From Verrucomicrobiota bacterium (GTDB taxonomy: Bacteria > Verrucomicrobiota > Kiritimatiellia > CAJWTS01): 64,000 bases of DNA. A program made the position numbers and the translations under genes. Numbering within the stretch: the stretch's first letter is position 1; each line of letters begins with the position of its first letter. The notes under the pieces were generated by a model that made no database searches, was not told the origin of the DNA, and worked only from the letters and a program-made list of their open reading frames with translations. The DNA lies in contig JAQBYD010000012.1 of the NCBI GenBank assembly GCA_027623315.1, positions 1 to 64,000 on the forward strand, read 5' to 3'. Shown here piece by piece: positions 1 through 64,000 of the stretch.

Positions 1-40
1 CGGCGGGTGGATCGGAAATTGAGACGAGACCTCGAAAAGT

Positions 41-94
41 TAACAAATTGAAACACTGACCCCTTTGTAACAAATTGAAACACTGACCCCTTTG
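41..94. repeat. Two exact tandem copies of a 27-nt unit
   Basis: Positions 41-67 and 68-94 are identical head-to-tail copies of a 27-nt unit that contains AAATTGAAACACTGACCCC. Only two copies are in view, but the element may continue beyond the left edge of the window. It lies upstream of the thioredoxin-like gene and encodes nothing recognisable. Confidence 0.9.
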
Positions 95-96
95 CG

Positions 97-114
97 CACA
101 CTTTGCAAAGTGTG
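97..114. repeat. Perfect 18-bp palindrome
   Basis: CACACTTTGCAAAGTGTG is a perfect dyad directly after the tandem repeat and 65 bp upstream of the next start codon. It could be an operator for a dimeric regulator or the end of the neighbouring repeat element. No T-tract follows on the plus strand, so it is not a standard terminator. Confidence 0.6.
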
Positions 115-178
115 GGTCGGTCCGGATAGCACATGAGGGCTTTTCTTCCGGAAGCGGAGCGGGTAGAATCTTCGGGAA

Positions 179-940
179 ATGAAGCACGTGAGTATCATAC
201 TTTGCAGCGCGTTGCTGCTGGGCGCGAACGCTGTCTCGGCCGCGGAGCAGGCCAAGCCGGATCCGCAGTATCCAGCCCGGACGTGGACGAGCCGCAGCGG
301 CAGCACGATCGAGGCTCGTCTCGTTAAACAGGAGTACGGCACGGTCTATCTCGCTAAGGAAGACGGCGGCAGCCTCAAGATCCGCCTGGCGGACCTCTCC
401 GGCGAAGACCGCGCCTACCTGCGAGAGGCAAAAAACAACAAGGCGCGGACCCCGGCGGCCCGTGCCGCTGAGAACGATTCGATATTCGCCAAGCTATTGG
501 AGAAGCACCTGGTCAGCGTCCAGGGCAAGAAGGTCAAATCCTATGAGATGGCCACGAACCCCGATTATTACGCGTTCTACTTCTCGGCATCCTGGTGCGG
601 TCCTTGCCGGCGGTTTACGCCGCAACTCGTCGATTTCTACAACAAGCAGAAGGACCTCGCAAAGTTCTGCGAAGTGATCCTCGTCAGCGCCGACCAGAAC
701 AAGCAGGCGATGGCGCAGTACATGGCCGATGCCAAAATGCCATGGCCGGCCCTGAGCCACGACAAGGCCGGGTCGCGCGAAGTCGTCCAGTATGCCGGTA
801 GCGGAATTCCCTGCCTCGTCCTCGTCGACAAGGAGGGCAAAGTGGTCTCAGACAGCTACATCAACGGCCAGTACGTCGGACCCGGCCGTGTGATGCACGA
901 TCTCAAGACACTCCTGGCCGACCAGGGCAAAGACTCCTAA
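179..940 (+). CDS. Secreted SHD1-thioredoxin-like protein
   Basis: A 253-residue protein with a Sec signal peptide (about residues 1-22, cleavage after VSAA). Residues about 33-83 resemble the SHD1 (SLA1 homology 1) domain common in PVC secreted proteins. Residues about 100-250 form a nucleoredoxin/TlpA-type thioredoxin fold with active site WCGPC at 139-143 followed by RRFTP, and the cis-proline region GIPCLVLVD. It is probably a periplasmic disulfide reductase or isomerase; the substrate is unknown. The SHD1 plus thioredoxin pairing is a PVC signature. The gene ends 8 bp from the convergent HU-zinc-ribbon gene. The fold is sure; the physiological role is not. Confidence 0.85.
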   Translation: MKHVSIILCSALLLGANAVSAAEQAKPDPQYPARTWTSRSGSTIEARLVKQEYGTVYLAKEDGGSLKIRLADLSGEDRAYLREAKNNKARTPAARAAENDSIFAKLLEKHLVSVQGKKVKSYEMATNPDYYAFYFSASWCGPCRRFTPQLVDFYNKQKDLAKFCEVILVSADQNKQAMAQYMADAKMPWPALSHDKAGSREVVQYAGSGIPCLVLVDKEGKVVSDSYINGQYVGPGRVMHDLKTLLADQGKDS

Positions 941-948
941 TTCCGACG

Positions 949-1773
949 TCAGGTCCGGTTGAAGGCGATCCGCTTGCCGTCGGAGCGGGTTTGCGGTCGG
1001 ACCATGGAGTCGAGCACCTCCTGCGGCAGCTCGATGCGCATGGTTTCTCCGGCGATTTTCTTAGCACGATTCGGAGCGTCGTCCGGTGACGGATCCGCGG
1101 CGGTCGATGACTCCTCGCGGGACGGAACACGAATGACTTCGCTGCAGGCTGGACACGATATCTCGGCACCGACCAGCTGCTTTGCCGCCTCGATATCCTG
1201 CCCGCAATGTTGGCAGTTGAAGGACGAGAAGCGAACGTCCCCCATGGCGGCCACGTCCTGCGCCGATGCCCTGGCGGGGATAGTCATATCTTTGATACAT
1301 CCAGGGCACTGCACGATCACGTCGCTTACGCCCTGTAGGGCCTCGACCTCGGCATCGCAGTGCGGGCACACGAACGAGGCAAAGTCCTCTTCCTGCGGTT
1401 GCAATCTCGTGCTGCGCACATCGGGAATCGGAATGGGAGTTATCTTCAACGATGTGACGAGTCCCTTCGGGCGGGGCGTTACCGTATCCTTAGCCTTCTG
1501 AACCGCCGAGACCTTCAGGGCCTTGCGTGCGCCGATCAGAATGGGTTCACCCGTGCGCGGGTTTCTGCCGCGTCGCGCCTTTCGGAAGACGACCTGAATT
1601 TTGCAGAGACCGGGAATCGTGAACCCTTTCTCAGAGTTGGCCTCGTCATACGCGATATTCGCGAGTTCCTCCAGGAACCGCTTGGCCTCGTCCGCCGTTT
1701 TGCCCGTGCGTGCGGCAAGCTCCCGGGCCAGATTCTTGCGGGTAATGCTCTTTTTATTGTTCAGACCTCCCAT
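949..1773 (-). CDS. HU-family DNA-binding protein fused to two zinc ribbons
   Basis: A 274-residue protein. Residues about 9-95 are an HU/IHF domain with the glycine-rich turn GFTIPGLCKI and the DNA-gripping arm FRKARRGRNPRTGEPI. After a linker come two zinc-ribbon knuckle pairs, Cys136/139 with Cys156/159 and Cys187/190 with Cys207/210, then a hydrophilic tail. A separate plain HU protein is encoded at 13438-13716 and shares the arm motif. The start at 1773 is preceded by GGAG. It is likely a nucleoid-associated protein whose ribbons add nucleic-acid or protein contacts. HU fused to zinc ribbons is unusual; standard HU is about 90 residues. Confidence 0.85.
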   Translation of the reverse strand: MGGLNNKKSITRKNLARELAARTGKTADEAKRFLEELANIAYDEANSEKGFTIPGLCKIQVVFRKARRGRNPRTGEPILIGARKALKVSAVQKAKDTVTPRPKGLVTSLKITPIPIPDVRSTRLQPQEEDFASFVCPHCDAEVEALQGVSDVIVQCPGCIKDMTIPARASAQDVAAMGDVRFSSFNCQHCGQDIEAAKQLVGAEISCPACSEVIRVPSREESSTAADPSPDDAPNRAKKIAGETMRIELPQEVLDSMVRPQTRSDGKRIAFNRT

Positions 1774-1817
1774 TTTATTCTCCAGTTGGCGCAGTTGTTG
1801 CTTTTGTAAATCGTACT

Positions 1818-3074
1818 ATGACGACCGCGGCAAGGACAGGCACCGCTACCGATCTCGCAGAGAGCCATACCCCTGTCCTCTCGCCACGGGCAACGTGTTT
1901 CTCACCTGAAGACGGCGTCTATCGCGTGAACGGCTCATCAAAACCCAAATCAGCAAGAATCATGCCCTCAGCCATCGTCAACGATCCGTTTTCAGAATTG
2001 CTGAACGGTCTCTACGACGCGGTGCTGATCTGCGCCCTCGACGGCACTATACAAAGCATCAACGGGCGCGCACAGAAGTTATTGGATTATTCCGAGGCGG
2101 ATCTAACAGGAACTCACGTCTCGAACGTCTTTGCCGGGTTTGACGCCGAGACCATTGTGAGAATCATCGCGCACCTCGACGACGGTCGCTTCACGATGCT
2201 CGACGCTGACTGCATTCGTCGCGACGCGTCTCGCTTCAGCTCGGAGACAGCCGTTAGCCGAATTTATCTAACCGACGAAGGTGAATTGCTCTTTACGATT
2301 CGCAATGTTGACAAGAGACGGCGTGCGGAGACCGTGCGCCGGGTTGAGCACGACGCCATGCGCAGCTCAGGTGCCGCTATGGCCATCGCAGATCTGCACG
2401 GCACTATTCAGTACGCGAACCCCGCGTTCTTTGCCCTGTGGGATTTCGAAGAGATTGACGATCTACGCGACCGGGACATTCGCACGCTCTGGGCGTCGCC
2501 CGAGCAAGCGGCCGTCCTGGTACGCGCCCCGGCCAACGGGCAGAACTGGGGAGGTGAACTTGCCGGTTTTAAATGTGACGGCACCATGATCTGGGTGCAG
2601 GCCTCGGCCGCACCCAACCGTGACGCGGGGCAGAACGTAACGGGTATCGTCTATACCTTCATCGATATTACCGCGCGCAAGGTTGCCGAAGTAGCTTTCC
2701 AAGCGAACGCCGACGCCGCGCCGGACGACGGTCCGGGCCAGGAGATGTTCTCGGGCCATCTGAACGTGCTATCGATCTCCGATGTGATTCAACTCATTCA
2801 CGGAACGCGTGAGAGCGGGGAGTTGTATATATTCAGCCAACCACGACGTGAGTTCGGCGTGATCGATTTTTCCGTTGGGCGCATTGTCGACGCAAGTTGC
2901 GAAGACGTGGCCGGAGAGGCAGCCGTGTGCCGGTTGGTCGTGAAGGGCGGGCATTCGTTCCAATTTGTTCCCGGAGATCCCGGAGTGCGCGACTGCACGA
3001 TCCGCAAGGGCACGATGAGTATCCTGCTCGAAGCCACGCGCCAGTTTGACGAGAGCGACAGCGGCGCCGCGTAG
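1818..3074 (+). CDS. PAS-PAS-DUF4388 signalling protein
   Basis: A 418-residue soluble protein without a kinase or output enzyme. A first PAS-like domain lies at about residues 52-165 and a second at about 180-295, ending in the PAC-like stretch VTGIVYTFIDIT. Residues about 312-410 match DUF4388 (PATAN), with FSGHLNVLSISDVIQLI and a GELYIF strand. DUF4388 is found in two-component and gliding/type IV pilus regulators. No strong ribosome binding site precedes 1818; the ATG at 1962 (MPSAIVNDPF, just before the first PAS) is a reasonable alternative start. It is divergent from the HU-zinc-ribbon gene. Ligand and partner are unknown. Confidence 0.8.
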   Translation: MTTAARTGTATDLAESHTPVLSPRATCFSPEDGVYRVNGSSKPKSARIMPSAIVNDPFSELLNGLYDAVLICALDGTIQSINGRAQKLLDYSEADLTGTHVSNVFAGFDAETIVRIIAHLDDGRFTMLDADCIRRDASRFSSETAVSRIYLTDEGELLFTIRNVDKRRRAETVRRVEHDAMRSSGAAMAIADLHGTIQYANPAFFALWDFEEIDDLRDRDIRTLWASPEQAAVLVRAPANGQNWGGELAGFKCDGTMIWVQASAAPNRDAGQNVTGIVYTFIDITARKVAEVAFQANADAAPDDGPGQEMFSGHLNVLSISDVIQLIHGTRESGELYIFSQPRREFGVIDFSVGRIVDASCEDVAGEAAVCRLVVKGGHSFQFVPGDPGVRDCTIRKGTMSILLEATRQFDESDSGAA

Positions 3075-3109
3075 GGGTGCTGAGCCGCATGCCGCTGAGA
3101 TAGGCGCGC

Positions 3110-3180
3110 GGCGGTCGAGGACGCCCGCCCTCCAAGTGCACAAACATCCGAAATCTGGAGGGCGGATGTCCCAAGCCGCC
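3110..3180. repeat. REP-like inverted repeat between convergent genes
   Basis: Arms 3110-3134 and 3156-3180 are 25-nt inverted repeats that match except for a few positions; each contains the GGCGG ... CCGCCCTCCA pattern. They enclose a 21-nt spacer. The element lies between the convergent PAS-DUF4388 and DUF924 genes, where it could act as a bidirectional transcription barrier. The sequence resembles dispersed intergenic repeats of PVC genomes. Confidence 0.75.
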
Positions 3181-3290
3181 GTCTGCGGGCGTCCCAAATC
3201 GTGCTTATCTTGGCGGCATTCCGTGCTGCGCCGCAATCCCTGGACCGCACTGCGACGAGTCGCGGCGCAAAAAAAGCGGTGGCTCTCTTC

Positions 3291-3911
3291 TCAGAATCCA
3301 GCGCCGGGCTGGGCGAGGTACTCGAGCTCTTGGGGCGTGGAATCGCGGCCCAGAATGGCGTTGCGATGCGGGAACCGACCAAACTTCTCGATGACTTCGC
3401 GATGCTTGTTCGCGTAGTCGACATAACCCTCAAAGGTCGCGCGATGCGCATCTTCGACGTCGTCACGAAGCTGCTCGTAGAGCGCGACACACTGCTGCTG
3501 CGCTTCGATGGACTCCGCATGCTCAAGGGGCAGATAGAAGAATACGCGCTCGATCGGACGCAGATCCATGTCGGTACCGGCATCGACGCCGATCCGGCAT
3601 AGCTCGAACGCCTGCGTATCCTGCTCGAACGCCCGCCGCGTGCCGCGGTAGATGTTCCGTGAGAACTGATCAAGCAGGATGATCAGGGCGACAAGCGAGC
3701 GCGGGTCCCGGCTCCAATCGTCGAGACCGCCCTGCATCGCGATCTCGAGTGATTCTCCGAAGCGTGCGGCAATATCGCAGTCCGTCTTCTCGCCCTTCTG
3801 CCACCACAACGCCGCCATCTGCGCCGCGCATTCAGCATCATCGGCAAGTTCACCGAACCAGTACGAGAGAATCTTGTCGGGCGTAACCATGTCGGTTCGG
3901 ATCATAGCCAA
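3291..3911 (-). CDS. DUF924 family protein
   Basis: A 206-residue protein that matches the DUF924 family over its full length. It starts with the typical ILSYWFGE segment and carries the conserved core LLDQFSRNIYRGTRRAFEQD, then ERVFFYLPLEHAES and the C-terminal FGRFPHRNAILGR motif. Family members are all-helical, TPR-like soluble proteins of about 180-200 residues without an established reaction. ATG at 3890 (MVTPDKIL) is an alternative start. The family call is firm; the function is unknown. Confidence 0.85.
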   Translation of the reverse strand: MAMIRTDMVTPDKILSYWFGELADDAECAAQMAALWWQKGEKTDCDIAARFGESLEIAMQGGLDDWSRDPRSLVALIILLDQFSRNIYRGTRRAFEQDTQAFELCRIGVDAGTDMDLRPIERVFFYLPLEHAESIEAQQQCVALYEQLRDDVEDAHRATFEGYVDYANKHREVIEKFGRFPHRNAILGRDSTPQELEYLAQPGAGF

Positions 3912-4003
3912 AACGTCGCGCAGATCAAGTTACGGTGTCGTCCTCCGAGACACACGCGAAATCTGATTGACGCGCCGGTGCCAGTCTCCGCAAGGTTGGG
4001 CGC

Positions 4004-4852
4004 ATGTTGATTGGATCACACGTCAGTACGGCCGGCGGGCTCCATGTGGGTATCGAGACCGCGGATAGACTGGGCTTCAATGCACTTGCGCTATTCGTCA
4101 GTATCCCGCGGCAGTGGAAGCTTCCGGCCCTGTCGGACGACAGCATTAAGGCCTTTCGCGCTCGGCGCGCCAAGAGCGGTGTCGAGGTGATCGTCGCCCA
4201 CGCCAGTTACCTCTTGAACCTGGCTGGAGAGAAGGAGGTTCGAGACAAAGGGATCAAGGCGCTGGGCGACGAGTTGCAACGCTGCGTCGCGCTTGGGATC
4301 GAGTGCCTGGTTCTGCACCCCGGGTCGTGTCCCGATCTGGACCTCGGAATCGAACGCATCATCGACGGTCTGAACCAGGCGATGGCGCCGCTGGCGCGCA
4401 AGAAGATCACATTGCTGATCGAAGGCATGGCTGGCCAGGGCAATACGATCGGCCACCGCTTCGAACACCTCGGGCGGATTCTAAAAGGCGTCAAACATCG
4501 CAGCCGCTACGGCGTCTGTCTCGACACCTGTCACCTCTACGCCGCCGGCTACGACATCAGCACACCCAGGGGGTGGCAGGACACGATGCGCGAGTTTGAT
4601 GGTATGGTCGGCATCCGGCATCTCCGCGCCATGCACTGCAACGACTCGCAGCGCGAACTGGGGTCCCGTGTTGACCGGCACGCGCATATCGGCCAGGGCG
4701 AGTTGGGCAAGCAGGCCTTCAAACATGTCATCCAGGACAAACGCCTCGCCGGCGTGCCCTGTATTCTCGAGACTCCAAAAGGGGAGCGCGAGAAGGACGG
4801 CAAGGACTGGGATGTTGTGAACTCGCAGATTCTCAAACGCTACGCAAAGTAG
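4004..4852 (+). CDS. nfo: Endonuclease IV (deoxyribonuclease IV)
   Basis: A 282-residue TIM-barrel apurinic/apyrimidinic endonuclease of base excision repair, which cuts 5' of abasic sites using three zinc ions. Visible family features are the N-terminal IGSHVSTAGGL, VHASYLLNLA in the form IVAHASYLLNLA, LVLHPGSC, the metal-site LLIEGMAGQGN, YGVCLDTCHLYAAGYDI and the C-terminal CILETPKGE. The length is normal for the family. The gene stands alone on the plus strand. The call is secure. Confidence 0.95.
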   Translation: MLIGSHVSTAGGLHVGIETADRLGFNALALFVSIPRQWKLPALSDDSIKAFRARRAKSGVEVIVAHASYLLNLAGEKEVRDKGIKALGDELQRCVALGIECLVLHPGSCPDLDLGIERIIDGLNQAMAPLARKKITLLIEGMAGQGNTIGHRFEHLGRILKGVKHRSRYGVCLDTCHLYAAGYDISTPRGWQDTMREFDGMVGIRHLRAMHCNDSQRELGSRVDRHAHIGQGELGKQAFKHVIQDKRLAGVPCILETPKGEREKDGKDWDVVNSQILKRYAK

Positions 4853-5001
4853 TTCCGCGAGTCCGGGTTCGATGAACGCTCCCGCGCATGCTGCGCTGAA
4901 CCTTCTGTTTCTGGGCCGCAGATCGACATTTCTATCCGTTGCTGGACTGGCGCTTTCATAGCCCGGTGTCGTAGTGGGATCCAAAACACTTCGGGCTTAT
5001 C

Positions 5002-5157
5002 GTGTTCCCGCTTGAACTTCTCACCAGCCTGGCGGCATGCATCTGGGTCTACCGAAGCGCCGTGTCGGCACCATCTCGATGGTTGGTGGCGACCGTCGCA
5101 GCGGTGTATGTGGGATACATCGCGTTCGCCATTGTAGCGTGGGGACGCGGCATGTAG
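5002..5157 (+). CDS. Possible 51-residue two-helix membrane protein
   Basis: A short frame from GTG 5002 to TAG 5157. The product begins VFPLELLTSLAACIWVYRSA and has a second hydrophobic stretch VATVAAVYVGYIAFAIVAW, giving two membrane helices joined by a short polar turn. An in-frame stop at 4972-4974 limits the 5' end. The ribosome binding site is weak, and the frame opposes the DUF1361 gene that ends at 5206. I do not recognise a family; coding status rests on the membrane-helix pattern only. Confidence 0.35.
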   Translation: MFPLELLTSLAACIWVYRSAVSAPSRWLVATVAAVYVGYIAFAIVAWGRGM

Positions 5158-5205
5158 CTACCGGTCGCGAGATCGGCGAAGCGGGTTGAAACCAGGAGTT
5201 ACATT

Positions 5206-5880
5206 TCAGTCGGCGTGGAGTCTTCCGACATGACGCGTCGTCACGTAGCACATCGTCAGGAACGCAGCGAAGAGGATCGTTATGCCGACCGTGCGCGGAT
5301 GACTGGTGGGGTTGAGCAGACGGTCCGCGATGTCGAATCCAAGACCGCCGGGGTTGGCGAGGATGTCCCAGCTGTTCCAGCGCAGGAAGCGTCCAAGGTA
5401 CATACCGAAACCCGAGAGACCCAGTACGGCCAAGGCAAACAGCCATCCGACGACTTTGTTGCACAGTTCGCTGACGAGTTTCTGCATATCCGATAGGGAG
5501 ATGATGGCGATAATCAGCCCGTTCCACGCGAAAGAGAACAGCAGCATCATGTCGTACCAAACCGGTACCGGGTGTCGCGGGTGAAGATGCAGTATATCGG
5601 TCATGATGTAGGGCGCATTCGGAAAGAAGAGTAGCCAGACGCAGAACGCCGAGGCGGTTATGATCCATGGCCGCTTTCCGTCCTGTCGGAGCAGCAGCAA
5701 GGTGCTGATCCCGAGGGGGATGCATGCGAGGAATAGATTCCAGACCAGGAACCAGTATGCAAAGTCGCGAGCGTAGAACACACGTGCTGCAAGCAACGAC
5801 ACGCTGAGTGTAAACGAAGCGGCGAGCAGGACTGCCGTATTCAGACGATTGATCTGGCGTAACTTGGCTAGCATGGGCAA
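5206..5880 (-). CDS. DUF1361 multi-pass membrane protein
   Basis: A 224-residue integral membrane protein with about six hydrophobic segments. It carries the DUF1361 hallmark LFFPNAPYIMTDILHL near residue 90 and the WYDMMLLFSFAWNGL segment that follows. The later GMYLGRFLRWNSWDIL motif is also typical. The function of the family is not established. It is the last gene of a minus-strand run (lipoprotein, flavin reductase, DUF1361) and starts 17 bp after the reductase stop. Confidence 0.85.
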   Translation of the reverse strand: MPMLAKLRQINRLNTAVLLAASFTLSVSLLAARVFYARDFAYWFLVWNLFLACIPLGISTLLLLRQDGKRPWIITASAFCVWLLFFPNAPYIMTDILHLHPRHPVPVWYDMMLLFSFAWNGLIIAIISLSDMQKLVSELCNKVVGWLFALAVLGLSGFGMYLGRFLRWNSWDILANPGGLGFDIADRLLNPTSHPRTVGITILFAAFLTMCYVTTRHVGRLHAD

Positions 5881-5897
5881 AGGGAATAACCGCGCCG

Positions 5898-6515
5898 TTA
5901 GGCCTGCTCGCGCACCATCGCCTCGAGGGTTATTCGGGGGCAGATGTTCTGTTGGACGTAGTGGTGCAGGTTGGTCGCGGCGCCGCGGATTCGTTTTTCA
6001 ACCTTTTCGTCGGTGCAGTTTCCCTCGTCGTCGAAGACGCGGTTGACACCGGGGATGGAGACAAATGCCGGAAGCACGATGCCGCCAACATGGGCGCATA
6101 CGCTGCGCAGGTGTTCGAGGGCCTTGATGGCACCGATCGCTCCGGCGGCAACTCCAACGAGTCCGATGGGCTTGCCGCTGAGCACGGATGGAAATCCAAG
6201 GTTGTCGATCACGAGTTTGATGACACTGCTGTAGCTGCCGTGGTATTCGGGCGTCGCGAGAATCACGCCCGTGGCTTGTTGCACCTGCTCACGCATCGTC
6301 GCGGCATCGCTGGAATCGGATTCGGTGCCGGGAAGCGGCAGGTCGAGTTTTGCGGGGTCGATCAGTTCGAAATCGATACCGTTCACCCCGAACTCGTCCG
6401 CCACGAGCGCCATGGCCCTGGCCGTGTAGTTGTTCGGCCGCACACTGCCGAGAATACCGACGACATTGTAGGGGCTGCTTTCGTCGCTCATGGCATCGAC
6501 CGCGGCGAGACTCAA
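5898..6515 (-). CDS. NADPH-dependent FMN reductase family protein
   Basis: A 205-residue flavodoxin-fold protein. The FMN phosphate loop is visible as GILGSVRPNNYTARA, followed by VILATPEYHGSYSSVIK (the conserved PEYxxS motif) and GKPIGLVGVAAGAIG. Such enzymes reduce FMN, quinones, chromate or azo compounds with NAD(P)H; the true substrate cannot be told. The start at 6515 overlaps the upstream lipoprotein stop by four bases (ATGA), which points to coupled translation; ATG 6491 (MSDESSP) is an alternative. Confidence 0.85.
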   Translation of the reverse strand: MSLAAVDAMSDESSPYNVVGILGSVRPNNYTARAMALVADEFGVNGIDFELIDPAKLDLPLPGTESDSSDAATMREQVQQATGVILATPEYHGSYSSVIKLVIDNLGFPSVLSGKPIGLVGVAAGAIGAIKALEHLRSVCAHVGGIVLPAFVSIPGVNRVFDDEGNCTDEKVEKRIRGAATNLHHYVQQNICPRITLEAMVREQA

Positions 6516-6877
6516 CGGTCGTGCAGGAAGATGGCGACGCTGTAGTCGTCGCCATCCGCGATGAGATCGACCTCTACCACGGTCAAGCGGCCTTCGAGGA
6601 TGTCGACGTCCTCCGCGAATGCACGATCCCCGGAGCCATCTTCATCCAGCACCAGGCGATACACGCCGGGATCGGCGTCGATAAACAGTTCATCAAAATC
6701 ACCAACTCTGCCCGCCGAGCCGCCATCGAGAAATACGTTAATCTTCGTGAAGGTTTTGTTGTCGATGACGAGACTGCCCGTCCCGACCGGGACGGAATGC
6801 CCGTCAAACTTGTCGTCGTCACAGCCAACCAGCACGGCGAGAATCATCATCGCGGCGAAAATGCGCAGTGTCTTCAT
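6512..6877 (-). CDS. Small lipoprotein of unknown function
   Basis: A 121-residue protein with a lipoprotein signal, lipobox LVGC with Cys19 after the hydrophobic stretch FAAMMILAVLVG. The mature part is acidic and beta-rich (GSLVIDNKTFTKINVFLDGG, DPGVYRLVLDEDG), which resembles a small immunoglobulin-like or DUF4397-like sandwich, though I cannot assign a family. It opens the operon with the flavin reductase and DUF1361 genes and overlaps the former by four bases. A strong GGAGG-type site (plus strand 6880-6886) precedes the ATG. Confidence 0.7.
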   Translation of the reverse strand: MKTLRIFAAMMILAVLVGCDDDKFDGHSVPVGTGSLVIDNKTFTKINVFLDGGSAGRVGDFDELFIDADPGVYRLVLDEDGSGDRAFAEDVDILEGRLTVVEVDLIADGDDYSVAIFLHDR

Positions 6878-7033
6878 AGGAGGGTGCCCCTTTCGTGGGT
6901 TTTCGTGTTACGGCGTATGTATTTTAGAGTATCGGTAAGAATTTCGCCAGTGCTTTGCGTACTTATACTGCTGGTACTTATATTTGACGTGGATTCCGAC
7001 GAAATATTCATTCGGCGATTACCCCGATCTTGG

Positions 7034-7819
7034 TCAATCCGGCGTATCTACGTCCGGAAAGAGCCGTTCCACGTCGCCGGAGAGCACCTGGTGAGGGGTG
7101 CCGTCGCCGGTGACCAACGTAAGGCGTCCGTCGGCTGAGAGACCGGTATAGCGCCCCTCAAGTTCGCCGCATTCCGCGGTGACACGCACACGGAACCCGG
7201 CGAGCCAGTCACAGGATGCCCAGTCGTCGAGCATGGGCTGCATGCCGTGATCGTTGAGCCGGTCGAATTGAACCTGGAGTTGTGTGACCACGTCGGCGCA
7301 GACCCTGGCGATATCGAACACGCCGCCGAGTTCGAGGGACATCGACGTCGCCGGCTGGTTAAGGACGACGCACGCAAAGTCGGCATCCGTCAGATTGACG
7401 TTCAATCCGATTCCGACGACGATGCCGTCGCGTGACGACTCGGCCAGAATTCCGCAAATCTTGTAGTCGAGCACGAACACATCGTTCGGCCATTTCACCA
7501 TGCAGGTTAGCCCGTATGGCGTGAGGGCGTCGCGAACGGCCAGAGCCGGTGCCTGGTTGAACGCGGTCGCGGGGACTCTGTCGGGTAGATCCTTTAGTGC
7601 CACGCTTATGGCGAGCCCGCGATCGTCCGGTGCGATCCAGTGGCGGTCATGGCGTCCCCGTCCAGCGGTTTGGCGGACGGCGCGAATGACATCGCCGTGA
7701 GTCAGTTCCTCGAGAAGATCGAGTGTCCAGCGGTTGGTCGAGCCGAGGGATTCGAAGATCAAGAGGCGCGCTCCCCAGAGCCCCGCGTCTTCCTGGACGT
7801 CCGGCCGATCGGTCATCAT
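7034..7819 (-). CDS. birA: Biotin--[acetyl-CoA-carboxylase] ligase
   Basis: A 261-residue monofunctional biotin protein ligase that attaches biotin to the carrier subunit of acetyl-CoA carboxylase. The biotinyl-AMP loop appears as TAGRGRHDRHW, followed by the KWPNDVF motif, KICGILAES and GIGLNVN. A C-terminal SH3-like domain (GLSADGRLTL) is present. There is no N-terminal helix-turn-helix, so it is unlikely to repress transcription. I chose the MM start at 7819 because a longer frame would run into the divergent symporter start region and adds no family sequence. Confidence 0.9.
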   Translation of the reverse strand: MMTDRPDVQEDAGLWGARLLIFESLGSTNRWTLDLLEELTHGDVIRAVRQTAGRGRHDRHWIAPDDRGLAISVALKDLPDRVPATAFNQAPALAVRDALTPYGLTCMVKWPNDVFVLDYKICGILAESSRDGIVVGIGLNVNLTDADFACVVLNQPATSMSLELGGVFDIARVCADVVTQLQVQFDRLNDHGMQPMLDDWASCDWLAGFRVRVTAECGELEGRYTGLSADGRLTLVTGDGTPHQVLSGDVERLFPDVDTPD

Positions 7820-8003
7820 AGTACCGATGATAGCCGTACCTACGCGTGGAAACAAGGGCTGATGCGTATGGTATCTCGGGGAGCGGATGGAGTGCCGCGC
7901 GAGGTTCAGTATAGAGCCCTCACACCCTGACGAGAAATGCGCTTGAACGGGCACGGGCCAATGCGTAGAGTCTGCCCCGTCGTTCGGAAGGGAGTGTGGG
8001 AGC

Positions 8004-9944
8004 ATGGGCCCGAAAATCGTCTGGCTGTTCACCTTTGTCATCGTCTACTGGGCGTACTGCATCTTCTGGGGCATCAAAGGTGCTATTGCATCGAAGACCG
8101 CGTCGGATTATTTCATCGCCGGTCGCCAGATTCCGGTTTGGGTCTTCGTCTTGGCTGCGACGGCGACGTCTTTCTCCGGTTGGACATTCATGGGTCACCC
8201 GGGGTTGCTCTACCGCGATGGGTTTCAGTACGCCTACGCATCATTCTACGCCATCACGATCCCGTTCACCGGGGTCATGTTCCTGAAACGACAGTGGATT
8301 CTGGGCAAGCGTTTCGGCTATGTGACACCGGGTGAGATGCTATCCGACTACTTCCGCTCAGACGTGATGCGGGTCCTCGTGGTCGTCGTGGCCTTGTTCT
8401 TTTCGGTTCCCTACCTGGGAGTCCAGCTACGCGCGTCCGGGTTTCTCTTCAATGTACTGACCGACGGGATGCTCGGGGTCAACGTGGGAATGTGGCTCCT
8501 CTCGGCCGTCGTCCTGGCCTACGTTGCTTTGGGCGGATTGCGCGCCGTAGCGTACGTTGACACGTTGCAATGTCTCTTGCTCGCCGGCGGGATTGTGGCT
8601 ATCGGCTTCATTGTCCTGAATGCGGTCGGTGGCTGGAGTGAACTGAACGAGGGTATCGCTGGTATGATTGCGATCGATACCAAGTTGACTCCTGCCGGGC
8701 ACAGTCACTACGTCGCAATTCCGGGCGTGATTCAGTTCGTTCCAAGCGGGCCGGCTGCCGAGGGCGGAGCCTGGACGGGAATCATGTGCCTGACCTACAT
8801 GTTTGCCTTGATGGGGATTCAGTCGGCACCGGCCTTCTCGATGTGGTCCTTCGCCAACAAGAACCCGAGGCCGTTCGCGCCTCAGCAGGTATGGGCTTCA
8901 TCGTTTGGCATTGGGTTCATTTTGATCATCTTTACGGCCATCCAAGGCATGGGTGCGCACATGATCGGCGCGGATTCGGCAATGCTTAGTGCGGGACACG
9001 CTACCGACAAGCTGGGCCTCGGGATGGACCTGATGGATACCGCGGGCAAGCAGGGCATGATCGTCCCGGCTCTTATCAATCTCATGAGTACGAATGCGCC
9101 ATGGCTTGTTGGACTGCTCAGTGTGTGCGCTCTGGCGGCGATGCAGTCGACCGGCGCCGCCTACATGTCCACGGCCGGCGGCATGCTGACCCGCGATATC
9201 TACAAGCATTTCATGCACAAGGATGCGGATCACCGGCGTCAGAAGCTGTTTGGACGAATGGGCGTAGCCGTCATCGTGATTGCCGCGCTGATCGTCGCAA
9301 CAACCTCGAAAGACGCGCTCGTCCTGCTCGGAGGGCTGGCTGTCGCCTACGGGTTCCAGATGTGGCCCGCTTTGATCGCGATATGTTGGTGCCCGTGGCT
9401 AACGCGGCAGGGCATCATCGTTGGACTGATTGCCGGAATCCTGGCCGTCACCTGTACCGAGACGATCGGGCAGGATTGGTTTGGCATCACGGCCTGGGGC
9501 CGTTGGCCGTGGACGATTCATTCGGCGGGATGGGGCATCATTTTCAACCTGGGTCTGGCCGTCATCGTGTCGGCCGTCACGCAAAACGGTGATGCACGCG
9601 AGCACCGCATGAAGTTCCACAACTACCTGCGTGAACACGCCGGATTGCCGGAATCCAAACGCAAGCTTGTGCCGCTGGCATGGGTCGTCACGATCGTGTG
9701 GTTCGCTTTTGCCGTCGGCCCCGGCGCCGTGATCGGTAACACCATCTTCGGTACGCCTGCCGATTCCACGACGTGGGTCTTCGGCATTCCGTCTATTTGG
9801 GCCTGGCAGATTCTGTGGTGGGCACTGGGCGTAGGCATGATGTGGTTCCTCGCCTATAAGATGGAGATGTCCACGATTCCGCCCAAGGAGGTCCAAGCGC
9901 TCGTCGAGGATATCGGCGACGTGCGCGCCGAATCCGGTTCGTAG
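8004..9944 (+). CDS. Sodium:solute symporter (SSS family)
   Basis: A 646-residue inner-membrane protein with about 13-14 transmembrane helices. The N-terminal part contains DYFIAGRQIPVWVFVLAATA and FSGWTFMGHPGLLY, the Na+-binding region typical of SSS carriers, and the sixth-helix motif ALGGLRAVAYVDTLQ follows. The later MQSTGAAYMSTAGGMLTRDI is the eighth-helix Na2-site signature. Such carriers import proline, pantothenate, sugars or organic acids with sodium; the solute cannot be told. A purine-rich site (GGGAG) lies just before the ATG. It is divergent from birA. Confidence 0.9.
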   Translation: MGPKIVWLFTFVIVYWAYCIFWGIKGAIASKTASDYFIAGRQIPVWVFVLAATATSFSGWTFMGHPGLLYRDGFQYAYASFYAITIPFTGVMFLKRQWILGKRFGYVTPGEMLSDYFRSDVMRVLVVVVALFFSVPYLGVQLRASGFLFNVLTDGMLGVNVGMWLLSAVVLAYVALGGLRAVAYVDTLQCLLLAGGIVAIGFIVLNAVGGWSELNEGIAGMIAIDTKLTPAGHSHYVAIPGVIQFVPSGPAAEGGAWTGIMCLTYMFALMGIQSAPAFSMWSFANKNPRPFAPQQVWASSFGIGFILIIFTAIQGMGAHMIGADSAMLSAGHATDKLGLGMDLMDTAGKQGMIVPALINLMSTNAPWLVGLLSVCALAAMQSTGAAYMSTAGGMLTRDIYKHFMHKDADHRRQKLFGRMGVAVIVIAALIVATTSKDALVLLGGLAVAYGFQMWPALIAICWCPWLTRQGIIVGLIAGILAVTCTETIGQDWFGITAWGRWPWTIHSAGWGIIFNLGLAVIVSAVTQNGDAREHRMKFHNYLREHAGLPESKRKLVPLAWVVTIVWFAFAVGPGAVIGNTIFGTPADSTTWVFGIPSIWAWQILWWALGVGMMWFLAYKMEMSTIPPKEVQALVEDIGDVRAESGS

Positions 9945-10092
9945 TCGTCGACGTGAGTCGACTCGCTCGAGCGACAGTTGCGCCCGGTCCACTTACGCGG
10001 GGCGCTACAAACATATCATAATTGCCGTAAGGAGCGGTCACCGGACACGATGCCCGCCGCGATAAAGACCGGAGCGAGTCGTCAAACGTGCC

Positions 10093-10659
10093 ATGCGAAA
10101 CGCGATTATAGCACTTCTCGCACTAAGTCTGGTCGGCCTGGCCGCCGTCTATCTCTACCGCAGCACGGCGCGCGAAAACGTTACCGGTGAACGTGAGTAC
10201 CGGCTGGGGAATCGCTATCTAGCGGACGGGCACTACGATGAAGCGCTCGTCGAATTCGGCACGTCATTATCGCGAAATCCGGGCTATGCACCGTCATATC
10301 TGGGAGCGGCAATCGCGCAGATGCATCTCGGCCAGGTTAGCCAGGCCTTCGCGTCCTTTGAGCGGGCGATCGACATGGACCCCGAATTTGGTGAAGCCTT
10401 CGCCAATCGCGCAATCCTGAACGACCGCGAGGGAAACTACGATCAGGCACTCGCGGACTACCGTCGCGCCCTGCTGTTGAAACCGGACCTCGGCGATGGC
10501 CCCGGGATGATTTGGAGATTCCTGCACAGTCCCGACGAGAAACCTTCGACGCTCACCGAGCGCGTTGCCTACATCGAGCAGGAGCTCCAGAAGCCGCTCG
10601 CGGAACGCCGGCTACACAAGCCGGAGCAGGATAGCGAACAGAAGATGTACGCAAAATAA
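10093..10659 (+). CDS. Membrane-anchored TPR protein
   Basis: A 188-residue protein with an N-terminal membrane helix (IALLALSLVGLAAVYLY, about residues 4-21) and three tetratricopeptide repeats between about residues 35 and 140: EYRLGNRYLADGHYDEALVE, PSYLGAAIAQMHLGQVSQAF and AFANRAILNDREGNYDQALA. The tail is charged. It is probably a periplasm-facing scaffold; the partner is unknown. The short gap before the methyltransferase gene does not by itself prove an operon. Confidence 0.8.
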   Translation: MRNAIIALLALSLVGLAAVYLYRSTARENVTGEREYRLGNRYLADGHYDEALVEFGTSLSRNPGYAPSYLGAAIAQMHLGQVSQAFASFERAIDMDPEFGEAFANRAILNDREGNYDQALADYRRALLLKPDLGDGPGMIWRFLHSPDEKPSTLTERVAYIEQELQKPLAERRLHKPEQDSEQKMYAK

Positions 10660-10756
10660 AGCCCTCACCCCGCCCCTCTTCCCCTTGTTCGGCTTGCAAT
10701 CGGGGCCTCATCGGGCTAATTCCAGCAGTCTCGCTCCACGCGGAATACGACGGCCT

Positions 10757-11608
10757 ATGGCTGATACTCGCAGACAAAAGAAGAATCGACTGACGGCAGG
10801 CAACGCGGACCGGCACCTGTTGTACGAAGCGTCGGTCCAAGTCGTCGACGCCGATATTAACTTCGTGCGGCGCGTCTATCGAAACGCGCGCGCGCGCGTT
10901 CCACTGCGCATGCGCGAAGACTTCTGCGGCACGGCAATGCTCGCGACCGAATGGGTCAAGAGCAACCAAAACCACGAGGCATGGGGCGTTGACCTGGACC
11001 CAGAAGTCCTCGAATGGGCGCGTGCGCACCGCTTCGAAGCCATGGGCGACGCTGCGCGGAGAATGCATCTGATCGAAGGCGATGTGATGACCGCCCGCAT
11101 CCCTCCTGTGGACATCGTCGTTGCGTTCAACTTCTCGTACTGCATCTTCAAGCAACGCGCCGCTCTTAGAACCTATTTCGAGTCCGTGCTGGCCGGCCTC
11201 GACAAGGACGGGATCCTCGTGCTCGACCTGTTTGGCGGAACCGATTCCTTCAGCACACTCGAGGAGGACCGCTACATCTCCGGCGACCGGGGCCCGGATG
11301 GGCGGACGATCCCACCATTCACCTACGAATGGGAGCATGCCCGGTTTAATCCGATTACCAACGAACTGCTCTGCCATATCCATTTCAAGTTCAAGGACGG
11401 TACGCGGATGCGCAATGCATTCACCTACGACTGGCGCCTGTGGACGATTCCCGAACTTCGTGAATTACTCGAGGAGGCCGGGTTCAGTGCGTCGCTGGTC
11501 TACACCCACGGCTGGGATGAAGACGAAGAGAGCGACGGGATCTATCGGAAGAAGATGGCATTCAAGAACGAGGAAAGTTGGCTGGCCTATATTGTGGGTG
11601 TGAAGTAA
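10757..11608 (+). CDS. Class I SAM-dependent methyltransferase
   Basis: A 283-residue soluble methyltransferase. The SAM site is spread over MREDFCGTAMLATEWV (motif I in a divergent form), WGVDLDPEVLEWA (acidic residue of motif II), HLIEGDVM and VDIVVAFNFSYCIF, with GILVLDLFGG as the next strand. The substrate is not evident. I chose ATG 10757 (MADTRRQKK) because the upstream in-frame extension to 10565 overlaps the TPR gene and has no family sequence. The fold is sure, the reaction generic. Confidence 0.8.
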   Translation: MADTRRQKKNRLTAGNADRHLLYEASVQVVDADINFVRRVYRNARARVPLRMREDFCGTAMLATEWVKSNQNHEAWGVDLDPEVLEWARAHRFEAMGDAARRMHLIEGDVMTARIPPVDIVVAFNFSYCIFKQRAALRTYFESVLAGLDKDGILVLDLFGGTDSFSTLEEDRYISGDRGPDGRTIPPFTYEWEHARFNPITNELLCHIHFKFKDGTRMRNAFTYDWRLWTIPELRELLEEAGFSASLVYTHGWDEDEESDGIYRKKMAFKNEESWLAYIVGVK

Positions 11609-11702
11609 GAAGTAGGAAGTGAGGAGTGGGAAGTGAAAAATGAGACGTCGGCATGCGATACAGGACCACTATTTACTACTCACTAACCACTTCCGACTCC
11701 CC
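11605..11702. repeat. Purine-rich imperfect inverted repeat
   Basis: The left arm (11605-11644) is a degenerate series of GGAAGTG/GAGGAGTG units. The right arm (11669-11702) is its rough reverse complement (CACTTCC ... CTCCCC). It starts at the methyltransferase stop codon and ends 27 bp before the amidohydrolase start. This type of AAGTGAGGAGTG element is a known kind of dispersed intergenic repeat in environmental bacteria, by memory rather than search. Confidence 0.55.
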
Positions 11703-11729
11703 CGCGGATCATGATCGAAAGCCGCTAAG

Positions 11730-13289
11730 ATGCTCGACCTGAAAATAATCGGCGGCATGCTGTTTGATGGCCTCGGCACTGAGGGGCGTCGCGCCGACGT
11801 CGGCATCAAGCATGACCGGATCGCCGACGTCGGCGACCTGTCCGCGGCAGAAGCAGGAGCGACGATCGACGCGTCGGGTCAATACGTCTGCCCCGGGTTC
11901 ATCGATGCCCATTCGCACTCCGACACCTACCTCATTATCGAGCCCTCCGCACACAGCAAGATCTACCAAGGCATTACGACGGAGGTGGTCGGGAACTGCG
12001 GCGCGTCGGGAGCGCCTCTGCATGGTGAGTACCGCATGCCGTCCGACTGGGGAGACAAGACCTATCCCGGCCCATGGTGCACCGTGGCCGAGTACCGCGA
12101 GCAGCTTGAGGCCGCGCAGCCCGGCCCCAATACCTATCTTCTGATCGGGCACAACACCCTGCGCGCGGGCAGTATGGGATACGACGACCGTCGAGCGACG
12201 CCGGACGAGCTGGAGTTGATGAAAAAGCGTCTGCGCCAGAGCCTTGAGGAGGGCGGCCGCGGATTGAGCACCGGGCTCGTCTACCTGCCCGGACTCTTCG
12301 CGCCCCCGGAGGAGGTGATCGAACTCGCGCGCATACTCGCCGAATTTGACGGAATTTACACATCGCATATGCGCAGCGAGTCCAGCCGCCTGCTCGAGGC
12401 GATCGACGAGACGGTCGCCGTGGGGCGTGAGGCGGGTTGCCGCGTGCAGGTTTCGCATCTCAAGGCCACGGGGCGAGAAAACTGGCACTTGGTGGACGCC
12501 GCGATCGAGCGAATACGGTCTGCACGAGATGCAGGAATGGAGGTCGCCTCGGATCGCTATCCCTATACCGCGTCGAATACCGATCTCGACGTCATCTTTC
12601 CCAGCTGGGTCTTCGATGGCGGGCGCGACGCCGCGATCGCCCATTTGCGCTCGGCATCAGGACGTTCGCGAATTCGCGAAACGTTGCTCAAGGAGCGCGA
12701 CGAGGATTACTGGGGTACGATTACGATAGGCTCAACGAGTCACCCAGACAACGCTGATTTCAAAGGAAAACCGTTGCTCGAGGTCGCTCGGCGGCTCGAC
12801 CTGGAACCGGTCGATGCGGCCCTTTACCTGACCGACTCGGATGAACTCAAGACCGGCGCGTTCTTTTTCGGGATGAGCGAGGAAAACATGTGGAAGATTC
12901 TGGCCGAGCCCTACGTGATGTTCGGCAGTGATGCGTCTTTACGGGCTCCCTGCGGTCCCCTGAGCCACGATCACCCGCATCCGCGCGCTTACGGCAGTAT
13001 GGTCAAGTTTCTGCGCGCCGCCCTCGACGGCCGTACGGTCGGGTTTTCCGAGGCCGTGCGCAAATCTACATCCCTGCCGGCCGGGCAATTCCGCATGAAG
13101 GATCGGGGCATCCTGGAGGCGGGCAAGATGGCGGATGTCGTGGTTCTCGAGCCCGCGAGTCTCAACGACCGGTCTGACTATGAGCAACCCCATCAACTTT
13201 CCGAAGGGATCCAGCACGTGATCGTGAACGGGGTCCCGACGCTCAGCAAGGGGGAACTCACCGGTCGGCGCGCCGGTCGAATGCTGTAG
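11730..13289 (+). CDS. N-acyl-D-amino-acid deacylase family amidohydrolase
   Basis: A 519-residue metal-dependent hydrolase of the D-aminoacylase branch. Family features are the N-terminal LKIIGGMLFDGLG, the metal-binding GFIDAHSHSD, TEVVGNCGASGAP (the conserved NCG motif), GRGLSTGLVYLPG, YTSHMRSES, VSHLKATG and the C-terminal GSDAS with ILEAGKMADVVVLEP. Such enzymes remove acyl groups from N-acyl-D-amino acids in peptidoglycan or amino acid turnover. The exact substrate is inferred from the family and could be another N-acyl amide. Cytoplasmic: no signal peptide. Confidence 0.85.
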   Translation: MLDLKIIGGMLFDGLGTEGRRADVGIKHDRIADVGDLSAAEAGATIDASGQYVCPGFIDAHSHSDTYLIIEPSAHSKIYQGITTEVVGNCGASGAPLHGEYRMPSDWGDKTYPGPWCTVAEYREQLEAAQPGPNTYLLIGHNTLRAGSMGYDDRRATPDELELMKKRLRQSLEEGGRGLSTGLVYLPGLFAPPEEVIELARILAEFDGIYTSHMRSESSRLLEAIDETVAVGREAGCRVQVSHLKATGRENWHLVDAAIERIRSARDAGMEVASDRYPYTASNTDLDVIFPSWVFDGGRDAAIAHLRSASGRSRIRETLLKERDEDYWGTITIGSTSHPDNADFKGKPLLEVARRLDLEPVDAALYLTDSDELKTGAFFFGMSEENMWKILAEPYVMFGSDASLRAPCGPLSHDHPHPRAYGSMVKFLRAALDGRTVGFSEAVRKSTSLPAGQFRMKDRGILEAGKMADVVVLEPASLNDRSDYEQPHQLSEGIQHVIVNGVPTLSKGELTGRRAGRML

Positions 13290-13437
13290 GAGGCCGCCCG
13301 GCCTGCCCGGCCCGCCTTGGCGGCAGCGCCCTTTTTTTTGTTGCCATGCGCAAGACGCTTAACTAGTCTCCGCCGCTTCAGTCTTTGAGTAGCGGCCCGC
13401 GTGGGCCAGAACGTACAACCATCAAAGGAGAGCACAC

Positions 13438-13716
13438 ATGGCGAAGGCGAAAACAAAAAGTCAGATCATCGCGCAGGTTGCCGAGGACGCCGAGATTTCC
13501 AAGAAGGAAGCGGTAGCCGCGCTTGAGTCGTTGGTCACGCAGGCCTACAAGGGCGCCAAGGACGGATTCACGATTCCCGGATTGGGCAAGATTGTGAAGC
13601 AGCGTCGCAAGGCACGCATGGGGCGCAACCCGCAGACCGGTGAGGCCATCAAGATTCCCGCCAAGACGGTGCTCAAGTTCCGCATCGCGAAAGCGGCGAA
13701 GGACGCGATTCTTTAA
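13438..13716 (+). CDS. HU family DNA-binding protein
   Basis: A 92-residue HU-type nucleoid protein: the helical dimerisation half with SQIIAQVAEDAEISKKEAVA, then GFTIPGLGKI and the DNA-binding arm RRKARMGRNPQTGEAIKIPA. A strong AAGGAG ribosome binding site sits before the ATG and a clear terminator follows, so it is a highly expressed single-gene unit. It is a short paralogue of the HU-zinc-ribbon protein at 949-1773, with the same GRNPxTGE arm. Confidence 0.95.
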   Translation: MAKAKTKSQIIAQVAEDAEISKKEAVAALESLVTQAYKGAKDGFTIPGLGKIVKQRRKARMGRNPQTGEAIKIPAKTVLKFRIAKAAKDAIL

Positions 13717-13738
13717 TTTATTGATCGATCGATCGCGA

Positions 13739-13770
13739 GGGGCCGCGGCGTAAGTCGCGGTCCTTTTTTT
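13739..13770 (+). terminator. Rho-independent terminator after the HU gene
   Basis: An 8-bp stem (13740-13747 with 13756-13763, one G-U pair), an 8-nt loop and seven T residues at 13764-13770. It begins 23 bp after the HU stop codon. Confidence 0.9.
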
Positions 13771-13807
13771 GCCCAGGTTCGTCCTCGTACATCTCGTACG
13801 TGACGTG

Positions 13808-14344
13808 TCACAGGATTCCTTTCATTCGTGCGAGCGTGAAAGTCGCGATCGACTTGGCGTCGGTCATGGCTCCATCGGTAATGGCAGCGGTAATCGCGTC
13901 GATTGTTGTCGTGCGCACGACAATGATCTCGTCAACGTCTCGCGCCCGGCTTTGCTTTGAGAGCTTTCGCGCCACGTAGCAGGTCTGAACTTCATCACAG
14001 AATCCGGGCGAGGGATGAATCCGTCCGAGTTCGGTCCAATCGTCGGCGCGGTGACCGCATTCTTCTTCGATCTCGCGGCGCGCGCAATCGATGGGTGCTT
14101 CGCCGGGGTCGATCGTGCCGGCGGGAAACTCGAGGAGCGTCTCGCGCAGCGCGTGCCGGTACTGCTCAAGCACCAGCAGGTGTTCGTCGTCGAGTTGAGG
14201 AATGATGACGACCGCACCGGGATGGTGCAGGACGGCCTTCGTGACTTCCTGCCCCCCGGGAAGACGCACGTGTTCACTTACGAGATCCAGACTACCCTCG
14301 CGGTAGATCGATTGGGTGTTGAGAATTTTGAACGGGATCGTCAT
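13808..14344 (-). CDS. Nudix hydrolase, ADP-ribose pyrophosphatase-like
   Basis: A 178-residue Nudix protein. The Nudix box runs from GTIDPGE to REIEEECG with the required spacing (GX5EX7REUXEEXGU). Upstream strands VVIIPQLDDEHLLVLEQYRH and the ETLLEFPAGTIDPGE lead-in are typical of the ADP-ribose/NUDT5 branch, which hydrolyses ADP-ribose to AMP and ribose 5-phosphate. The substrate is inferred. It faces the HU terminator. Confidence 0.85.
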   Translation of the reverse strand: MTIPFKILNTQSIYREGSLDLVSEHVRLPGGQEVTKAVLHHPGAVVIIPQLDDEHLLVLEQYRHALRETLLEFPAGTIDPGEAPIDCARREIEEECGHRADDWTELGRIHPSPGFCDEVQTCYVARKLSKQSRARDVDEIIVVRTTTIDAITAAITDGAMTDAKSIATFTLARMKGIL

Positions 14345-14468
14345 GCGAATTTCCCTTCGTGCAGAGCGTCTATAACACGTTGTCGTGCGTCGGCGGAAGT
14401 GTAACCTGAATGTTCACCGGTAGTGGGGTTTTCGGCATGGGATGGAAGCGTGCGTTCATGGGGCACCA

Positions 14469-14487
14469 CCGTCGCGCAGCGCGACGG
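14469..14487. repeat. Short perfect inverted repeat upstream of the LamG gene
   Basis: CCGTCGCG at 14469-14476 and CGCGACGG at 14480-14487 form an 8-bp hairpin with a three-base loop. It lies 57 bp before the chosen start of the LamG gene. No T-tract follows. It may be an operator or have no role. Confidence 0.4.
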
Positions 14488-14543
14488 ACGAAATATCCGG
14501 ATTCACAGCGCTCCCGTGCTTGATGTTCGGGCCGTGTCTTGGC

Positions 14544-15839
14544 ATGAGTAGGGAGATGCAAAATTGCTCCAACCTCCGCTCATACACTTGGTTCGGTTAC
14601 GCGGCAGCCCTGTCGATGGTCGGATGCATTTGCATATCTCCGCTCGACGCGACGGGCGGCGATCCGACGCTGCGCGACCTTCGTCGTGCGTATAAAGATC
14701 ACTCGCGCCAGATCGAGAAGGACCACGGCCAGGGCGTATCTGATGCGAACGCGCAGTATCTTGAAATCCTCGAGGAGTTGGCCAAGCAGATGGCACTCCA
14801 CGGGACGGCGTCGGACGCCGCGATTGCCAGCGTCCGCGCAGAATGCGATCGGTTCAGGGCCAGCCCGGCCCTGCCCGACTCGGTCGTCTCACGCCGGCCC
14901 CGCTCACTCGGCCTGCGCCAGCGGAAGCATCTCGACAATCTGGAAGAACTGCGGCGCGAGCGGGCGCGTAAGATCGTGCGCCTTGCCGATGCATACCTGG
15001 AGCGCCTCGCTCAATTTGCGCGACAGCAAGCGAGAGACACCAAGGCACAGACGGAGAATTCAGTCCAGGCCGAGATGACGCGGATCGAGCAAAGCGCCAC
15101 CGTGAGCAACGCTCGTAAGATGTTGGACCGTCCCGCCGCAACCGCAGCGTCAGGGCGCAAGACTGTAAATCTCCCACCCGCTCTCGCGAAGCGTCTCGTG
15201 TTGCATTTTTCCTTCGATCTGCCTTCGGTGTCGCGGATACCGGATACGAGCGGGAATAATCACTTTGGTATCCCAAGCGGAGCCCGGCGCGTCGGCGACG
15301 GCCGCGTCGCCTCGGGGTGTACGTTCGATGGACGCATGAGCAGCATCCAGATTGCGCCGAGCGAAAAACTGAGTCCCGCCGCAGGATTTTCGATCGCCGT
15401 CTGGGCTTGCCCCGCATCCCGGTCGCGAAACCCGGCCATGCTCGTCGAGCGCGATGCCGACCGTGGCTTCAGTCTTTCTCTCTCTGCATTCGATCCGCGC
15501 TTGATCTATACGTGGTCGCCAGGTGAGGGGCGCGCCCAGCGAACGGTAGAAACCGAGGACCCCATTCCGTTCGGGGATTGGTCGCACATCGCCGTGGCGC
15601 ATGACCGGTCCGGCGTCCAGCTCTATGTGAACGGCGCACGGCGTGCGCAACTCGACGGCGCAACGCCCCTTGCGGCCATCGACGATCAGCGCATCGTGAT
15701 CGGCGCCAAGCTCTCCTCGCACCGCCCGCGGGATCATTTCGAAGGTAAGCTCGACGAGTTTATGGTTTTCAATCGCGCCCTGACGGACGAGGAGGCAATC
15801 GCGCTCTACCGGTCCGCCGGGGGAGATGCCGCGCAATGA
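14544..15839 (+). CDS. LamG-domain lipoprotein preceding the glycine cleavage operon
   Basis: About 431 residues. A hydrophobic N-terminus with a lipobox-like LSMVGC suggests a lipoprotein; starts at 14544 or 14556 both give this signal and an AGGGAG site lies between them. Residues about 50-215 are helical and charged, likely a coiled coil. The C-terminal 200 residues are a LamG/concanavalin-like fold, with FSFDLPSVSRIPDTSGNNHF, GFSIAVWACP, WSHIAVAHDRSGVQLYVNG and LDEFMVFNRALTDEEI-type ending (FNRALTDEEAIALY). Its stop overlaps gcvT by four bases, so the two are co-translated although no functional link is obvious. Confidence 0.75.
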   Translation: MSREMQNCSNLRSYTWFGYAAALSMVGCICISPLDATGGDPTLRDLRRAYKDHSRQIEKDHGQGVSDANAQYLEILEELAKQMALHGTASDAAIASVRAECDRFRASPALPDSVVSRRPRSLGLRQRKHLDNLEELRRERARKIVRLADAYLERLAQFARQQARDTKAQTENSVQAEMTRIEQSATVSNARKMLDRPAATAASGRKTVNLPPALAKRLVLHFSFDLPSVSRIPDTSGNNHFGIPSGARRVGDGRVASGCTFDGRMSSIQIAPSEKLSPAAGFSIAVWACPASRSRNPAMLVERDADRGFSLSLSAFDPRLIYTWSPGEGRAQRTVETEDPIPFGDWSHIAVAHDRSGVQLYVNGARRAQLDGATPLAAIDDQRIVIGAKLSSHRPRDHFEGKLDEFMVFNRALTDEEAIALYRSAGGDAAQ

Positions 15840-16924
15840 GACGAACGCCGCTCTATCCGTGGCACGTCTCGCTCGGGGCGCGCATGGTGGGATTCGGCGG
15901 ATGGGAGATGCCTGTTCAGGTCACGGGCATCATCGACGAGCACCACTCCACCCGGCGGGCCGCGGGTCTTTTTGATACGTGCCACATGGGGGAGATCCGG
16001 CTTCGCGGACCGGGCGCCGCGGGCACGCTGGCCAGGGTCTTAACGCGCCCGGTTTCCGATCTTGCGGTGGGGCAGGGACGCTATGCCATGATGTGCGCGG
16101 AAGACGGAACCGTCATCGACGACACGATTACGTTCCGGTTGGGCGACGAGGATTTCTGGGTCGTGGTCAACGCCGCGACACGCGAGGATGACGTTGGCTG
16201 GATCGAGTCGTATGCCATAGGCGCTTGTGATGTCGACGACGAAAGCGATGCTACCGCCAAACTGGATCTGCAGGGGCCTGCGGCCTCGATCGTCCTCGGT
16301 TTGCTGTGCGAGGCACCCGCCGACCTGGCGTGTATTCGTCGATTCGGAATCGTGGACGGAATCGTGGCGGGGATCCCCGCGCGTATCGCGCGGGCGGGTT
16401 ACACCGGTGAGGATGGATTCGAAGTCTTCTGCGATCCATCGCGTGTGGTTGATCTAGCGGGTGCGATCCACGAGGCCGGTGAGTCGCATGACCTCGCCGT
16501 CTGCGGGCTCGGCGCCCGGGACACCCTGCGTCTCGAGGCCGGACTGCCGCTCTACGGGCATGAGCTGTCTCGGAATCGACCTGCCCACGCTTCCGGAATG
16601 GGCTGGGCAATCGACCTGAACGCCCGGTTCGTGGGCCGCGATCACCTGGCAGCCGCTCCAGCCGAGATTCTGGTCGCATTTCGAATGCAGGGCCGCCGGG
16701 CGGCACGTGAGGGCGATCGGATTCTGCCGGCAGCCGGCGGCGATCCGATTGGGACCGTGAGCAGTGGTTCATTCTGCCCCACACTAGGAGTTGCGGCCGG
16801 GCTGGCCTATATCGAGCCGGCGCACGCCGAGGCGGGTACGCCGGTCGCTGTCGATTCGCGCGGCAAATCCCTCCCCGCTAGAATCGAAAAGAAGCCGCTT
16901 TACAAGCGAGGGCACGCAGCGTAA
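15836..16924 (+). CDS. gcvT: Glycine cleavage system T protein (aminomethyltransferase)
   Basis: A 362-residue T protein that moves the aminomethyl group from lipoylated H protein to tetrahydrofolate, giving methylene-THF and ammonia. It opens with RRTPLYPWHVSLGARMVGF and GWEMPVQV, and shows FDTCHMGEIRLRGPGA, ARAGYTGEDGFEVFC (folate site) and LGARDTLRLEAGLPLYGHEL. It is the first of four clustered gcv genes and overlaps the LamG gene by four bases. The cofactor pathway is complete with lipB elsewhere in the window. Confidence 0.95.
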   Translation: MRRTPLYPWHVSLGARMVGFGGWEMPVQVTGIIDEHHSTRRAAGLFDTCHMGEIRLRGPGAAGTLARVLTRPVSDLAVGQGRYAMMCAEDGTVIDDTITFRLGDEDFWVVVNAATREDDVGWIESYAIGACDVDDESDATAKLDLQGPAASIVLGLLCEAPADLACIRRFGIVDGIVAGIPARIARAGYTGEDGFEVFCDPSRVVDLAGAIHEAGESHDLAVCGLGARDTLRLEAGLPLYGHELSRNRPAHASGMGWAIDLNARFVGRDHLAAAPAEILVAFRMQGRRAAREGDRILPAAGGDPIGTVSSGSFCPTLGVAAGLAYIEPAHAEAGTPVAVDSRGKSLPARIEKKPLYKRGHAA

Positions 16925-17009
16925 ATGCTTCGACACGGATTGACCGTGGCCGGATAGCCTGGCCACGGAATAGAACGAAGATATTTCTAATGAGATGGGG
17001 TAACAAATC

Positions 17010-17402
17010 ATGGTAGAAGTTCCGGACGACCTGCTTTATAGCAAAGATCATGAATGGGTGCGGATCGAGGGAAAGACCGCAACCGTTGGAATCACCGATT
17101 ATGCCCAACAACAGTTGGGCGATCTCACGCATGTCGAATTGCCCGATCCCGGCGATCATTTCAACCAGTTCGACGAGGTCTCGGTGATTGATTCGGTAAA
17201 GGCATCGAGCGACATCTATACGCCCATTAGCGGAACGGTTACCGAAGTGAACAGCGCGCTGTCGAACCGTCCGGAAGCCATCAATACCGATCCCTACGGA
17301 GATGGTTGGATCTTCCGCATGGAGATTGTTGAAGAGCCGGAAGAGGGCTCGCTATTAAGTCCAGCTGCTTACGACCACCTGATCGATTCTGACGATGAGT
17401 AA
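17010..17402 (+). CDS. gcvH: Glycine cleavage system H protein
   Basis: A 130-residue lipoyl carrier. It starts with VPDDLLYSKDHEWVRIEG, the standard H-protein opening, and contains VGITDYAQQQLGDLTHVELP. The lipoylation lysine is in VIDSVKASSDIYTPISG. It shuttles the aminomethyl and reduced lipoyl arm between GcvP, GcvT and dihydrolipoyl dehydrogenase. Between gcvT and gcvPA, 85 bp after the former and 6 bp before the latter. Confidence 0.97.
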   Translation: MVEVPDDLLYSKDHEWVRIEGKTATVGITDYAQQQLGDLTHVELPDPGDHFNQFDEVSVIDSVKASSDIYTPISGTVTEVNSALSNRPEAINTDPYGDGWIFRMEIVEEPEEGSLLSPAAYDHLIDSDDE

Positions 17403-17408
17403 GGCGGC

Positions 17409-18752
17409 GTGACGTATACACCGCTCACCGAGTCCGAACGCTTCAGCATGTTGGCGACGATCGGTGTCCCGGACATCGAGGCGCTCTTCTCGGATGTTCC
17501 CCCGGCGCTACGCGCTCCCGCGATCGATCTGCCCGCTTCCCTCAGCGAACTGGAATTGCGCAATGCGTTGACGGCCCTTGCGGCATCCAATGTCGGTGCG
17601 GGCCTAACATGTTTCGCCGGTTTCGGGAGTTACGATCACTTCATTCCCTGCGCCGTCGACGCGCTCGCCACGCGTAGCGAGTTCGTCACGTCGTACACGC
17701 CATACCAGGCCGAGATCAGCCAGGGAAACCTGCAGGCCACGTACGAGTACCAGACCATGATCGCCGGCCTGTGCGGTTGCGAGATTGCCAACGCGTCTCT
17801 CTACGACGGGGCAACCGGGTTGTTCGAAGCCGTGATGATGGCGGTTCGGGTGTCCAAACGGCGCCGCCGCGTGGTCCTTGATGACGCGCTGCACCCGCAT
17901 GCGCTGGAGGTGGTGCGGACCCTCAGCGCCCATCTCGACGTCGAACGGGTTTGCGTGCCTTACCGCGAAGGGCAGTCGGACCTGGCGGCCCTGGCCGAGT
18001 CCATCGATGACGACACCGCGGCCGTTGTGACGGCCTCTCCGAACGTTTTTGGTGCCGTAACGGATCTTTGCGGGCTCGCCGACGCGGCGCACGCCAAGGG
18101 GGCGCTCCTGGTTTGCGCAACGCACCCGCTGTCGCTCGGCGCACTACAGCCTCCGGGCGCGATGGGCGCCGACATCGTCTGCGGGGAAGGTCAGCCGCTG
18201 GGATTGCCGATGTCATACGGGGGGCCGTATCTCGGATTCCTGGCATGCCGCAGTCAGTACGCGCGCTCGATTCCGGGCCGGCTGGTCGGAGCGACGGTGG
18301 ACTCACGGAACCGCCGGGCGTTCTGCCTCGCGCTCCAGACGCGTGAGCAGCACATTCGCCGCGAGAAGGCCACCTCCAACATCTGCACCAACCAGGCGTT
18401 GTGTGCGCTTCGGGCGGCCGTTTACCTCGCCCTCATGGGGGAGAGCGGGATCCGTGCTGTTTCCGAACGATGTATCTCTCTCTCGCATTACGCACGCGAG
18501 ACGCTGAGGACTACGCCAGGCGTTTCCGTGCGCTGGGAATACCCCTGCTTCAATGAGTTCGTGGTGCATACCGAGCGCCCGGCGGTTGACGTCTTGAACG
18601 CCCTGTGCGAGCGCGGAGTGCTCGGCGGGATCGACCTTTTCAGCGTGGGGCATGGTGACGGCCATGCCCTGCTGATCGCCGTAACCGAAAAGCGATCCAC
18701 GGGCGAGATCGATCAATTAGCCGGGGCGCTTGCGGCCGCTCACACATCATGA
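17409..18752 (+). CDS. gcvPA: Glycine dehydrogenase (decarboxylating) subunit 1
   Basis: A 447-residue N-terminal-half P protein, as in organisms with a split glycine decarboxylase. It shows ALTALAASNVGAG, TCFAGFGSYDHFIPCAVDAL, YTPYQAEISQGNLQATYEYQ and ANASLYDGATGLFEAVMM. It begins with GTG six bases after the gcvH stop and its end overlaps gcvPB by four bases. It lacks the PLP lysine, which is in subunit 2. The split form is usual in Gram-positive, thermophilic and PVC bacteria. Confidence 0.95.
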   Translation: MTYTPLTESERFSMLATIGVPDIEALFSDVPPALRAPAIDLPASLSELELRNALTALAASNVGAGLTCFAGFGSYDHFIPCAVDALATRSEFVTSYTPYQAEISQGNLQATYEYQTMIAGLCGCEIANASLYDGATGLFEAVMMAVRVSKRRRRVVLDDALHPHALEVVRTLSAHLDVERVCVPYREGQSDLAALAESIDDDTAAVVTASPNVFGAVTDLCGLADAAHAKGALLVCATHPLSLGALQPPGAMGADIVCGEGQPLGLPMSYGGPYLGFLACRSQYARSIPGRLVGATVDSRNRRAFCLALQTREQHIRREKATSNICTNQALCALRAAVYLALMGESGIRAVSERCISLSHYARETLRTTPGVSVRWEYPCFNEFVVHTERPAVDVLNALCERGVLGGIDLFSVGHGDGHALLIAVTEKRSTGEIDQLAGALAAAHTS

Positions 18753-20218
18753 AGCTTCTATTCGAAAAATCACATCCGGGAGTCCCTAAACCCTACCTGC
18801 CCGCGTCCGGCGGCGACGGTCTCTGTGACGTCCGCGACGCTATCCCGCCGGCGCTTCTACGGGCCCAGCCGATCGGGCTGCCGGAACTCGCCGAGCCGGA
18901 AGTCGTGCGCCATTACACGCAGCTGTCCGCGCGCAACGTTGGCATTGACAGCAACTTCTACCCGCTGGGCTCGTGCACCATGAAATACAACCCCAAGGTG
19001 AACGAGTTCGCGGCGGGGCTTCCGGGATTCGCGGAGCTACATCCCGCGGTGCCCGAGCAGCAGGTTCCCGGTGCCATGCAGCTCATGGCTGAACTCGAGT
19101 CGTATCTCTGTGAGATCGCCGGAATGGCCGCCTTCACCCTGGGACCCCTCGCCGGGGCTTCGGGCGAACTCACGGGCATCCTGATCATCCGGGCGTACCA
19201 CGAGTCGCAGGGCAACCCGCGACGCACGGTGCTGGTGCCGGACAGTGCGCACGGCACCAACCCCGCTTCGGCCGCGATGGCGGGCTACGACGTGGTTTCG
19301 GTGCCAAGCACGGTGGAGGGAGAGGTGGACGTCGACGCCTTTCGCGAGCTCGCGGGACCGGACGTGGCCGCGTTCATGCTCACCAACCCCAACACCCTGG
19401 GCGTGTTTGAGCGGCGAATCGAAGACATTCGCGAGATTGCCCGCGAGCACGGGATCCTGCTCTATTACGACGGAGCCAATCTGAACGCGATCGCGGGCAA
19501 GGTGCGGCCCGGCGATATGGGATTCGACGCGGTTCACCTGAACCTGCACAAGACGTTCTCCACGCCGCACGGCGGAGGGGGGCCGGGTGCGGGCCCCGTC
19601 GGAGTCTCCGAGGCGCTTATTCCTTTCTTGCCCGGGCCTCGCGTCCACTCCAACCAAGCCGGCGACCGGTCGTGGGTAACCGCGGGAGAGCATTCGATCG
19701 GGCGCGTTGGCGGTTTCTATGGGAACTTCGGCGTGCTGGTTCGCGCCTACACGTATATTCGCGCACACGGCGCCGACGGTCTCTGCGGAAACTCGGAGAC
19801 CGCCGTGCTTAACGCGAACTATCTCCGCGTTAATTTGAGGGCGGATTACCCGGCGGCGCAGGACCGCATCTGCATGCATGAGTTCGTCGCGCAGCCCTCG
19901 CGGGCACTGCTTGAGAACGGCATCCGAACCATGAACGTGGCGAAGCGGCTGATCGACTACGGGATCCATCCTCCAACCGTCTATTTCCCGTTGATCGTCA
20001 AGGAAGCCATGATGATCGAACCGACGGAGACTGAATCAAAGGCTACGCTGGATCATTTCGCGGACGTCATGACCGAAATCGCCGCTGATGCGCGCTCGAA
20101 TCCGCAGCGTGTTCGCGATGCACCGCATGATGCGGTCGTGACGCGTGTGGACGAGGTCAGAGCCGCTCGCCGCGGAAACTTCAGCTACGATCCGGACACC
20201 ATTCCGCCAGACGTGTAG
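18749..20218 (+). CDS. gcvPB: Glycine dehydrogenase (decarboxylating) subunit 2
   Basis: A 489-residue C-terminal-half P protein that holds pyridoxal phosphate and decarboxylates glycine. Motifs include NVGIDSNFYPLGSCTMKYNP, DSAHGTNPASAAMAGYDVV, MLTNPNTLGVFE, the PLP-lysine motif HLNLHKTFSTPHGGGGPGAG and a C-terminal YFPLIVKEAMMIEPTETESK. Full length. It is translated from a four-base overlap with gcvPA and ends 50 bp before the palindromic element. Confidence 0.96.
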   Translation: MKLLFEKSHPGVPKPYLPASGGDGLCDVRDAIPPALLRAQPIGLPELAEPEVVRHYTQLSARNVGIDSNFYPLGSCTMKYNPKVNEFAAGLPGFAELHPAVPEQQVPGAMQLMAELESYLCEIAGMAAFTLGPLAGASGELTGILIIRAYHESQGNPRRTVLVPDSAHGTNPASAAMAGYDVVSVPSTVEGEVDVDAFRELAGPDVAAFMLTNPNTLGVFERRIEDIREIAREHGILLYYDGANLNAIAGKVRPGDMGFDAVHLNLHKTFSTPHGGGGPGAGPVGVSEALIPFLPGPRVHSNQAGDRSWVTAGEHSIGRVGGFYGNFGVLVRAYTYIRAHGADGLCGNSETAVLNANYLRVNLRADYPAAQDRICMHEFVAQPSRALLENGIRTMNVAKRLIDYGIHPPTVYFPLIVKEAMMIEPTETESKATLDHFADVMTEIAADARSNPQRVRDAPHDAVVTRVDEVRAARRGNFSYDPDTIPPDV

Positions 20219-20267
20219 TGACCACTCCCCGGAACGCCCGCGAATGGGCTCCAAGACAGCATCGGCC

Positions 20268-20452
20268 CTTAGCCCGGATATCTCACATTTTTCCTACTAC
20301 GAACACGGATAGCTCCGTCAGGCTTGATCGAAACAAGGCTTCGCCAATTCACAGTATGTCCATACAGTTTCATCGGCAAAGCCCTGTTTCGATCAAGTCT
20401 GACGGGCTCTTCGCGCTCTCGCTACGAAAAAGGGTGAGATGTCCGGGTTAGG
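20268..20452. mobile_element. Long palindromic MITE-like element
   Basis: About 185 bp that folds into one long imperfect hairpin. The left arm (about 20269-20350) and right arm (about 20370-20451) are near reverse complements: both outer ends read TA followed by CCCGGA-type sequence and ATCTCAC, and the inner parts share CTTGATCGAAACA. The tip holds the small perfect hairpin GTATGTCCATAC. Both ends carry TA, which could be a target duplication of an IS630/Tc1-type transposase. No gene is inside. The right end supplies the TAA that closes the frame of the broken PilZ gene. Calling it mobile is inference from structure. Confidence 0.7.
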
Positions 20453-20802
20453 TCAGTTCTGGATAGCGTTTGAGCAAAAACTCGCGCCAGGCCACGAGGG
20501 AATCTTCATCTTTCTGGATGAATTCGATCCCGGTCAGAAACCGGTCCGGTTCAGAACTTCGCTGGACCCATCTAACGTAGCCGATGTGATGAAAGTGCTT
20601 CGGCGGTGATTTTGATCGGCATATCATGCGGCATGTGCCAGTCGGCGGAGAACCGGATGCCGCTCATCGAGATATCGGTCGTGTGACAGGTCATGGTCCG
20701 GCTGACCTCGGCCGCGTCTTCCGTGGCGTACTGCAATCGCACCACGGTTGCCGTCGCGTGCATCTTGACGCGCGGCTCTTTCCGTTTTTTGCGCTCTTTC
20801 AT
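20448..20802 (-). pseudogene. PilZ-domain protein, frameshifted
   Basis: From ATG 20802 the first frame gives KERKKRKEPRVKMHA (the RxxxR c-di-GMP motif area), CHTTDISMSGIRFSA (the D/NxSxxG motif as DISMSG) and then stops at 20572. A +1 shift near 20585-20600 restores the rest of the fold: IGYVRWVQRSSEPD, FLTGIEFIQKDEDS and AWREFLLKRYPELT, ending in TAA at 20450-20448. PilZ domains bind cyclic di-GMP. One extra base, a true mutation or a sequencing error, explains the break. The stop is formed by the edge of the palindromic element, so the original C-terminus may have been longer. Confidence 0.75.
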
Positions 20803-21073
20803 CGTATCGTCCGGCGCGAATCGACTCGTTGCAGCATGATGAAGCCTTGATCCCGCAAAAGTCAACCGGATCTACTTGCATTGGGCGAGCAAAAACCGTG
20901 TCACGACGTGGATTCGCATCGCCCGGAACGAATCAAACAGGCTTCACGAGTTCTGGATCATACACGGCGAGAACGGCGGCTTTATCCCCACCCGGGCGAT
21001 CCCAGCGGTGCGTCGCGACAGCGTTGACCGCGGCGGGCACATGCCCTATATTGCCTCGGGCAAATGAAAAACC
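20803..21073. other. Intergenic region between PilZ remnant and fabA
   Basis: About 270 bp between the divergent PilZ and fabA starts. A short open plus-strand frame (20876-21067) has no recognisable sequence and I do not call it. The region presumably holds the fabA promoter; I see no clear box or operator. Confidence 0.4.
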
Positions 21074-21604
21074 ATGGACGCTGACGCACGCAAACATTCT
21101 TACGACGAGCAGGACATCGACCGGTGTGGACGGGGCGAACTGTTCGGTCCCAACGTGACGCGGTTACCCACCGGGAACATGTTGATGATCGACCGGATCA
21201 CGTCTATCACCGAGGCCGGCGGTCGTTACGGGAAAGGGCAGATCGTAGCGGAGCTCGATGTTTCCCCGGATATGTGGTTCTTCGCGTGCCATTTCCCAAA
21301 TGATCCGGTTATGCCCGGGTGCCTTGGGCTGGACGCGCTGTGGCAGCTGATGGGCTTCTATCTCGCCTGGCGCGGACACGAGGGGAAGGGCCGTGCGCTG
21401 GGGGTCCGCGAGGTGCGCTTCGCCGGACAGGTCTTGCCGACGTCTAAGAAAGTCGTGTATTGTTTGAATATCAAGCGCGTGGTAGCACGCGCACTCGTGA
21501 TGGGAATTGCAGACGGGAGCATGTCCGTCGATGGGGAAGAGATCTATACCGCCGACTCGCTTCGGGTCGGATTCTTCAAGGATACGGATCTGTTTCATAA
21601 GTAA
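21074..21604 (+). CDS. fabA: 3-hydroxydecanoyl-ACP dehydratase/isomerase
   Basis: A 176-residue hot-dog-fold dehydratase. It contains [15 protein letters not shown], the catalytic histidine segment [20 protein letters not shown] and [13 protein letters not shown], which distinguish FabA from FabZ. FabA dehydrates 3-hydroxydecanoyl-ACP and isomerises the product to cis-3-decenoyl-ACP, the branch point to unsaturated fatty acids. It is followed after three bases by fabB, the enzyme that elongates the cis product, so the anaerobic unsaturated fatty acid route is encoded as a unit. Confidence 0.95.
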
Positions 21605-21607
21605 CCA

Positions 21608-22822
21608 ATGAGCCGTCGGGTCGCCATAACAGGCCTTGGAATTACCTCGTGCCTTGGGAGCACGAAGAACGAGGTCCTCGATTCCTTGCGTAATGCCCGC
21701 TCCGGGATTCGCCTGTCCGAATCGTACCGCGACATGGGGCTGCGCAGTCATGTCGCCGGCCGGCCGGAGATCGATACCGAGGCTCGCATAGACCGCAAGG
21801 TACGGCGCTTCATGGGCGACGCCGCGGCCTACGCCTACATCGCGATGGAAGACGCGATCGCTGATTCAGGGCTGGAAGCACACGACATATCCCATCCGAA
21901 GACGGGCTTGATCGCCGGGTGCGGCGGCGCCTCGCCTTCCAACATCATTTTCGGGGCAGACACACTCCGCGAGCGGGGAGTACGAAAACTCGGTCCGTAT
22001 CTCGTGCCGCGCACCATGGCCAGCACGGTGTCGGCATGTCTCGCCACGGCATACAAGATCAAGGGCACCAGTTACAGCATCAGTTCGGCATGCGCTACGA
22101 GCGCGCATTGCATCAGCAATGGCGCAGAGCAGATTATCGCGGGTAACCAGGACATCGTCTTCGCCGGGGGCGGCGAGGATGAGCATTGGTCGCTGGCGAT
22201 GATGTTCGATGCGATGGGGGCGCTCTCGTCGAACTTCAACGCAACGCCCCAAAGCGCATCTCGGCCCTACGATCGCGACCGCGACGGTTTCGTAATCGCG
22301 GGCGGTGGCGGCATCGTGGTTCTGGAAGAGATGGAGCGTGCAAAGAAGCGAGGTGCCCGTATTTACGCGGAAGTCGCGGGGTTTGGGGCGACGTCAGATG
22401 GATATGACATGGTCTCGCCCTCCGGGGAGGGCGCCGTGCGCTGCATGCGCCAGGCGCTCGAGGGAATCGATAGTCCCGTGGACTACGTCAACGCTCACGG
22501 CACGAGTACACCGGCTGGAGACACCCAGGAACTCGCCGCGATTCGTGAAGTTTTTGGCGAGAGTACGCCGCCCGTGAGCTCGACGAAGTCGCTGACCGGA
22601 CATTCGCTCGGCGCCGCCGGCGTACACGAGGCGATCTACTGCCTGCTGATGCTCGAGCAAGGCTTCATCGCGGGATCGGCCAATATCGAGAACCTCGATT
22701 CAATCGCGGACGGTGTTGATATCGTGCGCGATCCGCGCGAGGCGAAGGCCTTGAAAACCGTGCTGTCGAATAGTTTCGGTTTCGGCGGCACAAATGGATG
22801 CCTCGTCCTACGGCGCATCTGA
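21608..22822 (+). CDS. fabB: 3-oxoacyl-ACP synthase I
   Basis: A 404-residue beta-ketoacyl-ACP synthase. The nucleophile cysteine lies in [13 protein letters not shown], the two catalytic histidines in [11 protein letters not shown] and [12 protein letters not shown], and the C-terminal [17 protein letters not shown] completes the thiolase fold. The start region [15 protein letters not shown] fits FabB/FabF. Pairing with fabA three bases upstream supports FabB, which condenses cis-3-decenoyl-ACP with malonyl-ACP in unsaturated fatty acid synthesis. Confidence 0.93.
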
Positions 22823-22887
22823 TGCGTCGCGCTTGAGAGGCACGCCGCGATCCCCGGGAAATCCTCGAAGCCCACCCGTCCAGTACG

Positions 22888-24624
22888 ATGACCGGTAGGT
22901 CCATCCATCTTATTGTCATCAGCGCCCTTGTCGGGGTGTGTCCGGCAGGCTGTCGTCATCTTGTTCTCACGCCGCGCCCCGAGTTCTCGCACGTCGTGCA
23001 GGGCAGCGTTTACATGGTGGCGTCGGACCATCCCCTCGCATCCCGTGCCGGGGCGTCCATCCTGGCGCGGGGCGGCAACGCCGTCGACGCGGCTGTGGCC
23101 ACCTCGCTCGCCCTGGGCGTGGCGCGCCCCGAGAGCACGGGCATCGGCGGTGGCGGTTTCATGATGCTGAAGCGCCGTGGTGAAGTGCCCCGGGTTCTGG
23201 ACTACCGCGAGACGGCTCCGGGCGCGTGTCGTCCCGATGCGTACCTCGACAAGAATGGAAAGCGAATCCAGTCACGCAGCGTGCGGGGGCCCTGGGCCGT
23301 GGGCGTGCCGGGTCTGCTGCGCGGTCTCTCGATGGCGCTGGCGGACTACGGAACGATGTCGCTCGCTGAGGTGATCCAGCCGGCCATCGAACTGGCCGAG
23401 AATGGGGTCGTCGTCGACGCATACACGCACTCCGCTTTAGAGCGCGTGGCGTCCCAGTTCTCGCGCGATTCGGAGCTGGCGGGTGACTTCGGCGAATTGC
23501 CCAGGATCTTTCTACGCTCCGGTCGCGTGCCGGCGGTCGGCAGCACCATGCGTCAGCCGGAACTGGCACGTACGCTGCGCGCAATCGCGCGCGATGGTGC
23601 CGAGACGTTCTACACCGGCGAGATCTCCCGCAGGATCATCGCCGAGATCCAGGGCCGTGGCGGGCCGATGACAGCGGAGGATCTGGCGACGTACTCGGTG
23701 CAGGTTCGCGCGCCGCTAATCGGCTCGTACCGGGGATACACCGTGGCCGCCATGCCGCCTCCGAGCGCCGGAGGCGCGTGCCTGATCCAGATGCTTAATG
23801 TTCTCGAGGGGTTTGACCTGCAGCGGCTCGCCCCGGGACCACGCCATCACGTGCTGGTCGAAGCGATGAAGCATGCCTACGCCGATCGATCCGCTTACCT
23901 GGGCGACGCCGACGCGTTGCCTGGCATCACGAACGATGTGGCGCGCATGATCGCGATGGAGACTGCCGCGTCGATCCGGGCGTCCATCGACTTGTCCCGC
24001 ACCCATCGAGATCCGCTACACTACGGATCGGTTTTTGCGGGGGGAGACGCCGGGACGACCCACTATTGTGTGATGGATGCAGACGGTATGGTGGTCTCGG
24101 CCACCGAGACGATTAACTACGCATTCGGATCCTTCATCGTCGTACCGGGTACCGGAATCGTGCTGAACAACGAGCTGGATGATTTCACGATTAGCGATTC
24201 CCCGACCAATGCCTACGGCCTCGCCTACTCGAAGCGCAACGAAATCCGGCCGGGACGCCGGCCGCTCAGCAGCATGTCGCCGACCCTGTTGCTACGCGGT
24301 GACGACGTGGTCATCGCCACCGGTGCCGCAGGCGGCCAGCGCATCATCACGGCGACACTGCAGGCCATCCTGCAAGTCGTCGAGCTTGGCGCCGACGCCG
24401 GCCAGGCCGTCGCCGCGCCGCGCGTGCATCACCAGTGGGTGCCGAATCGGCTCTACGTGGACGATGGGATTTCTGAGGAGATCAGACAGGCGCTACGTGC
24501 ACGCGGACACGATCCCGTTTCGTTCCGTTATCACTCCGGCGTTTGCCAGATGATCCATGTGCAGGACGGCGTCCTCTACGGAGTCTCGGACCCGCGTAAG
24601 GGCGGACAGCCGGCAGGCCGGTAG
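22888..24624 (+). CDS. ggt: Gamma-glutamyltransferase
   Basis: A 578-residue Ntn hydrolase with an N-terminal lipoprotein-like signal (LVGVCPAGC). It makes one polypeptide that self-cleaves into large and small subunits; the new N-terminal threonine is in GDAGTTHYCVMD near residue 390. Other motifs are GGNAVDAAVATSLALGVARP, STGIGGGGFMMLK, LDYRETAPG and RPLSSMSPTLLL. It hydrolyses glutathione and transfers the gamma-glutamyl group, usually in the periplasm. A gamma-glutamylcyclotransferase and glutathione-linked formaldehyde enzymes in the window fit a glutathione-using cell. Confidence 0.93.
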   Translation: MTGRSIHLIVISALVGVCPAGCRHLVLTPRPEFSHVVQGSVYMVASDHPLASRAGASILARGGNAVDAAVATSLALGVARPESTGIGGGGFMMLKRRGEVPRVLDYRETAPGACRPDAYLDKNGKRIQSRSVRGPWAVGVPGLLRGLSMALADYGTMSLAEVIQPAIELAENGVVVDAYTHSALERVASQFSRDSELAGDFGELPRIFLRSGRVPAVGSTMRQPELARTLRAIARDGAETFYTGEISRRIIAEIQGRGGPMTAEDLATYSVQVRAPLIGSYRGYTVAAMPPPSAGGACLIQMLNVLEGFDLQRLAPGPRHHVLVEAMKHAYADRSAYLGDADALPGITNDVARMIAMETAASIRASIDLSRTHRDPLHYGSVFAGGDAGTTHYCVMDADGMVVSATETINYAFGSFIVVPGTGIVLNNELDDFTISDSPTNAYGLAYSKRNEIRPGRRPLSSMSPTLLLRGDDVVIATGAAGGQRIITATLQAILQVVELGADAGQAVAAPRVHHQWVPNRLYVDDGISEEIRQALRARGHDPVSFRYHSGVCQMIHVQDGVLYGVSDPRKGGQPAGR

Positions 24625-24948
24625 CGCGTTGCTCAGGGCAGGGCGGTGGCCTTCTGCCGGGCGATGGACGCCATCCACGTAGCCTGTGCGCTCGAGTGGG
24701 GCGCGGAGCTGTTTGCATCGTCGGACAGGAGGCAACTGAGTGCCGCAAGACGAGCGGGCCTGAAGACTCGCCAGATCTGAATGGCCAACATCACACTGAA
24801 CGCTATCGTCGCTTCGCGCCGATGCGTTAGTCCGGACGTTGGCGCACGAAGATTGGAACACGATGGGGGGGGGGCACGACGGCGGAACACGATCCGCAGA
24901 GCAAATTGTGCGTGAACTGAAGCTGGCTGCGCGACCCGACGAGGGGTT
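24625..24948. other. Intergenic region between convergent genes, with G10 tract
   Basis: About 320 bp between the convergent ggt and histidine kinase genes. Open frames here show no family sequence or coding character. A run of ten G occurs at 24865-24874. No clear terminator hairpin with a T-tract was seen. Confidence 0.5.
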
Positions 24949-26148
24949 TTAGGCTCGTTTCTCGAGCACGGCGGCGGTCACGGAGTCCAGCAACTCGGCG
25001 CAGGTGAAGGAGCGGTCCAGGGCGACATCGACGCCGGCCGGCGTGGATGTCTCGGGGCCCGTGCGCTGCTCGTAGGTTTGCAGGAGCACGATAGCTGCGG
25101 GCGGGGTGCATGCCCCCCCCGCGGCGGTGGCGGCGGCGAGCGACAATCCGATCGTGCGCTCACCGAGCAGTACGGCGTCGAACGATGCGCTGGCGATGGT
25201 GTCCGTCACGTTGTCGCGCGCGGCCAACATCTCGATCGTGTGACCCGCCGACGTGAAGTACGCCGAGATTACCTCGCGAAGCTGCTGGTCCTTCTCGACG
25301 AGAAGTATGTTCAGCGACCTGGCCGGTCGAATCTGCGTGGCGGATGCGGGCGCCTCGCCGCTGACTTCGGCCATCGGCAGCCGGATCGAAACCACGCTGC
25401 CAACGCCCGGCTCGCTCGCCATTTGGATCGTACCGTTGCAGTTCTGAACCACAAAGTAGGCCATGGCCAGTCCGATCCCGGATCCATTGCCGGGTTTGGT
25501 CGAGAAGAACGGCTCAAAGCAACGTTCGAGTGCTTCCTCGCTCATCCCCATTCCCGTATCCCTGATTTCGATCGCCACCTCGTCTCCCTCAACGCCGGAC
25601 GTGATAACCACGCGTCCGCCGTGAGGCATCGCCGTAACAGCGTTTACCAGGATATTCGCGATTACTTCCCGCATCTGGGCTTCGCTTGCTTGCACTGCGG
25701 GGAGGTCACGCAGCTCCGTATCCATCTGGATCACAATGCCGTTGCGCTCTTCGTTGGTGCGTCTCAGGGGCTCCAGCAGCTGCAGGACCCCGAGGATCAG
25801 TGGATTGAGATACACGACGCGGACCTCAGAATTCTCCGCCGGTCGATAGAACGCACGAAGGCGGCTCACCATCGATTTTGCCTCGGTGGCGGCGGCGCGA
25901 ATACACTCGAGCATGTGCATGGTGTCCTCGCGGCTCTCTAGAATCTGCTCGTGCGTGAGCATGAAGTCGGCAGCGCCCATGATCGGGGTCAAGGAATTGT
26001 TGAAGTCGTGCACGACGCCACGGGCCATCTGGGCCAGCGCGCGGAGGCGCTCCTGCTGCCTCACAGCGCTATCACGCTGGTGGGACACCCGACGGAGCTC
26101 CTCGAGCTCTCCTATTAACTCTTCGCGCGACTTGTCGGCGTCGCTCAT
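24949..26148 (-). CDS. Soluble histidine kinase with degenerate receiver domain
   Basis: A 399-residue cytoplasmic sensor kinase. Residues about 1-38 are a coiled coil. The phospho-acceptor His47 is in ARGVVHDFNNSLTPI, the ATP lid in MREVIANILVNAVTAMPHGG, IEIRDTGMGMSEEALERCFE and PFFSTKPGNGSGIGLAMAYF. Residues about 275-395 have a receiver fold (LNILLVEKDQQLREVISAYF), but the phospho-aspartate site reads DAVLLGERTIG, so it probably cannot be phosphorylated. No sensor domain or membrane segment. It follows the response regulator gene by 51 bp, and the two form one signalling unit. Confidence 0.88.
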   Translation of the reverse strand: MSDADKSREELIGELEELRRVSHQRDSAVRQQERLRALAQMARGVVHDFNNSLTPIMGAADFMLTHEQILESREDTMHMLECIRAAATEAKSMVSRLRAFYRPAENSEVRVVYLNPLILGVLQLLEPLRRTNEERNGIVIQMDTELRDLPAVQASEAQMREVIANILVNAVTAMPHGGRVVITSGVEGDEVAIEIRDTGMGMSEEALERCFEPFFSTKPGNGSGIGLAMAYFVVQNCNGTIQMASEPGVGSVVSIRLPMAEVSGEAPASATQIRPARSLNILLVEKDQQLREVISAYFTSAGHTIEMLAARDNVTDTIASASFDAVLLGERTIGLSLAAATAAGGACTPPAAIVLLQTYEQRTGPETSTPAGVDVALDRSFTCAELLDSVTAAVLEKRA

Positions 26149-26199
26149 GGTGTTGCGTACCAGGGAATTGCTTTCAAGCGTATTAGCGCGGAACTCACC

Positions 26200-26574
26200 C
26201 TACTCCACCTCTTTGGACTCCCGGATCGCCTTCTCAGCAATGCCGAGCAGTTCTTCATTGTCGAATGGCTTCGTCAAATAGGCAGCGGCGCCGAGGGCCA
26301 GGGCTTCGCGGTTGGCTTCGGCGGCGTCGTAGGCGGTGACCATGATCGCAGGCATCTTCGGATACCGGTCTCGCGCCACCCTCAGGACCTCGAGTCCATT
26401 GATCGGTTTCATGCGAATGTCGGAGACCATGAGGTCGAATTCCTGCTTCTCCAGGATCGTGAGGGCCTCCTGTCCGCCACGGGCGGTGGTGACCTCGTCG
26501 CCGCGACTCTTGAAGAGCATATGCAGAACCGTTAGAATATGGATCTCGTCGTCTACGAGCAGAACGCGTGCCAT
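26200..26574 (-). CDS. Single-domain response regulator
   Basis: A 124-residue CheY-like receiver. The acidic pair is in VLLVDDEIHIL, the phospho-acceptor Asp52 in LMVSDIRMKPINGLEVL, the switch residue in AIMVTAYDAA and the lysine in AAYLTKPFDNEELL. There is no output domain. The ATG at 26574 (MARVLLVDDE) is the natural start; an upstream extension is low-complexity proline/glycine sequence caused by a short duplication at about 26688-26722. It is first in the operon with the kinase and is divergent from the giant GYF_2 gene. Confidence 0.93.
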   Translation of the reverse strand: MARVLLVDDEIHILTVLHMLFKSRGDEVTTARGGQEALTILEKQEFDLMVSDIRMKPINGLEVLRVARDRYPKMPAIMVTAYDAAEANREALALGAAAYLTKPFDNEELLGIAEKAIRESKEVE

Positions 26575-26687
26575 TTGGTCACCTACTTGAGCCTGAAGAA
26601 CGGTATTCCCGTGTTTGTGCGTGGTGTCTCGATCCCCCACCGGCGGCGGCGGGGCTTTTCTCTCGAACCATCCGGGCCCTGCCGGAG

Positions 26688-26722
26688 CAGGCCCTCCCGA
26701 GGGGGCAGGCCCTCCCGAGGCG
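26688..26722. repeat. Short tandem duplication upstream of the response regulator
   Basis: The GCAGGCCCTCCCGAGG unit occurs twice in a row with one or two bases between. It lies in the 319-bp divergent intergenic region between the response regulator and the giant GYF_2 gene. Possibly a duplicated operator, or a slippage product. Confidence 0.5.
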
Positions 26723-26893
26723 GAACGGTATACAAGACCCACCGAGAACAGGCGAGGCATATTCCGGTATCGTGCGCGGAGAGCAGCCGCATGAGCGCAT
26801 AAGGATTGCGCCGCAAAGCTCGTTTATTATAGATTCATCAGGCGTGGCTGTGGGCACTTCGTGGCGACGCGGGGTATTCTAGTCTAAGTCATT

Positions 26894-29800
26894 ATGGCCA
26901 AGAGCGCGCAGGACCGTAGTCACTCGAAAGACGCTGATCCGGCCGTATGGTTCGTCCGCCCAAGCGGCGCGAAGGCCTACGGCCCGGTGACCTTTCAACA
27001 GCTGTACACGTGGGCAATCGAGAATCGCATTGCCCACGGGGCCACCGTGTCGAATGACGGCACGGTGTGGGCTCCAGCAGAAAGCGTTTCCGCGCTGCGC
27101 ATGGAATGGATGGTCCACCGCTCCGATGGGAGAGCATTCGGCCCATTCAATCTTCGCGCGACGCCCGCACTCGTACGTGCCGGAATCCTTCCGGGCGATG
27201 CCACGCTGGTCCACGTGCGCACCGGCAAGCGCTTGACCGTCGCCGAGGTGATCGCCGCGGCGAGCGACACGCAGACATCAACACCGCCTTCGGCAGCAGC
27301 GGATGCACCGCCGGTAGTCGACACATCTCTCCAGAAGAACTTGGAGAAAGAGCATCAGCTCCGCCTGGAGAAGGAAGCGGAAGTGACGCGACTGATCGAA
27401 GAATTTGCAGCAGAGGCCGACGCGTCTTCAACGCTGATCGACGAGTTGAAGGGGTACCTCGACCGACAGACGGCCGAGATCGAACGGTTGCAGGATGAGA
27501 TGAAGTCACGCGACGAGAAGCCGGCCGGGCCTGACGCCGAGTCGCTCGAGCGGATCAAGGCCCTTGAAGCGTCGCTTCAAGCAGAAGAGGCGCGCCATGC
27601 GGACATGGAGAAGCAGGCGGCCGGCACGCAGCAGGAACTGTCGAATCGAATCGAAGCACTAAGCGGTGAGAAGGATGACCTCGTTGCGAAGGTCAGTCAG
27701 GTGGAGCGGGCCGCGCAAGCCGCGCGTGAAGAGACCACCGCCGCGAAGCGAACGAAACCGACGAAATCAACAAAGAAGGAGCTTAAGGAATCTCGCAAGG
27801 AGCTTGACGTGCGTGACCGGCGTATCGAGGAGCTGGAGAGCGCGCTCTCGATCCAGCAGGAAAGCCTCCAGAATCGTCTCGATGCCCAGGCCGGGGAGTT
27901 TAAGGGAGAACTCGAGCTGAAACTCAAGCAGGCCGAAGCCGCCACGCAGGCCGTGCGAGAAGAGCTCCGCGCCTTGAAGCGTTCGCAGACCGACGAAGAC
28001 GTGCTGGACGCGCAGCGCGCAGATCTCGAGGAGCGGACGCAGAGCATTCACGAATTGGAACAAACGCTAGCGGCCCAGAAGGAGCAAGCGGCCGCAGCGC
28101 TGGCGGCCCAGAAGGACGCCCTGGAAGCCGAGTTTGAGATTCAGAAACAGGCATTGGAAAGTGGTTTCACGGCCCGGCAGGAGGAATTGCAGGCTCAGCA
28201 TGCTTCCGGCGCAGTGGAGCTTGCGAAGCAGGCCAAGGACTACGAGACCGCGCTATCCCGCGCCGCCAATCAGGCCGCCGCCGCCGAAGAGAAGCTCGAG
28301 AAACTGGGTCGCAAGCATGAAGAGGAGCGCGCTTCGCAAAGCGAGCGATACCAGGACCTGGAGGTCCGCCTGACGCAGACCGAAGCCGCCGCTGCCGCGC
28401 GGGAGGTCAAACTCGAAGAACGGATCCAGAGCCTGTCCGGCGAACGAGACGCCGTGGAGACCGCTCGGCAGCAGCTGCACGCAGAGAAAGAAGAGGTCGA
28501 AGCGATCGTCGTAGCGAGGGAGGGCGAGAAAATTGCCGCCATTCATCTCCAGTTGGAAGGCGCGTTCGCGGAGACGAAGACGATGTTGGCGCAGTTGGAA
28601 GAAGCCCGGCAGCTCCAGGAGAAGACGCAGGCAGAGGTGGAGGCCGTACGGAGCGAGTTGGCTACGTACCGCGAAGTCGCCGATGGAAGACTTGCGACTA
28701 ATGCCGACGAACTGCGCACGGCCACGGAGAAGCGAAATGCCGCGGAGCGTGAGCGGACACGCGTGCTCGACCAGCTCGCGGCGCTCAACGAGGCTTTGGA
28801 GTCATCTCAGAAACGACTACAAGGGCGCGATGAAGATTTGGCACGCAAGAGCAAGGAGTTCGAGCAGCGTTGCCAGAAGTTGGAGTCTGAAAGAGATGTC
28901 CTGCGCGACCGAGGGTTTGTGCTCGACCGGCGCGTTGTGGAGCTCACCAGCAGCGGAGAAAAACTGCAGGAAGCCCTGGCGAGGGCAGACGAGCGCGTCG
29001 CGGAGCTTGAATCGAGCGTCGCCGCTGACGCCTCGAGGATGCGTAAAGACAAGGATCTTCTCGAGGCAGAGCTTAAGACACGCACGGAGCAGAATGCCGA
29101 TCTACGTGCCCAGGTGGATCGAACCCAGGGCGCATTGCAGGCCAGCGGGGACTCCGCCAAGGAAGCGAAGAGTCGTCAGCACGAGGCCCAGGGGACCGTT
29201 CGGCGCCTGCAGGGCGAGTTGAGCGGTCTGGCGCAGGAACTCACGGCGGCCCGGAGCGGCGGCGAGAAGAAGATTGCTGCGCGCGATATGCGAGTCAACG
29301 AATTGGAACGCGAAATTGAGGCTCGCATGGCCGAGCGCGACACGCACGCGTCCGAGGTCGAACGGAAGGAGCGGAAGCTCGACGACACGCAGAAGCAGCT
29401 CGGCCGGGTCCAGGCGGAGCTGGAAAAAGCATTGGGGGAGCTCGCGGATCAAAAGGCGCAAGCCGAGGAGACCCGCGCACAGGCCCTGGAGGACGAGGCC
29501 GTCCGCCAGGAGGAGCGAGAGGCCGCGTCGACACGATTTCGAACACTCGAAGCTGAGCTCAAACACCGCGAAGTGGAACTGGCCGGATTACGCGACAAGG
29601 TGGAGCAGGAGCAGTCTGAGGTCACGACAATCAAGAAGGGGCGTAAGCACAAGGAGGAGAATCTGCGCGGCGACATCAAGCGCCTCAAGCAGGATATTGA
29701 GACCCTGGGCGATCACCTGAACGACAACCGCGAAGCCCTGAGCCAGACGCGCGCGGAGCTGCAGCAGGAGCGAGAGAAAGCGGCGCTGCAGGAGCGTGGC

Positions 29801-32197
29801 CGTAAGCAGGAATTGCATGCCCTTCAAAAGGAGTTGAAGGCCGCGCGTGGCGAACACGCACGCGCCGCCGAAGAGATGGGCACGGTGGAGGTGCAGGCGT
29901 CTCAGAAAGACCAGGACATCGCGGCACTCACCAGCCAGATACAGGCTTTGCAGAGCAATTCACAGCCGAAGGAAGACGTGCGGGTTGAATTGCAGCGCCA
30001 GCGTGAGATCACGGAACGCGAGATCGCCAAGCGCGAAGCTGAATTCGCGGAACAAAGCCAGAGCACGAAGGCAGAGCTGAATCGACACATTGCCGAGCTT
30101 CGTAAGCAGATCGACGCGGCGACGAATGACGCCAGGGCTAAAACGGAAGAACTGGAGAAGGTTCGTAAAGAGTCGGGACAGCGTCCGCCTGCCGGAGATG
30201 CCGACGCAGAGGCGTTGCGTGAGCAGCTGACGGAGGCTAGCTCGGCGCTCGAAAAGGCGAGAGGTGAGGTAGAAGGGATGCGCGCCGAATTGGATGCCGA
30301 GCAGACCCGGCGCCAGGAAGTTGAATCTGCACGGGACCAGGCGGCCGCCGACGTCGCCGCCGCGCGTGAGCAACTCGAAGCCGACGCGAAGCAGCACGCC
30401 GAGGCCGAGGCGGCACTCGAGCGAGCTGCCGGGGAGCTCGAGGATCGACGGACCCGGGAAGCCGAAACCGCCAGCCACGGGATTAAGACCGAGCAGGAGC
30501 TACGCGCCGCGGCCGAGGCGGCGTTGGCGCAGGCCCAGGAAGAGTTTAAGAAGAAGGTCGCTGACGAGATACAGGATCTGCGTGACCAGCTCCAATCTGC
30601 CGAGGAGCGCCGCGCCCGGGCCGAGGAGAGCATGAAGCATATCGAGGAAGCGGGAGATAAGGAGTCTGCCGCGCTTCATGAAGCTGCGGCAACGCTCGAG
30701 GCGGAACGGGGCAAGACCGCAAAGCTCGAGGGAGATCTTAAGCAGGCCCGCACCGATGCGCAGAAGCTACGGGCCGCCGCGGAGGCGCTGAAAGCGAAGA
30801 CCGAGACGGAATTGGCGGCCGAACGAGAGAAAACACGGCAGGCTGTAGATGAGGCCCGGAAGGTCAGTCAGATGGCCGAGAGGCTCAAGAAAACAGAAGC
30901 AGAGCTGGCATCCGAGCGCACGAGGGCTGAAGAGGTCGAAAAAGAACGTAAAAAGGCTTTAGACAATGAGGCACGCGAAGCCCGCGATCGCGAGGCCGCC
31001 GAAGCCAGGCTAATGGCCGAGCAGGAGCAGCGCACGAACGCAGAGTCGGCTTTACGGCGCGCCGAAGATGAGCGACTATCGCAAGTGCTTGCCCTGGAGG
31101 CTAAGATTGCTGAGGGCGAGCGTGACGCTGAACAAGTAACCCAAGAGATTAAGAGACTTGAGACGCAACTTCAAGAGACAGCCCAGAAGGAGCCGTTCGC
31201 TCTCGCAGCGGCCACACGGGCAACCATCGTGACAACACCGAAGACATGGCATGTGCGGCTGGAAGACCGCAGGGTAATCGGCCCCGTGAATTTTATCGAA
31301 CTTCGCGAGTGGGCCGACCAGTGCCGGATCTACCCGGGCCACGAGGTTTCTGACGACCAGACATCATGGCGCAGCGCCGAGAGTGTTCCGGAACTCGGGA
31401 TGTTCTGGAAGATCAAGCTTCCCGACGGGACGGACTACGGCCCTCTCAACCTGTTTGCGGTTCGCGATCTCGTTGACAACGGGTCCATTGCTCCGGACGC
31501 AGAAGTAACCCATGTCGACAAGGGGCTAACCGTGACAGCGGGCGCGATTCCATCGCCGGGAGTCGTTGCCGTGATCACGGGAAGTGAAAACCCTGTTCAA
31601 CGTAACGCCGAGGTCACCTCGCGCCCCGAGTGGCACCTTAAACTTGACGATGACAACATCATGGGGCCGGTTAGTCTCGACGAACTGGCCACGTGGGCTG
31701 CGCAGTGTCGCATTTATCCCGGCCACCAGGTCTCGAAGGACAAGTCGAACTGGACGGCTGTCGAAACCGTGCCCGAGCTAAAGATGGAATGGACCGTTCC
31801 GCTTGTGGATGGTTCGACGTATGGGCCGTTGAACCTCTTTGCTATTCCGGACCTGATTGCCGACGGCGCTGTCGCGAGCGATGCGAAGGTGCATCACAAG
31901 TTGACGAGGCTGGAGATCCCCGCCGAACGAATTCCAGCACGGGAGCTACTCGAGTTCGTGCGCGAACCCGATGTACCGCAACAGGAAGAAGCCTTGGGGG
32001 TCGAGGAACTCGCCGTCCGCTTCGAGACAGCGCTTGAGCGGATCGAGCAACTCGAAAAAGAGATCCATAGTCTGCACGAGACAACATCTGCGCCGCCCGC
32101 CGAAACGGTCGTGCCGCGTCCGCCTCCGCTCTCGATCAAAGCAGAACTGCAAAAACGACTCGATAAAGTCGCCGAGAAGCTCGACGACAGCGAGTAA
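26894..32197 (+). CDS. Giant coiled-coil protein with paired GYF_2-like domains at both ends
   Basis: A 1767-residue protein without signal peptide or membrane helix. Residues about 17-122 hold two consecutive GYF_2-like units (KAYGPVTFQQLYTWAIENRI and RAFGPFNLRATPALVRAGIL). Residues about 140-1430 are almost unbroken, Glu/Lys/Ala/Gln-rich heptad coiled coil. Residues about 1450-1560 and 1579-1690 each repeat the same two-unit module (VIGPVNFIELREWADQCRIY with DYGPLNLFAVRDLVDNGSI; IMGPVSLDELATWAAQCRIY with TYGPLNLFAIPDLIADGAV). A short second coil (about 1715-1740) ends the protein. It is likely a long cytoplasmic rod with peptide-binding heads, by analogy with proline-rich-binding GYF domains. 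Neighbours: divergent response regulator/kinase pair, convergent exbD. Confidence 0.88.
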   Translation: MAKSAQDRSHSKDADPAVWFVRPSGAKAYGPVTFQQLYTWAIENRIAHGATVSNDGTVWAPAESVSALRMEWMVHRSDGRAFGPFNLRATPALVRAGILPGDATLVHVRTGKRLTVAEVIAAASDTQTSTPPSAAADAPPVVDTSLQKNLEKEHQLRLEKEAEVTRLIEEFAAEADASSTLIDELKGYLDRQTAEIERLQDEMKSRDEKPAGPDAESLERIKALEASLQAEEARHADMEKQAAGTQQELSNRIEALSGEKDDLVAKVSQVERAAQAAREETTAAKRTKPTKSTKKELKESRKELDVRDRRIEELESALSIQQESLQNRLDAQAGEFKGELELKLKQAEAATQAVREELRALKRSQTDEDVLDAQRADLEERTQSIHELEQTLAAQKEQAAAALAAQKDALEAEFEIQKQALESGFTARQEELQAQHASGAVELAKQAKDYETALSRAANQAAAAEEKLEKLGRKHEEERASQSERYQDLEVRLTQTEAAAAAREVKLEERIQSLSGERDAVETARQQLHAEKEEVEAIVVAREGEKIAAIHLQLEGAFAETKTMLAQLEEARQLQEKTQAEVEAVRSELATYREVADGRLATNADELRTATEKRNAAERERTRVLDQLAALNEALESSQKRLQGRDEDLARKSKEFEQRCQKLESERDVLRDRGFVLDRRVVELTSSGEKLQEALARADERVAELESSVAADASRMRKDKDLLEAELKTRTEQNADLRAQVDRTQGALQASGDSAKEAKSRQHEAQGTVRRLQGELSGLAQELTAARSGGEKKIAARDMRVNELEREIEARMAERDTHASEVERKERKLDDTQKQLGRVQAELEKALGELADQKAQAEETRAQALEDEAVRQEEREAASTRFRTLEAELKHREVELAGLRDKVEQEQSEVTTIKKGRKHKEENLRGDIKRLKQDIETLGDHLNDNREALSQTRAELQQEREKAALQERGRKQELHALQKELKAARGEHARAAEEMGTVEVQASQKDQDIAALTSQIQALQSNSQPKEDVRVELQRQREITEREIAKREAEFAEQSQSTKAELNRHIAELRKQIDAATNDARAKTEELEKVRKESGQRPPAGDADAEALREQLTEASSALEKARGEVEGMRAELDAEQTRRQEVESARDQAAADVAAAREQLEADAKQHAEAEAALERAAGELEDRRTREAETASHGIKTEQELRAAAEAALAQAQEEFKKKVADEIQDLRDQLQSAEERRARAEESMKHIEEAGDKESAALHEAAATLEAERGKTAKLEGDLKQARTDAQKLRAAAEALKAKTETELAAEREKTRQAVDEARKVSQMAERLKKTEAELASERTRAEEVEKERKKALDNEAREARDREAAEARLMAEQEQRTNAESALRRAEDERLSQVLALEAKIAEGERDAEQVTQEIKRLETQLQETAQKEPFALAAATRATIVTTPKTWHVRLEDRRVIGPVNFIELREWADQCRIYPGHEVSDDQTSWRSAESVPELGMFWKIKLPDGTDYGPLNLFAVRDLVDNGSIAPDAEVTHVDKGLTVTAGAIPSPGVVAVITGSENPVQRNAEVTSRPEWHLKLDDDNIMGPVSLDELATWAAQCRIYPGHQVSKDKSNWTAVETVPELKMEWTVPLVDGSTYGPLNLFAIPDLIADGAVASDAKVHHKLTRLEIPAERIPARELLEFVREPDVPQQEEALGVEELAVRFETALERIEQLEKEIHSLHETTSAPPAETVVPRPPPLSIKAELQKRLDKVAEKLDDSE

Positions 32198-32251
32198 TGC
32201 CCGCGGCGCCCGCGGCGCAGTGGTCATGGCACTCGTATTCGCAGGATCGCG

Positions 32252-32668
32252 TTACTGACGCCTCCGTCGTACGATCGTGATTTGGGTTAGTTTAACGCCG
32301 TGGCAGAGATCCATGACCTTGATCAAGCGGTCGTGCGTGGCGTCGGCATCAACACCGATCGACACGACCTGATTGGTCGAGGCGCGCGCCAGTCGGCTAA
32401 GATTGCTTTCCAACGCGAGCGCACTCACCGGAGCACGATCCATGGTGTATCCGTCGCGATGAACGTTGATATGTATGGGAACCTGACGGTTAACGCCGGC
32501 CGTATCGTCGGGCAAGGAGGCCGGAAGGGCTGCGAGTAGACCGGGAGTTTCGTAGACCACGGCAAAATAGATCAGGAGCAGGAACACAACATCTATAATG
32601 GCTGCCGCCGCCGTGGCGTCATCACCCGTCGTCACTTCAGATCTGTTTCGACGCTGTCTCACTAGCAT
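32252..32668 (-). CDS. ExbD/TolR family biopolymer transport protein
   Basis: A 138-residue protein with a short basic N-terminus, one membrane helix containing the conserved aspartate (AAAIIDVVFLLLIYFAVVY) and a periplasmic domain with the ExbD strands VPIHINVHRDG and VVSIGVDADATHDRLIKVMD. ExbD/TolR works with ExbB/TolQ to couple proton flow to outer-membrane transport or envelope constriction. No exbB, tolQ or tonB is adjacent, so its motor partner must be elsewhere. It converges on the giant coiled-coil gene with a 54-bp gap. Confidence 0.85.
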   Translation of the reverse strand: MLVRQRRNRSEVTTGDDATAAAAIIDVVFLLLIYFAVVYETPGLLAALPASLPDDTAGVNRQVPIHINVHRDGYTMDRAPVSALALESNLSRLARASTNQVVSIGVDADATHDRLIKVMDLCHGVKLTQITIVRRRRQ

Positions 32669-32860
32669 ACGCTCCGGACTCCATCCCGGTATACGGCCTA
32701 CGCCGAAGCCGTCTTAGTGCAGAACCCGCTCGCGAGTGACGAAATTTAGACGAATCTGCACTTGTGAACCCTTCTTGAGCTCGCTATACACTAGCTTAGA
32801 GTGGGTTGGATTGCGATTCGCCCAAGTGAGGTGGCATGGCGTAGAAAGGCGAAATGGGGC

Positions 32861-33055
32861 ATGAAGAAAGCAGCAAAAAAGACAGCAGCCAAGGGAGCGG
32901 CGCGCCGCCTGACACGAACCGGCACGTATACGTTCTACGTGACGATTCCGAAGACGGACATTGAGGCTCTTGGCTGGCGCGACCGACAGCGTGTTACGGT
33001 GAAGCGCACCGGAAGCAAGATTGTCGTCGAGGCCGCAAAAAGCCAACGCAGCTAG
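32861..33055 (+). CDS. AbrB/SpoVT-like small DNA-binding protein
   Basis: A 64-residue basic protein. The first 18 residues are Lys/Ala-rich (KKAAKKTAAKGAARR), then TYTFYVTIPKTDIEALGW and QRVTVKRTGSKIVVE resemble the AbrB swapped-hairpin fold, whose core reads vtIPk..r..lgw..gd.v.v. Such proteins act as transcription regulators or antitoxins. No toxin gene is next to it. I chose ATG 32861; an upstream ATG at 32801 adds 20 residues without family sequence. Confidence 0.6.
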   Translation: MKKAAKKTAAKGAARRLTRTGTYTFYVTIPKTDIEALGWRDRQRVTVKRTGSKIVVEAAKSQRS

Positions 33056-33097
33056 GCTGCCCAACATGGATAACCCGGACGCTTTCGGTTGGGCATT

Positions 33098-33481
33098 TTA
33101 GGGCATCCGTAGCAATCGATCTTGGGCGGATTGGGCCAAGTGCGGCGTCGGGAGCGTCGCGGCGAGTTCGAGGATGGATCGCGGACAATCCGGGCGCCTG
33201 ATCAGGGCACCCACCATGGCGCTCGAGAGAGCGGGCTCGGGCTCTGAGTGCGCGAGGTCGTAAAGATCCGCCGCGTGCTTTTCTCCGACCGTGGTAAGCC
33301 CGTGGACGTGTCGCATGAATACTTTCCAGCGATAGTGATGCGGGTTCGGCTCGTCCAGCATGCCGCATTCGACCTCCAGCGCCCCGACGACATCGCCGGT
33401 GAGGAGTCCAAGTCCGATCCATGCTTCCGTAAATCCCAAATCCGCGAGGATTTGTCGGCCCTCTAAGTTGGATCGATTCAT
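33098..33481 (-). CDS. Hypothetical protein
   Basis: A 127-residue soluble protein that I do not recognise. It starts NRSNLEGRQILADLGFTEAW and is acidic, helix-rich and without signal peptide or membrane segment. Composition looks coding. It follows the rhodanese remnant by 24 bp on the same strand and probably shares its transcript. Confidence 0.6.
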   Translation of the reverse strand: MNRSNLEGRQILADLGFTEAWIGLGLLTGDVVGALEVECGMLDEPNPHHYRWKVFMRHVHGLTTVGEKHAADLYDLAHSEPEPALSSAMVGALIRRPDCPRSILELAATLPTPHLAQSAQDRLLRMP

Positions 33482-33505
33482 ATCGGGTACTGCGCTGCCT
33501 ACGAC

Positions 33506-33771
33506 TCACTCCAACTCGTACCCCGCCTCACGCCACTGCCGGACTCCGCCGTCCATCGACCAGACGTTCGTGTATCCCATGCGTTGAAGGTTCTCGGCGG
33601 CCAGTGCCGATCGGTAGCCGCCACCACAGTAGAGAACGACTTCCGCGCCCGTCTCCGGGATTGCCGATTCGATGTCGCGCTCGATGACGCCCTTGCCGAG
33701 GTGAATGGCTCCTGGATGGTGGCGCGCGCGGCATCGACAATCTCAAGAAAACGGGGCGAGTGTTTAGCCAT
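33506..33771 (-). pseudogene. Rhodanese-like protein with internal deletion and frameshift
   Basis: From ATG 33771 the frame gives AKHSPRFLEIVDAAR, the usual opening of a bacterial rhodanese family. Directly after, in another frame, the sequence resumes as HHPGAIHLGKGVIERDIESA, then VVLYCGGGYRSALAAENLQR with the active-site cysteine, and VWSMDGGVRQWREAGYELE, stopping at 33506. The stretch of about 35-40 residues that should join the two parts (the VDVRE region) is missing. The junction lies in a GCGCGCGCC run. Either a real deletion or an assembly error. Rhodaneses transfer sulfane sulfur. Confidence 0.8.
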
Positions 33772-33948
33772 CTGGTCCTCCGGGTAAACTTAGGCTATCA
33801 TGCTGACATGCTGACCGCGCCCATGCGAGCTTTCATACCGCCGTCGCGGCCGAAGGCCTGGTTCGATACGTTGCGGTAGTCGACTATGTTGGCGAGGGGG
33901 CAGTGCCCGGCGCGCAGCTCCGTACCGTCTCGGCGGTCAGCCGTGGGG

Positions 33949-34710
33949 CTAGCGCCGCTTGGCGGCCGGCCGGCGGGGCGTTGGACGGATCAGCGAGCGG
34001 AGAAAGTCGTGTTCCACGGCCAGCACGTAACGTCGGCGCCGATACGTTGCCCAGCCCATTCCGAGCAAAGCCAGCGGCAGGAGGCCCGTCGCACCAGCCG
34101 CGACGGTCGCCGAGTGGGGTTTCGTCGTCGGGAGAGCGGTATTCCTGGAGATCCTTCCGGGGGCGACTTTCCTAACCGACGCCAGCGGTGGGGGTGACAC
34201 CCGCCGTTCAGCATCGGCCGGTACCCGCGTGCGCTCCTGGCTATAGACTTGGTGCAGATTCAGGACACGTTGCACGTAATCCTTCCGCTCCTCAGAGAGT
34301 TCCGTGAGTGAGTAGTTCAGTGAGACGATCCGCTCGGGGCCATTGTTATAAGAGGCTACGAGCAGGGGGAGATAATCGTCCTGGAAGTGATCCTGCTCGG
34401 ACAGGAGCGTGTCGCCAAGATGCTCCAGGTAGGCCTGGCCAATCAGGAGATTCATGCGCGGCTCGAATGCGCGCGAGTAGGGCACCGGACGGTTGAAGAC
34501 GCGCAGCGAGGTCTCTCGCCAAGTGTCGGACTTGATTTGCATCAGTCCACGCTCGCCAGCCAGGCCCACGGCGTCTGCTCGTCCGCCGGACTCGATATCG
34601 GCAATGGCCGTAGCCAGAACGTCGAAATCGATAGTCGATATCGCGCGCACGCGCGCCGGAGCCGCGATCATGAGCGCCGCAATGGTAACCACTCTGAATA
34701 TTCCCTGCAT
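33949..34710 (-). CDS. Lytic transglycosylase (SLT domain) with C-terminal membrane anchor
   Basis: A 253-residue protein with a signal peptide (about residues 1-23). The SLT lysozyme-like domain spans about 25-150: catalytic glutamate in AIADIESGGRADAVG, then GERGLMQIKSDTW, and LPLLVASYNNGPERI, the YNxG motif. After a proline-rich linker a hydrophobic segment (VAAGATGLLPLALLGMGWAT) followed by RRRR suggests a C-terminal membrane anchor. It cleaves peptidoglycan glycan strands with formation of 1,6-anhydromuramyl ends. Confidence 0.85.
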   Translation of the reverse strand: MQGIFRVVTIAALMIAAPARVRAISTIDFDVLATAIADIESGGRADAVGLAGERGLMQIKSDTWRETSLRVFNRPVPYSRAFEPRMNLLIGQAYLEHLGDTLLSEQDHFQDDYLPLLVASYNNGPERIVSLNYSLTELSEERKDYVQRVLNLHQVYSQERTRVPADAERRVSPPPLASVRKVAPGRISRNTALPTTKPHSATVAAGATGLLPLALLGMGWATYRRRRYVLAVEHDFLRSLIRPTPRRPAAKRR

Positions 34711-35044
34711 ACTTGCCCTTGTATTCGTGGTACGCCCCGGTTCATTTCAGGATCCATCTCCCAACAGTCCCGAAACGGCCGCATAACGTACTACGCAGCC
34801 ACAACCCGCTCAAGGGCAAAGATGTAAAACCTTGAGGTGCTCGATCCCGCTTGCGGGTCCGCTTAGCACACGACATCGAGGATCGTAAAGCATCTATATA
34901 TTAGTGGTTGCGACGATTCCACAATCGATATCCGGACGGGCCCAGTCTCCTGGGTACTTAGCGTAAGTGCTGTGTCCATAAGGGCTTGGAGGCAATATGG
35001 CGGCTGGGGCGCAGTGTCCGATTGCGGCGTCCTACAGGGATGTT
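34711..35044. other. Intergenic region upstream of the transglycosylase gene
   Basis: About 330 bp between the transglycosylase start and the cation transporter stop, both on the minus strand. I see no gene, RNA motif or clear repeat. The promoter of the transglycosylase gene should be in the left part. Confidence 0.4.
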
Positions 35045-35974
35045 CTAAGACCGAGATTCGGTGCCCGCGCTCCTGCTGGATCCTCTACTTTGAGTTTCCT
35101 CGTCATTTGGCGTAGGCTCAACATGAACCATGACATCAAGAAGCTGCGGGAAGTCCGCCAGCAGGTGACTCTTTACCTCGTGGGCGATCTGATGCCCGGC
35201 ATTGACCGACAGGTCGCCATCAACTTGCACGTGGAGCTCGACAAAGTAACCAACCCCGCTCTTTCTCATTCGACACGTTTCAATCTGCCCAACACCATCG
35301 ACAGCAGCGGCGCGGCTTGTCACCAACTCCTGGATCTCGGGATCGACGTTTCCGTCGAGCACGTCATGAAGTGAAGCCCGGATGACACGGACTCCGTTCA
35401 CCACGATGATACCGCAAGCGAGAAGGGCGGCCCAGTCGTCTGCCATCGCCCATCCCGGCCCCCCCACCAGGGAAATGGAAATCCCTACGGCTGCGGCTCC
35501 CGACGTCATGGCATCAGAACGGTGATGCCATGCGTCGCTCTCCAGGGCCCGACTCTCCAAATCTCCGCCTAGAGCCAGAATTCGCCGCGACAGCATCTCC
35601 TTCGTCACGACCACCGCAATCAAAACGGGAAGCGTGAACCACGCAGGACTGTGGTGTGGCGTAATGATCTCCTGAACGGAGTGATACGCGATCAACCCGG
35701 CAGCCGCCAGAAGCGCACTGCCGGAGAATATCCCGGTAAGAGATTCCACCTTACCGTGTCCGAACGGGTGCCTGTCGTCGGCCGGACGAAGCGAAAAATG
35801 GAAGCCTGCCCACGTAATCAGGGATGTGAATATGTCAGCAGCAGATTCAATTCCGTCGGCGATGAGCGCGTAGGAGTTTCCCAGGACGCCGGCGGCGATC
35901 TTCACGAGCATCAGAACGATGTTCACGCATACCGTCAGTATGCCCAGACCCACAGCTTTGCCGGTGTCAATCAT
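35045..35974 (-). CDS. Cation diffusion facilitator family transporter
   Basis: A 309-residue inner-membrane metal/proton antiporter with six helices. Metal-site motifs are SYALIADGIESAADIFTSL (the helix II HxxxD site in the form DGIESAAD), RPADDRHPFGHGKVESLTGI and SDAWHHRSDAMTSGAAAVG in helix V. The cytoplasmic C-terminal domain (about 215-295) has the ferredoxin-like fold and ends with VMVHVEP. It exports Zn, Fe, Mn or Co; the ion cannot be told. Hydrophilic tail at the end. Confidence 0.9.
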   Translation of the reverse strand: MIDTGKAVGLGILTVCVNIVLMLVKIAAGVLGNSYALIADGIESAADIFTSLITWAGFHFSLRPADDRHPFGHGKVESLTGIFSGSALLAAAGLIAYHSVQEIITPHHSPAWFTLPVLIAVVVTKEMLSRRILALGGDLESRALESDAWHHRSDAMTSGAAAVGISISLVGGPGWAMADDWAALLACGIIVVNGVRVIRASLHDVLDGNVDPEIQELVTSRAAAVDGVGQIETCRMRKSGVGYFVELHVQVDGDLSVNAGHQIAHEVKSHLLADFPQLLDVMVHVEPTPNDEETQSRGSSRSAGTESRS

Positions 35975-36118
35975 CTCGCAAACGCAGCCATTTCTTCATC
36001 GCCGAGCTGGCTCGGATAACGCGGATTCTTGCGATGTTGGATCCCGCTCGGTATTCGCGGCGTAGATCGTGCAAGGCTTACCTTCTTCCCTGTTCCGATG
36101 AATGACTCGGCATCACAA

Positions 36119-36199
36119 TAGTAGAAGCGGCGTCCCGCCGCTTTCGGTCGTCCGAACGCGCATTTCGTTCTCGAAAGCGGCGTCCCGCCGCTTCTACTT
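36119..36199. repeat. Nested REP-like inverted repeat
   Basis: Two arms, 36119-36147 and 36171-36199, are reverse complements in outline, and each itself contains the short palindrome AGCGGCG ... CGCCGCT. The outer ends read AGTAGAAGCGGCG and CGCCGCTTCTACT. Such GCGGCGTCCCGCCGC elements are widespread between genes in Verrucomicrobia-like genomes, by memory. It lies between the start of the CDF transporter gene and the end of the large secreted protein gene. Confidence 0.8.
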
Positions 36200-36266
36200 T
36201 TCTTAGCGCGCCCTACCTTCGTGAAACCGACGGGGCAAGTTCGAGCGGAATCGCAGGAAGTTCAGG

Positions 36267-37709
36267 TCAGGGCAAATCTACATTGATCTGGTAAAACCGT
36301 TTCGGCACGTCGTTGCTGTCAAGGAATGCGTTCGTGCCCGTGCCCGGGATGTTGATCAGGCCCGGAAAGTTCGACCAGATGCCGCTTTCGATGTCGTCGG
36401 TGAACTTCAGCGTGTAGACTCGCCCGGTCGAGGTCTCAAAGAGCAACAAGACGGAGTTCGTAATGCCGACCGAGTCGATGTCGAAGAACGACGCAGGATT
36501 GGTCGGATCGGTATCTGAGACGTACTCCTTGAAGTTGGAGAAACCGTCCATGTCCTCGTCCAGCACGCCATCCGCGAAGTTCGTCGGATTCAGTCCGAAC
36601 ATGATCTCGTAGGTGTCCGGAATTCCATCGTCGTCGTCATCCGGATCGCTGAAGTCGGCTTCGCCGTCGCCATCGCTATCGGGAATCGTCGTCGGCTCGG
36701 CTGCTACATTGTTCGCTGTGTTGGTTTCGGTAGAAGATGTCGTGACAGTCGCTTGGTTCGTAATCACTCCGGTTGTGTTCGTGCCGACCTGAACCACGAT
36801 CTGGATGGAAAGCCCGGAGCCGGGTGCCAGGGCGCCGACGTTGGTTACGGTCGGACCGACAGGAGTCAGCCCTGACGGCAACGTGTCCGTAATAGTGACG
36901 TTTTCGGCGGAGCCCGGACCAATATTGGTTACGGTGATGGTGTAAGTCAGCGTGCTGCCGACTATCAGTGGGTCTGGATGATCGGCCTTCCAAAGTTCCA
37001 GATCGGCTGACGCAGGGATGTAACCGATCGTGAGTTGCGGGCGGTTTCCGGTTGTTGCGTTCTCGCGGGAGTCGAAGCGCTTCGCCGATCGCGAGGCAGA
37101 TTCATTCCCGGCCATAATCCATCCGAAATTCGTCGCGGGTTGGTCCAGCCAGTTCTGAGCATCGGCAGCCATCTGGGCGGAACTCCATGTGTAAGCAGCT
37201 ATCCCATTCACGGAAGTCACGGCGCTTGTTGCGGCGGAAAAATCTCCCCCCGAAGACGTCCACGAGACGGTATTAAAGAAAGCCAAGGTCCAGGTAGCGT
37301 CACCGGTTTGCGCCGGCCCTCCATTGCCCTCTTCCGGTCCCGTGGAAACCGATCCAGCCTCTCCCCAATTGCTGGTCAACCGATGCAGGCTGACGTTGTG
37401 CGGACCGGATCCAGCGGGCGTACGCGACATATGTAGGCGGAGAACCGCGCTTGTAATTGTCGAGCCGGTGGGGACATTCGCCGCCACGTCAAATGCGACC
37501 AGAGCGCGACGAATGCTAATGCCCGCCGGTGTTTGCCCGGTCCGGCCAGAGAACATATAACTGCCCGCGCCGTCGCTCAGGGCGCCGCTGTCGCCGAGGA
37601 TCATCGTATCCTTGGAGGGGCCGATTGTGACGGAATCGCCAAATGCGACGTTGCCCTGCAGTGCGATGATGCCACTTGCAATCAGTCCCAAACCGAGAAG
37701 TTTGCCCAT
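36267..37709 (-). CDS. Large secreted protein with DNRLRE, DUF11 and calcium repeats
   Basis: A 480-residue exported protein (signal LLGLGLIASGIIALQG). Residues about 25-215 form a DNRLRE beta-sandwich (IRRALVAFDVAANVPTGSTI, FGWIMAGNESASRSAKRFDS). Residues about 225-335 are a DUF11 Ig-like domain (LTYTITVTNIGPGSAENVTI). Then an Asp-rich thrombospondin type 3-like stretch (DPDDDDDGIPDTYEI, DEDMDGFSNFKEYVS) and the DPTNPASFF signature frequent in Kiritimatiellota/Verrucomicrobia secreted proteins. No PEP-CTERM anchor is visible. The start at 37709 is chosen because AAGGGGG lies seven bases upstream; ATGs further 5' overlap this site. Confidence 0.8.
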   Translation of the reverse strand: MGKLLGLGLIASGIIALQGNVAFGDSVTIGPSKDTMILGDSGALSDGAGSYMFSGRTGQTPAGISIRRALVAFDVAANVPTGSTITSAVLRLHMSRTPAGSGPHNVSLHRLTSNWGEAGSVSTGPEEGNGGPAQTGDATWTLAFFNTVSWTSSGGDFSAATSAVTSVNGIAAYTWSSAQMAADAQNWLDQPATNFGWIMAGNESASRSAKRFDSRENATTGNRPQLTIGYIPASADLELWKADHPDPLIVGSTLTYTITVTNIGPGSAENVTITDTLPSGLTPVGPTVTNVGALAPGSGLSIQIVVQVGTNTTGVITNQATVTTSSTETNTANNVAAEPTTIPDSDGDGEADFSDPDDDDDGIPDTYEIMFGLNPTNFADGVLDEDMDGFSNFKEYVSDTDPTNPASFFDIDSVGITNSVLLLFETSTGRVYTLKFTDDIESGIWSNFPGLINIPGTGTNAFLDSNDVPKRFYQINVDLP

Positions 37710-37907
37710 ACCCATTCCCCCTTGTATTCGCGTTCCCACACACGCAGAGCTTTATTTTGCCATACGGAACGCGATCGGGTCAAGATGCCGCAGAAGACTT
37801 TTCGTAATCTGCCGTGAGACCGGCGACGGCTGCCCCTCGGATTTCTGAGAATTCTTGACAAGAGATGGCGCCGTACGCTAATTCACAAATGTAGGGATTT
37901 CATAGCT

Positions 37908-38444
37908 ATGTCACCTTTCAACAGAGAACTGGATCGGCGTGAATTTCTTAAGAATTCCATGCTGACCGCACTCTTCGCCGGAATCACGATCGAAATCGTC
38001 GGGTGCGAAGGCGAGAAATACCTCGCGGATCCCGTGGAAGACACGCCGCCGGATCAGAATCCCGAGGAGTTGATGGTTGCCGAGGCTGACCCGGCGCGTC
38101 CCGATAAGGAGCCGAAAGATGATGGCGGCGACGACGGCGACGGTGGCGGAGACGGTGGCGGTGGCGGTGGCGGTGGCGGTGGCGGTGGCGGTACGGCTCC
38201 CCCTCCGAAAACGTGCAGTGACCAGGGCGGAGACGTCGCAAACAACCATGGACACTCCGTTACGGTTAAGGCCAGCCAGCAGGAGGCCGGCAGTAGAGTC
38301 ACGTTGACCTTGTCGACCGGAAACGGTCACACGCACAAGGTCTCGTTAAGCGCCTCCGAGCTCAGTTCGATCTGCGCCGGCGGCTCCGTTACTAAGGAGT
38401 CTACTGAAGATGCGTTCCATACGCATAGCGTCAGATTCGGTTGA
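37908..38444 (+). CDS. Tat-exported His-rich protein with polyglycine linker
   Basis: A 178-residue protein. The N-terminus RELDRREFLKNSMLTALFAG is a twin-arginine signal, and the following IVGC may serve as lipobox. An acidic linker (about 38-80) leads into a polyglycine stretch of about 20 residues. The C-terminal 80 residues hold scattered His clusters (NNHGHSVTV, GNGHTHKVSL, DAFHTHSVRF) and two cysteines in a beta-rich domain, a plausible metal site. It is first in a plus-strand cluster with an outer-membrane barrel and a Rieske protein, so a periplasmic or surface redox/metal role is likely. Confidence 0.7.
   Translation: MSPFNRELDRREFLKNSMLTALFAGITIEIVGCEGEKYLADPVEDTPPDQNPEELMVAEADPARPDKEPKDDGGDDGDGGGDGGGGGGGGGGGGGTAPPPKTCSDQGGDVANNHGHSVTVKASQQEAGSRVTLTLSTGNGHTHKVSLSASELSSICAGGSVTKESTEDAFHTHSVRFG
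38154..38192. repeat. GGTGGC hexanucleotide tract encoding polyglycine
   Basis: Six and a half tandem GGTGGC units inside the His-rich protein gene. The tract encodes the glycine linker. Unit gain or loss would change linker length without a frameshift. Confidence 0.9.
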
Positions 38445-39375
38445 TCGTATGCGCGGGCTTGTCTCTATCTTCCATCTGGCTCCCGTGGCCATGCTCCTGT
38501 CCGCGTTGCTCTCGACACCCGCGCGTAGCGACGTCATCGTGGAAGAGATCACGGACTTCACCGTTGTGGATCCAGGCACTGGCCAGGGCACCGGGCACGC
38601 GGATGCGCTCGTTTGGAATTCGAAGAATCGGGTCTGGGTCGATCGCGCCATCTCCGTTCCGCTTCCGCGCACGCTGCCGATGGGACACCTTCAGTACGTG
38701 ATCGAGCACCGCAATCGGACACCGGTCGACCAGGATCCCTTCGACAACTTTCTGGGTTTCGACAGCGGGAATCTCAAGATCGGCTTCGAATTGCGCTACG
38801 GCCTGCTCGATAACCTCGATATCTCGATTTATCGGCAGAATGGAACCGTGGAGATTTTCGACACGTGGCAATACGCCATGCGCTATCAACCGCTGAACGA
38901 GCAGGATCATTTCATTGACGCCGCGATCCTCGGCGGTCTGACCGTTTTCACCGTCCAAAACGGCGAGGACGCCAGCGGCGGCTTCGGGGGATTATTGATC
39001 GGGCGTAGCTTCTCGAAATATCTCTATGCCAGCGTCGGCGGCCTGTCCCATAGCGATTCGACTTCCTTCGCCAAGACCTTGAAAGACGAAGATGAAAGTG
39101 CGGCCGTACCGGGATCGATCACCGCGCACCTCAAGCCCGGTTTCGCGCTGGTGGCGGAAACCAGTATTCCTGTCGACGGGTATGATGCGGGATCCGTCGC
39201 GTGGGCCGGCGCCGCCAAGTTTATTACGCACGGGCACACCTTCAGCATCGTTGCGGGCAATACCCAGTACACCAGTCTCGATGGCCTGGCCGCGGGAACA
39301 TCGTTTCCCGATGACGAAGTCGTGCTGGGGTTCAGCATCACGCGCGCCTTCGAGATCTACGATTTCGACAAGTAG
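38410..39375 (+). CDS. DUF5777-like outer-membrane beta-barrel protein
   Basis: A 321-residue protein with a signal peptide (VAMLLSALLSTPARS). The mature part is rich in amphipathic strands and shows features I associate with DUF5777: VEHRN-type opening (LQYVIEHRNRTPVDQDPFDN), LGFDSGNLKIGFELRYGLLD and LDISIYRQNG, ending with an aromatic/charged strand (FSITRAFEIYDFDK). An AAGGAG site lies ten bases before ATG 38410, which overlaps the upstream gene; ATG 38449 is the alternative. It likely forms the outer-membrane partner of the neighbouring His-rich and Rieske proteins. Confidence 0.75.
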   Translation: MRSIRIASDSVDRMRGLVSIFHLAPVAMLLSALLSTPARSDVIVEEITDFTVVDPGTGQGTGHADALVWNSKNRVWVDRAISVPLPRTLPMGHLQYVIEHRNRTPVDQDPFDNFLGFDSGNLKIGFELRYGLLDNLDISIYRQNGTVEIFDTWQYAMRYQPLNEQDHFIDAAILGGLTVFTVQNGEDASGGFGGLLIGRSFSKYLYASVGGLSHSDSTSFAKTLKDEDESAAVPGSITAHLKPGFALVAETSIPVDGYDAGSVAWAGAAKFITHGHTFSIVAGNTQYTSLDGLAAGTSFPDDEVVLGFSITRAFEIYDFDK

Positions 39376-39446
39376 TCACACACGGCGGGACCAGCCGTCC
39401 GAGATCATGAATACAGGCAGATGATGCTCAGAATCTCAATGGCGAT

Positions 39447-39899
39447 ATGAGTGAACACCGATGCACGCATTGCTCCAGGCGTGGTTTTGTCAGCCGCCTT
39501 GTGGGCGCAGTCACCACGGTATCGGTGCTCCGTTGTCTGCCGGCGTGGGCCGAGGGAAGGAAGGTGGCGATCCCGCTCGAGAAGGTTCCCCAACTGAAAC
39601 GTGTGGGAAACGGAGTGCTGCTCCGGGGCGTCAAGGGCCACGATATACTCGTGATCCGAACCGGGAAGGAAACTCTATCCGCGCTGGATCCCATATGCAC
39701 GCACAAGCAATGCGAAGTCGCCTACGAACGGGGGTGGGGAGAAATTCGCTGCGACTGCCACGGTTCGGTGTACAGCACCGGCGGCGTCGTTGAGGAAGGG
39801 CCGGCGGAGCGGGATCTGGCGACCTATCCCGCGTACCTGGATAAGAAGAGAATTGTGATCGAGCTGCCGTCCGAGACCGGCGACGAACCGAGCTCGTAG
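39447..39899 (+). CDS. Tat-exported Rieske [2Fe-2S] protein
   Basis: A 150-residue protein with twin-arginine signal CSRRGFVSRLVGAV. The Rieske ligands are Cys84 and His86 in CTHKQC and Cys102 and His105 in CDCHGS; Cys89 and Cys104 can form the disulfide seen in high-potential Rieske proteins. Length and layout match the QcrA/plastocyanin-reductase type, but no cytochrome b or other quinol oxidase subunit is next to it. It stands 71 bp after the DUF5777-like barrel gene, so it is probably a periplasmic electron carrier of that cluster. Confidence 0.9.
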   Translation: MSEHRCTHCSRRGFVSRLVGAVTTVSVLRCLPAWAEGRKVAIPLEKVPQLKRVGNGVLLRGVKGHDILVIRTGKETLSALDPICTHKQCEVAYERGWGEIRCDCHGSVYSTGGVVEEGPAERDLATYPAYLDKKRIVIELPSETGDEPSS

Positions 39900-39930
39900 A
39901 CGGCGGAGTCGCCGTCCCGGCGAAGCGGCC

Positions 39931-41322
39931 CTACTTCGGCCCGATCATGTCCTCGGGCCGCACCCATTCGTTGAATTCGTCCACGGTGACATACCCGAGT
40001 TCGATCGCCGTGTCCTTCAGGGTCTTCTCCTCGCGCCAGGCCTTGAGCGCGATCTCGGCGGCCTTGTCGTAGCCGATATGACGGTTCAGGGCCGTGACGA
40101 GCATCAGGGAATTTTCGACATGCTCCTGGATACGCTTGTGATTGGGCTCGATGCCCTCGATGCAGTTGTCCGCGAAGGACATCAGCGCGTCGGCGAGCAG
40201 GTTGATCGACTGGATGATGGAAAAGCCAAGCAGGGGCTTGTAGACGTTGAGTTCGAAGTTGCCCTGCGAGCCGGCGATCCCGATGGCGGTATCGTTTCCG
40301 AAGACCTGGCAGCAGACCATCGTGACCATCTCGCATTGGGTCGGATTGATCTTGCCCGGCATGATGGAACTCCCCGGTTCGTTGGCCGGCAGGTTCAATT
40401 CGCCCAATCCGCTGCGCGGACCGCTGCCGAGCCAGCGGATGTCGTTGGCGATCTTCATCGCGATCGCGGCGAGCATCTTCAAGACGCCCGAGGTCTCCAC
40501 GATCGCGTCGTGGGCGGCCATCGCCGCGAACTTGTTGCGCGCGGGCCGGAAGCGATGCCCGGTGATCGACGTGATCTGCGCGCACATCATCTTGTCGAAT
40601 CCCGGCGCGGCGTTCAGTCCGGTGCCGACCGCAGTGCCCCCGACGCAGAGCTCCTCCAGGTGGCTCAGCACACCGGCCAGCGACTCGGCGGCAAGCGAGA
40701 GCTGCGCGACATAGCCGGAGAACTCCTGTCCCAACGTCAGCGGTGTCGCGTCCTGCAGATGCGTCCGCCCGATCTTGACGATCCCATCAAAGGCTTCAGC
40801 CTTGAGGTGCAGGCTTTCCTTGAGAGAGTTTATGGCGGGGAAGAGGCGCTTGTGAATGGAGACCATCGCCGCGATGTGGATCGAGGTCGGGACCGTGTCG
40901 TTTGTGGACTGCCCCATATTGACGTGGTCGTTGGGGTGAACGGGTGTCTTGGTTCCGATCTCGCCGCCGAGGATCTCGATCGCGCGATTCGCGATCACCT
41001 CGTTGACGTTCATGTTGAATTGCGTGCCGCTGCCGCTCTGCCAGATCACGAGCGGGAAATGCTCGTCGAATTTGCCCTCAATCACTTCATCGGCGGCTTG
41101 CTGGATCGCGTCGCAGAGCGATTTGTCGAGGGCGCCGAGTTCGTGATTCACGATCGCGGCGGCCTTCTTGACGATGGCGTGCGCGCGGACGATCTCGACC
41201 GGCATGCGTTCACTGCCGATCTTGAAATTCTCATAGGCGCGTTGGGTCTGCGCTCCGTAATACCGGTCCTCGGGTACGAGGACCTCGCCAAGTGCGTCTT
41301 TTTCTTTTCTCTTAGAACTCAT
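39931..41322 (-). CDS. fumC: Fumarate hydratase class II
   Basis: A 463-residue homotetrameric fumarase that interconverts fumarate and malate in the citric acid cycle. Visible signatures are [72 protein letters not shown] and the superfamily signature [16 protein letters not shown]. Length is normal. The start overlaps the ilvD end by 11 bases, indicating coupled expression with ilvD. Confidence 0.97.
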
Positions 41323-42994
41323 CGGTTACACAGCCCTGAGAAGCGGTTGAGACATTCTGAATGTACTTTCGAAGGACACCTTTGGTTGCCTTGAACGGGG
41401 GCGCCGTCCATGACGCGAAGCGGGATGCAATCTCATTGTCGGTGAGGGCGACGCTGAGCGTGTTGCTCTCCGCATCGATCGTGATCTCATCGCCGTCCTG
41501 AAGAATGGCGAGCGCTCCGCCGTCCTGGGCCTCGGGTGTGATATGGCCGACGACGAAGCCGTGGGTGCCACCCGAGAAGCGTCCGTCGGTGATCAGGGCG
41601 ACCGTTTTCCCCATGCCCGCGCCCATGATCGCTGCTGTAACCTTGAGCATTTCGCTCATCCCGGGGCCACCCCGGGGTCCTTCGTAGCGGATCACGACGA
41701 CGTTACCGTCGACGATCTCGCCATTGGCCAGGCCTGCGATGCAATCCTCTTCAGCGTCGTACACCTTCGCCGGGCCCGCGAAGGTAAGGCCTTCCTTGCC
41801 CGTGATCTTGGCGACCGCGCCGTCCGTGGCCAGGTTGCCGTACAGAATCTGCAGGTGTCCGGTCTTCTTGATCGGCGCGGAGACGGGAAAGATGACGCTC
41901 TGGCCTTCGGTGAGATCCGGGGCGGCCTCTGCATTCTCCCCGATCGTCCTCCCGGTAACGGTCAGGCAGTTGCCGTCGAGGAAGCCTTCACGCAGCAGCA
42001 TCTTCTGCACCGCCGGGATGCCGCCAACTTTGTGCAGGTCTTCCATGACGTACTGACCGCTTGGGGCCAGGTCGGCGAGGAATGGTGTTCGGTCGCTGAC
42101 GGTTTGGAAGTCGTCGATCGTCAGGGGGACATCCACCGACTTGGCCATCGCGATCAGGTGCAGGACCGCATTGGTCGAACCGCCGAGGACCATCACCATC
42201 GTCATGGCGTTCTCAAACGCGGCGCGGGTCATGATGTCACTCGGCTTGAGATCCTTCTCGAGGATCGTGTAGATCGCTTTGCCCACGTCATCGCATTCGC
42301 GGTGCTTTTCGTCGCTGACGGCGGGGTTGGACCCGCTGTAGGGAAGGCTCATGCCGAGCGTTTCGATCGCCGACGACATCGTGTTCGCCGTATACATGCC
42401 ACCGCACGCGCCGGCGCCGGGGCAGGCGTGACGTGTGACCTGCCGCAGTTCCTCTTCCGTTGCTTTTCCGGTGACGTATCGACCGTAGACTTCGAACGGG
42501 GTCACGATATTGATGGCTTTCCCATTGATGTGCCCCGGCTTGATCGTGCCGCCGTAGAGCATGATGCTGGGGCGGTTGAGGCGGCCCATTGCGATGACCG
42601 AACCGGGCATATTCTTATCGCAACCCACGACCGAGATGTTGGCGTCGTAAAACTGTGCTGACATGACGTCCTCAATGGAGTCGGCGATGATATCCCGCGA
42701 AGGCAGAGAATAGTTCATGCCCTCTGTCCCCATCGAGATCCCATCGCTGACGCCGATCGTGTGAAATATCAATCCCACCATGCCGGCCGCATCAACGCTC
42801 TGCTTCACCTCGTCTGCGAGCCCGTTGAGATGCATGTTGCAGGGATTGCCCTGCCAGCCCGTACTGGCGATACCGACCTGCGCTTTAACAAGGTCTTCCT
42901 CGGTCAATCCGGCGCCGAAGAGCATGGCGCGCGATCCGACCTGTGAGGGGTCCTGGGTGAGTCTTGCGCTATATTTATTCAGTTGAGTCGACAT
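41312..42994 (-). CDS. ilvD: Dihydroxy-acid dehydratase
   Basis: A 560-residue iron-sulfur enzyme of valine, leucine and isoleucine synthesis that dehydrates 2,3-dihydroxy acids. Cluster ligands and signatures: [31 protein letters not shown] and [20 protein letters not shown]. The C-terminal [17 protein letters not shown] and [19 protein letters not shown] are also typical. ATG 42994 (MSTQLNKYS) fits family length; a longer frame would overlap the divergent barrel gene. Followed by fumC with an 11-base overlap. Confidence 0.97.
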
Positions 42995-43087
42995 AATCGA
43001 GTGACGGTAGGCATAATCCCTGCTCATTTCAATAGTAAGATAGGGCAGAAACGCGGAAATGCCGCTATTTCTGAAGCGTCCAAGCTT

Positions 43088-44071
43088 ATGATGAAGTTGC
43101 ATTACATTTGTCCCCCAGCCTTTGCCTGGCTGGGCATAGCCGCCGGCGCCCTGCTGTGGTCGCATGCGGCCGCAGCGCTGGACATGGAAAAGATCAACGG
43201 AAAGGCGCGCCAGGTCATGGACACCACGCACGCTCACGTCTCTTCGCGCGTGCAGAGGACAGCAAACAAGATCGATTCATTCTTCGGAAACGAGCGCATC
43301 GACGACGAGGCGCAAGGCGGCCGCGTACGTGTTCGTTCGAGCCTCGAATACGGGGAGCGCGGGGACCTTAACAGCAAGATCAAGGTGCGGGCCAAGCTTG
43401 CGCTTCCTAATCTGGAGGAGCGGTTCAACCTCGTGTTCGGGACGGAGGATGACGACGGGATCGTCAACCCGATCCTAAACAGCGACGACATCGCAGGGCT
43501 CGTTGATGAGGTGGACGATGCCGACTACTCCTCCGCGTTAAGATACATTATCGCCGCGACCGAAAAATGGAACACCAGTCTCGACGGCGGGTTTAAGTTT
43601 CGGACCGACGTGGATCCCTTTGGACGTGCTCGCACGAGGCGCACCTTCGAGTTGGACGGCTGGTCCATGCGCGCCACCGAGCGTATCACGTGGATCGAGG
43701 ATGATGGATGGAAGTCCGAGAGCTCGATTGCCGCGGAGCGAAACCTGACCGACTCACTCTTTTTCCGTGCCGGCAGCCAGGCCACCTGGCGCGAGCACAA
43801 AGATGGCGCGGAACTGGAACAAGGGCTGGGTGTGACCTACCAGATTGACGATCACCGCGCGGTGACACTGCAGGGCGGTGTCCGGTCCGTCACGCGACCC
43901 GCCAACACGGTCGAAGAGTACGGCGCGTCGCTGCGCTATCGTAAGCAGTTTTACAAGGAGTGGCTCTACTACGAGATCGAGCCGCGCGCCTCCTTCCCCG
44001 ACGAGCGCGACTTCCGCTTCACGCCCACGATCGCGTTCATCGTGGAGATGATCTTTGGCGACCCGCGCTAG
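43088..44071 (+). CDS. Predicted outer-membrane barrel protein
   Basis: A 327-residue exported protein (signal [19 protein letters not shown]). The mature part has a helical stretch ([20 protein letters not shown]) and then alternating amphipathic strands such as [40 protein letters not shown] and [19 protein letters not shown]. The C-terminus [17 protein letters not shown] lacks the usual final aromatic residue. I do not recognise a named family. ATG 43088 or 43091 places the signal peptide at the N-terminus. Divergent from ilvD. Confidence 0.7.
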
Positions 44072-44114
44072 CTCGAAACTGAGTCTGGGACGCTTTCGCA
44101 TCTGTGGACGTTGA

Positions 44115-44273
44115 GAGGACACGATCCGCAGTATCTCCACCGGGTTGCAGTCGTTCCGAATCCCGCGCACCGTCTACACGCTCTTCTGGAACAATCTCGA
44201 CCAGGAGTCCAACGTCGACGATTTCGAGTACCACCGCAACCTGCTCGCGCTGTACGTGTCTCTAAGCGGGTAG
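44115..44273 (+). pseudogene. C-terminal remnant of a beta-barrel protein
   Basis: An open stretch of 53 codons without a start codon, bounded upstream by TGA at 44112. It ends TVYTLFWNNLDQESNVDDFE, then YHRNLLALYVSLSG and TAG. The pattern of acidic loop, aromatic residues and a closing amphipathic strand is typical of the last hairpin of an outer-membrane barrel. It probably survives from a second barrel gene, or is the original end of the preceding one. Confidence 0.5.
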
Positions 44274-44277
44274 CACG

Positions 44278-44613
44278 TTAAGCAGCGCCGCGTCTCTGCA
44301 ATCTTGCGTGAGGATGCCGGGATCTACGGCTTACAGCCGCAGGGCCGAGTTCCAGCGCTTCTTTTACCGCGGCATTCTGATCGGGGTCGTTGTGTCCGAG
44401 GATGTATGGCGCGAACCCGGCGTGGTAGTCGATGTATTCTTTGCCGGCGATATCCCACATGCGCGACCCCTGCGCGCGCGTGAAGGCGATGACCGGATCC
44501 GCCTTGCGATTGATCGACGCCAGTCCACCCGGGATAATCTGCGCGTTTCGTTCAAGCAGATCACGCGAAGTATCCAGATTCAGGGGTACAGCGCTGAATA
44601 GCTCGGAAGACAT
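44278..44613 (-). pseudogene. Truncated class III aminotransferase (glutamate-1-semialdehyde aminomutase-like)
   Basis: From ATG 44613 the product reads DTSRDLLERNAQIIPGGLAS, then AFTRAQGSRMWDIAGKEYID, YHAGFAPYILGHNDPDQNAA and VKEALELG, the N-terminal 85 residues of a class III, PLP-dependent aminotransferase of the HemL type. After that the sequence is unrelated and stops at 44278. Full members exceed 420 residues and need a PLP lysine near residue 270, so this is a dead fragment. Inverted-repeat element sequence flanks it on the upstream side. Confidence 0.85.
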
Positions 44614-44657
44614 GCCGCAAACGATATCCCGCCGCACCATAGAGTCAAACCCCGTCG

Positions 44658-44813
44658 CTCGTCGTCCGCAGGTCTCACGCAGAGGCGCAAAGACGCAGAG
44701 GAGACCCAGTCGCTTGTCCGCGATGAGAATCGCGTGCGGATTTCGCGTGCCCACCCAGATGCCTCCTCTGCGCCTCCTCAGCGTCTCTGCGTGAGACATT
44801 TGCGGACGACGAG
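44658..44813. repeat. REP/MITE-like inverted repeat, ACGCAGAGGCGC type
   Basis: Arms 44658-44704 and 44760-44813 share CTCGTCGTCCGCA, then GTCTCACGCAGAG and a GCGCAGAGG-type inner part in opposite orientation, around a spacer of about 55 bp. This TCTCACGCAGAGRCGC sequence is a known type of dispersed intergenic repeat. It lies 19 bp past the fdhA stop and 44 bp upstream of the aminotransferase fragment. A half-copy-like GCGTCTCTGC sequence at about 44291-44300 lies at the truncated end of that fragment. Confidence 0.8.
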
Positions 44814-44832
44814 TAGATTCGCGCGACTCGGG

Positions 44833-47550
44833 TTACGCGGGTTCAACGCGTACGGCGCAGACTTTGAGTTCGGCGGTTTCGGTGACCGGGTCGTAGCCGG
44901 AGCCGGTCAGGATATTGACCGGCGTGTCATTGAAGCTGAAGCTACAGAAGACCGTTCCGCGTGGGGACTGATCCGTGGCCTTGATCTTGGCCATGATCTT
45001 GCCGCGACGGCTACTGAGGTGGCATTGACCGCCGTCTACCAGTCCCCACGATGCCACGTCGTGCGGGTGGACTTCGAGCAGTTCTTCACTGAGCAGGTAG
45101 TCGATGCCCTGTGAGCGACCGGTTTGCGTTCGCGTGTGGTACGACTGCAGCCGCCGCCCTGTCGTCAGCCAGACCGGGAAATCGTCGTCGATGACCTCGG
45201 CCGGATCGCGATAGCCGAGGATCTTGAACAGGCCTCGCCCGTTCTTGAACTCTCGCACGTGCAATATTGGCGTGCCGGGATGGTCCTTGTCGGGTACCGG
45301 CCATTGATACTCGCCCTGGTCGATCCGGTCCCAATCGAGCCCCGCGTAGATCGGCGAGAGGCCGCAGAGTTCGTTGAAGATGTCCTTCGCGGATTCGTAC
45401 TCGAAGCCCGGAGTTCCGATTCGTTGAGCGATCTGGGAGACGATCCACCAGTCCGGCTTCGCCTGCCCGGCCGGCGGGACGGCTGCGCGCAGTCTTTGGA
45501 CGCGGCGTTCCGTATTTGCGCACACGCCGTCGGTCTCGCCCCACGACGTCGCGGGTAGCACCACGTCCGCCAGCTCACCGGTTTCGGTGAGGAAGATGTC
45601 GATCACGACGAGATGGTCCAGGCTTTTGAGTGCGTGCTCACAATGCTCACGTTCGGGGTCCGAGACGACCGTGTTCTCCCCGTCGATTAACAGTGCGCGG
45701 ATCTGATCGCCACACTGGTTCAGCGCGGTAACCTTCGTGATGCCCTTCTCTGCATCGATTTCAGTTCCGTACGCTTCGGAGAATTTGCGGGCATTCTCAG
45801 GCTCGGCACAGGATTGAAAGCCTGGAAAGTGGGATGGGACGGCGCCGCAGTCCCCGGCGCCCTGGATGTTGTTCTGGCCACGCATGGGGTTCACACCCGT
45901 GCCTTCGCGACCGATGTTACCGGTCATGAGGGCGAGATTGCAGAGGCTCTGGACGTTGTCGACACCGCAGATATGCTCGGTGATGCCCAGGGTGTAATAG
46001 ATCGCGCCCTGCTCGGCGCTGCCGTACCAGATTGCCGCGGTCTCGATATCCTTGGCGGGAACGCCGGTAATTTCCGCGGCCCATTCCGGCGTGAACGGTT
46101 TAACGTGCTCGATGAACTCGTCGCCGCCGCTCGTCCGGGAATCCATGAACTGGCGATCGACCAGGCCTTCGCGCGCGATGACATGCGCCATCCCCAGCAG
46201 AAGCGCGACGTCGGACCCCACGCGAATGGGAAGGTACAGCTGCGCCAGGCGCGCCAGCGGGATCTTGCGCGGGTCTGCCACGATCATCCTGGAGCCGTGT
46301 GCGATTGCCTTTTTCAGCCCGGTGGCAGCCACCGGGTGGCACTCGGTCATGTTGGTGCCGATGCAGAAGATGACATCGGGCTTCTCCATGTCGATCAGAG
46401 GATTGGACATGGCTCCGCGACCAATCGTGGCGGCCAGACCGACCACCGTGGGGGCGTGTCAAGCACGGCTGCAGTTATCGATGTAGTTCGTGCCGAAGCC
46501 GGCGCGGATAAACTTCTGCATCGTGTATGCCGCTTCATGCGGCGCACGACCGGACGCGACGCCGTAGATGCTGTATCGCCCGTGCTCTTCACGGGCACGG
46601 CGAAACCCGTCCGCGGCGCGGTCGAGGGCCTCGTCCCACGAGGCTTCATGGAGTTCGCCATCGTCGCCGCGCACGAGCGGAGTCTTCAGGCGTTCCTCGT
46701 GGTGCACGAAGTCGAAAGCAAATTGTCCCTTGATGCAGAGCGCACCCTTGTTCGCGGGCCCATCCATCGCCGGCTGCACGCCCACCAGTCTCTCGCCCTT
46801 GGTGAGGAGGTCGACCGAACAGCCCACGCCGCAGTAGGGGCAGATCGTGCGTGTCTTCTTGAGTTCGCCCGGCAGGGGTTCGGCCCGCATGGCCTTGATG
46901 TCGCCCAATGCGCCCGTCGGGCAGGTCTGTACGCACTGCCCGCAGAAGGTGCAAGCGGAATCCTTGAGCCGCCCGTTAAACTCGGTGGTGATCTGGGTTT
47001 GGAAGCCGCGATTCATGACCGCGATCGCGTGGTCGCCCTCCTGCTCCGCACAGACACGCACGCAACGGTAGCAGGAGATGCAGAGATCGTAGTCGCGTTT
47101 GATGAACGGGTTGTCGTCCGTTTCGTTGGAGGTCCCCGAGCGCTGCCCTTGGAAGCGACCGGTGCGGGCTCCATATTCGTCCACTAGTGTGGCGACCTCC
47201 TGCGACGCGTATCCGCGCAGCGGATCGACATCGACTTCGCGATTTTCGGAGACGACGAGCTCGAGTAGGGTCTTGCGATGCTTCTCCAACGCGACGTTTT
47301 TCGTACGCACCACCATGCCGGCGGTGGCCGGGGTCGTGCATGACGCGACCGGTGTGCGCGCGCCCTCGACTTCGACGACACACATGCGGCAGCCGCCGAA
47401 GGGCTCGAGGCGCGGGTCGTAGCAAAGAGTCGGGATCGGCGTATGTTGACGCGTCGCGACCTCGTAGATCGTCTCGCCGTCGCTGAAACGCACCTCCTCG
47501 CCGTCGAGCGTCATGCGCAGCGCACGCCCTTGTGTCGCGTCTACGATCAT
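44833..47550 (-). CDS. fdhA: Formate dehydrogenase catalytic subunit, selenocysteine-containing
   Basis: A 905-residue molybdenum or tungsten enzyme read through an in-frame TGA (46461-46459) as selenocysteine 364. Residues 1-80 are a NuoG-type [2Fe-2S] domain (Cys43, 54, 57, 71). Two [4Fe-4S] sites follow (Cys157/160/163/167 and 200/203/206/210). The molybdopterin oxidoreductase part starts with CPYCGVGC (237-244). Around Sec the sequence is YIDNCSRA-U-HAPTVVGLA, exactly the catalytic position of formate dehydrogenases, and the same frame continues with IGRGAMSNPLIDMEKPDVIF, GTNMTECHPVAATGLKKA. A SECIS hairpin follows. It oxidises formate to CO2; the NuoE/NuoF-like partner upstream passes electrons to NAD(P). 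Confidence 0.93.
46426..46461 (-). promoter_or_regulatory. UGA codon and bacterial SECIS element in fdhA
   Basis: On the minus strand the UGA (46461-46459) is followed by a hairpin whose apical loop reads GGUCU, beginning 18 nt after the UGA. The stem is GGTGGTC pairing with GGCCGCC, seven base pairs including two G-U pairs. Loop sequence and spacing equal those recalled for the Escherichia coli fdhF SECIS, which binds SelB. The RNA structure is inferred by hand. Confidence 0.85.
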
Positions 47551-47562
47551 CTTCGAATCCAA

Positions 47563-47645
47563 TGGATCCTGTTCATCCGGTTCGCAAGCTCTGCAGGTGT
47601 CGGTGCACAACATTTCTGGACGGGATTAACCGGATCGACAGGATA
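47563..47645. repeat. REP-like inverted repeat between fdhA and its partner gene
   Basis: Arms 47566-47583 (ATCCTGTTCATCCGGTT) and 47627-47644 are inverted repeats with two or three mismatches around a 43-bp spacer. The ATTAACCGGAT/ATCCTGT sequence resembles the common GGATTAACAGGAT intergenic repeat. It sits between the NuoE/F-like gene and fdhA and could weaken read-through in the operon. Confidence 0.65.
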
Positions 47646-47694
47646 GAGCTCCTGGATTCTGATTTCTCGCATGGTTCGGAATCGTCGGATTACA

Positions 47695-49365
47695 TCACGT
47701 CTGGACATGTTTTTCAACTTTGTCCGGAAAGTACTTCATAAGGCTGTCCGTGATCATCGGTGCGGCGACGCCCAGGCCGCATGCGCTGGTCGCGCGCATG
47801 GTGCTGCCGATATCTTCAACTTCGGTCTTCCAGTCCGCGAGCGATGCGGGCCCGGCTTCGCCGGCGAGGCGCTCGGTCAGGCGTTGGGTTCCGATGCGGC
47901 AGGGGAAACACTTGCCGCATGACTCATGGGCGAAGAACTCCATCGCGTCGCGTGCGGCCTTCACCATGTCGCGACTGTCGTCGAAAACGATCACGCCGCC
48001 GGCGCCGAGGAAAGAACCGCACGATCGAATGGATGGCTCATCGAGCGTGACGTTGAGGTCCGCACCAGCCAGGAACCCACCCGACAGTCCGGCCATGGTA
48101 ACCGCCTGGATCTCACGGCCATGCGGTGCGCCGCCGGCCCAGTCGTTGAGCAGTGTCTGCAAAGGCAGGCCGAGCGGGACCTCGTAATTGCCGGGACGCT
48201 CGATATCGCCGGAGAGGCTGATCAGCTTCGTGCCTGCTTGGTCACCGATGCCCAGCGCGCAGTACCATGCGGCGCCGCGCCGTGCGATGTGAGGGACCGA
48301 TGCCAGGGTCTCGACATTGTTGACCGCGGTGGGCTGCTGGTTGTAACCGTGAGTCACCGGGAACGGCGGACGGTTGCGCGGAAACGGGTGCTTACCTTCG
48401 AGGCTGTTGAGAAGCGAGCCCTCCTCGCCGCAGATGTAGGCCCCGGCGCCCCGGCGCACGTCGATGCGAAACGAAAAGCCGCTGCCCAGGATGTTTTCAC
48501 CGAGAAGGCCGGCCGCGTCGGCGTCGGCAATCGCCCGCTCAAGGCCTGCGAAGGTCTCAGGGTACTCGTAGCGCAGGTAGATGAACCCCTGGCCGGCGCC
48601 ACAGGCGTAGCCGGCGATGATCATACCCTCGAGGACGGCATGTGGATCGTGATCCATGATGGCTCGATCCTTGAAGCAGCCCGGTTCGCCTTCATCCGCG
48701 TTGCAGACAATGAACTTCGATTCGCCCTCGGCGTCGGCGACGGCCTGCCACTTCCGTCCAGTTGGAAATCCGGCGCCGCCGCGTCCGGCCAGCTTACTCT
48801 CGTTGACCAGCTCGATCGTTTCGCCGGGAGACCCGCTCTTAATCAGTTTCTCAAGGCCCTCGTACCCTCCGCTATTGCGGTACCCGGGGAGGGTCGCACG
48901 GCCGGGTTCGCGGATGGCGGAGAAGACGCATTCCTCACCATCCCCGGGGTAGCGCGGGGGGAGCGGGGTCGGGCCGTGCGCGAGTGAGTCTGCTGTCAGT
49001 CCGACGAAGACCTTATCGCCGCGCAGGACGGGGATCGGTTGATCGCAGCGGCCAGCGCAGGGCATGGGAGTGGCGCCCTCGGAACGGAGCGCATCCAGCA
49101 GTTCGTGCGCGCCGCGCAGTGCACATATGTTGCCGGTACATACCCGCGGAGCATCGCGGCCGCCCGCTTCGCGGGCGAAGTGGTGGTAGAAGGTGACGCT
49201 CCCGAAGAGTTCGGCAATCGGGATTCCGAGACCGTCCGAGACGGCGCGCAGGGCGTCCTCGCTCAAATGCCCGTCCCGGTCATGAAATGCGTGTAAAACC
49301 GGAAGTAGGGGCGCCGCGGCGCTCTTCCAATGCTCTATAATGTCGCTGTTAGACAGGAGTGCCAT
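47695..49365 (-). CDS. NuoE-NuoF fusion, formate dehydrogenase NAD-binding subunit
   Basis: A 556-residue diaphorase subunit. Residues 1-125 are a NuoE-type thioredoxin-fold [2Fe-2S] domain with Cys76, 81, 103 and 107. Residues about 150-500 are NuoF: NAD-binding GRGGAGFPTGRKW, the FMN motif FIVCNADEGEPGCFKDR and AYICGEEGSLLNSLEG. The [4Fe-4S] site is ESCGKCFPCRIGTQR plus a later Cys in ATSACGLG. It passes electrons from FdhA to NAD(P)+. It lies first in the minus-strand order, 144 bp before fdhA, with an inverted repeat between. Fusion of the E and F parts is known in soluble formate dehydrogenases and hydrogenases. Confidence 0.92.
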   Translation of the reverse strand: MALLSNSDIIEHWKSAAAPLLPVLHAFHDRDGHLSEDALRAVSDGLGIPIAELFGSVTFYHHFAREAGGRDAPRVCTGNICALRGAHELLDALRSEGATPMPCAGRCDQPIPVLRGDKVFVGLTADSLAHGPTPLPPRYPGDGEECVFSAIREPGRATLPGYRNSGGYEGLEKLIKSGSPGETIELVNESKLAGRGGAGFPTGRKWQAVADAEGESKFIVCNADEGEPGCFKDRAIMDHDPHAVLEGMIIAGYACGAGQGFIYLRYEYPETFAGLERAIADADAAGLLGENILGSGFSFRIDVRRGAGAYICGEEGSLLNSLEGKHPFPRNRPPFPVTHGYNQQPTAVNNVETLASVPHIARRGAAWYCALGIGDQAGTKLISLSGDIERPGNYEVPLGLPLQTLLNDWAGGAPHGREIQAVTMAGLSGGFLAGADLNVTLDEPSIRSCGSFLGAGGVIVFDDSRDMVKAARDAMEFFAHESCGKCFPCRIGTQRLTERLAGEAGPASLADWKTEVEDIGSTMRATSACGLGVAAPMITDSLMKYFPDKVEKHVQT

Positions 49366-49483
49366 CGTTCCGCCCCACTACGGTGAATCATATACACTAT
49401 CCAGTGGAGCGAGTGCCGCGCAAGCGCAGAATCAGCGTGGCGTTGGCTTTACACGACTGATGGATTGCGCCAAAATAGCGAGC

Positions 49484-49690
49484 ATGCAACTCGGGCACGC
49501 GATTGAGCTGACCTGTCACTGGATCGCTGGGATCATGGCGGCCCTGCTTGAGCCCGGCTACAAGGGACTGATCATTCTTGGCGGCCTGGTTCTCATCAGA
49601 ACCATAATCAGTTACTTTGTCGGGCGCGAGCGCATCGACATCGAGCGCGAACTGGCCGCCGAGGTGTCGTCGGGACCTGCCGGAGCGTAG
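49484..49690 (+). CDS. Small membrane protein, DUF1622-like C-terminal part
   Basis: A 68-residue product starting QLGHAIELTCHWIAGIMAAL. The hydrophobic stretch GLIILGGLVLIRTIISYFVG followed by an acidic tail resembles the C-terminal half of DUF1622 membrane proteins (the IRTxxSxxxxxEI motif). Full DUF1622 proteins have about 110 residues, so this may be a 5'-truncated copy; the upstream in-frame sequence to 49340 does not look like the family. It ends two bases before the next gene. Confidence 0.5.
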   Translation: MQLGHAIELTCHWIAGIMAALLEPGYKGLIILGGLVLIRTIISYFVGRERIDIERELAAEVSSGPAGA

Positions 49691-49692
49691 TC

Positions 49693-50523
49693 GTGAAGCG
49701 CACCTTCCGGATCACCGTAATAGGGGCCTGCATGGCCGTGATGTGGTTCGCCGCCGGCGCCTCGGCGCGCGAGTACAAAGTCGGTGACTCGGTAGAGATC
49801 ACAGCCGAAGCCGTTCTTGACCTGCATGCGCAACCGGGGGATGCGTCGCAGCTGCCGACCAGGGCGCTGGAGGTGGCAGAGGGCAACACGTTCGACGTCG
49901 AAGGCATCAAGACGATTGGCGACGCGCGCTGGCTGAAGATCCGTGTATTCCTCAAGCTTGTGACCGAGCAGTCGGAACGATACAAGACCGTCGGACGCGG
50001 CTGGGTCACGCACGAGCAACTCGACGGGCGTGCGCAGCGTGAAAGCAGCAGTTGGTCCAGCGGCGCGGCGGCGCACTCGCCGTCTAAACTCCCGACGCCG
50101 ACTCCGCCCGTGCGGCACAAGCCGCAGGTGTCGCCCGCACCCACTCAACCTTCCGCGGGAGGCGCTCCCGCCGAAGGATCTGTCGCCGAAGCGGTTAAGG
50201 AGGCGCCGGGCGGCGGCCCCGGGTTGACGCAAGCGCAAGCGACGGAATTGGCCGCCCAATTCAGGCAGCTGAGCGGCGGCGGGGTGATGACCGCGAACGC
50301 CATTTTGCGGGGCGGGATGGTGACGATGGTGGTGCAGGTCAAAGGCGAAACCGCGATCGAAGATGCACAAGCGATAGGCTCCTCTTTTCTTTCACTCTTC
50401 CGACCCTACAACTATAAGTATCTCGTGTACGTCACGGACGAGAAGGGCAAAGCCGTGAGCAGCGGCAAGCAGGATGTGGGCGCGGCGTCTATTGCGTGGG
50501 CGGAGCGGAAGATCAAAAAATAG
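49693..50523 (+). CDS. Exported protein with N-terminal SH3-like domain
   Basis: A 276-residue protein starting with GTG and a signal peptide (VIGACMAVMWFAAGASA). Residues about 27-112 look like a bacterial SH3-type beta domain (YKVGDSVEITAEAVLDLHAQ, GRGWVTHEQLDG). A proline/serine-rich linker (about 118-165) leads to a C-terminal alpha/beta domain of about 100 residues (LSLFRPYNYKYLVYVTDEKG) that I do not recognise. Probably periplasmic or surface-associated. Confidence 0.65.
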   Translation: MKRTFRITVIGACMAVMWFAAGASAREYKVGDSVEITAEAVLDLHAQPGDASQLPTRALEVAEGNTFDVEGIKTIGDARWLKIRVFLKLVTEQSERYKTVGRGWVTHEQLDGRAQRESSSWSSGAAAHSPSKLPTPTPPVRHKPQVSPAPTQPSAGGAPAEGSVAEAVKEAPGGGPGLTQAQATELAAQFRQLSGGGVMTANAILRGGMVTMVVQVKGETAIEDAQAIGSSFLSLFRPYNYKYLVYVTDEKGKAVSSGKQDVGAASIAWAERKIKK

Positions 50524-50616
50524 CGGATCACCGCCACGGGGCTGAAAGGCCTTGATTCCGTGCTAACGGCTTGGTATCCAGAGTCGGTGTCGCGGACACA
50601 TCAAGGAGGAGTATCG

Positions 50617-51861
50617 ATGAACACAGAGATTCGAGCACGCAACCATAGCCTGGCCGCATGGGCCATGGGCCTGGTTCTGCTGGCAGGCTGCCAGACAACG
50701 TCGCAGGACGGGCTGATCGGTCCCTATGGCGAGGATCTACAGTTTCTGAAAAAGTACACGGACGTCATTGTCTTGCGGGATCCGGATTCAGCCGCCCAGG
50801 TGGCCGTGGTTCCGGGTTACCAGGCGCGCGTGATGACGAGTTCCGCGAACGGCCGCTCCGGCGACAGCTTCGGATGGTTGAACCGCAAGCAGATCGCCGG
50901 CGGCGAGCAGCAGCAGCACATTAACGTGTTCGGTGGTGAAGACCGCTTTTGGCTGGGGCCGGAAGGGGGGCAGTACAGCATCTTCTTCCGCAAAGGCGAC
51001 CCGTTCCAATTGGAGCACTGGCAGACGCCCGACCCGATCGACTGGGGTGGTTGGGACCTGGCCCAGAAGAACAAACGCTGGGCGCAATTCTGGAAGCGCA
51101 TGCACCTCGTGAACTACCAGGGCACCGAGTTCGAGCTGCTGGCGGACCGGTCCATCTACGTGATGAACCGGACTATGATTGAGCAGCTGTTGGGGCTCGA
51201 ACTGGACGCTGCGTTGCAGGTTGTCGCCTTCGAGAGTGACAACGGCATCACCAACATCGGAATTGAGCCGTGGACGAAGGATGGCGGGCTCCTGTCAATA
51301 TGGATCCTCGGGATGTTCAATCCGACGCCGACGACGACAGTCGTCCTGCCCTACGTGGTTGGGCCCAGCAGCGAACTCGGCGAGACGGTTGTGAACGATA
51401 ACTATTTCGGAAAGGTACCTGCGGACCGGTTAAAACCGGCCAACGGGGTCGTGTATTTCAAGGGCGACGGGCAGTATCGCAGCAAAATCGGTATTCCGCC
51501 GGGTCGCGCCAAGCCGTTCATCGGAAGCTATGACGAAGAGCTCAATCTTCTGACGCTTGTCCATTATACGATTCCCGAGGGAGCGACCGACTACGTGAAC
51601 TCGCTGTGGAAGATCCAGGACGACCCTTACGGTGGCGATGTGGTGAACAGTTACAACGACGGTCCGCCGAAGCCGGGCGCTGCGCCCCTGGGGCCATTCT
51701 ATGAACTGGAGACGTCCTCTCCCGCCGCGGCGCTGGTACCCGGACAGACGCTCCGACACGCGCACCGCACGATTCACATTCAAGGCGACGAAAGCGCTCT
51801 CGAGCCGATCGTGCGCGCAACGCTCGGTGTCGGTCTCGACGAGATCAAGAACGCTTTTTGA
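50617..51861 (+). CDS. DUF6786-like lipoprotein
   Basis: A 414-residue protein with lipoprotein signal LAAWAMGLVLLAGC. The start at 50617 is fixed by AAGGAGG seven bases upstream. The mature N-terminus (DLQFLKKYTDVIVLRDPDSA, AVVPGYQARVMTSSANG, SFGWLNRKQIAGG) and the HINVFGGEDRFWLGPEGGQY segment resemble DUF6786, a beta-sandwich family of PVC and Bacteroidota genomes that looks related to aldose-epimerase-like folds. Function is unknown. The last 17 bases overlap the convergent epimerase remnant. Confidence 0.75.
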   Translation: MNTEIRARNHSLAAWAMGLVLLAGCQTTSQDGLIGPYGEDLQFLKKYTDVIVLRDPDSAAQVAVVPGYQARVMTSSANGRSGDSFGWLNRKQIAGGEQQQHINVFGGEDRFWLGPEGGQYSIFFRKGDPFQLEHWQTPDPIDWGGWDLAQKNKRWAQFWKRMHLVNYQGTEFELLADRSIYVMNRTMIEQLLGLELDAALQVVAFESDNGITNIGIEPWTKDGGLLSIWILGMFNPTPTTTVVLPYVVGPSSELGETVVNDNYFGKVPADRLKPANGVVYFKGDGQYRSKIGIPPGRAKPFIGSYDEELNLLTLVHYTIPEGATDYVNSLWKIQDDPYGGDVVNSYNDGPPKPGAAPLGPFYELETSSPAAALVPGQTLRHAHRTIHIQGDESALEPIVRATLGVGLDEIKNAF

Positions 51862-52866
51862 TCACGCGCGCGAGGCCCTGCTCGCATTCGAGGAGGCAGC
51901 GTATGACGTGCAGGCCCGCCTTCCGGTTTTTGCCGGTGCGATAGGGGGACAACCGCTTCCCCTGCTCGTCGGCGAACGCGACCCAACATCCGGTTCCATC
52001 CGCAGCCAGAAACTGCGTTGACCATGCATACGTCGTTCGGAACTGCTGCAGGTAGAGGTCGTCTCCCGTGAGTTCGTAGAGGCTCATCAGCATCACGAGC
52101 ACCTCCGTCTGCGCCCACCAATAAACCGTCTTCTGATCCGCCGGACCGGTGTACGGGCCCGCGAAATAGACTGCGCCATCATCGGTGATGCCTCTCTTCC
52201 GGATGCCGGTCGCGAGTCGCAGCGCCCACGGCTGGATCCGACCCAATGGTCGCTTCAGCTGTTGCGTGGCGCGAAGTGTGCACCACACCAGCTCGGCAGT
52301 GTGCCCGTAAACGCTGATCGAGTCTGGGGTTCCGTCGGGTTCGACGGGTTTCCAGTCCCGGGTCAGCGCGTTGAACGCGTTGCCCCCCGAATCCTCGATC
52401 TCGAAACGCGTGGTCAAGATCTCGATAAGCGCGCTGGCCCGTGCCACGTAGCGCGCGTCCGGCGCGATCTCGTTCAGTCGCGCGATCCCAAGCAGGCCGT
52501 GAAGATGAGTTCGGAGCATCTTGCGCTGCTTCTCCCGTGCCTGGGGTGGCCTCTCGTAGTTCTCAAGGTATCCGCCGTGCTCCACATCCCACGCGCGGTG
52601 ACATTGCGCGTGGTCTCGCCGCCATAGTCGAATTGGTTGTCGAGGAGGGGCAGGAAGCCGAGGTACTCCTCCTTGTTCAGGATGGGGCTTGTCCAAAATC
52701 GCAAAACGTCACGATCGAGATGTTTAACCAGTTCAGTCCGGAGACCGGTGAGTTCCTCCGCGGACGCCTCTCCCCGTGTGGACGGAATCAAGCAGAGGTA
52801 TGCTACAGACGCGCACAGAAGCGTGGTGGCGCCGCGGCATAGGCTGCTGGGAATCGACGACGCCAT
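51845..52866 (-). pseudogene. AGE-family sugar epimerase, internal deletion and frameshift
   Basis: From ATG 52866 a signal peptide (LCASVAYLCLIPSTRG) precedes ELVKHLDRDVLRFWTSPILN and QFDYGGETTRNVTARGMW, the opening of an N-acylglucosamine 2-epimerase-like (alpha/alpha)6 barrel. At about 52591-52598 the frame breaks; the other frame resumes with AWDVEHGGYLENYERP, LRTHLHGLLGIARLNEIAPD, SGGNAFNALTRDWKP and YWWAQTEVLVMLMSLYELTG to 51845. About 35-40 residues expected between the parts are missing. The junction is in a GCGCG run, as in the rhodanese remnant. Mutation or assembly error. Confidence 0.75.
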
Positions 52867-53006
52867 GCCGGTCAGTCTCACGACCCGTAGTAGAGGTGTC
52901 AAGCGGTCATGCCGAAGCTGCGGTTGACTAATCAAATTCTCCCGCATACAGTCTGCGCCCTGCTTGGTGGAGGCGGAGCGAAACGGAATCACGAGGATCT
53001 CGAATT

Positions 53007-53648
53007 ATGTTGAAGCGTAGTCGTGGATGGAATCGCACATGCCTTGCGATATTGGTCGCGGCATGGGGATCCTGCGTGGGGAGCCTGCTTGCGCAGAATA
53101 CGGAGTCGACGGAAGAGTCGACGCAAGACAGCCTCTGGCGTTCCTTCCTGGGTTCTTCCGCGGTTGGCCTTGAACTGGCCAAGGGCTCTTCAGAGATCGA
53201 GTCGGTGAAGGTCTTCGTGCAGTCGCACTGGTCCCGGGCGTGGTTGGACGAGGGGCGCTGGCTCTTGACTGGCTACTGGGAGATTGACTATGCGCGCTGG
53301 GAGACGGCGCGACCGCCCAAGGAACCTGATGTCGGCCCGTTCGACAGCACGGAACTCATCGGATTTAGCCCCGTATTCAGACTTGTGCAGAAGAGAATAT
53401 TCTCTCGGCAAACCAAGGCTTACCTGGAGGGATCCGTCGGGGTTCACTATCTCCAGGACACGATGATCGGAGACCGCAATGTGTCGTCCAACTTTCAGTT
53501 TGGCGATCACCTGGGCCTTGGCGTGATCTTCGGCCGCAATAGCCAGTTTGATCTCTCGTACCGACTGCAGCACTTCTCCAACGGTGGGGTCGAGAGCCCG
53601 AATCCCGGGCTCGATTTTCACGCCTTCCGCCTCGCGATGTACTTCTAA
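53007..53648 (+). CDS. PagL-like lipid A 3-O-deacylase
   Basis: A 213-residue outer-membrane protein with a signal peptide (LAILVAAWGSCVGSLLAQ). The C-terminal part shows the PagL/acyloxyacyl hydrolase active-site strand, YRLQHFSNGGVESPNPGLDF, in which the HxSN motif holds the catalytic His and Ser. The barrel strands (GVHYLQDTM, LGLGVIFGRNSQFDLSY) and terminal aromatic residue (RLAMYF) fit an eight-stranded barrel. It removes the 3-O-acyl chain from lipid A. It supports a lipopolysaccharide-bearing envelope. Confidence 0.85.
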   Translation: MLKRSRGWNRTCLAILVAAWGSCVGSLLAQNTESTEESTQDSLWRSFLGSSAVGLELAKGSSEIESVKVFVQSHWSRAWLDEGRWLLTGYWEIDYARWETARPPKEPDVGPFDSTELIGFSPVFRLVQKRIFSRQTKAYLEGSVGVHYLQDTMIGDRNVSSNFQFGDHLGLGVIFGRNSQFDLSYRLQHFSNGGVESPNPGLDFHAFRLAMYF

Positions 53649-53656
53649 GTCGGCGC

Positions 53657-54502
53657 CTATGCGAACGCCCGTGCGTGGTGGGCGATGTGATCGCCGACAA
53701 AGCTGGCGATGAAGTAGTAACTATGGTCGTAGCCCGGCTGCATCCGCAGCTCAAGCGGATGGCCGACTTGCTTGCAGGCCTCCTGCAGGAGATGAGGCTT
53801 GAGTTGCTCTTCCAGGAAATCGTCTGCGTCGCCCTGGTCCACGAGGATCGGAAGGCGCTCCTCCGCGTCTCGCACCAGGCAGGTTGCATCATGCGCTTCC
53901 CAGGCTGAACGATCGTCGCCGAGATACGCACCCAGCGCTTTGTGCCCCCAGGGGCACTGCGTGGGAGCCACGATCGGCGAGAAGGCCGATACTGATTTGA
54001 AGCGCCCCGGATTCTTCAGGGCGATCGTGAGGGCTCCGTGTCCGCCCATGGAGTGTCCGAAAATGCCCTGGCGACCCGTGTCGACCGGAAAGTTCGACTC
54101 GACGATAGCGGGCAGTTCGTTGACCACGTAATCGTACATGTGGAAATGACTCGACCACGGATCTTGCGTTGCGTTCACGTAGAAGCCCGCGCCCTGCCCG
54201 AGATCGTAGCCTTCGTCGTTCGCGACGCCGTCGCCCCGTGGGCTCGTATCCGGAGCCACGATGATCAGGCCGTGGTCGGCGGCGTAGCGCTGTGCCCCGG
54301 CCTTGGTTGTGAAATTCTCGGCCGTGCAAGTTAGACCCGATAGCCAATAGAGCACCGGGCACTTTCGGCTTTCTGCCTCGTTCGGCAGAAAGATCGAGAA
54401 TTCCATCTCGCAATGGCATGCCACGGAGGAGTGCCTGAAGAACTTCACGTCCCCGCCGTGCATCGTCGCGGCGCTACCTTCGGTCAATGCGTCTGTGGTC
54501 AT
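53657..54502 (-). CDS. fghA: S-formylglutathione hydrolase
   Basis: A 281-residue alpha/beta hydrolase (esterase D type) that releases formate and glutathione. Features are the family opening [34 protein letters not shown], the nucleophile elbow [20 protein letters not shown], the aspartate in [10 protein letters not shown] and the histidine in [21 protein letters not shown] 54502 (MTTDALTEG) gives the usual length. It is third in a minus-strand run after frmA and a TIM-barrel gene, 5 bp after the latter. Confidence 0.95.
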
Positions 54503-54507
54503 ATGGT

Positions 54508-55314
54508 TTACAGTTTTCCGGCCCAGCGCTCCCGGAAGCGCTGGGTGATCCAGAGGCAGATCTCCCACACGTCGGCGTGGGGTTCACCGGTCCTGGGGTC
54601 GGTTGGCTGATAGGGGAATGGGCCGAATTCCGGATTGATGGTCAGGACCTCGCGCCCCTCGTTCTTGCGGGCCTCGATAATGCGGTCCCACCAGCCCTCG
54701 AATAGCTCGGTCCACTCCAGGAAGGGCGCGACGCGCGGATCCGGCACCTGCGGGGCCTGCGCCCAGCCGACACGTGCGTGGATGTGATGCGTGCGCTCGA
54801 TGGCAATGTCCATCATCTTCTTGTACGCGTCACCATGCTCCATGGTGCCCTCGGCCACACACGTGAAGTGACTGAGGTCGGCGCAGATGTATAGCTCGGG
54901 GATGGCCTCAAGGTACCGCTGGGTCGACCATGCTGAGTACAGCGCCCGCGTCCGATGCGTCTCGTACACGACCTCGCAGTCGATCTCCTTCGCCATCTCC
55001 ATGACGTTCTTGAAGAACTCGCAGCCGCGCTCGAAATCGAAGTAGTCGCGACCGGGGTGGCAGTTGATCAGGATCGGTTTCGTCTTCTTGATGTTATTGA
55101 GCTGTTCGCGAAACGCCTGCTCATCGTCGCAGAACATCATGGCAACGTAGTCCAGCCCCAGTTCCCCGGTGAACTCCGCGAACTCATCGGGGTCCATCCC
55201 GATGTTGGCGCACTCGATTCCGTCGTAACCGGCCTTGGAGTACTCGCCCAGGCGTGTCTTCATGTCGCCGAGATACTCCATGCCCCAGTCGCATTTCAGC
55301 AGCTTTAGTTCCAT
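54508..55314 (-). CDS. Sugar phosphate isomerase/epimerase-type TIM-barrel protein
   Basis: A 268-residue xylose-isomerase-like TIM barrel (AP endonuclease 2 family). Likely metal ligands are in [47 protein letters not shown] and [13 protein letters not shown]. The exact reaction is not evident; members isomerise sugars, inositols or hydroxypyruvate. It lies between the two glutathione-dependent formaldehyde genes with gaps of 19 and 5 bp, so it is surely co-transcribed with them. Its role in that pathway is unexplained. Confidence 0.8.
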
Positions 55315-55333
55315 AATCTCCTTTGTGCTGTGA

Positions 55334-56530
<1,197 letters not shown>

Positions 56531-56629
56531 CTAGCAATGCGAAACACGAGCGTCAAGGGGCAATGAGCAACTGCGCCTGCGATGCCCCGTCGGTCGCCAT
56601 CCCTTCGCGCAGATGCTATTCTGTGGGCT

Positions 56630-57295
56630 ATGGATGCAGCGACCGCATGGATCATTGAGCAGCCGGTCCCCTATGCCGAGGGCGTGGCCCTGCAGGAGCG
56701 CCTGGTGGCGGATCGCATTGCCGGGACGGCGCCCGATACCGTGCTCTTCCTGGAGCACCGGCCGGTAATCACCCTCGGCTCGCGCGGCCGGCGCGACTAC
56801 CTGCTCCTGACCGAGCCGCAGCTACAGGCGCGCGGCATCGAACTGCATGCGTCGTCGCGCGGCGGCGACGTGACGTATCACGGGCCGGGCCAACTCGTCA
56901 TGTACCCGATTGTCAAACTGGGCGACCGCGAAGCCGATGCGCACGGATACCTCTGCAACCTCGAGGAGATCGCGATCCGTACGCTCTGCACGTTCGGCAT
57001 CAAGGCCTATCGACGCGAGGGAATGACGGGTGCCTGGACGGACCAGGGCAAGGTGACGTCGATCGGAGTGCGATTGCGGCGATGGGTGACCTATCACGGA
57101 CTGTCGCTGAACGTCGACGTTGATCTGACGGGGTTCGACGCGATCGTGCCGTGCGGACTGGAGGGCGAGAAAGTGACTTCGCTCAAGGGGTTGCTGGGCG
57201 ACGGCTACCCGGATCTCGCCACCGTGCGTGACGTGATGATGAAGCAGTTCAGCGAGATCTGTGGACGCCCGTTCGAAACGGTTCTAAGACGCTAG
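56630..57295 (+). CDS. lipB: Octanoyl-[acyl-carrier-protein]:protein N-octanoyltransferase
   Basis: A 221-residue enzyme of lipoate synthesis that moves octanoyl from ACP to lipoyl domains such as GcvH. Signatures: DTVLFLEHRPVITLGSRG, SRGGDVTYHGPGQLVMYPIV, GVWTD-type region GAWTDQGKVTSIGVRLRRWV with the catalytic lysine, and FDAIVPCGLEGEKVTSLKGL with the nucleophile cysteine. Start at 56630 (MDAATAW). Divergent from frmA. It can serve the glycine cleavage H protein encoded at 17 kb; lipA is not in the window. Confidence 0.95.
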   Translation: MDAATAWIIEQPVPYAEGVALQERLVADRIAGTAPDTVLFLEHRPVITLGSRGRRDYLLLTEPQLQARGIELHASSRGGDVTYHGPGQLVMYPIVKLGDREADAHGYLCNLEEIAIRTLCTFGIKAYRREGMTGAWTDQGKVTSIGVRLRRWVTYHGLSLNVDVDLTGFDAIVPCGLEGEKVTSLKGLLGDGYPDLATVRDVMMKQFSEICGRPFETVLRR

Positions 57296-57523
57296 GAGAT
57301 CGTCGGACTTAGCTCCATCAGTTTAAGTCGTGTGAGAAACCGCCGGTCTCCCAATAGTTTTGCTGCGCAAAACCAGTGGGGGGTCAATTCGGGCGTGTGA
57401 GGAGCCGAGCATGTCGAGGGCAATGGATCGTCACAGTCGAACGCGGGCATAGGACTCCCCTTGGGATCAACCGGCCGCCAACTTCAGGTTCCACTGTCAC
57501 GTAAGGGTAAATTGGGACGCTGA
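57296..57523. other. Intergenic region after lipB
   Basis: About 230 bp without a gene. A small hairpin, GTTTTGCTGCGCAAAAC at about 57357-57373, is not followed by a T-tract. The sequence looks like decayed intergenic material next to the receiver-domain remnant. Confidence 0.4.
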
Positions 57524-58045
57524 TCAAACTATCCCGAGAACTTTGCCGAGAACTAAACCGGGAAACAACCGATTCCTGAACCGGCATCGTTCGAGAGTAG
57601 TTCTCGATCCCGCGGCCGCGGGATTCTCGGATGGGTTGGGGAATACGTTTAAGTTAGCGGATTCGGGCTCGGCGTGTTCACCCAGCCGCGCCGGAAATCG
57701 ACAAAGCTTGCGACAAAGTTGCTTCGGAAACAAGGTTCGCTGGATTTGGGCCTGGTCGTGCATGGCTCGCGTGATCACACGATGGAAGGTGTGTAGCGAG
57801 AAGCGGCCCTTGACGAAAATGCCGTCCACGAGAGCCGCGGCGAGCTCGTCGCTTCGCACCGTCGATTCCATGCTCGTCAGCAGAACAACCGGTGTCAGGC
57901 TCGTGTCCGGGCGGCTTCGGATCCAGCGCAGAAGCTCCCAGCCCGATTCACCAGGCATCATCAGGTCGAGGAGAATCAAGTCGAAATGACCCCGGCCAGC
58001 CCGGTCGAGATGGCCCCGTCGGCCATCCCCCTCATGTGTGCTTTA
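57524..58045 (-). pseudogene. Response regulator receiver domain lacking its N-terminus
   Basis: The readable frame is GRRGHLDRAGRGHFDLILLD, then LMMPGESGWELLRWIRSRPD, TPVVLLTSMESTV and VDGIFVKGRFSLHTFHRVIT. This holds the phospho-aspartate strand, the threonine/serine switch and the conserved lysine of a receiver, but the first strand with the acidic pair is missing: an in-frame stop lies just upstream (58046-58048). After about residue 75 of the readable part the sequence loses family character. Treated as a 5'-deleted remnant. Confidence 0.6.
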
Positions 58046-58339
58046 CCGGGTACACTGATAACCGGACCAGCCGGGAGTCGCCTCGTGCTTAAAGCAACCC
58101 GTGTACCAGATTCGTTAAGCCGACGGACGCACCGAACGGTTCAACGTTCTCGTCACAGCCCCTTGACAATCCCTGAACAACTGAGACGTTTTCGATCGGC
58201 TCGGCGAACACGCCGACGGGTCCGTTCGCCATCGAGTGGCCGCTGTCGGCCACGTCGGTGGCTGTCACGGGCCATCAGGCGCCGAGAGCCCGCCGCCTCC
58301 GGTCGATTCTTCGTGCAATAACGACCGGAAGGACCGACG
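58046..58339. other. Intergenic region upstream of prmA
   Basis: About 290 bp with no supported gene. A TTGACA hexamer occurs at about 58163-58168, but no matching -10 box stands out at the right distance. Confidence 0.35.
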
Positions 58340-59233
58340 TTGACGCCGATGCCGACCACGCCCCACCACTTCGCGGTTACCGTCTCCGGATCCGCTCACG
58401 ACGTGAACCTCCTGGCGGAGACGATTCCGTTCGACGACGTCGCGAGTTCGGCGTGGATCAATCCCGATCAAAACACCGGCCGATTTGACATGTTTTTCGA
58501 TGCGCGCGAAGACGCCGACCGCGCGGCCGGCGAGCTTCAACGATACCTCGCCACTGACCTCTACGCCGGGTGCGAGTTTGCCATGCACGTGCACGAGATC
58601 GCACACGAGGATTGGGCGGAATCCTGGAAGATTCATTTCCACCCCATGCGCGTGTCGCCACGCCTGGTCGTACGGCCTTCGTGGGACTCGATCGAGCTCC
58701 GCGAGGGCGAGTTGGAGATCATCATCGATCCCGGGATGACCTTCGGGACCGGACTTCATGGCTCCACCCAGGGCTGCCTCCAACTCCTCGACCGGCTGGC
58801 CGGACCATCACCCACGGGAAGCGTGCTCGATGTCGGCTGCGGCTCGGGAATTCTATCCGTGGCCGCGGCAATGCTCGGATATCGTGAGATCGTCGGCTTC
58901 GATAATTACGGGGAGTCGATGGCTATCGCCATGCAGAACGCGAGGCGAAACGGTGCGACGTGCCGATTTCTCGAAGCGGATATCTCGGAATTCGTGGCCG
59001 AGGCACCCTATGATGTCGTACTCGCCAACGTACTCACAGGCGTCCTTTGCCGGCATGCCCCGGAAGTCGCCGCCTACGTGGCTACCGAAGGCCGCCTCGT
59101 CCTCTCGGGGATTCTGACGGAGCAGTACCATAGCGTCGTCATGTCCTATGCAGAGCAGGGATTCGCGGAATGCGATCGTGCCGTCATCGATGAATGGACG
59201 AGCGGTTGTTTCCGGCGCCAGGAGCAAGCCTGA
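58340..59233 (+). CDS. prmA: Ribosomal protein L11 methyltransferase
   Basis: A 297-residue SAM-dependent methyltransferase that trimethylates ribosomal protein L11. The N-terminal substrate domain is followed by WAESWKIHFHPMRVSPRLVV, LEIIIDPGMTFGTGLHGSTQ (the PrmA signature), the SAM motif VLDVGCGSGILSVAAAMLG and DVVLANVLTGVL. ATG 58349 (MPTTPHHF) is an alternative start. Its last 50 bases overlap the convergent FkbM gene. Confidence 0.93.
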   Translation: MTPMPTTPHHFAVTVSGSAHDVNLLAETIPFDDVASSAWINPDQNTGRFDMFFDAREDADRAAGELQRYLATDLYAGCEFAMHVHEIAHEDWAESWKIHFHPMRVSPRLVVRPSWDSIELREGELEIIIDPGMTFGTGLHGSTQGCLQLLDRLAGPSPTGSVLDVGCGSGILSVAAAMLGYREIVGFDNYGESMAIAMQNARRNGATCRFLEADISEFVAEAPYDVVLANVLTGVLCRHAPEVAAYVATEGRLVLSGILTEQYHSVVMSYAEQGFAECDRAVIDEWTSGCFRRQEQA

Positions 59234-60032
59234 TCAGCCAGCGGCGCAATCGTCGCACCGTCAGATCGAGTATGCGCCCGGTCCACTTCGCACGCTGCGC
59301 CGCACGCATAAGCTCCGGCGTCGGACGCCACGCGAAGTGATAGACCGGCGTGCGCGCCCAGCGTGCAAGCGCCTGGTACCCCATGCCCCCCAAGTGGTCG
59401 CTCAGCGCAGCATAATCAGCGTCTGTCGCCGCTTCGAGTAACAGGTGCGGATGATATCGCGCGATCGTATCGCCAGCCCCCTTGAGCACCTCCAGCTCCA
59501 TGCCCTCGACGTCGATCTTGATCATCACGGGAACCATGTCGTTGGATTGGCGCTGGCTCCACTCTGACAACACCGCATCGAGTGGGCGAATACCGATCGT
59601 ACCCGCTTCGTCATGGCGGTCAATCCTGGCCATCCCGGCGTCGTCAGCATGATCAGCAGGGAGCACGAGGCTACCCGATCCCTCGCTGGCGCCCAACGCG
59701 CAGGGGACGATGTCAAAGCCATGAATATTTTTGCGCAGATTCTGCTCAAGGACTGGCAGCACGCTCGGATTCGGCTCGACGCAAATCACGTGGTCCGTCA
59801 GGAAGGTCCTGAAGAAAACGGCATGGTTTCCGATGTTGGCACCAACATCTACGGCCACCGAATTGGCCCGGCCAAGATACGCGCGTAAGCTGAACAGGTA
59901 CTCTAGGAGATCTACTTCATAGAACGTCCGATTTCGCCCGATGGCCGACTGAATCGAATCCCCACTGGAGACGCCGTGGAACTCGAAAGCTTTCTTGCGA
60001 TAAACGAACGTCATGCCGACTCCGAGCGGCAT
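59184..60032 (-). CDS. FkbM family methyltransferase
   Basis: A 282-residue methyltransferase. The FkbM core is visible as NSVAVDVGANIGNHAVFFRT (SAM motif I), DHVICVEPNPSVLPVLEQNL, and VPVMIKIDVEGMELEVLKGA, the family hallmark DVEGxE. Such enzymes O-methylate sugars of polysaccharides or other small molecules. It may start at 60014 (MTFVYRKKAF). It is the last gene of the bactofilin-parB-peptidase run and overlaps prmA tail to tail. Confidence 0.88.
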   Translation of the reverse strand: MPLGVGMTFVYRKKAFEFHGVSSGDSIQSAIGRNRTFYEVDLLEYLFSLRAYLGRANSVAVDVGANIGNHAVFFRTFLTDHVICVEPNPSVLPVLEQNLRKNIHGFDIVPCALGASEGSGSLVLPADHADDAGMARIDRHDEAGTIGIRPLDAVLSEWSQRQSNDMVPVMIKIDVEGMELEVLKGAGDTIARYHPHLLLEAATDADYAALSDHLGGMGYQALARWARTPVYHFAWRPTPELMRAAQRAKWTGRILDLTVRRLRRWLIRLAPGAGNNRSSIHR

Positions 60033-60065
60033 TGCGAGATCTCGATCATCGTCCAGCCCACCGCG

Positions 60066-61031
60066 TCACTCCGAGTCGCCGAGCCGGTTCAACATTTCCA
60101 GCAGGACCATGCCGACCGTTTCGAGACTTTCCGCGCTCAGTTTATCCATCCTGTCAGCATCGGTGTGCCAATAGTCGTTCTTGCCCGGGCCTGACCCGAA
60201 CTGAAAGTCGATCAGATCGATTGCCGGAAACCCGTGTTCTAAGAATGGAACATGATCATCAAGAATCGCGCCCGGCATGAGTCCAAACGAAGTGCGTCGG
60301 CCGCAACGTCGCGAAGCGTCCAGGGTCAAGGCCACCAGTGAGCGGGTCGAGTTCCGCGGGAGATCGACATGGAGATCGGCATCGCCGATCATATCCACCA
60401 CGATCACGGCTTTAACCTGGTCGGCCTTGCCACTCTCCGCCAGCCGCCTCGCAAAGCGCCGGCTCCCGTGGAGCCCGTCCTGCGCCCCGTAGCGCTGGCG
60501 GCACTCTTCGCCATCGAAGAAAGCGAAGACGAGCTCGAAAGGATATGCGTTCTCGCGACTCCCCAGTAGCTGACCCAACTCCAGAAGGAGTCCCGTGCTG
60601 GACCCCGAGTCGTTCGCACCCGCAAAGTCCTCTGAAATCCCGGCCTTGGTGTCGTAATGCGATCCCAGGACGACGATCCCCCTGCCCTGTCCAGGGATCC
60701 GACCCGACACGTTCCTGAATGTTCCCGTGCCCTGCGGGGTCGGATCCTCAAAGACATCCATCTCGGCAGCGACACCGGAGGCCGCGAGGTGATCCAGGAT
60801 GTACCGCGCTGCCTTCTGCGCCCCTTCGGTGCCGGATACTCGGGGTCCCGGGGCGACGAAATCCTCGACCTCTTTCAGCGCCGCCACTCCGTCGAACACC
60901 GGAACGGCCGTCTCCGCAACCGGCACGGTCTGCGGCTCCTCTCTGCGATGACAAGCGCTGAGCACGAGGGCTAAGGCGCAGATCGTCAAGGTCGCCGCAC
61001 GATGGGCCTCGCTGACGGCTTCTCTCTTCAC
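60066..61031 (-). CDS. M28 family zinc peptidase, glutaminyl cyclase-like lipoprotein
   Basis: A 321-residue exported protein with lipoprotein signal ICALALVLSAC. The zinc site is spread over VVLGSHYDTKAG, FAGANDSGSSTG, FAFFDGEECRQRYG, VIVVDMIGDADL and the YWHTDADRMDKLSAESLE end. DDHVPFLEHGFPAIDLIDF is characteristic of glutaminyl-peptide cyclotransferases within M28, which form N-terminal pyroglutamate; aminopeptidase activity is the alternative. Five bp after the parB stop. Confidence 0.85.
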   Translation of the reverse strand: MKREAVSEAHRAATLTICALALVLSACHRREEPQTVPVAETAVPVFDGVAALKEVEDFVAPGPRVSGTEGAQKAARYILDHLAASGVAAEMDVFEDPTPQGTGTFRNVSGRIPGQGRGIVVLGSHYDTKAGISEDFAGANDSGSSTGLLLELGQLLGSRENAYPFELVFAFFDGEECRQRYGAQDGLHGSRRFARRLAESGKADQVKAVIVVDMIGDADLHVDLPRNSTRSLVALTLDASRRCGRRTSFGLMPGAILDDHVPFLEHGFPAIDLIDFQFGSGPGKNDYWHTDADRMDKLSAESLETVGMVLLEMLNRLGDSE

Positions 61032-61036
61032 GAGGT

Positions 61037-61990
61037 TCAGCTCTCGCTGAGGCCCAGCAGGTCCAGGATGCGGTCCAACTCCTCGTTCGAATCGAAATCG
61101 ACCTCAATCGTTCCCCGCCGCTTCTTCCCATTGGCCAGCGTCTGGCTCGGCTTAAGGCGTACCGCCGCTCCGAAGAATCCCTGCAGACGTTCGTGCACAT
61201 AGTTCAGATGGTCCGCCGGCAGGTCGGACTTCTGCGCGCGAGGTTTGCGTTTCGGGCGGCCGGCTTGATCGATCAACTTCTCCAGCGCGCGTACCGACAA
61301 CCCCGCCGTCGCCGCCCGCGTTCCAAGCTCAATCTGTGCCTTCGCGCCGGCAACGCCTGCGAGCGCCTTGGCGTGCCCGGCGCTCAGGGCGCCGGCCAGG
61401 ATCAGCGTACGCACCTCCCTGGGCAAACCGTTGACGCGCATCACGTTGGCCACCGAAGGGCGCGCCTTCCCAACCCGATCGGCAATCTGCTCCTGGGTCA
61501 GGTTGTATTTGTCCGCGAGTAACTGGTAGGCATCCGCCTCTTCCACCACGTTCAGATCTTCGCGTTGAATATTTTCAATCAACGCCAGTTCAAGGGTCTC
61601 GGTGTCTCCGGCTTCGATGATTATCACCGGGACCTCGTTTAAGCCGGCCGCGCGTGCGGCGCGCAGGCGGCGCTCGCCCGCGATCAGTTCCACCCGATCC
61701 GCGTTGCGCCGCACGAGCAGTGGCTGAAGCACGCCCCTCTCGCGGACCGATGCGGCCAACTCTTCGAGCGCGCCTTCCTCGATCTTCTGACGCGGCTGCA
61801 GCGGGTTGAAGGCAATCGCATCGACGCGAATGGTCTGCGCGCCGTCCGAACCGGATCCTGAATCCGCTGCCGTCGTCTCTTTGATCAATGCCCCGAGCCC
61901 GCGCCCGAGCCCGCGCCCAAGCCCGCGCTTGCGGGGCGCGCGTTCAACATCCTTATCCGAGCGTGAAAGTTGATCGTGTGTTTTGGTCAC
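61037..61990 (-). CDS. parB: ParB/Spo0J family chromosome partitioning protein
   Basis: A 317-residue partition protein. The basic N-terminus carries a duplicated GRGLGRGLGRGLGALI. The CTPase/parS-loading motifs VERGVLQPLLV-like (RERGVLQPLLVRR), IAGERRLRAARAAGLNEVPV and ENIQREDLNVVEEADAYQLL are present, followed by the helix-turn-helix (LTQEQIADRVGKARPSVANV) and a C-terminal dimer domain. GTG start directly after the bactofilin stop. No parA or parS site is in the window. Confidence 0.93.
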   Translation of the reverse strand: MTKTHDQLSRSDKDVERAPRKRGLGRGLGRGLGALIKETTAADSGSGSDGAQTIRVDAIAFNPLQPRQKIEEGALEELAASVRERGVLQPLLVRRNADRVELIAGERRLRAARAAGLNEVPVIIIEAGDTETLELALIENIQREDLNVVEEADAYQLLADKYNLTQEQIADRVGKARPSVANVMRVNGLPREVRTLILAGALSAGHAKALAGVAGAKAQIELGTRAATAGLSVRALEKLIDQAGRPKRKPRAQKSDLPADHLNYVHERLQGFFGAAVRLKPSQTLANGKKRRGTIEVDFDSNEELDRILDLLGLSES

Positions 61991-62722
61991 TTAATTCTCT
62001 TTCTCCTGGTCCGCAACGATTCCGTGGATCTGAATTCTCGCCTTAAGCCCGGCGCCGTCCTCGACCTCGAAGTGGCTGGCCTTCAGTGTCCCGCGCAAAA
62101 GTCCGCCGGCGAGCACCTTGACCAGGCCATCGGCCTGCAACTTGGCGTTCAACTCGCCTCCGACTTCAATATTTCGAAAGGTTAGCTTGCGCGTCGAGGC
62201 AAATCTTCCACCGGCGCAGATCACGAGGTCACGTGCCTCAATGGTGCTGATATCAAGCTTGGCCGCGGGATGTAGCTCCAATCGCCCGCAGGCGTAGATT
62301 TTGCCGCCCTCGATCGTGCCCTCAACGATAATGTCCCGGGCAAACAGGTCACCCCCCTTGATGATCCCGCCCTCACGAATGTGAATCGCACCAATTGTCT
62401 TCAGATCCTCGCGCCACTCCTTGGTGATCGTGTGATCTTTAGCCTCCAGCGTCCGGTGGCATTTCGGACACCCGGTATTGGTCACCCGTCCCGCGACGGT
62501 AAAATCGTATTCACAACCGTAGCAGCGGATGCGATGCTTGGTGGGGAGTGCGGTGCGCGCAGCTCCCGGCAAACCGTCGGACTTCGCACGAGGCTTCTTG
62601 GCGGGGTCTTGCTTTCGCGACAGCGGCGGGTCGCCCCTGGCCTCGCGATCACGGACAGCCTTAAGCGCCGTGAACCCGTCAACGACGCCTGATCTCGATA
62701 TTGTTTTGCGATTCTTGGCCAC
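61991..62722 (-). CDS. Bactofilin with N-terminal zinc ribbon
   Basis: A 243-residue protein. The basic N-terminus (1-60) is followed by a zinc ribbon, Cys67/70 (CYGC) and Cys85/88 (CPKC). Residues about 108-225 form a bactofilin beta-helix with short repeats such as IREGGIIKGGDLFARDIIVE, GRLELHPAAKLDISTI and GGELNAKLQADGLVKVLAGG. Bactofilins polymerise into cytoskeletal filaments that can position ParABS components. Its stop codon is adjacent to the parB GTG, so the two are tightly co-expressed. The zinc ribbon is an uncommon addition. Confidence 0.85.
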   Translation of the reverse strand: MAKNRKTISRSGVVDGFTALKAVRDREARGDPPLSRKQDPAKKPRAKSDGLPGAARTALPTKHRIRCYGCEYDFTVAGRVTNTGCPKCHRTLEAKDHTITKEWREDLKTIGAIHIREGGIIKGGDLFARDIIVEGTIEGGKIYACGRLELHPAAKLDISTIEARDLVICAGGRFASTRKLTFRNIEVGGELNAKLQADGLVKVLAGGLLRGTLKASHFEVEDGAGLKARIQIHGIVADQEKEN

Positions 62723-62840
62723 GGTCCCTCATCCCATGCGCTACCCACCTCACCTTGAGCCGTACCTGCGCTGCGTCGAACTCGCCACTCCGGCAATGCC
62801 GGCACTGCAGCGATTCCATCGAGGGATAACCACCCGGGCT

Positions 62841-63299
62841 CTACTTGCGGCCGAGCCCGAACCCCTTCTTCTGCTCGTCCGATGCGTCAGCGTCTTCGCC
62901 CACGCCGGTGGCCTTGGGATCGACACCCGCTTTTGCTTGTGCGCCGGGCGTGGTGCCGGAGGGGTTCACCTCGGACTTGCCGACAAAGGTCACGCCGTCG
63001 ACTACCGTCAAGCGCTTGGCCTTGATGTCGCCATTGACGCGCGCGCTCGACTTCAGCTCGATCTTGTCTTTGGCGACGATGTTTCCGCTGACCTGCCCGA
63101 GCACCGAGACACCGTTCACGGTAAGATTCCCATGGACGGTCGCCTTCTCCCCGATAATCGCGTCGCCGGTACAGTTGAGGTCCCCGTTAAGCTTACCGTT
63201 GATTTGGATGCTGTCGTTGCATTTGATGGTTCCAGTCAATTCGACGTCCTCGCCGATGATCGTGGAAAGATTACCCTGTTTGTTGTCGCCGTCAGCCAT
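62841..63299 (-). CDS. Bactofilin (polymer-forming cytoskeletal protein)
   Basis: A 152-residue standard bactofilin: TIIGEDVELTGTIKCNDSIQ, INGKLNGDLNCTGDAIIGEK, VSGNIVAKDKIELKSSARVN and GDIKAKRLTVVDGVTFVGK form the right-handed beta-helix core (about 12-110), with a disordered Ala/Gly/Asp tail. It opens the bactofilin-bactofilin-parB run and assembles without nucleotide. Confidence 0.92.
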   Translation of the reverse strand: MADGDNKQGNLSTIIGEDVELTGTIKCNDSIQINGKLNGDLNCTGDAIIGEKATVHGNLTVNGVSVLGQVSGNIVAKDKIELKSSARVNGDIKAKRLTVVDGVTFVGKSEVNPSGTTPGAQAKAGVDPKATGVGEDADASDEQKKGFGLGRK

Positions 63300-63313
63300 G
63301 TCCTAGTGCTCCT

Positions 63314-63490
63314 TTATGGATAGTGCGCGGGCCGGTCGTAAACCTTTACGAAGGGTTCATCATGATAGAAGTCCCGATAAGCATCAAGCAGTTTGTCCCG
63401 CGTCACGCCGCTGTCGAGGTCCCCATAAAGCGTCGACATGATGCCCAGGCCTCCATAGCCCGTCGCGCCAATGATTTTTGCCCGTATCAT
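63314..63490 (-). pseudogene. argC: N-acetyl-gamma-glutamyl-phosphate reductase remnant, both ends joined
   Basis: A 58-residue frame. Residues 1-17, IRAKIIGATGYGGLGI after Met, are the NAD(P)-binding start of ArgC. From residue 18 the sequence jumps to the C-terminal part, STLYGDLDSGVTRDKLLDAY and RDFYHDEPFVKVYDRP, and stops. About 230 residues of the 340-residue enzyme, including the catalytic cysteine, are missing. The deletion is in frame and the start and stop are intact, so a small product could still be made, but not a working arginine-synthesis enzyme. Confidence 0.8.
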
Positions 63491-63577
63491 CTCGATCCTC
63501 TATCCTTTCCCATGCGGGGGCGACCATGCTACTTCGCTGGTCAGGAATAGCAACGCTCAATCTGACATGTAGCTCCT

Positions 63578-63988
63578 TTAGCTTTCGTTCAGAACGCGCT
63601 CCTTTCCGTCACGAAGAAAGTCCTCGTAATTCCAACCGGACGCCTCGAGACGCCCCAGGAATTCCGGTCGCGTCACGTAGGTTAGCGCCGTCAGAGGCGT
63701 GCCGTCGAGCCGTTCGACCTGCACCTCCTGGCGGGCATACATGTCGCCCTCGAAGCGGTCGAGTGCGCTCCACATGGAGTCGGGCACATCGTTGTAGATG
63801 AGACCATCGACGTGGTCATCCGCATCCAGGATGAGGGCCGGATAGCACTCGCCCCTCACAGACCGTCGACTGTAGCCCCTCAGGATCCCGGCAGCACAAG
63901 ACAGGCGGCGACCCGAGACATTCGTCATGATGTCTTCGCACATCAGCGTACCGTAAGCGAAGAGATGCATACGGCCAGATGATATCAT
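63578..63988 (-). CDS. Gamma-glutamylcyclotransferase-like (AIG2 family) protein
   Basis: A 136-residue protein. HLFAYGTLMCEDIM is the conserved YGTL substrate loop; YPALILDADDHVDGLIYNDV and LDRFEGDMYARQEVQV follow, the latter with the catalytic glutamate of the FEG motif. Members open gamma-glutamyl amines to 5-oxoproline. ATG 63970 (MHLFAYG) is the more natural start; 63988 adds six residues. The substrate is not certain. Confidence 0.85.
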   Translation of the reverse strand: MISSGRMHLFAYGTLMCEDIMTNVSGRRLSCAAGILRGYSRRSVRGECYPALILDADDHVDGLIYNDVPDSMWSALDRFEGDMYARQEVQVERLDGTPLTALTYVTRPEFLGRLEASGWNYEDFLRDGKERVLNES

Positions 63989-64000
63989 GCCCCATTTCCG

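Follow-up and report, generated by a model that had tools for sequence, protein, structure and literature searches.

A Giant Two-Headed Tandem-GYF Coiled-Coil Protein of Kiritimatiellia as a Possible Cross-Linker in a Membrane-Tethered Scaffold

AglZ, crescentin, and FilP are large bacterial coiled-coil scaffolds, and the core of each is a long cytoplasmic heptad coil. The GYF domain has the published signature GPF-x4-[MVI]-x2-W-x3-GYF, and the GYF ligand already known is PPG followed by a hydrophobic residue (PMC12249416). A bacterial GYF domain is found in GltJ (AgmX) from the gliding machinery of Myxococcus xanthus, a membrane-associated machine. Planctomycete conflict-system proteins also contain paired GYF domains; their fusion partners there are trypsin or membrane regions, the proteins are coupled to GTPase systems, and no rods are described among them (PMC7159879).

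We have analyzed a stretch of 64,000 nucleotides from a member of the Kiritimatiellia (contig JAQBYD010000012.1; the window) that encodes a 1767-residue protein with tandem-GYF modules at both ends of a long coil. This protein and its relatives, the rods, have the GYF fold of the eukaryotic proteins CD2BP2, Smy2, and GIGYF1/2 by structure comparison, and the first unit of their modules largely keeps the initial half of the signature motif (GPx-x4-hydrophobic-x2-W). They differ from the eukaryotic proteins in having G/C-R-I/V in place of GYF, in the fusion of the units into pairs, in lengths of up to 2752 residues, and in a candidate ligand of the form PPK/PPQ-x-hydrophobic rather than PPG-hydrophobic. 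The GYF structure of GltJ (7z3c) is the best solved bacterial match to the rod module, but GltJ is a predicted membrane protein of 674 residues with neither a giant rod nor a two-ended layout. The Planctomycete proteins likewise carry a GYF pair in a PVC-group bacterium, fused to other partners as described above. The rods have the long heptad coil of AglZ, crescentin, and FilP but no end domain in common with them; they end in GYF modules of the peptide-binding type, and their candidate partners display a common short motif. With respect to bactofilin scaffolds and their adaptors, one rod lineage encodes two bactofilins directly 3' of the rod; however, the rod itself is no bactofilin, and the linkage is absent at most loci, including that of the window. 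The initial annotation of the window, made from the sequence, could name no described system with this layout, and searches for papers on DUF4339, the GltJ GYF domain, and a Kiritimatiellota cytoskeleton found none on GYF rods of this kind. The features of the window protein are listed below.

26894..32197, + strand: giant rod gene of the two-headed type (type B), 1767 aa, the subject of this work; open frame, Pfam GYF_2
26948..27244, + strand: N-terminal tandem-GYF module, residues 19-117; module HMM E 1.9e-33, GYF_2 23.3 bits
27311..31237, + strand: coiled-coil rod, about residues 140-1448; heptad z scores, 3.5-residue period
31244..31540, + strand: first C-terminal tandem-GYF module, residues 1451-1549; module HMM E 1e-36, GYF_2 27.4 bits
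31628..31924, + strand: second C-terminal tandem-GYF module, residues 1579-1677; module HMM E 4e-39, GYF_2 29.3 bits
32120..32161, + strand: C-terminal tail PPPLSIKAELQKRL, residues 1743-1756; alignment of tails

The whole protein was found to belong to Pfam GYF_2 (PF14237), with a score of 75.9 bits over three matched stretches against a curated cut-off of 25.8 bits. In a GYF_2 search of its own genome, the two C-terminal modules scored above the cut-off through their first units, and the N-terminal module fell slightly below it at 23.3 bits. A profile of the two-unit module detected exactly three copies of approximately 100 residues each (E 1e-33 to 1e-39), and thus the six units are correctly described, as they had been at the outset, as three pairs, one N-terminal and two C-terminal. 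The mean hydropathy of every 19-residue segment of the protein was 1.46 or less, so that the protein has no membrane helix or signal peptide, in agreement with the earlier statement that none was visible.

The fold of the end modules was addressed with AlphaFold2 and Foldseek. Residues 1573-1767, modeled with 50 relatives, gave a mean pLDDT of 90.6, with values of 94-98 over most of the second C-terminal module. When this model was compared with the PDB, GYF domains were found at ranks 2-4 and 6-12 with probabilities of 0.77-0.97 and modest E-values of about 0.07-0.2; these included Myxococcus GltJ, GIGYF2, Smy2 with a proline-rich peptide, and an Arabidopsis GYF domain. A sequence-profile search of the PDB placed the GltJ GYF domain first and GIGYF2 second, with insignificant E-values. 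The predicted structure of the end modules is therefore that of the GYF superfamily. In the first unit of each module the pattern GPx-x4-L-x2-W is largely kept (G in 85 of 85 modules, P in 82, and W in 81), and the GYF of the second half of the signature is replaced by GRI or CRI. The second unit keeps GP but lacks the groove Trp, a Leu occupying this position in 67 of the 85 modules. Since the groove Trp is kept only in the first unit, each module probably offers one canonical ligand groove. The heads first annotated as GYF_2-like stand with respect to their fold, with the correction that the canonical groove residue is confined to one unit of each pair.

The segment between the first and second modules is 1333 residues long, close to the 1300 residues of coiled coil estimated initially. 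Its hydrophobic residues repeat at lag 7 (z = 8.2) and lag 14 (z = 8.1) relative to shuffled sequences, and there are 9 Pro in 1314 residues. With a long heptad coil and no membrane helix, the protein has the makings of a bacterial coiled-coil scaffold, and as a stiff rod the coil, at about 0.15 nm for each of its 1333 residues, would extend up to approximately 200 nm. Membership in the SMC family was considered and rejected, as the NCBIfam SMC matches lie only within the coil and reach 55 bits against a cut-off of 567. Pfam scans found no ATPase domain in the protein and no DNA-binding domain in the rod.

The GYF module is widespread in Kiritimatiellia, with matches in 191 of 288 genomes and 90 of 113 genera. 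A back-translated scan using the type A alignment gave 37 related loci, nearly all from metagenome-assembled genomes of Kiritimatiellae, Lentisphaerae, Verrucomicrobia, or the PVC group. Sampling across the phylum gave matches in only 10 genomes outside Kiritimatiellia, and the out-of-class matches, among those listed with coordinates, are short frames of 180-357 residues. Within this sample, the giant rods look class-specific to Kiritimatiellia.

A set of 63 distinct proteins, each of at least 600 residues, was classified by architecture. Type A (18 proteins of 740 to 2752 residues) begins with a head, continues as a rod, and ends in a conserved FRPxPWM(K/R)LK tail. Type B, with heads at both ends, comprises 11 proteins from 11 genomes in 8 families, the window protein among them, and its rods measure 678-2280 residues between the end modules. 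Type C (6 proteins, one truncated) has an N-terminal head, a rod, a membrane helix, and an OmpA-like domain, which exceeds the Pfam cut-off in L104 and was assigned by sequence inspection in the remaining members. Type C proteins of 793-2006 residues are encoded at L100:7694-13714, L104:5198-9412, L106:7633-12168, L042:7003-9384, and L043:329-3061. Of the remaining proteins, six have heads at the C-terminus and an N-terminal end that is cut or missing; the other 22 begin with a head and have another or a truncated C-terminal end. Types A and B occur together in several genomes and all three types in G059, G079, and G118; the genome of the window encodes a type A rod (L032, 749 residues by the longest frame) in addition to the type B rod. 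The layout noted in the window is therefore real and recurs in 10 other genomes rather than being confined to a single one, but it is one of at least three architectures in a class-wide family.

Type A rod genes are followed immediately 3' by the gene for c1, a bitopic membrane protein with no clear Pfam match, and next comes a convergent gene for a LysM lipoprotein with a coil (c2). In the c1 proteins a cytoplasmic PP motif is combined with a coil in the periplasm and with a conserved WRLPLP-like sequence at the C-terminus; the member in the genome of the window lies at L032:6333-7331, and relatives were found at L022, L026, L050-L053, L058, L105, L114, and L119. The motif, PP(K/R/Q)x(L/V/I) with a charged or small residue after it, is common to the N-termini of c1 and of c5, a second group of membrane proteins, and to the C-termini of type B rods. 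It is represented by the c1 peptide MARPPKILKREIRG and by the type B tail peptide IPAPPQSVRSQLAQRL. The tail of the window protein, PPPLSIKAELQKRL, is a degenerate version and does not fit the strict pattern.

Among all genes at the rod loci, one of three strict patterns was found in 12 of 15 c1 proteins, 5 of 10 c5 proteins, 7 of 20 type B tails, and 7 of 709 others, in counts that are partly post hoc, as the motif was first noticed in part of these data, and that are not independent, as family members share ancestry. For c5 the strict motif is carried by 5-7 of 10 proteins, compared with about 1% of other genes. Of 16 genes located immediately 3' of a PWM-tailed rod, 14 encode the motif in their first 40 residues, compared with 14 of 670 other genes (Fisher p = 9e-20, subject to the same two reservations). 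L057 becomes the fifteenth of the 16 when its start is moved upstream, and the sixteenth is an unrelated gene. The 14 background genes include at least one unclustered c1 (L052) and three members of a family with the N-terminus LPPKLDLRxSGIL. In contigs fetched after the motif had been noticed, it was found again in L114, L117, L119, and L125 and was absent in L129. A scan of the genome of the window for PPK-hydrophobic-hydrophobic gave four matches, of which the c1 gene is the only N-terminal coding match and another is the linker of a sigma-54 activator. The LPPKLDLRxSGIL proteins (395-490 residues, no Pfam match) are encoded near type B loci at L087:3509-4786, L034:12677-13864, and L089:13618-15090, and a search of the genome of the window for this family gave no match. 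The window gene at 8004-9944, with PPKEV at its C-terminal end, was considered as a client of the motif and set aside, as it encodes a sodium symporter and the match is probably due to chance.

GYF domains bind PPG-hydrophobic peptides (PMC12249416), which makes a PP-x-hydrophobic sequence plausible as a ligand, and the recurrence of one motif at a terminus in three unrelated protein groups is the behavior that a short linear ligand motif would show. Judged by sequence, PP(K/Q)x(L/V/I) is thus a plausible candidate GYF ligand. It is alternatively conceivable that the heads bind an unrelated, class-specific ligand, that the neighboring proteins have the PP motif in common as a signal or a helix cap, and that the rod is a scaffold of another sort. 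The PPK-x-hydrophobic motif does lack the glycine of the PPG ligand, and the single-chain AlphaFold2 models are without docking: the type A tail is not placed on its own head and has pLDDT values mostly below 50, and the tail of the window protein is a confident helix, which does not in itself indicate docking. We regard this alternative as unlikely, since three non-homologous groups that are found beside GYF rods, or are themselves GYF rods, carry the motif terminally, and characterized GYF domains bind proline motifs.

Our preferred reading, to which we give moderate confidence, is that the window protein cross-links partners in the cytoplasm, as a rod within a membrane-tethered scaffold found across the class. 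The tandem GYF end modules would act as peptide-binding heads that grip the PP-x-hydrophobic motif on partner proteins, namely on the cytoplasmic N-termini of the bitopic inner-membrane proteins that neighbor type A rods and on the tails at the C-terminus of the type B rods themselves. With its two heads and, often, a tail that has the motif, a type B rod would gather partners displaying the motif into bundles or form bridges between them. A type A rod would link the membrane protein to whichever partner binds its PWM tail, and type C rods would be self-anchored through the membrane helix to a periplasmic OmpA domain of the peptidoglycan-binding type. The analysis itself establishes the fold, the architectures, their distribution, the adjacency of the genes, and the recurrence of the motif; from these we infer the oligomeric state and location of the rods, their binding to the motif, their contact with bactofilin, and a biological role in cell shape, envelope organization, or positioning. 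If the pairing of motif and head is real, the class would have a bacterial scaffold based on the recognition of proline motifs by GYF domains, hitherto studied mainly in eukaryotes, with coiled-coil rods of roughly 100-400 nm joined to the envelope. The c1 and c5 proteins and the PWM tail would then be new parts in a mostly uncultured class with little-studied cell biology.

A bactofilin gene follows the rod directly, at a distance of 19-85 nt, in seven loci, and in one sublineage the rod is preceded by the bitopic c5 protein and followed by two bactofilins. This linkage is limited to one lineage and one other locus, and most rod loci have no bactofilin nearby. In L031 (8298-10875), two c5-related proteins with long degenerate repeats of the VEKPVEVVVE type are encoded upstream of the rod gene. 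The window has three consecutive genes of interest in this respect.

62841..63299, - strand: bactofilin 1; Pfam Bactofilin 90.6 bits, layout matching the rod-following bactofilins of the sublineage
61991..62722, - strand: bactofilin 2; Pfam Bactofilin 51.5 bits, layout of the zinc-ribbon bactofilin that follows rods elsewhere
61037..61990, - strand: ParB, directly after the bactofilin pair; Pfam ParB_N, HTH_ParB, ParB_C

With respect to gene order, the link to bactofilin is firm in one lineage, where the rod is in a probable operon with two bactofilins and the scaffold therefore probably joins the bactofilin cytoskeleton; in the genome of the window it is no more than suggestive. The rods could instead be a bactofilin/ParB-linked scaffold for nucleoid positioning or pole organization, comparable to the scaffolding of ParABC by Myxococcus bactofilins, rather than an envelope cross-linker. 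The two bactofilins after the rod in one lineage and the contiguity of both bactofilins with ParB in the window would fit such a function. However, the window rod is about 30 kb from this cluster, bactofilin is absent near most rod loci, Pfam detects no DNA-binding domain in the rod, and the genes that recur next to type A rods encode a LysM lipoprotein and a membrane protein of the bitopic kind, and we consider a nucleoid or polar scaffold rather improbable. In its widest form, our preferred reading would be of an undescribed Kiritimatiellia cytoskeleton in which type A, B, and C rods assemble through one short linear motif, as a bacterial equivalent of modular adaptor networks, and tether the membrane, the wall, and, in one lineage, bactofilin polymers; this is offered tentatively.

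The genes that flank the rod gene in the window are as follows.

24949..26148, - strand: histidine kinase, divergent to the rod gene; Pfam HisKA/HATPase_c
26200..26760, - strand: response regulator, divergent to the rod gene; Pfam Response_reg
32252..32668, - strand: ExbD/TolR-like protein, convergent to the rod gene; Pfam ExbD 57.8 bits

The convergent ExbD gene, together with GltJ as the top bacterial structural match, could place the rods in a machine for gliding, or in one resembling focal adhesions, akin to the Myxococcus Glt/Agl system, with ExbD in a TolQR-like motor. This is very unlikely, as no ExbB/TolQ-like partner was recognized beside ExbD, ExbD was not seen at the other type B loci whose neighborhoods were compared, the GYF likeness is at the level of the domain only, and gltI and gltJ are reported from Myxococcales only (PMC3169522). 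A strict molecular ruler that fixes the distance between two structures would suit two heads held far apart on a long, probably stiff coil, but it is highly improbable because rod length is free to vary threefold, from 678 to 2280 residues in type B, with type A totals of 740 to 2752. Of the functions proposed in the initial annotation (cross-linker, spacer, or ruler), the cytoplasmic rod and the logic of a cross-linker are consequently kept, and a universal ruler is not.

At other type B loci, MazG and ThiC genes are convergent and Memo or aconitase genes are divergent; these neighbors represent conserved synteny, and no functional link between them and the rods was seen. Many type A rods have upstream of them a gene of approximately 1200 residues that was taken from its length to be a possible SMC; Pfam identified its product as the alpha subunit of DNA polymerase III. 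Scans for sigma-70 promoters and terminators gave nothing above chance. The rod gene of the sister genome L021 also has genes for a kinase and a gamma-glutamyltranspeptidase beside it (common clusters c0 and c35). Both genomes of the family have a histidine kinase gene in divergent orientation to the type B rod gene (in the window and at L021:12768-13940), and this kinase may regulate the rod gene.
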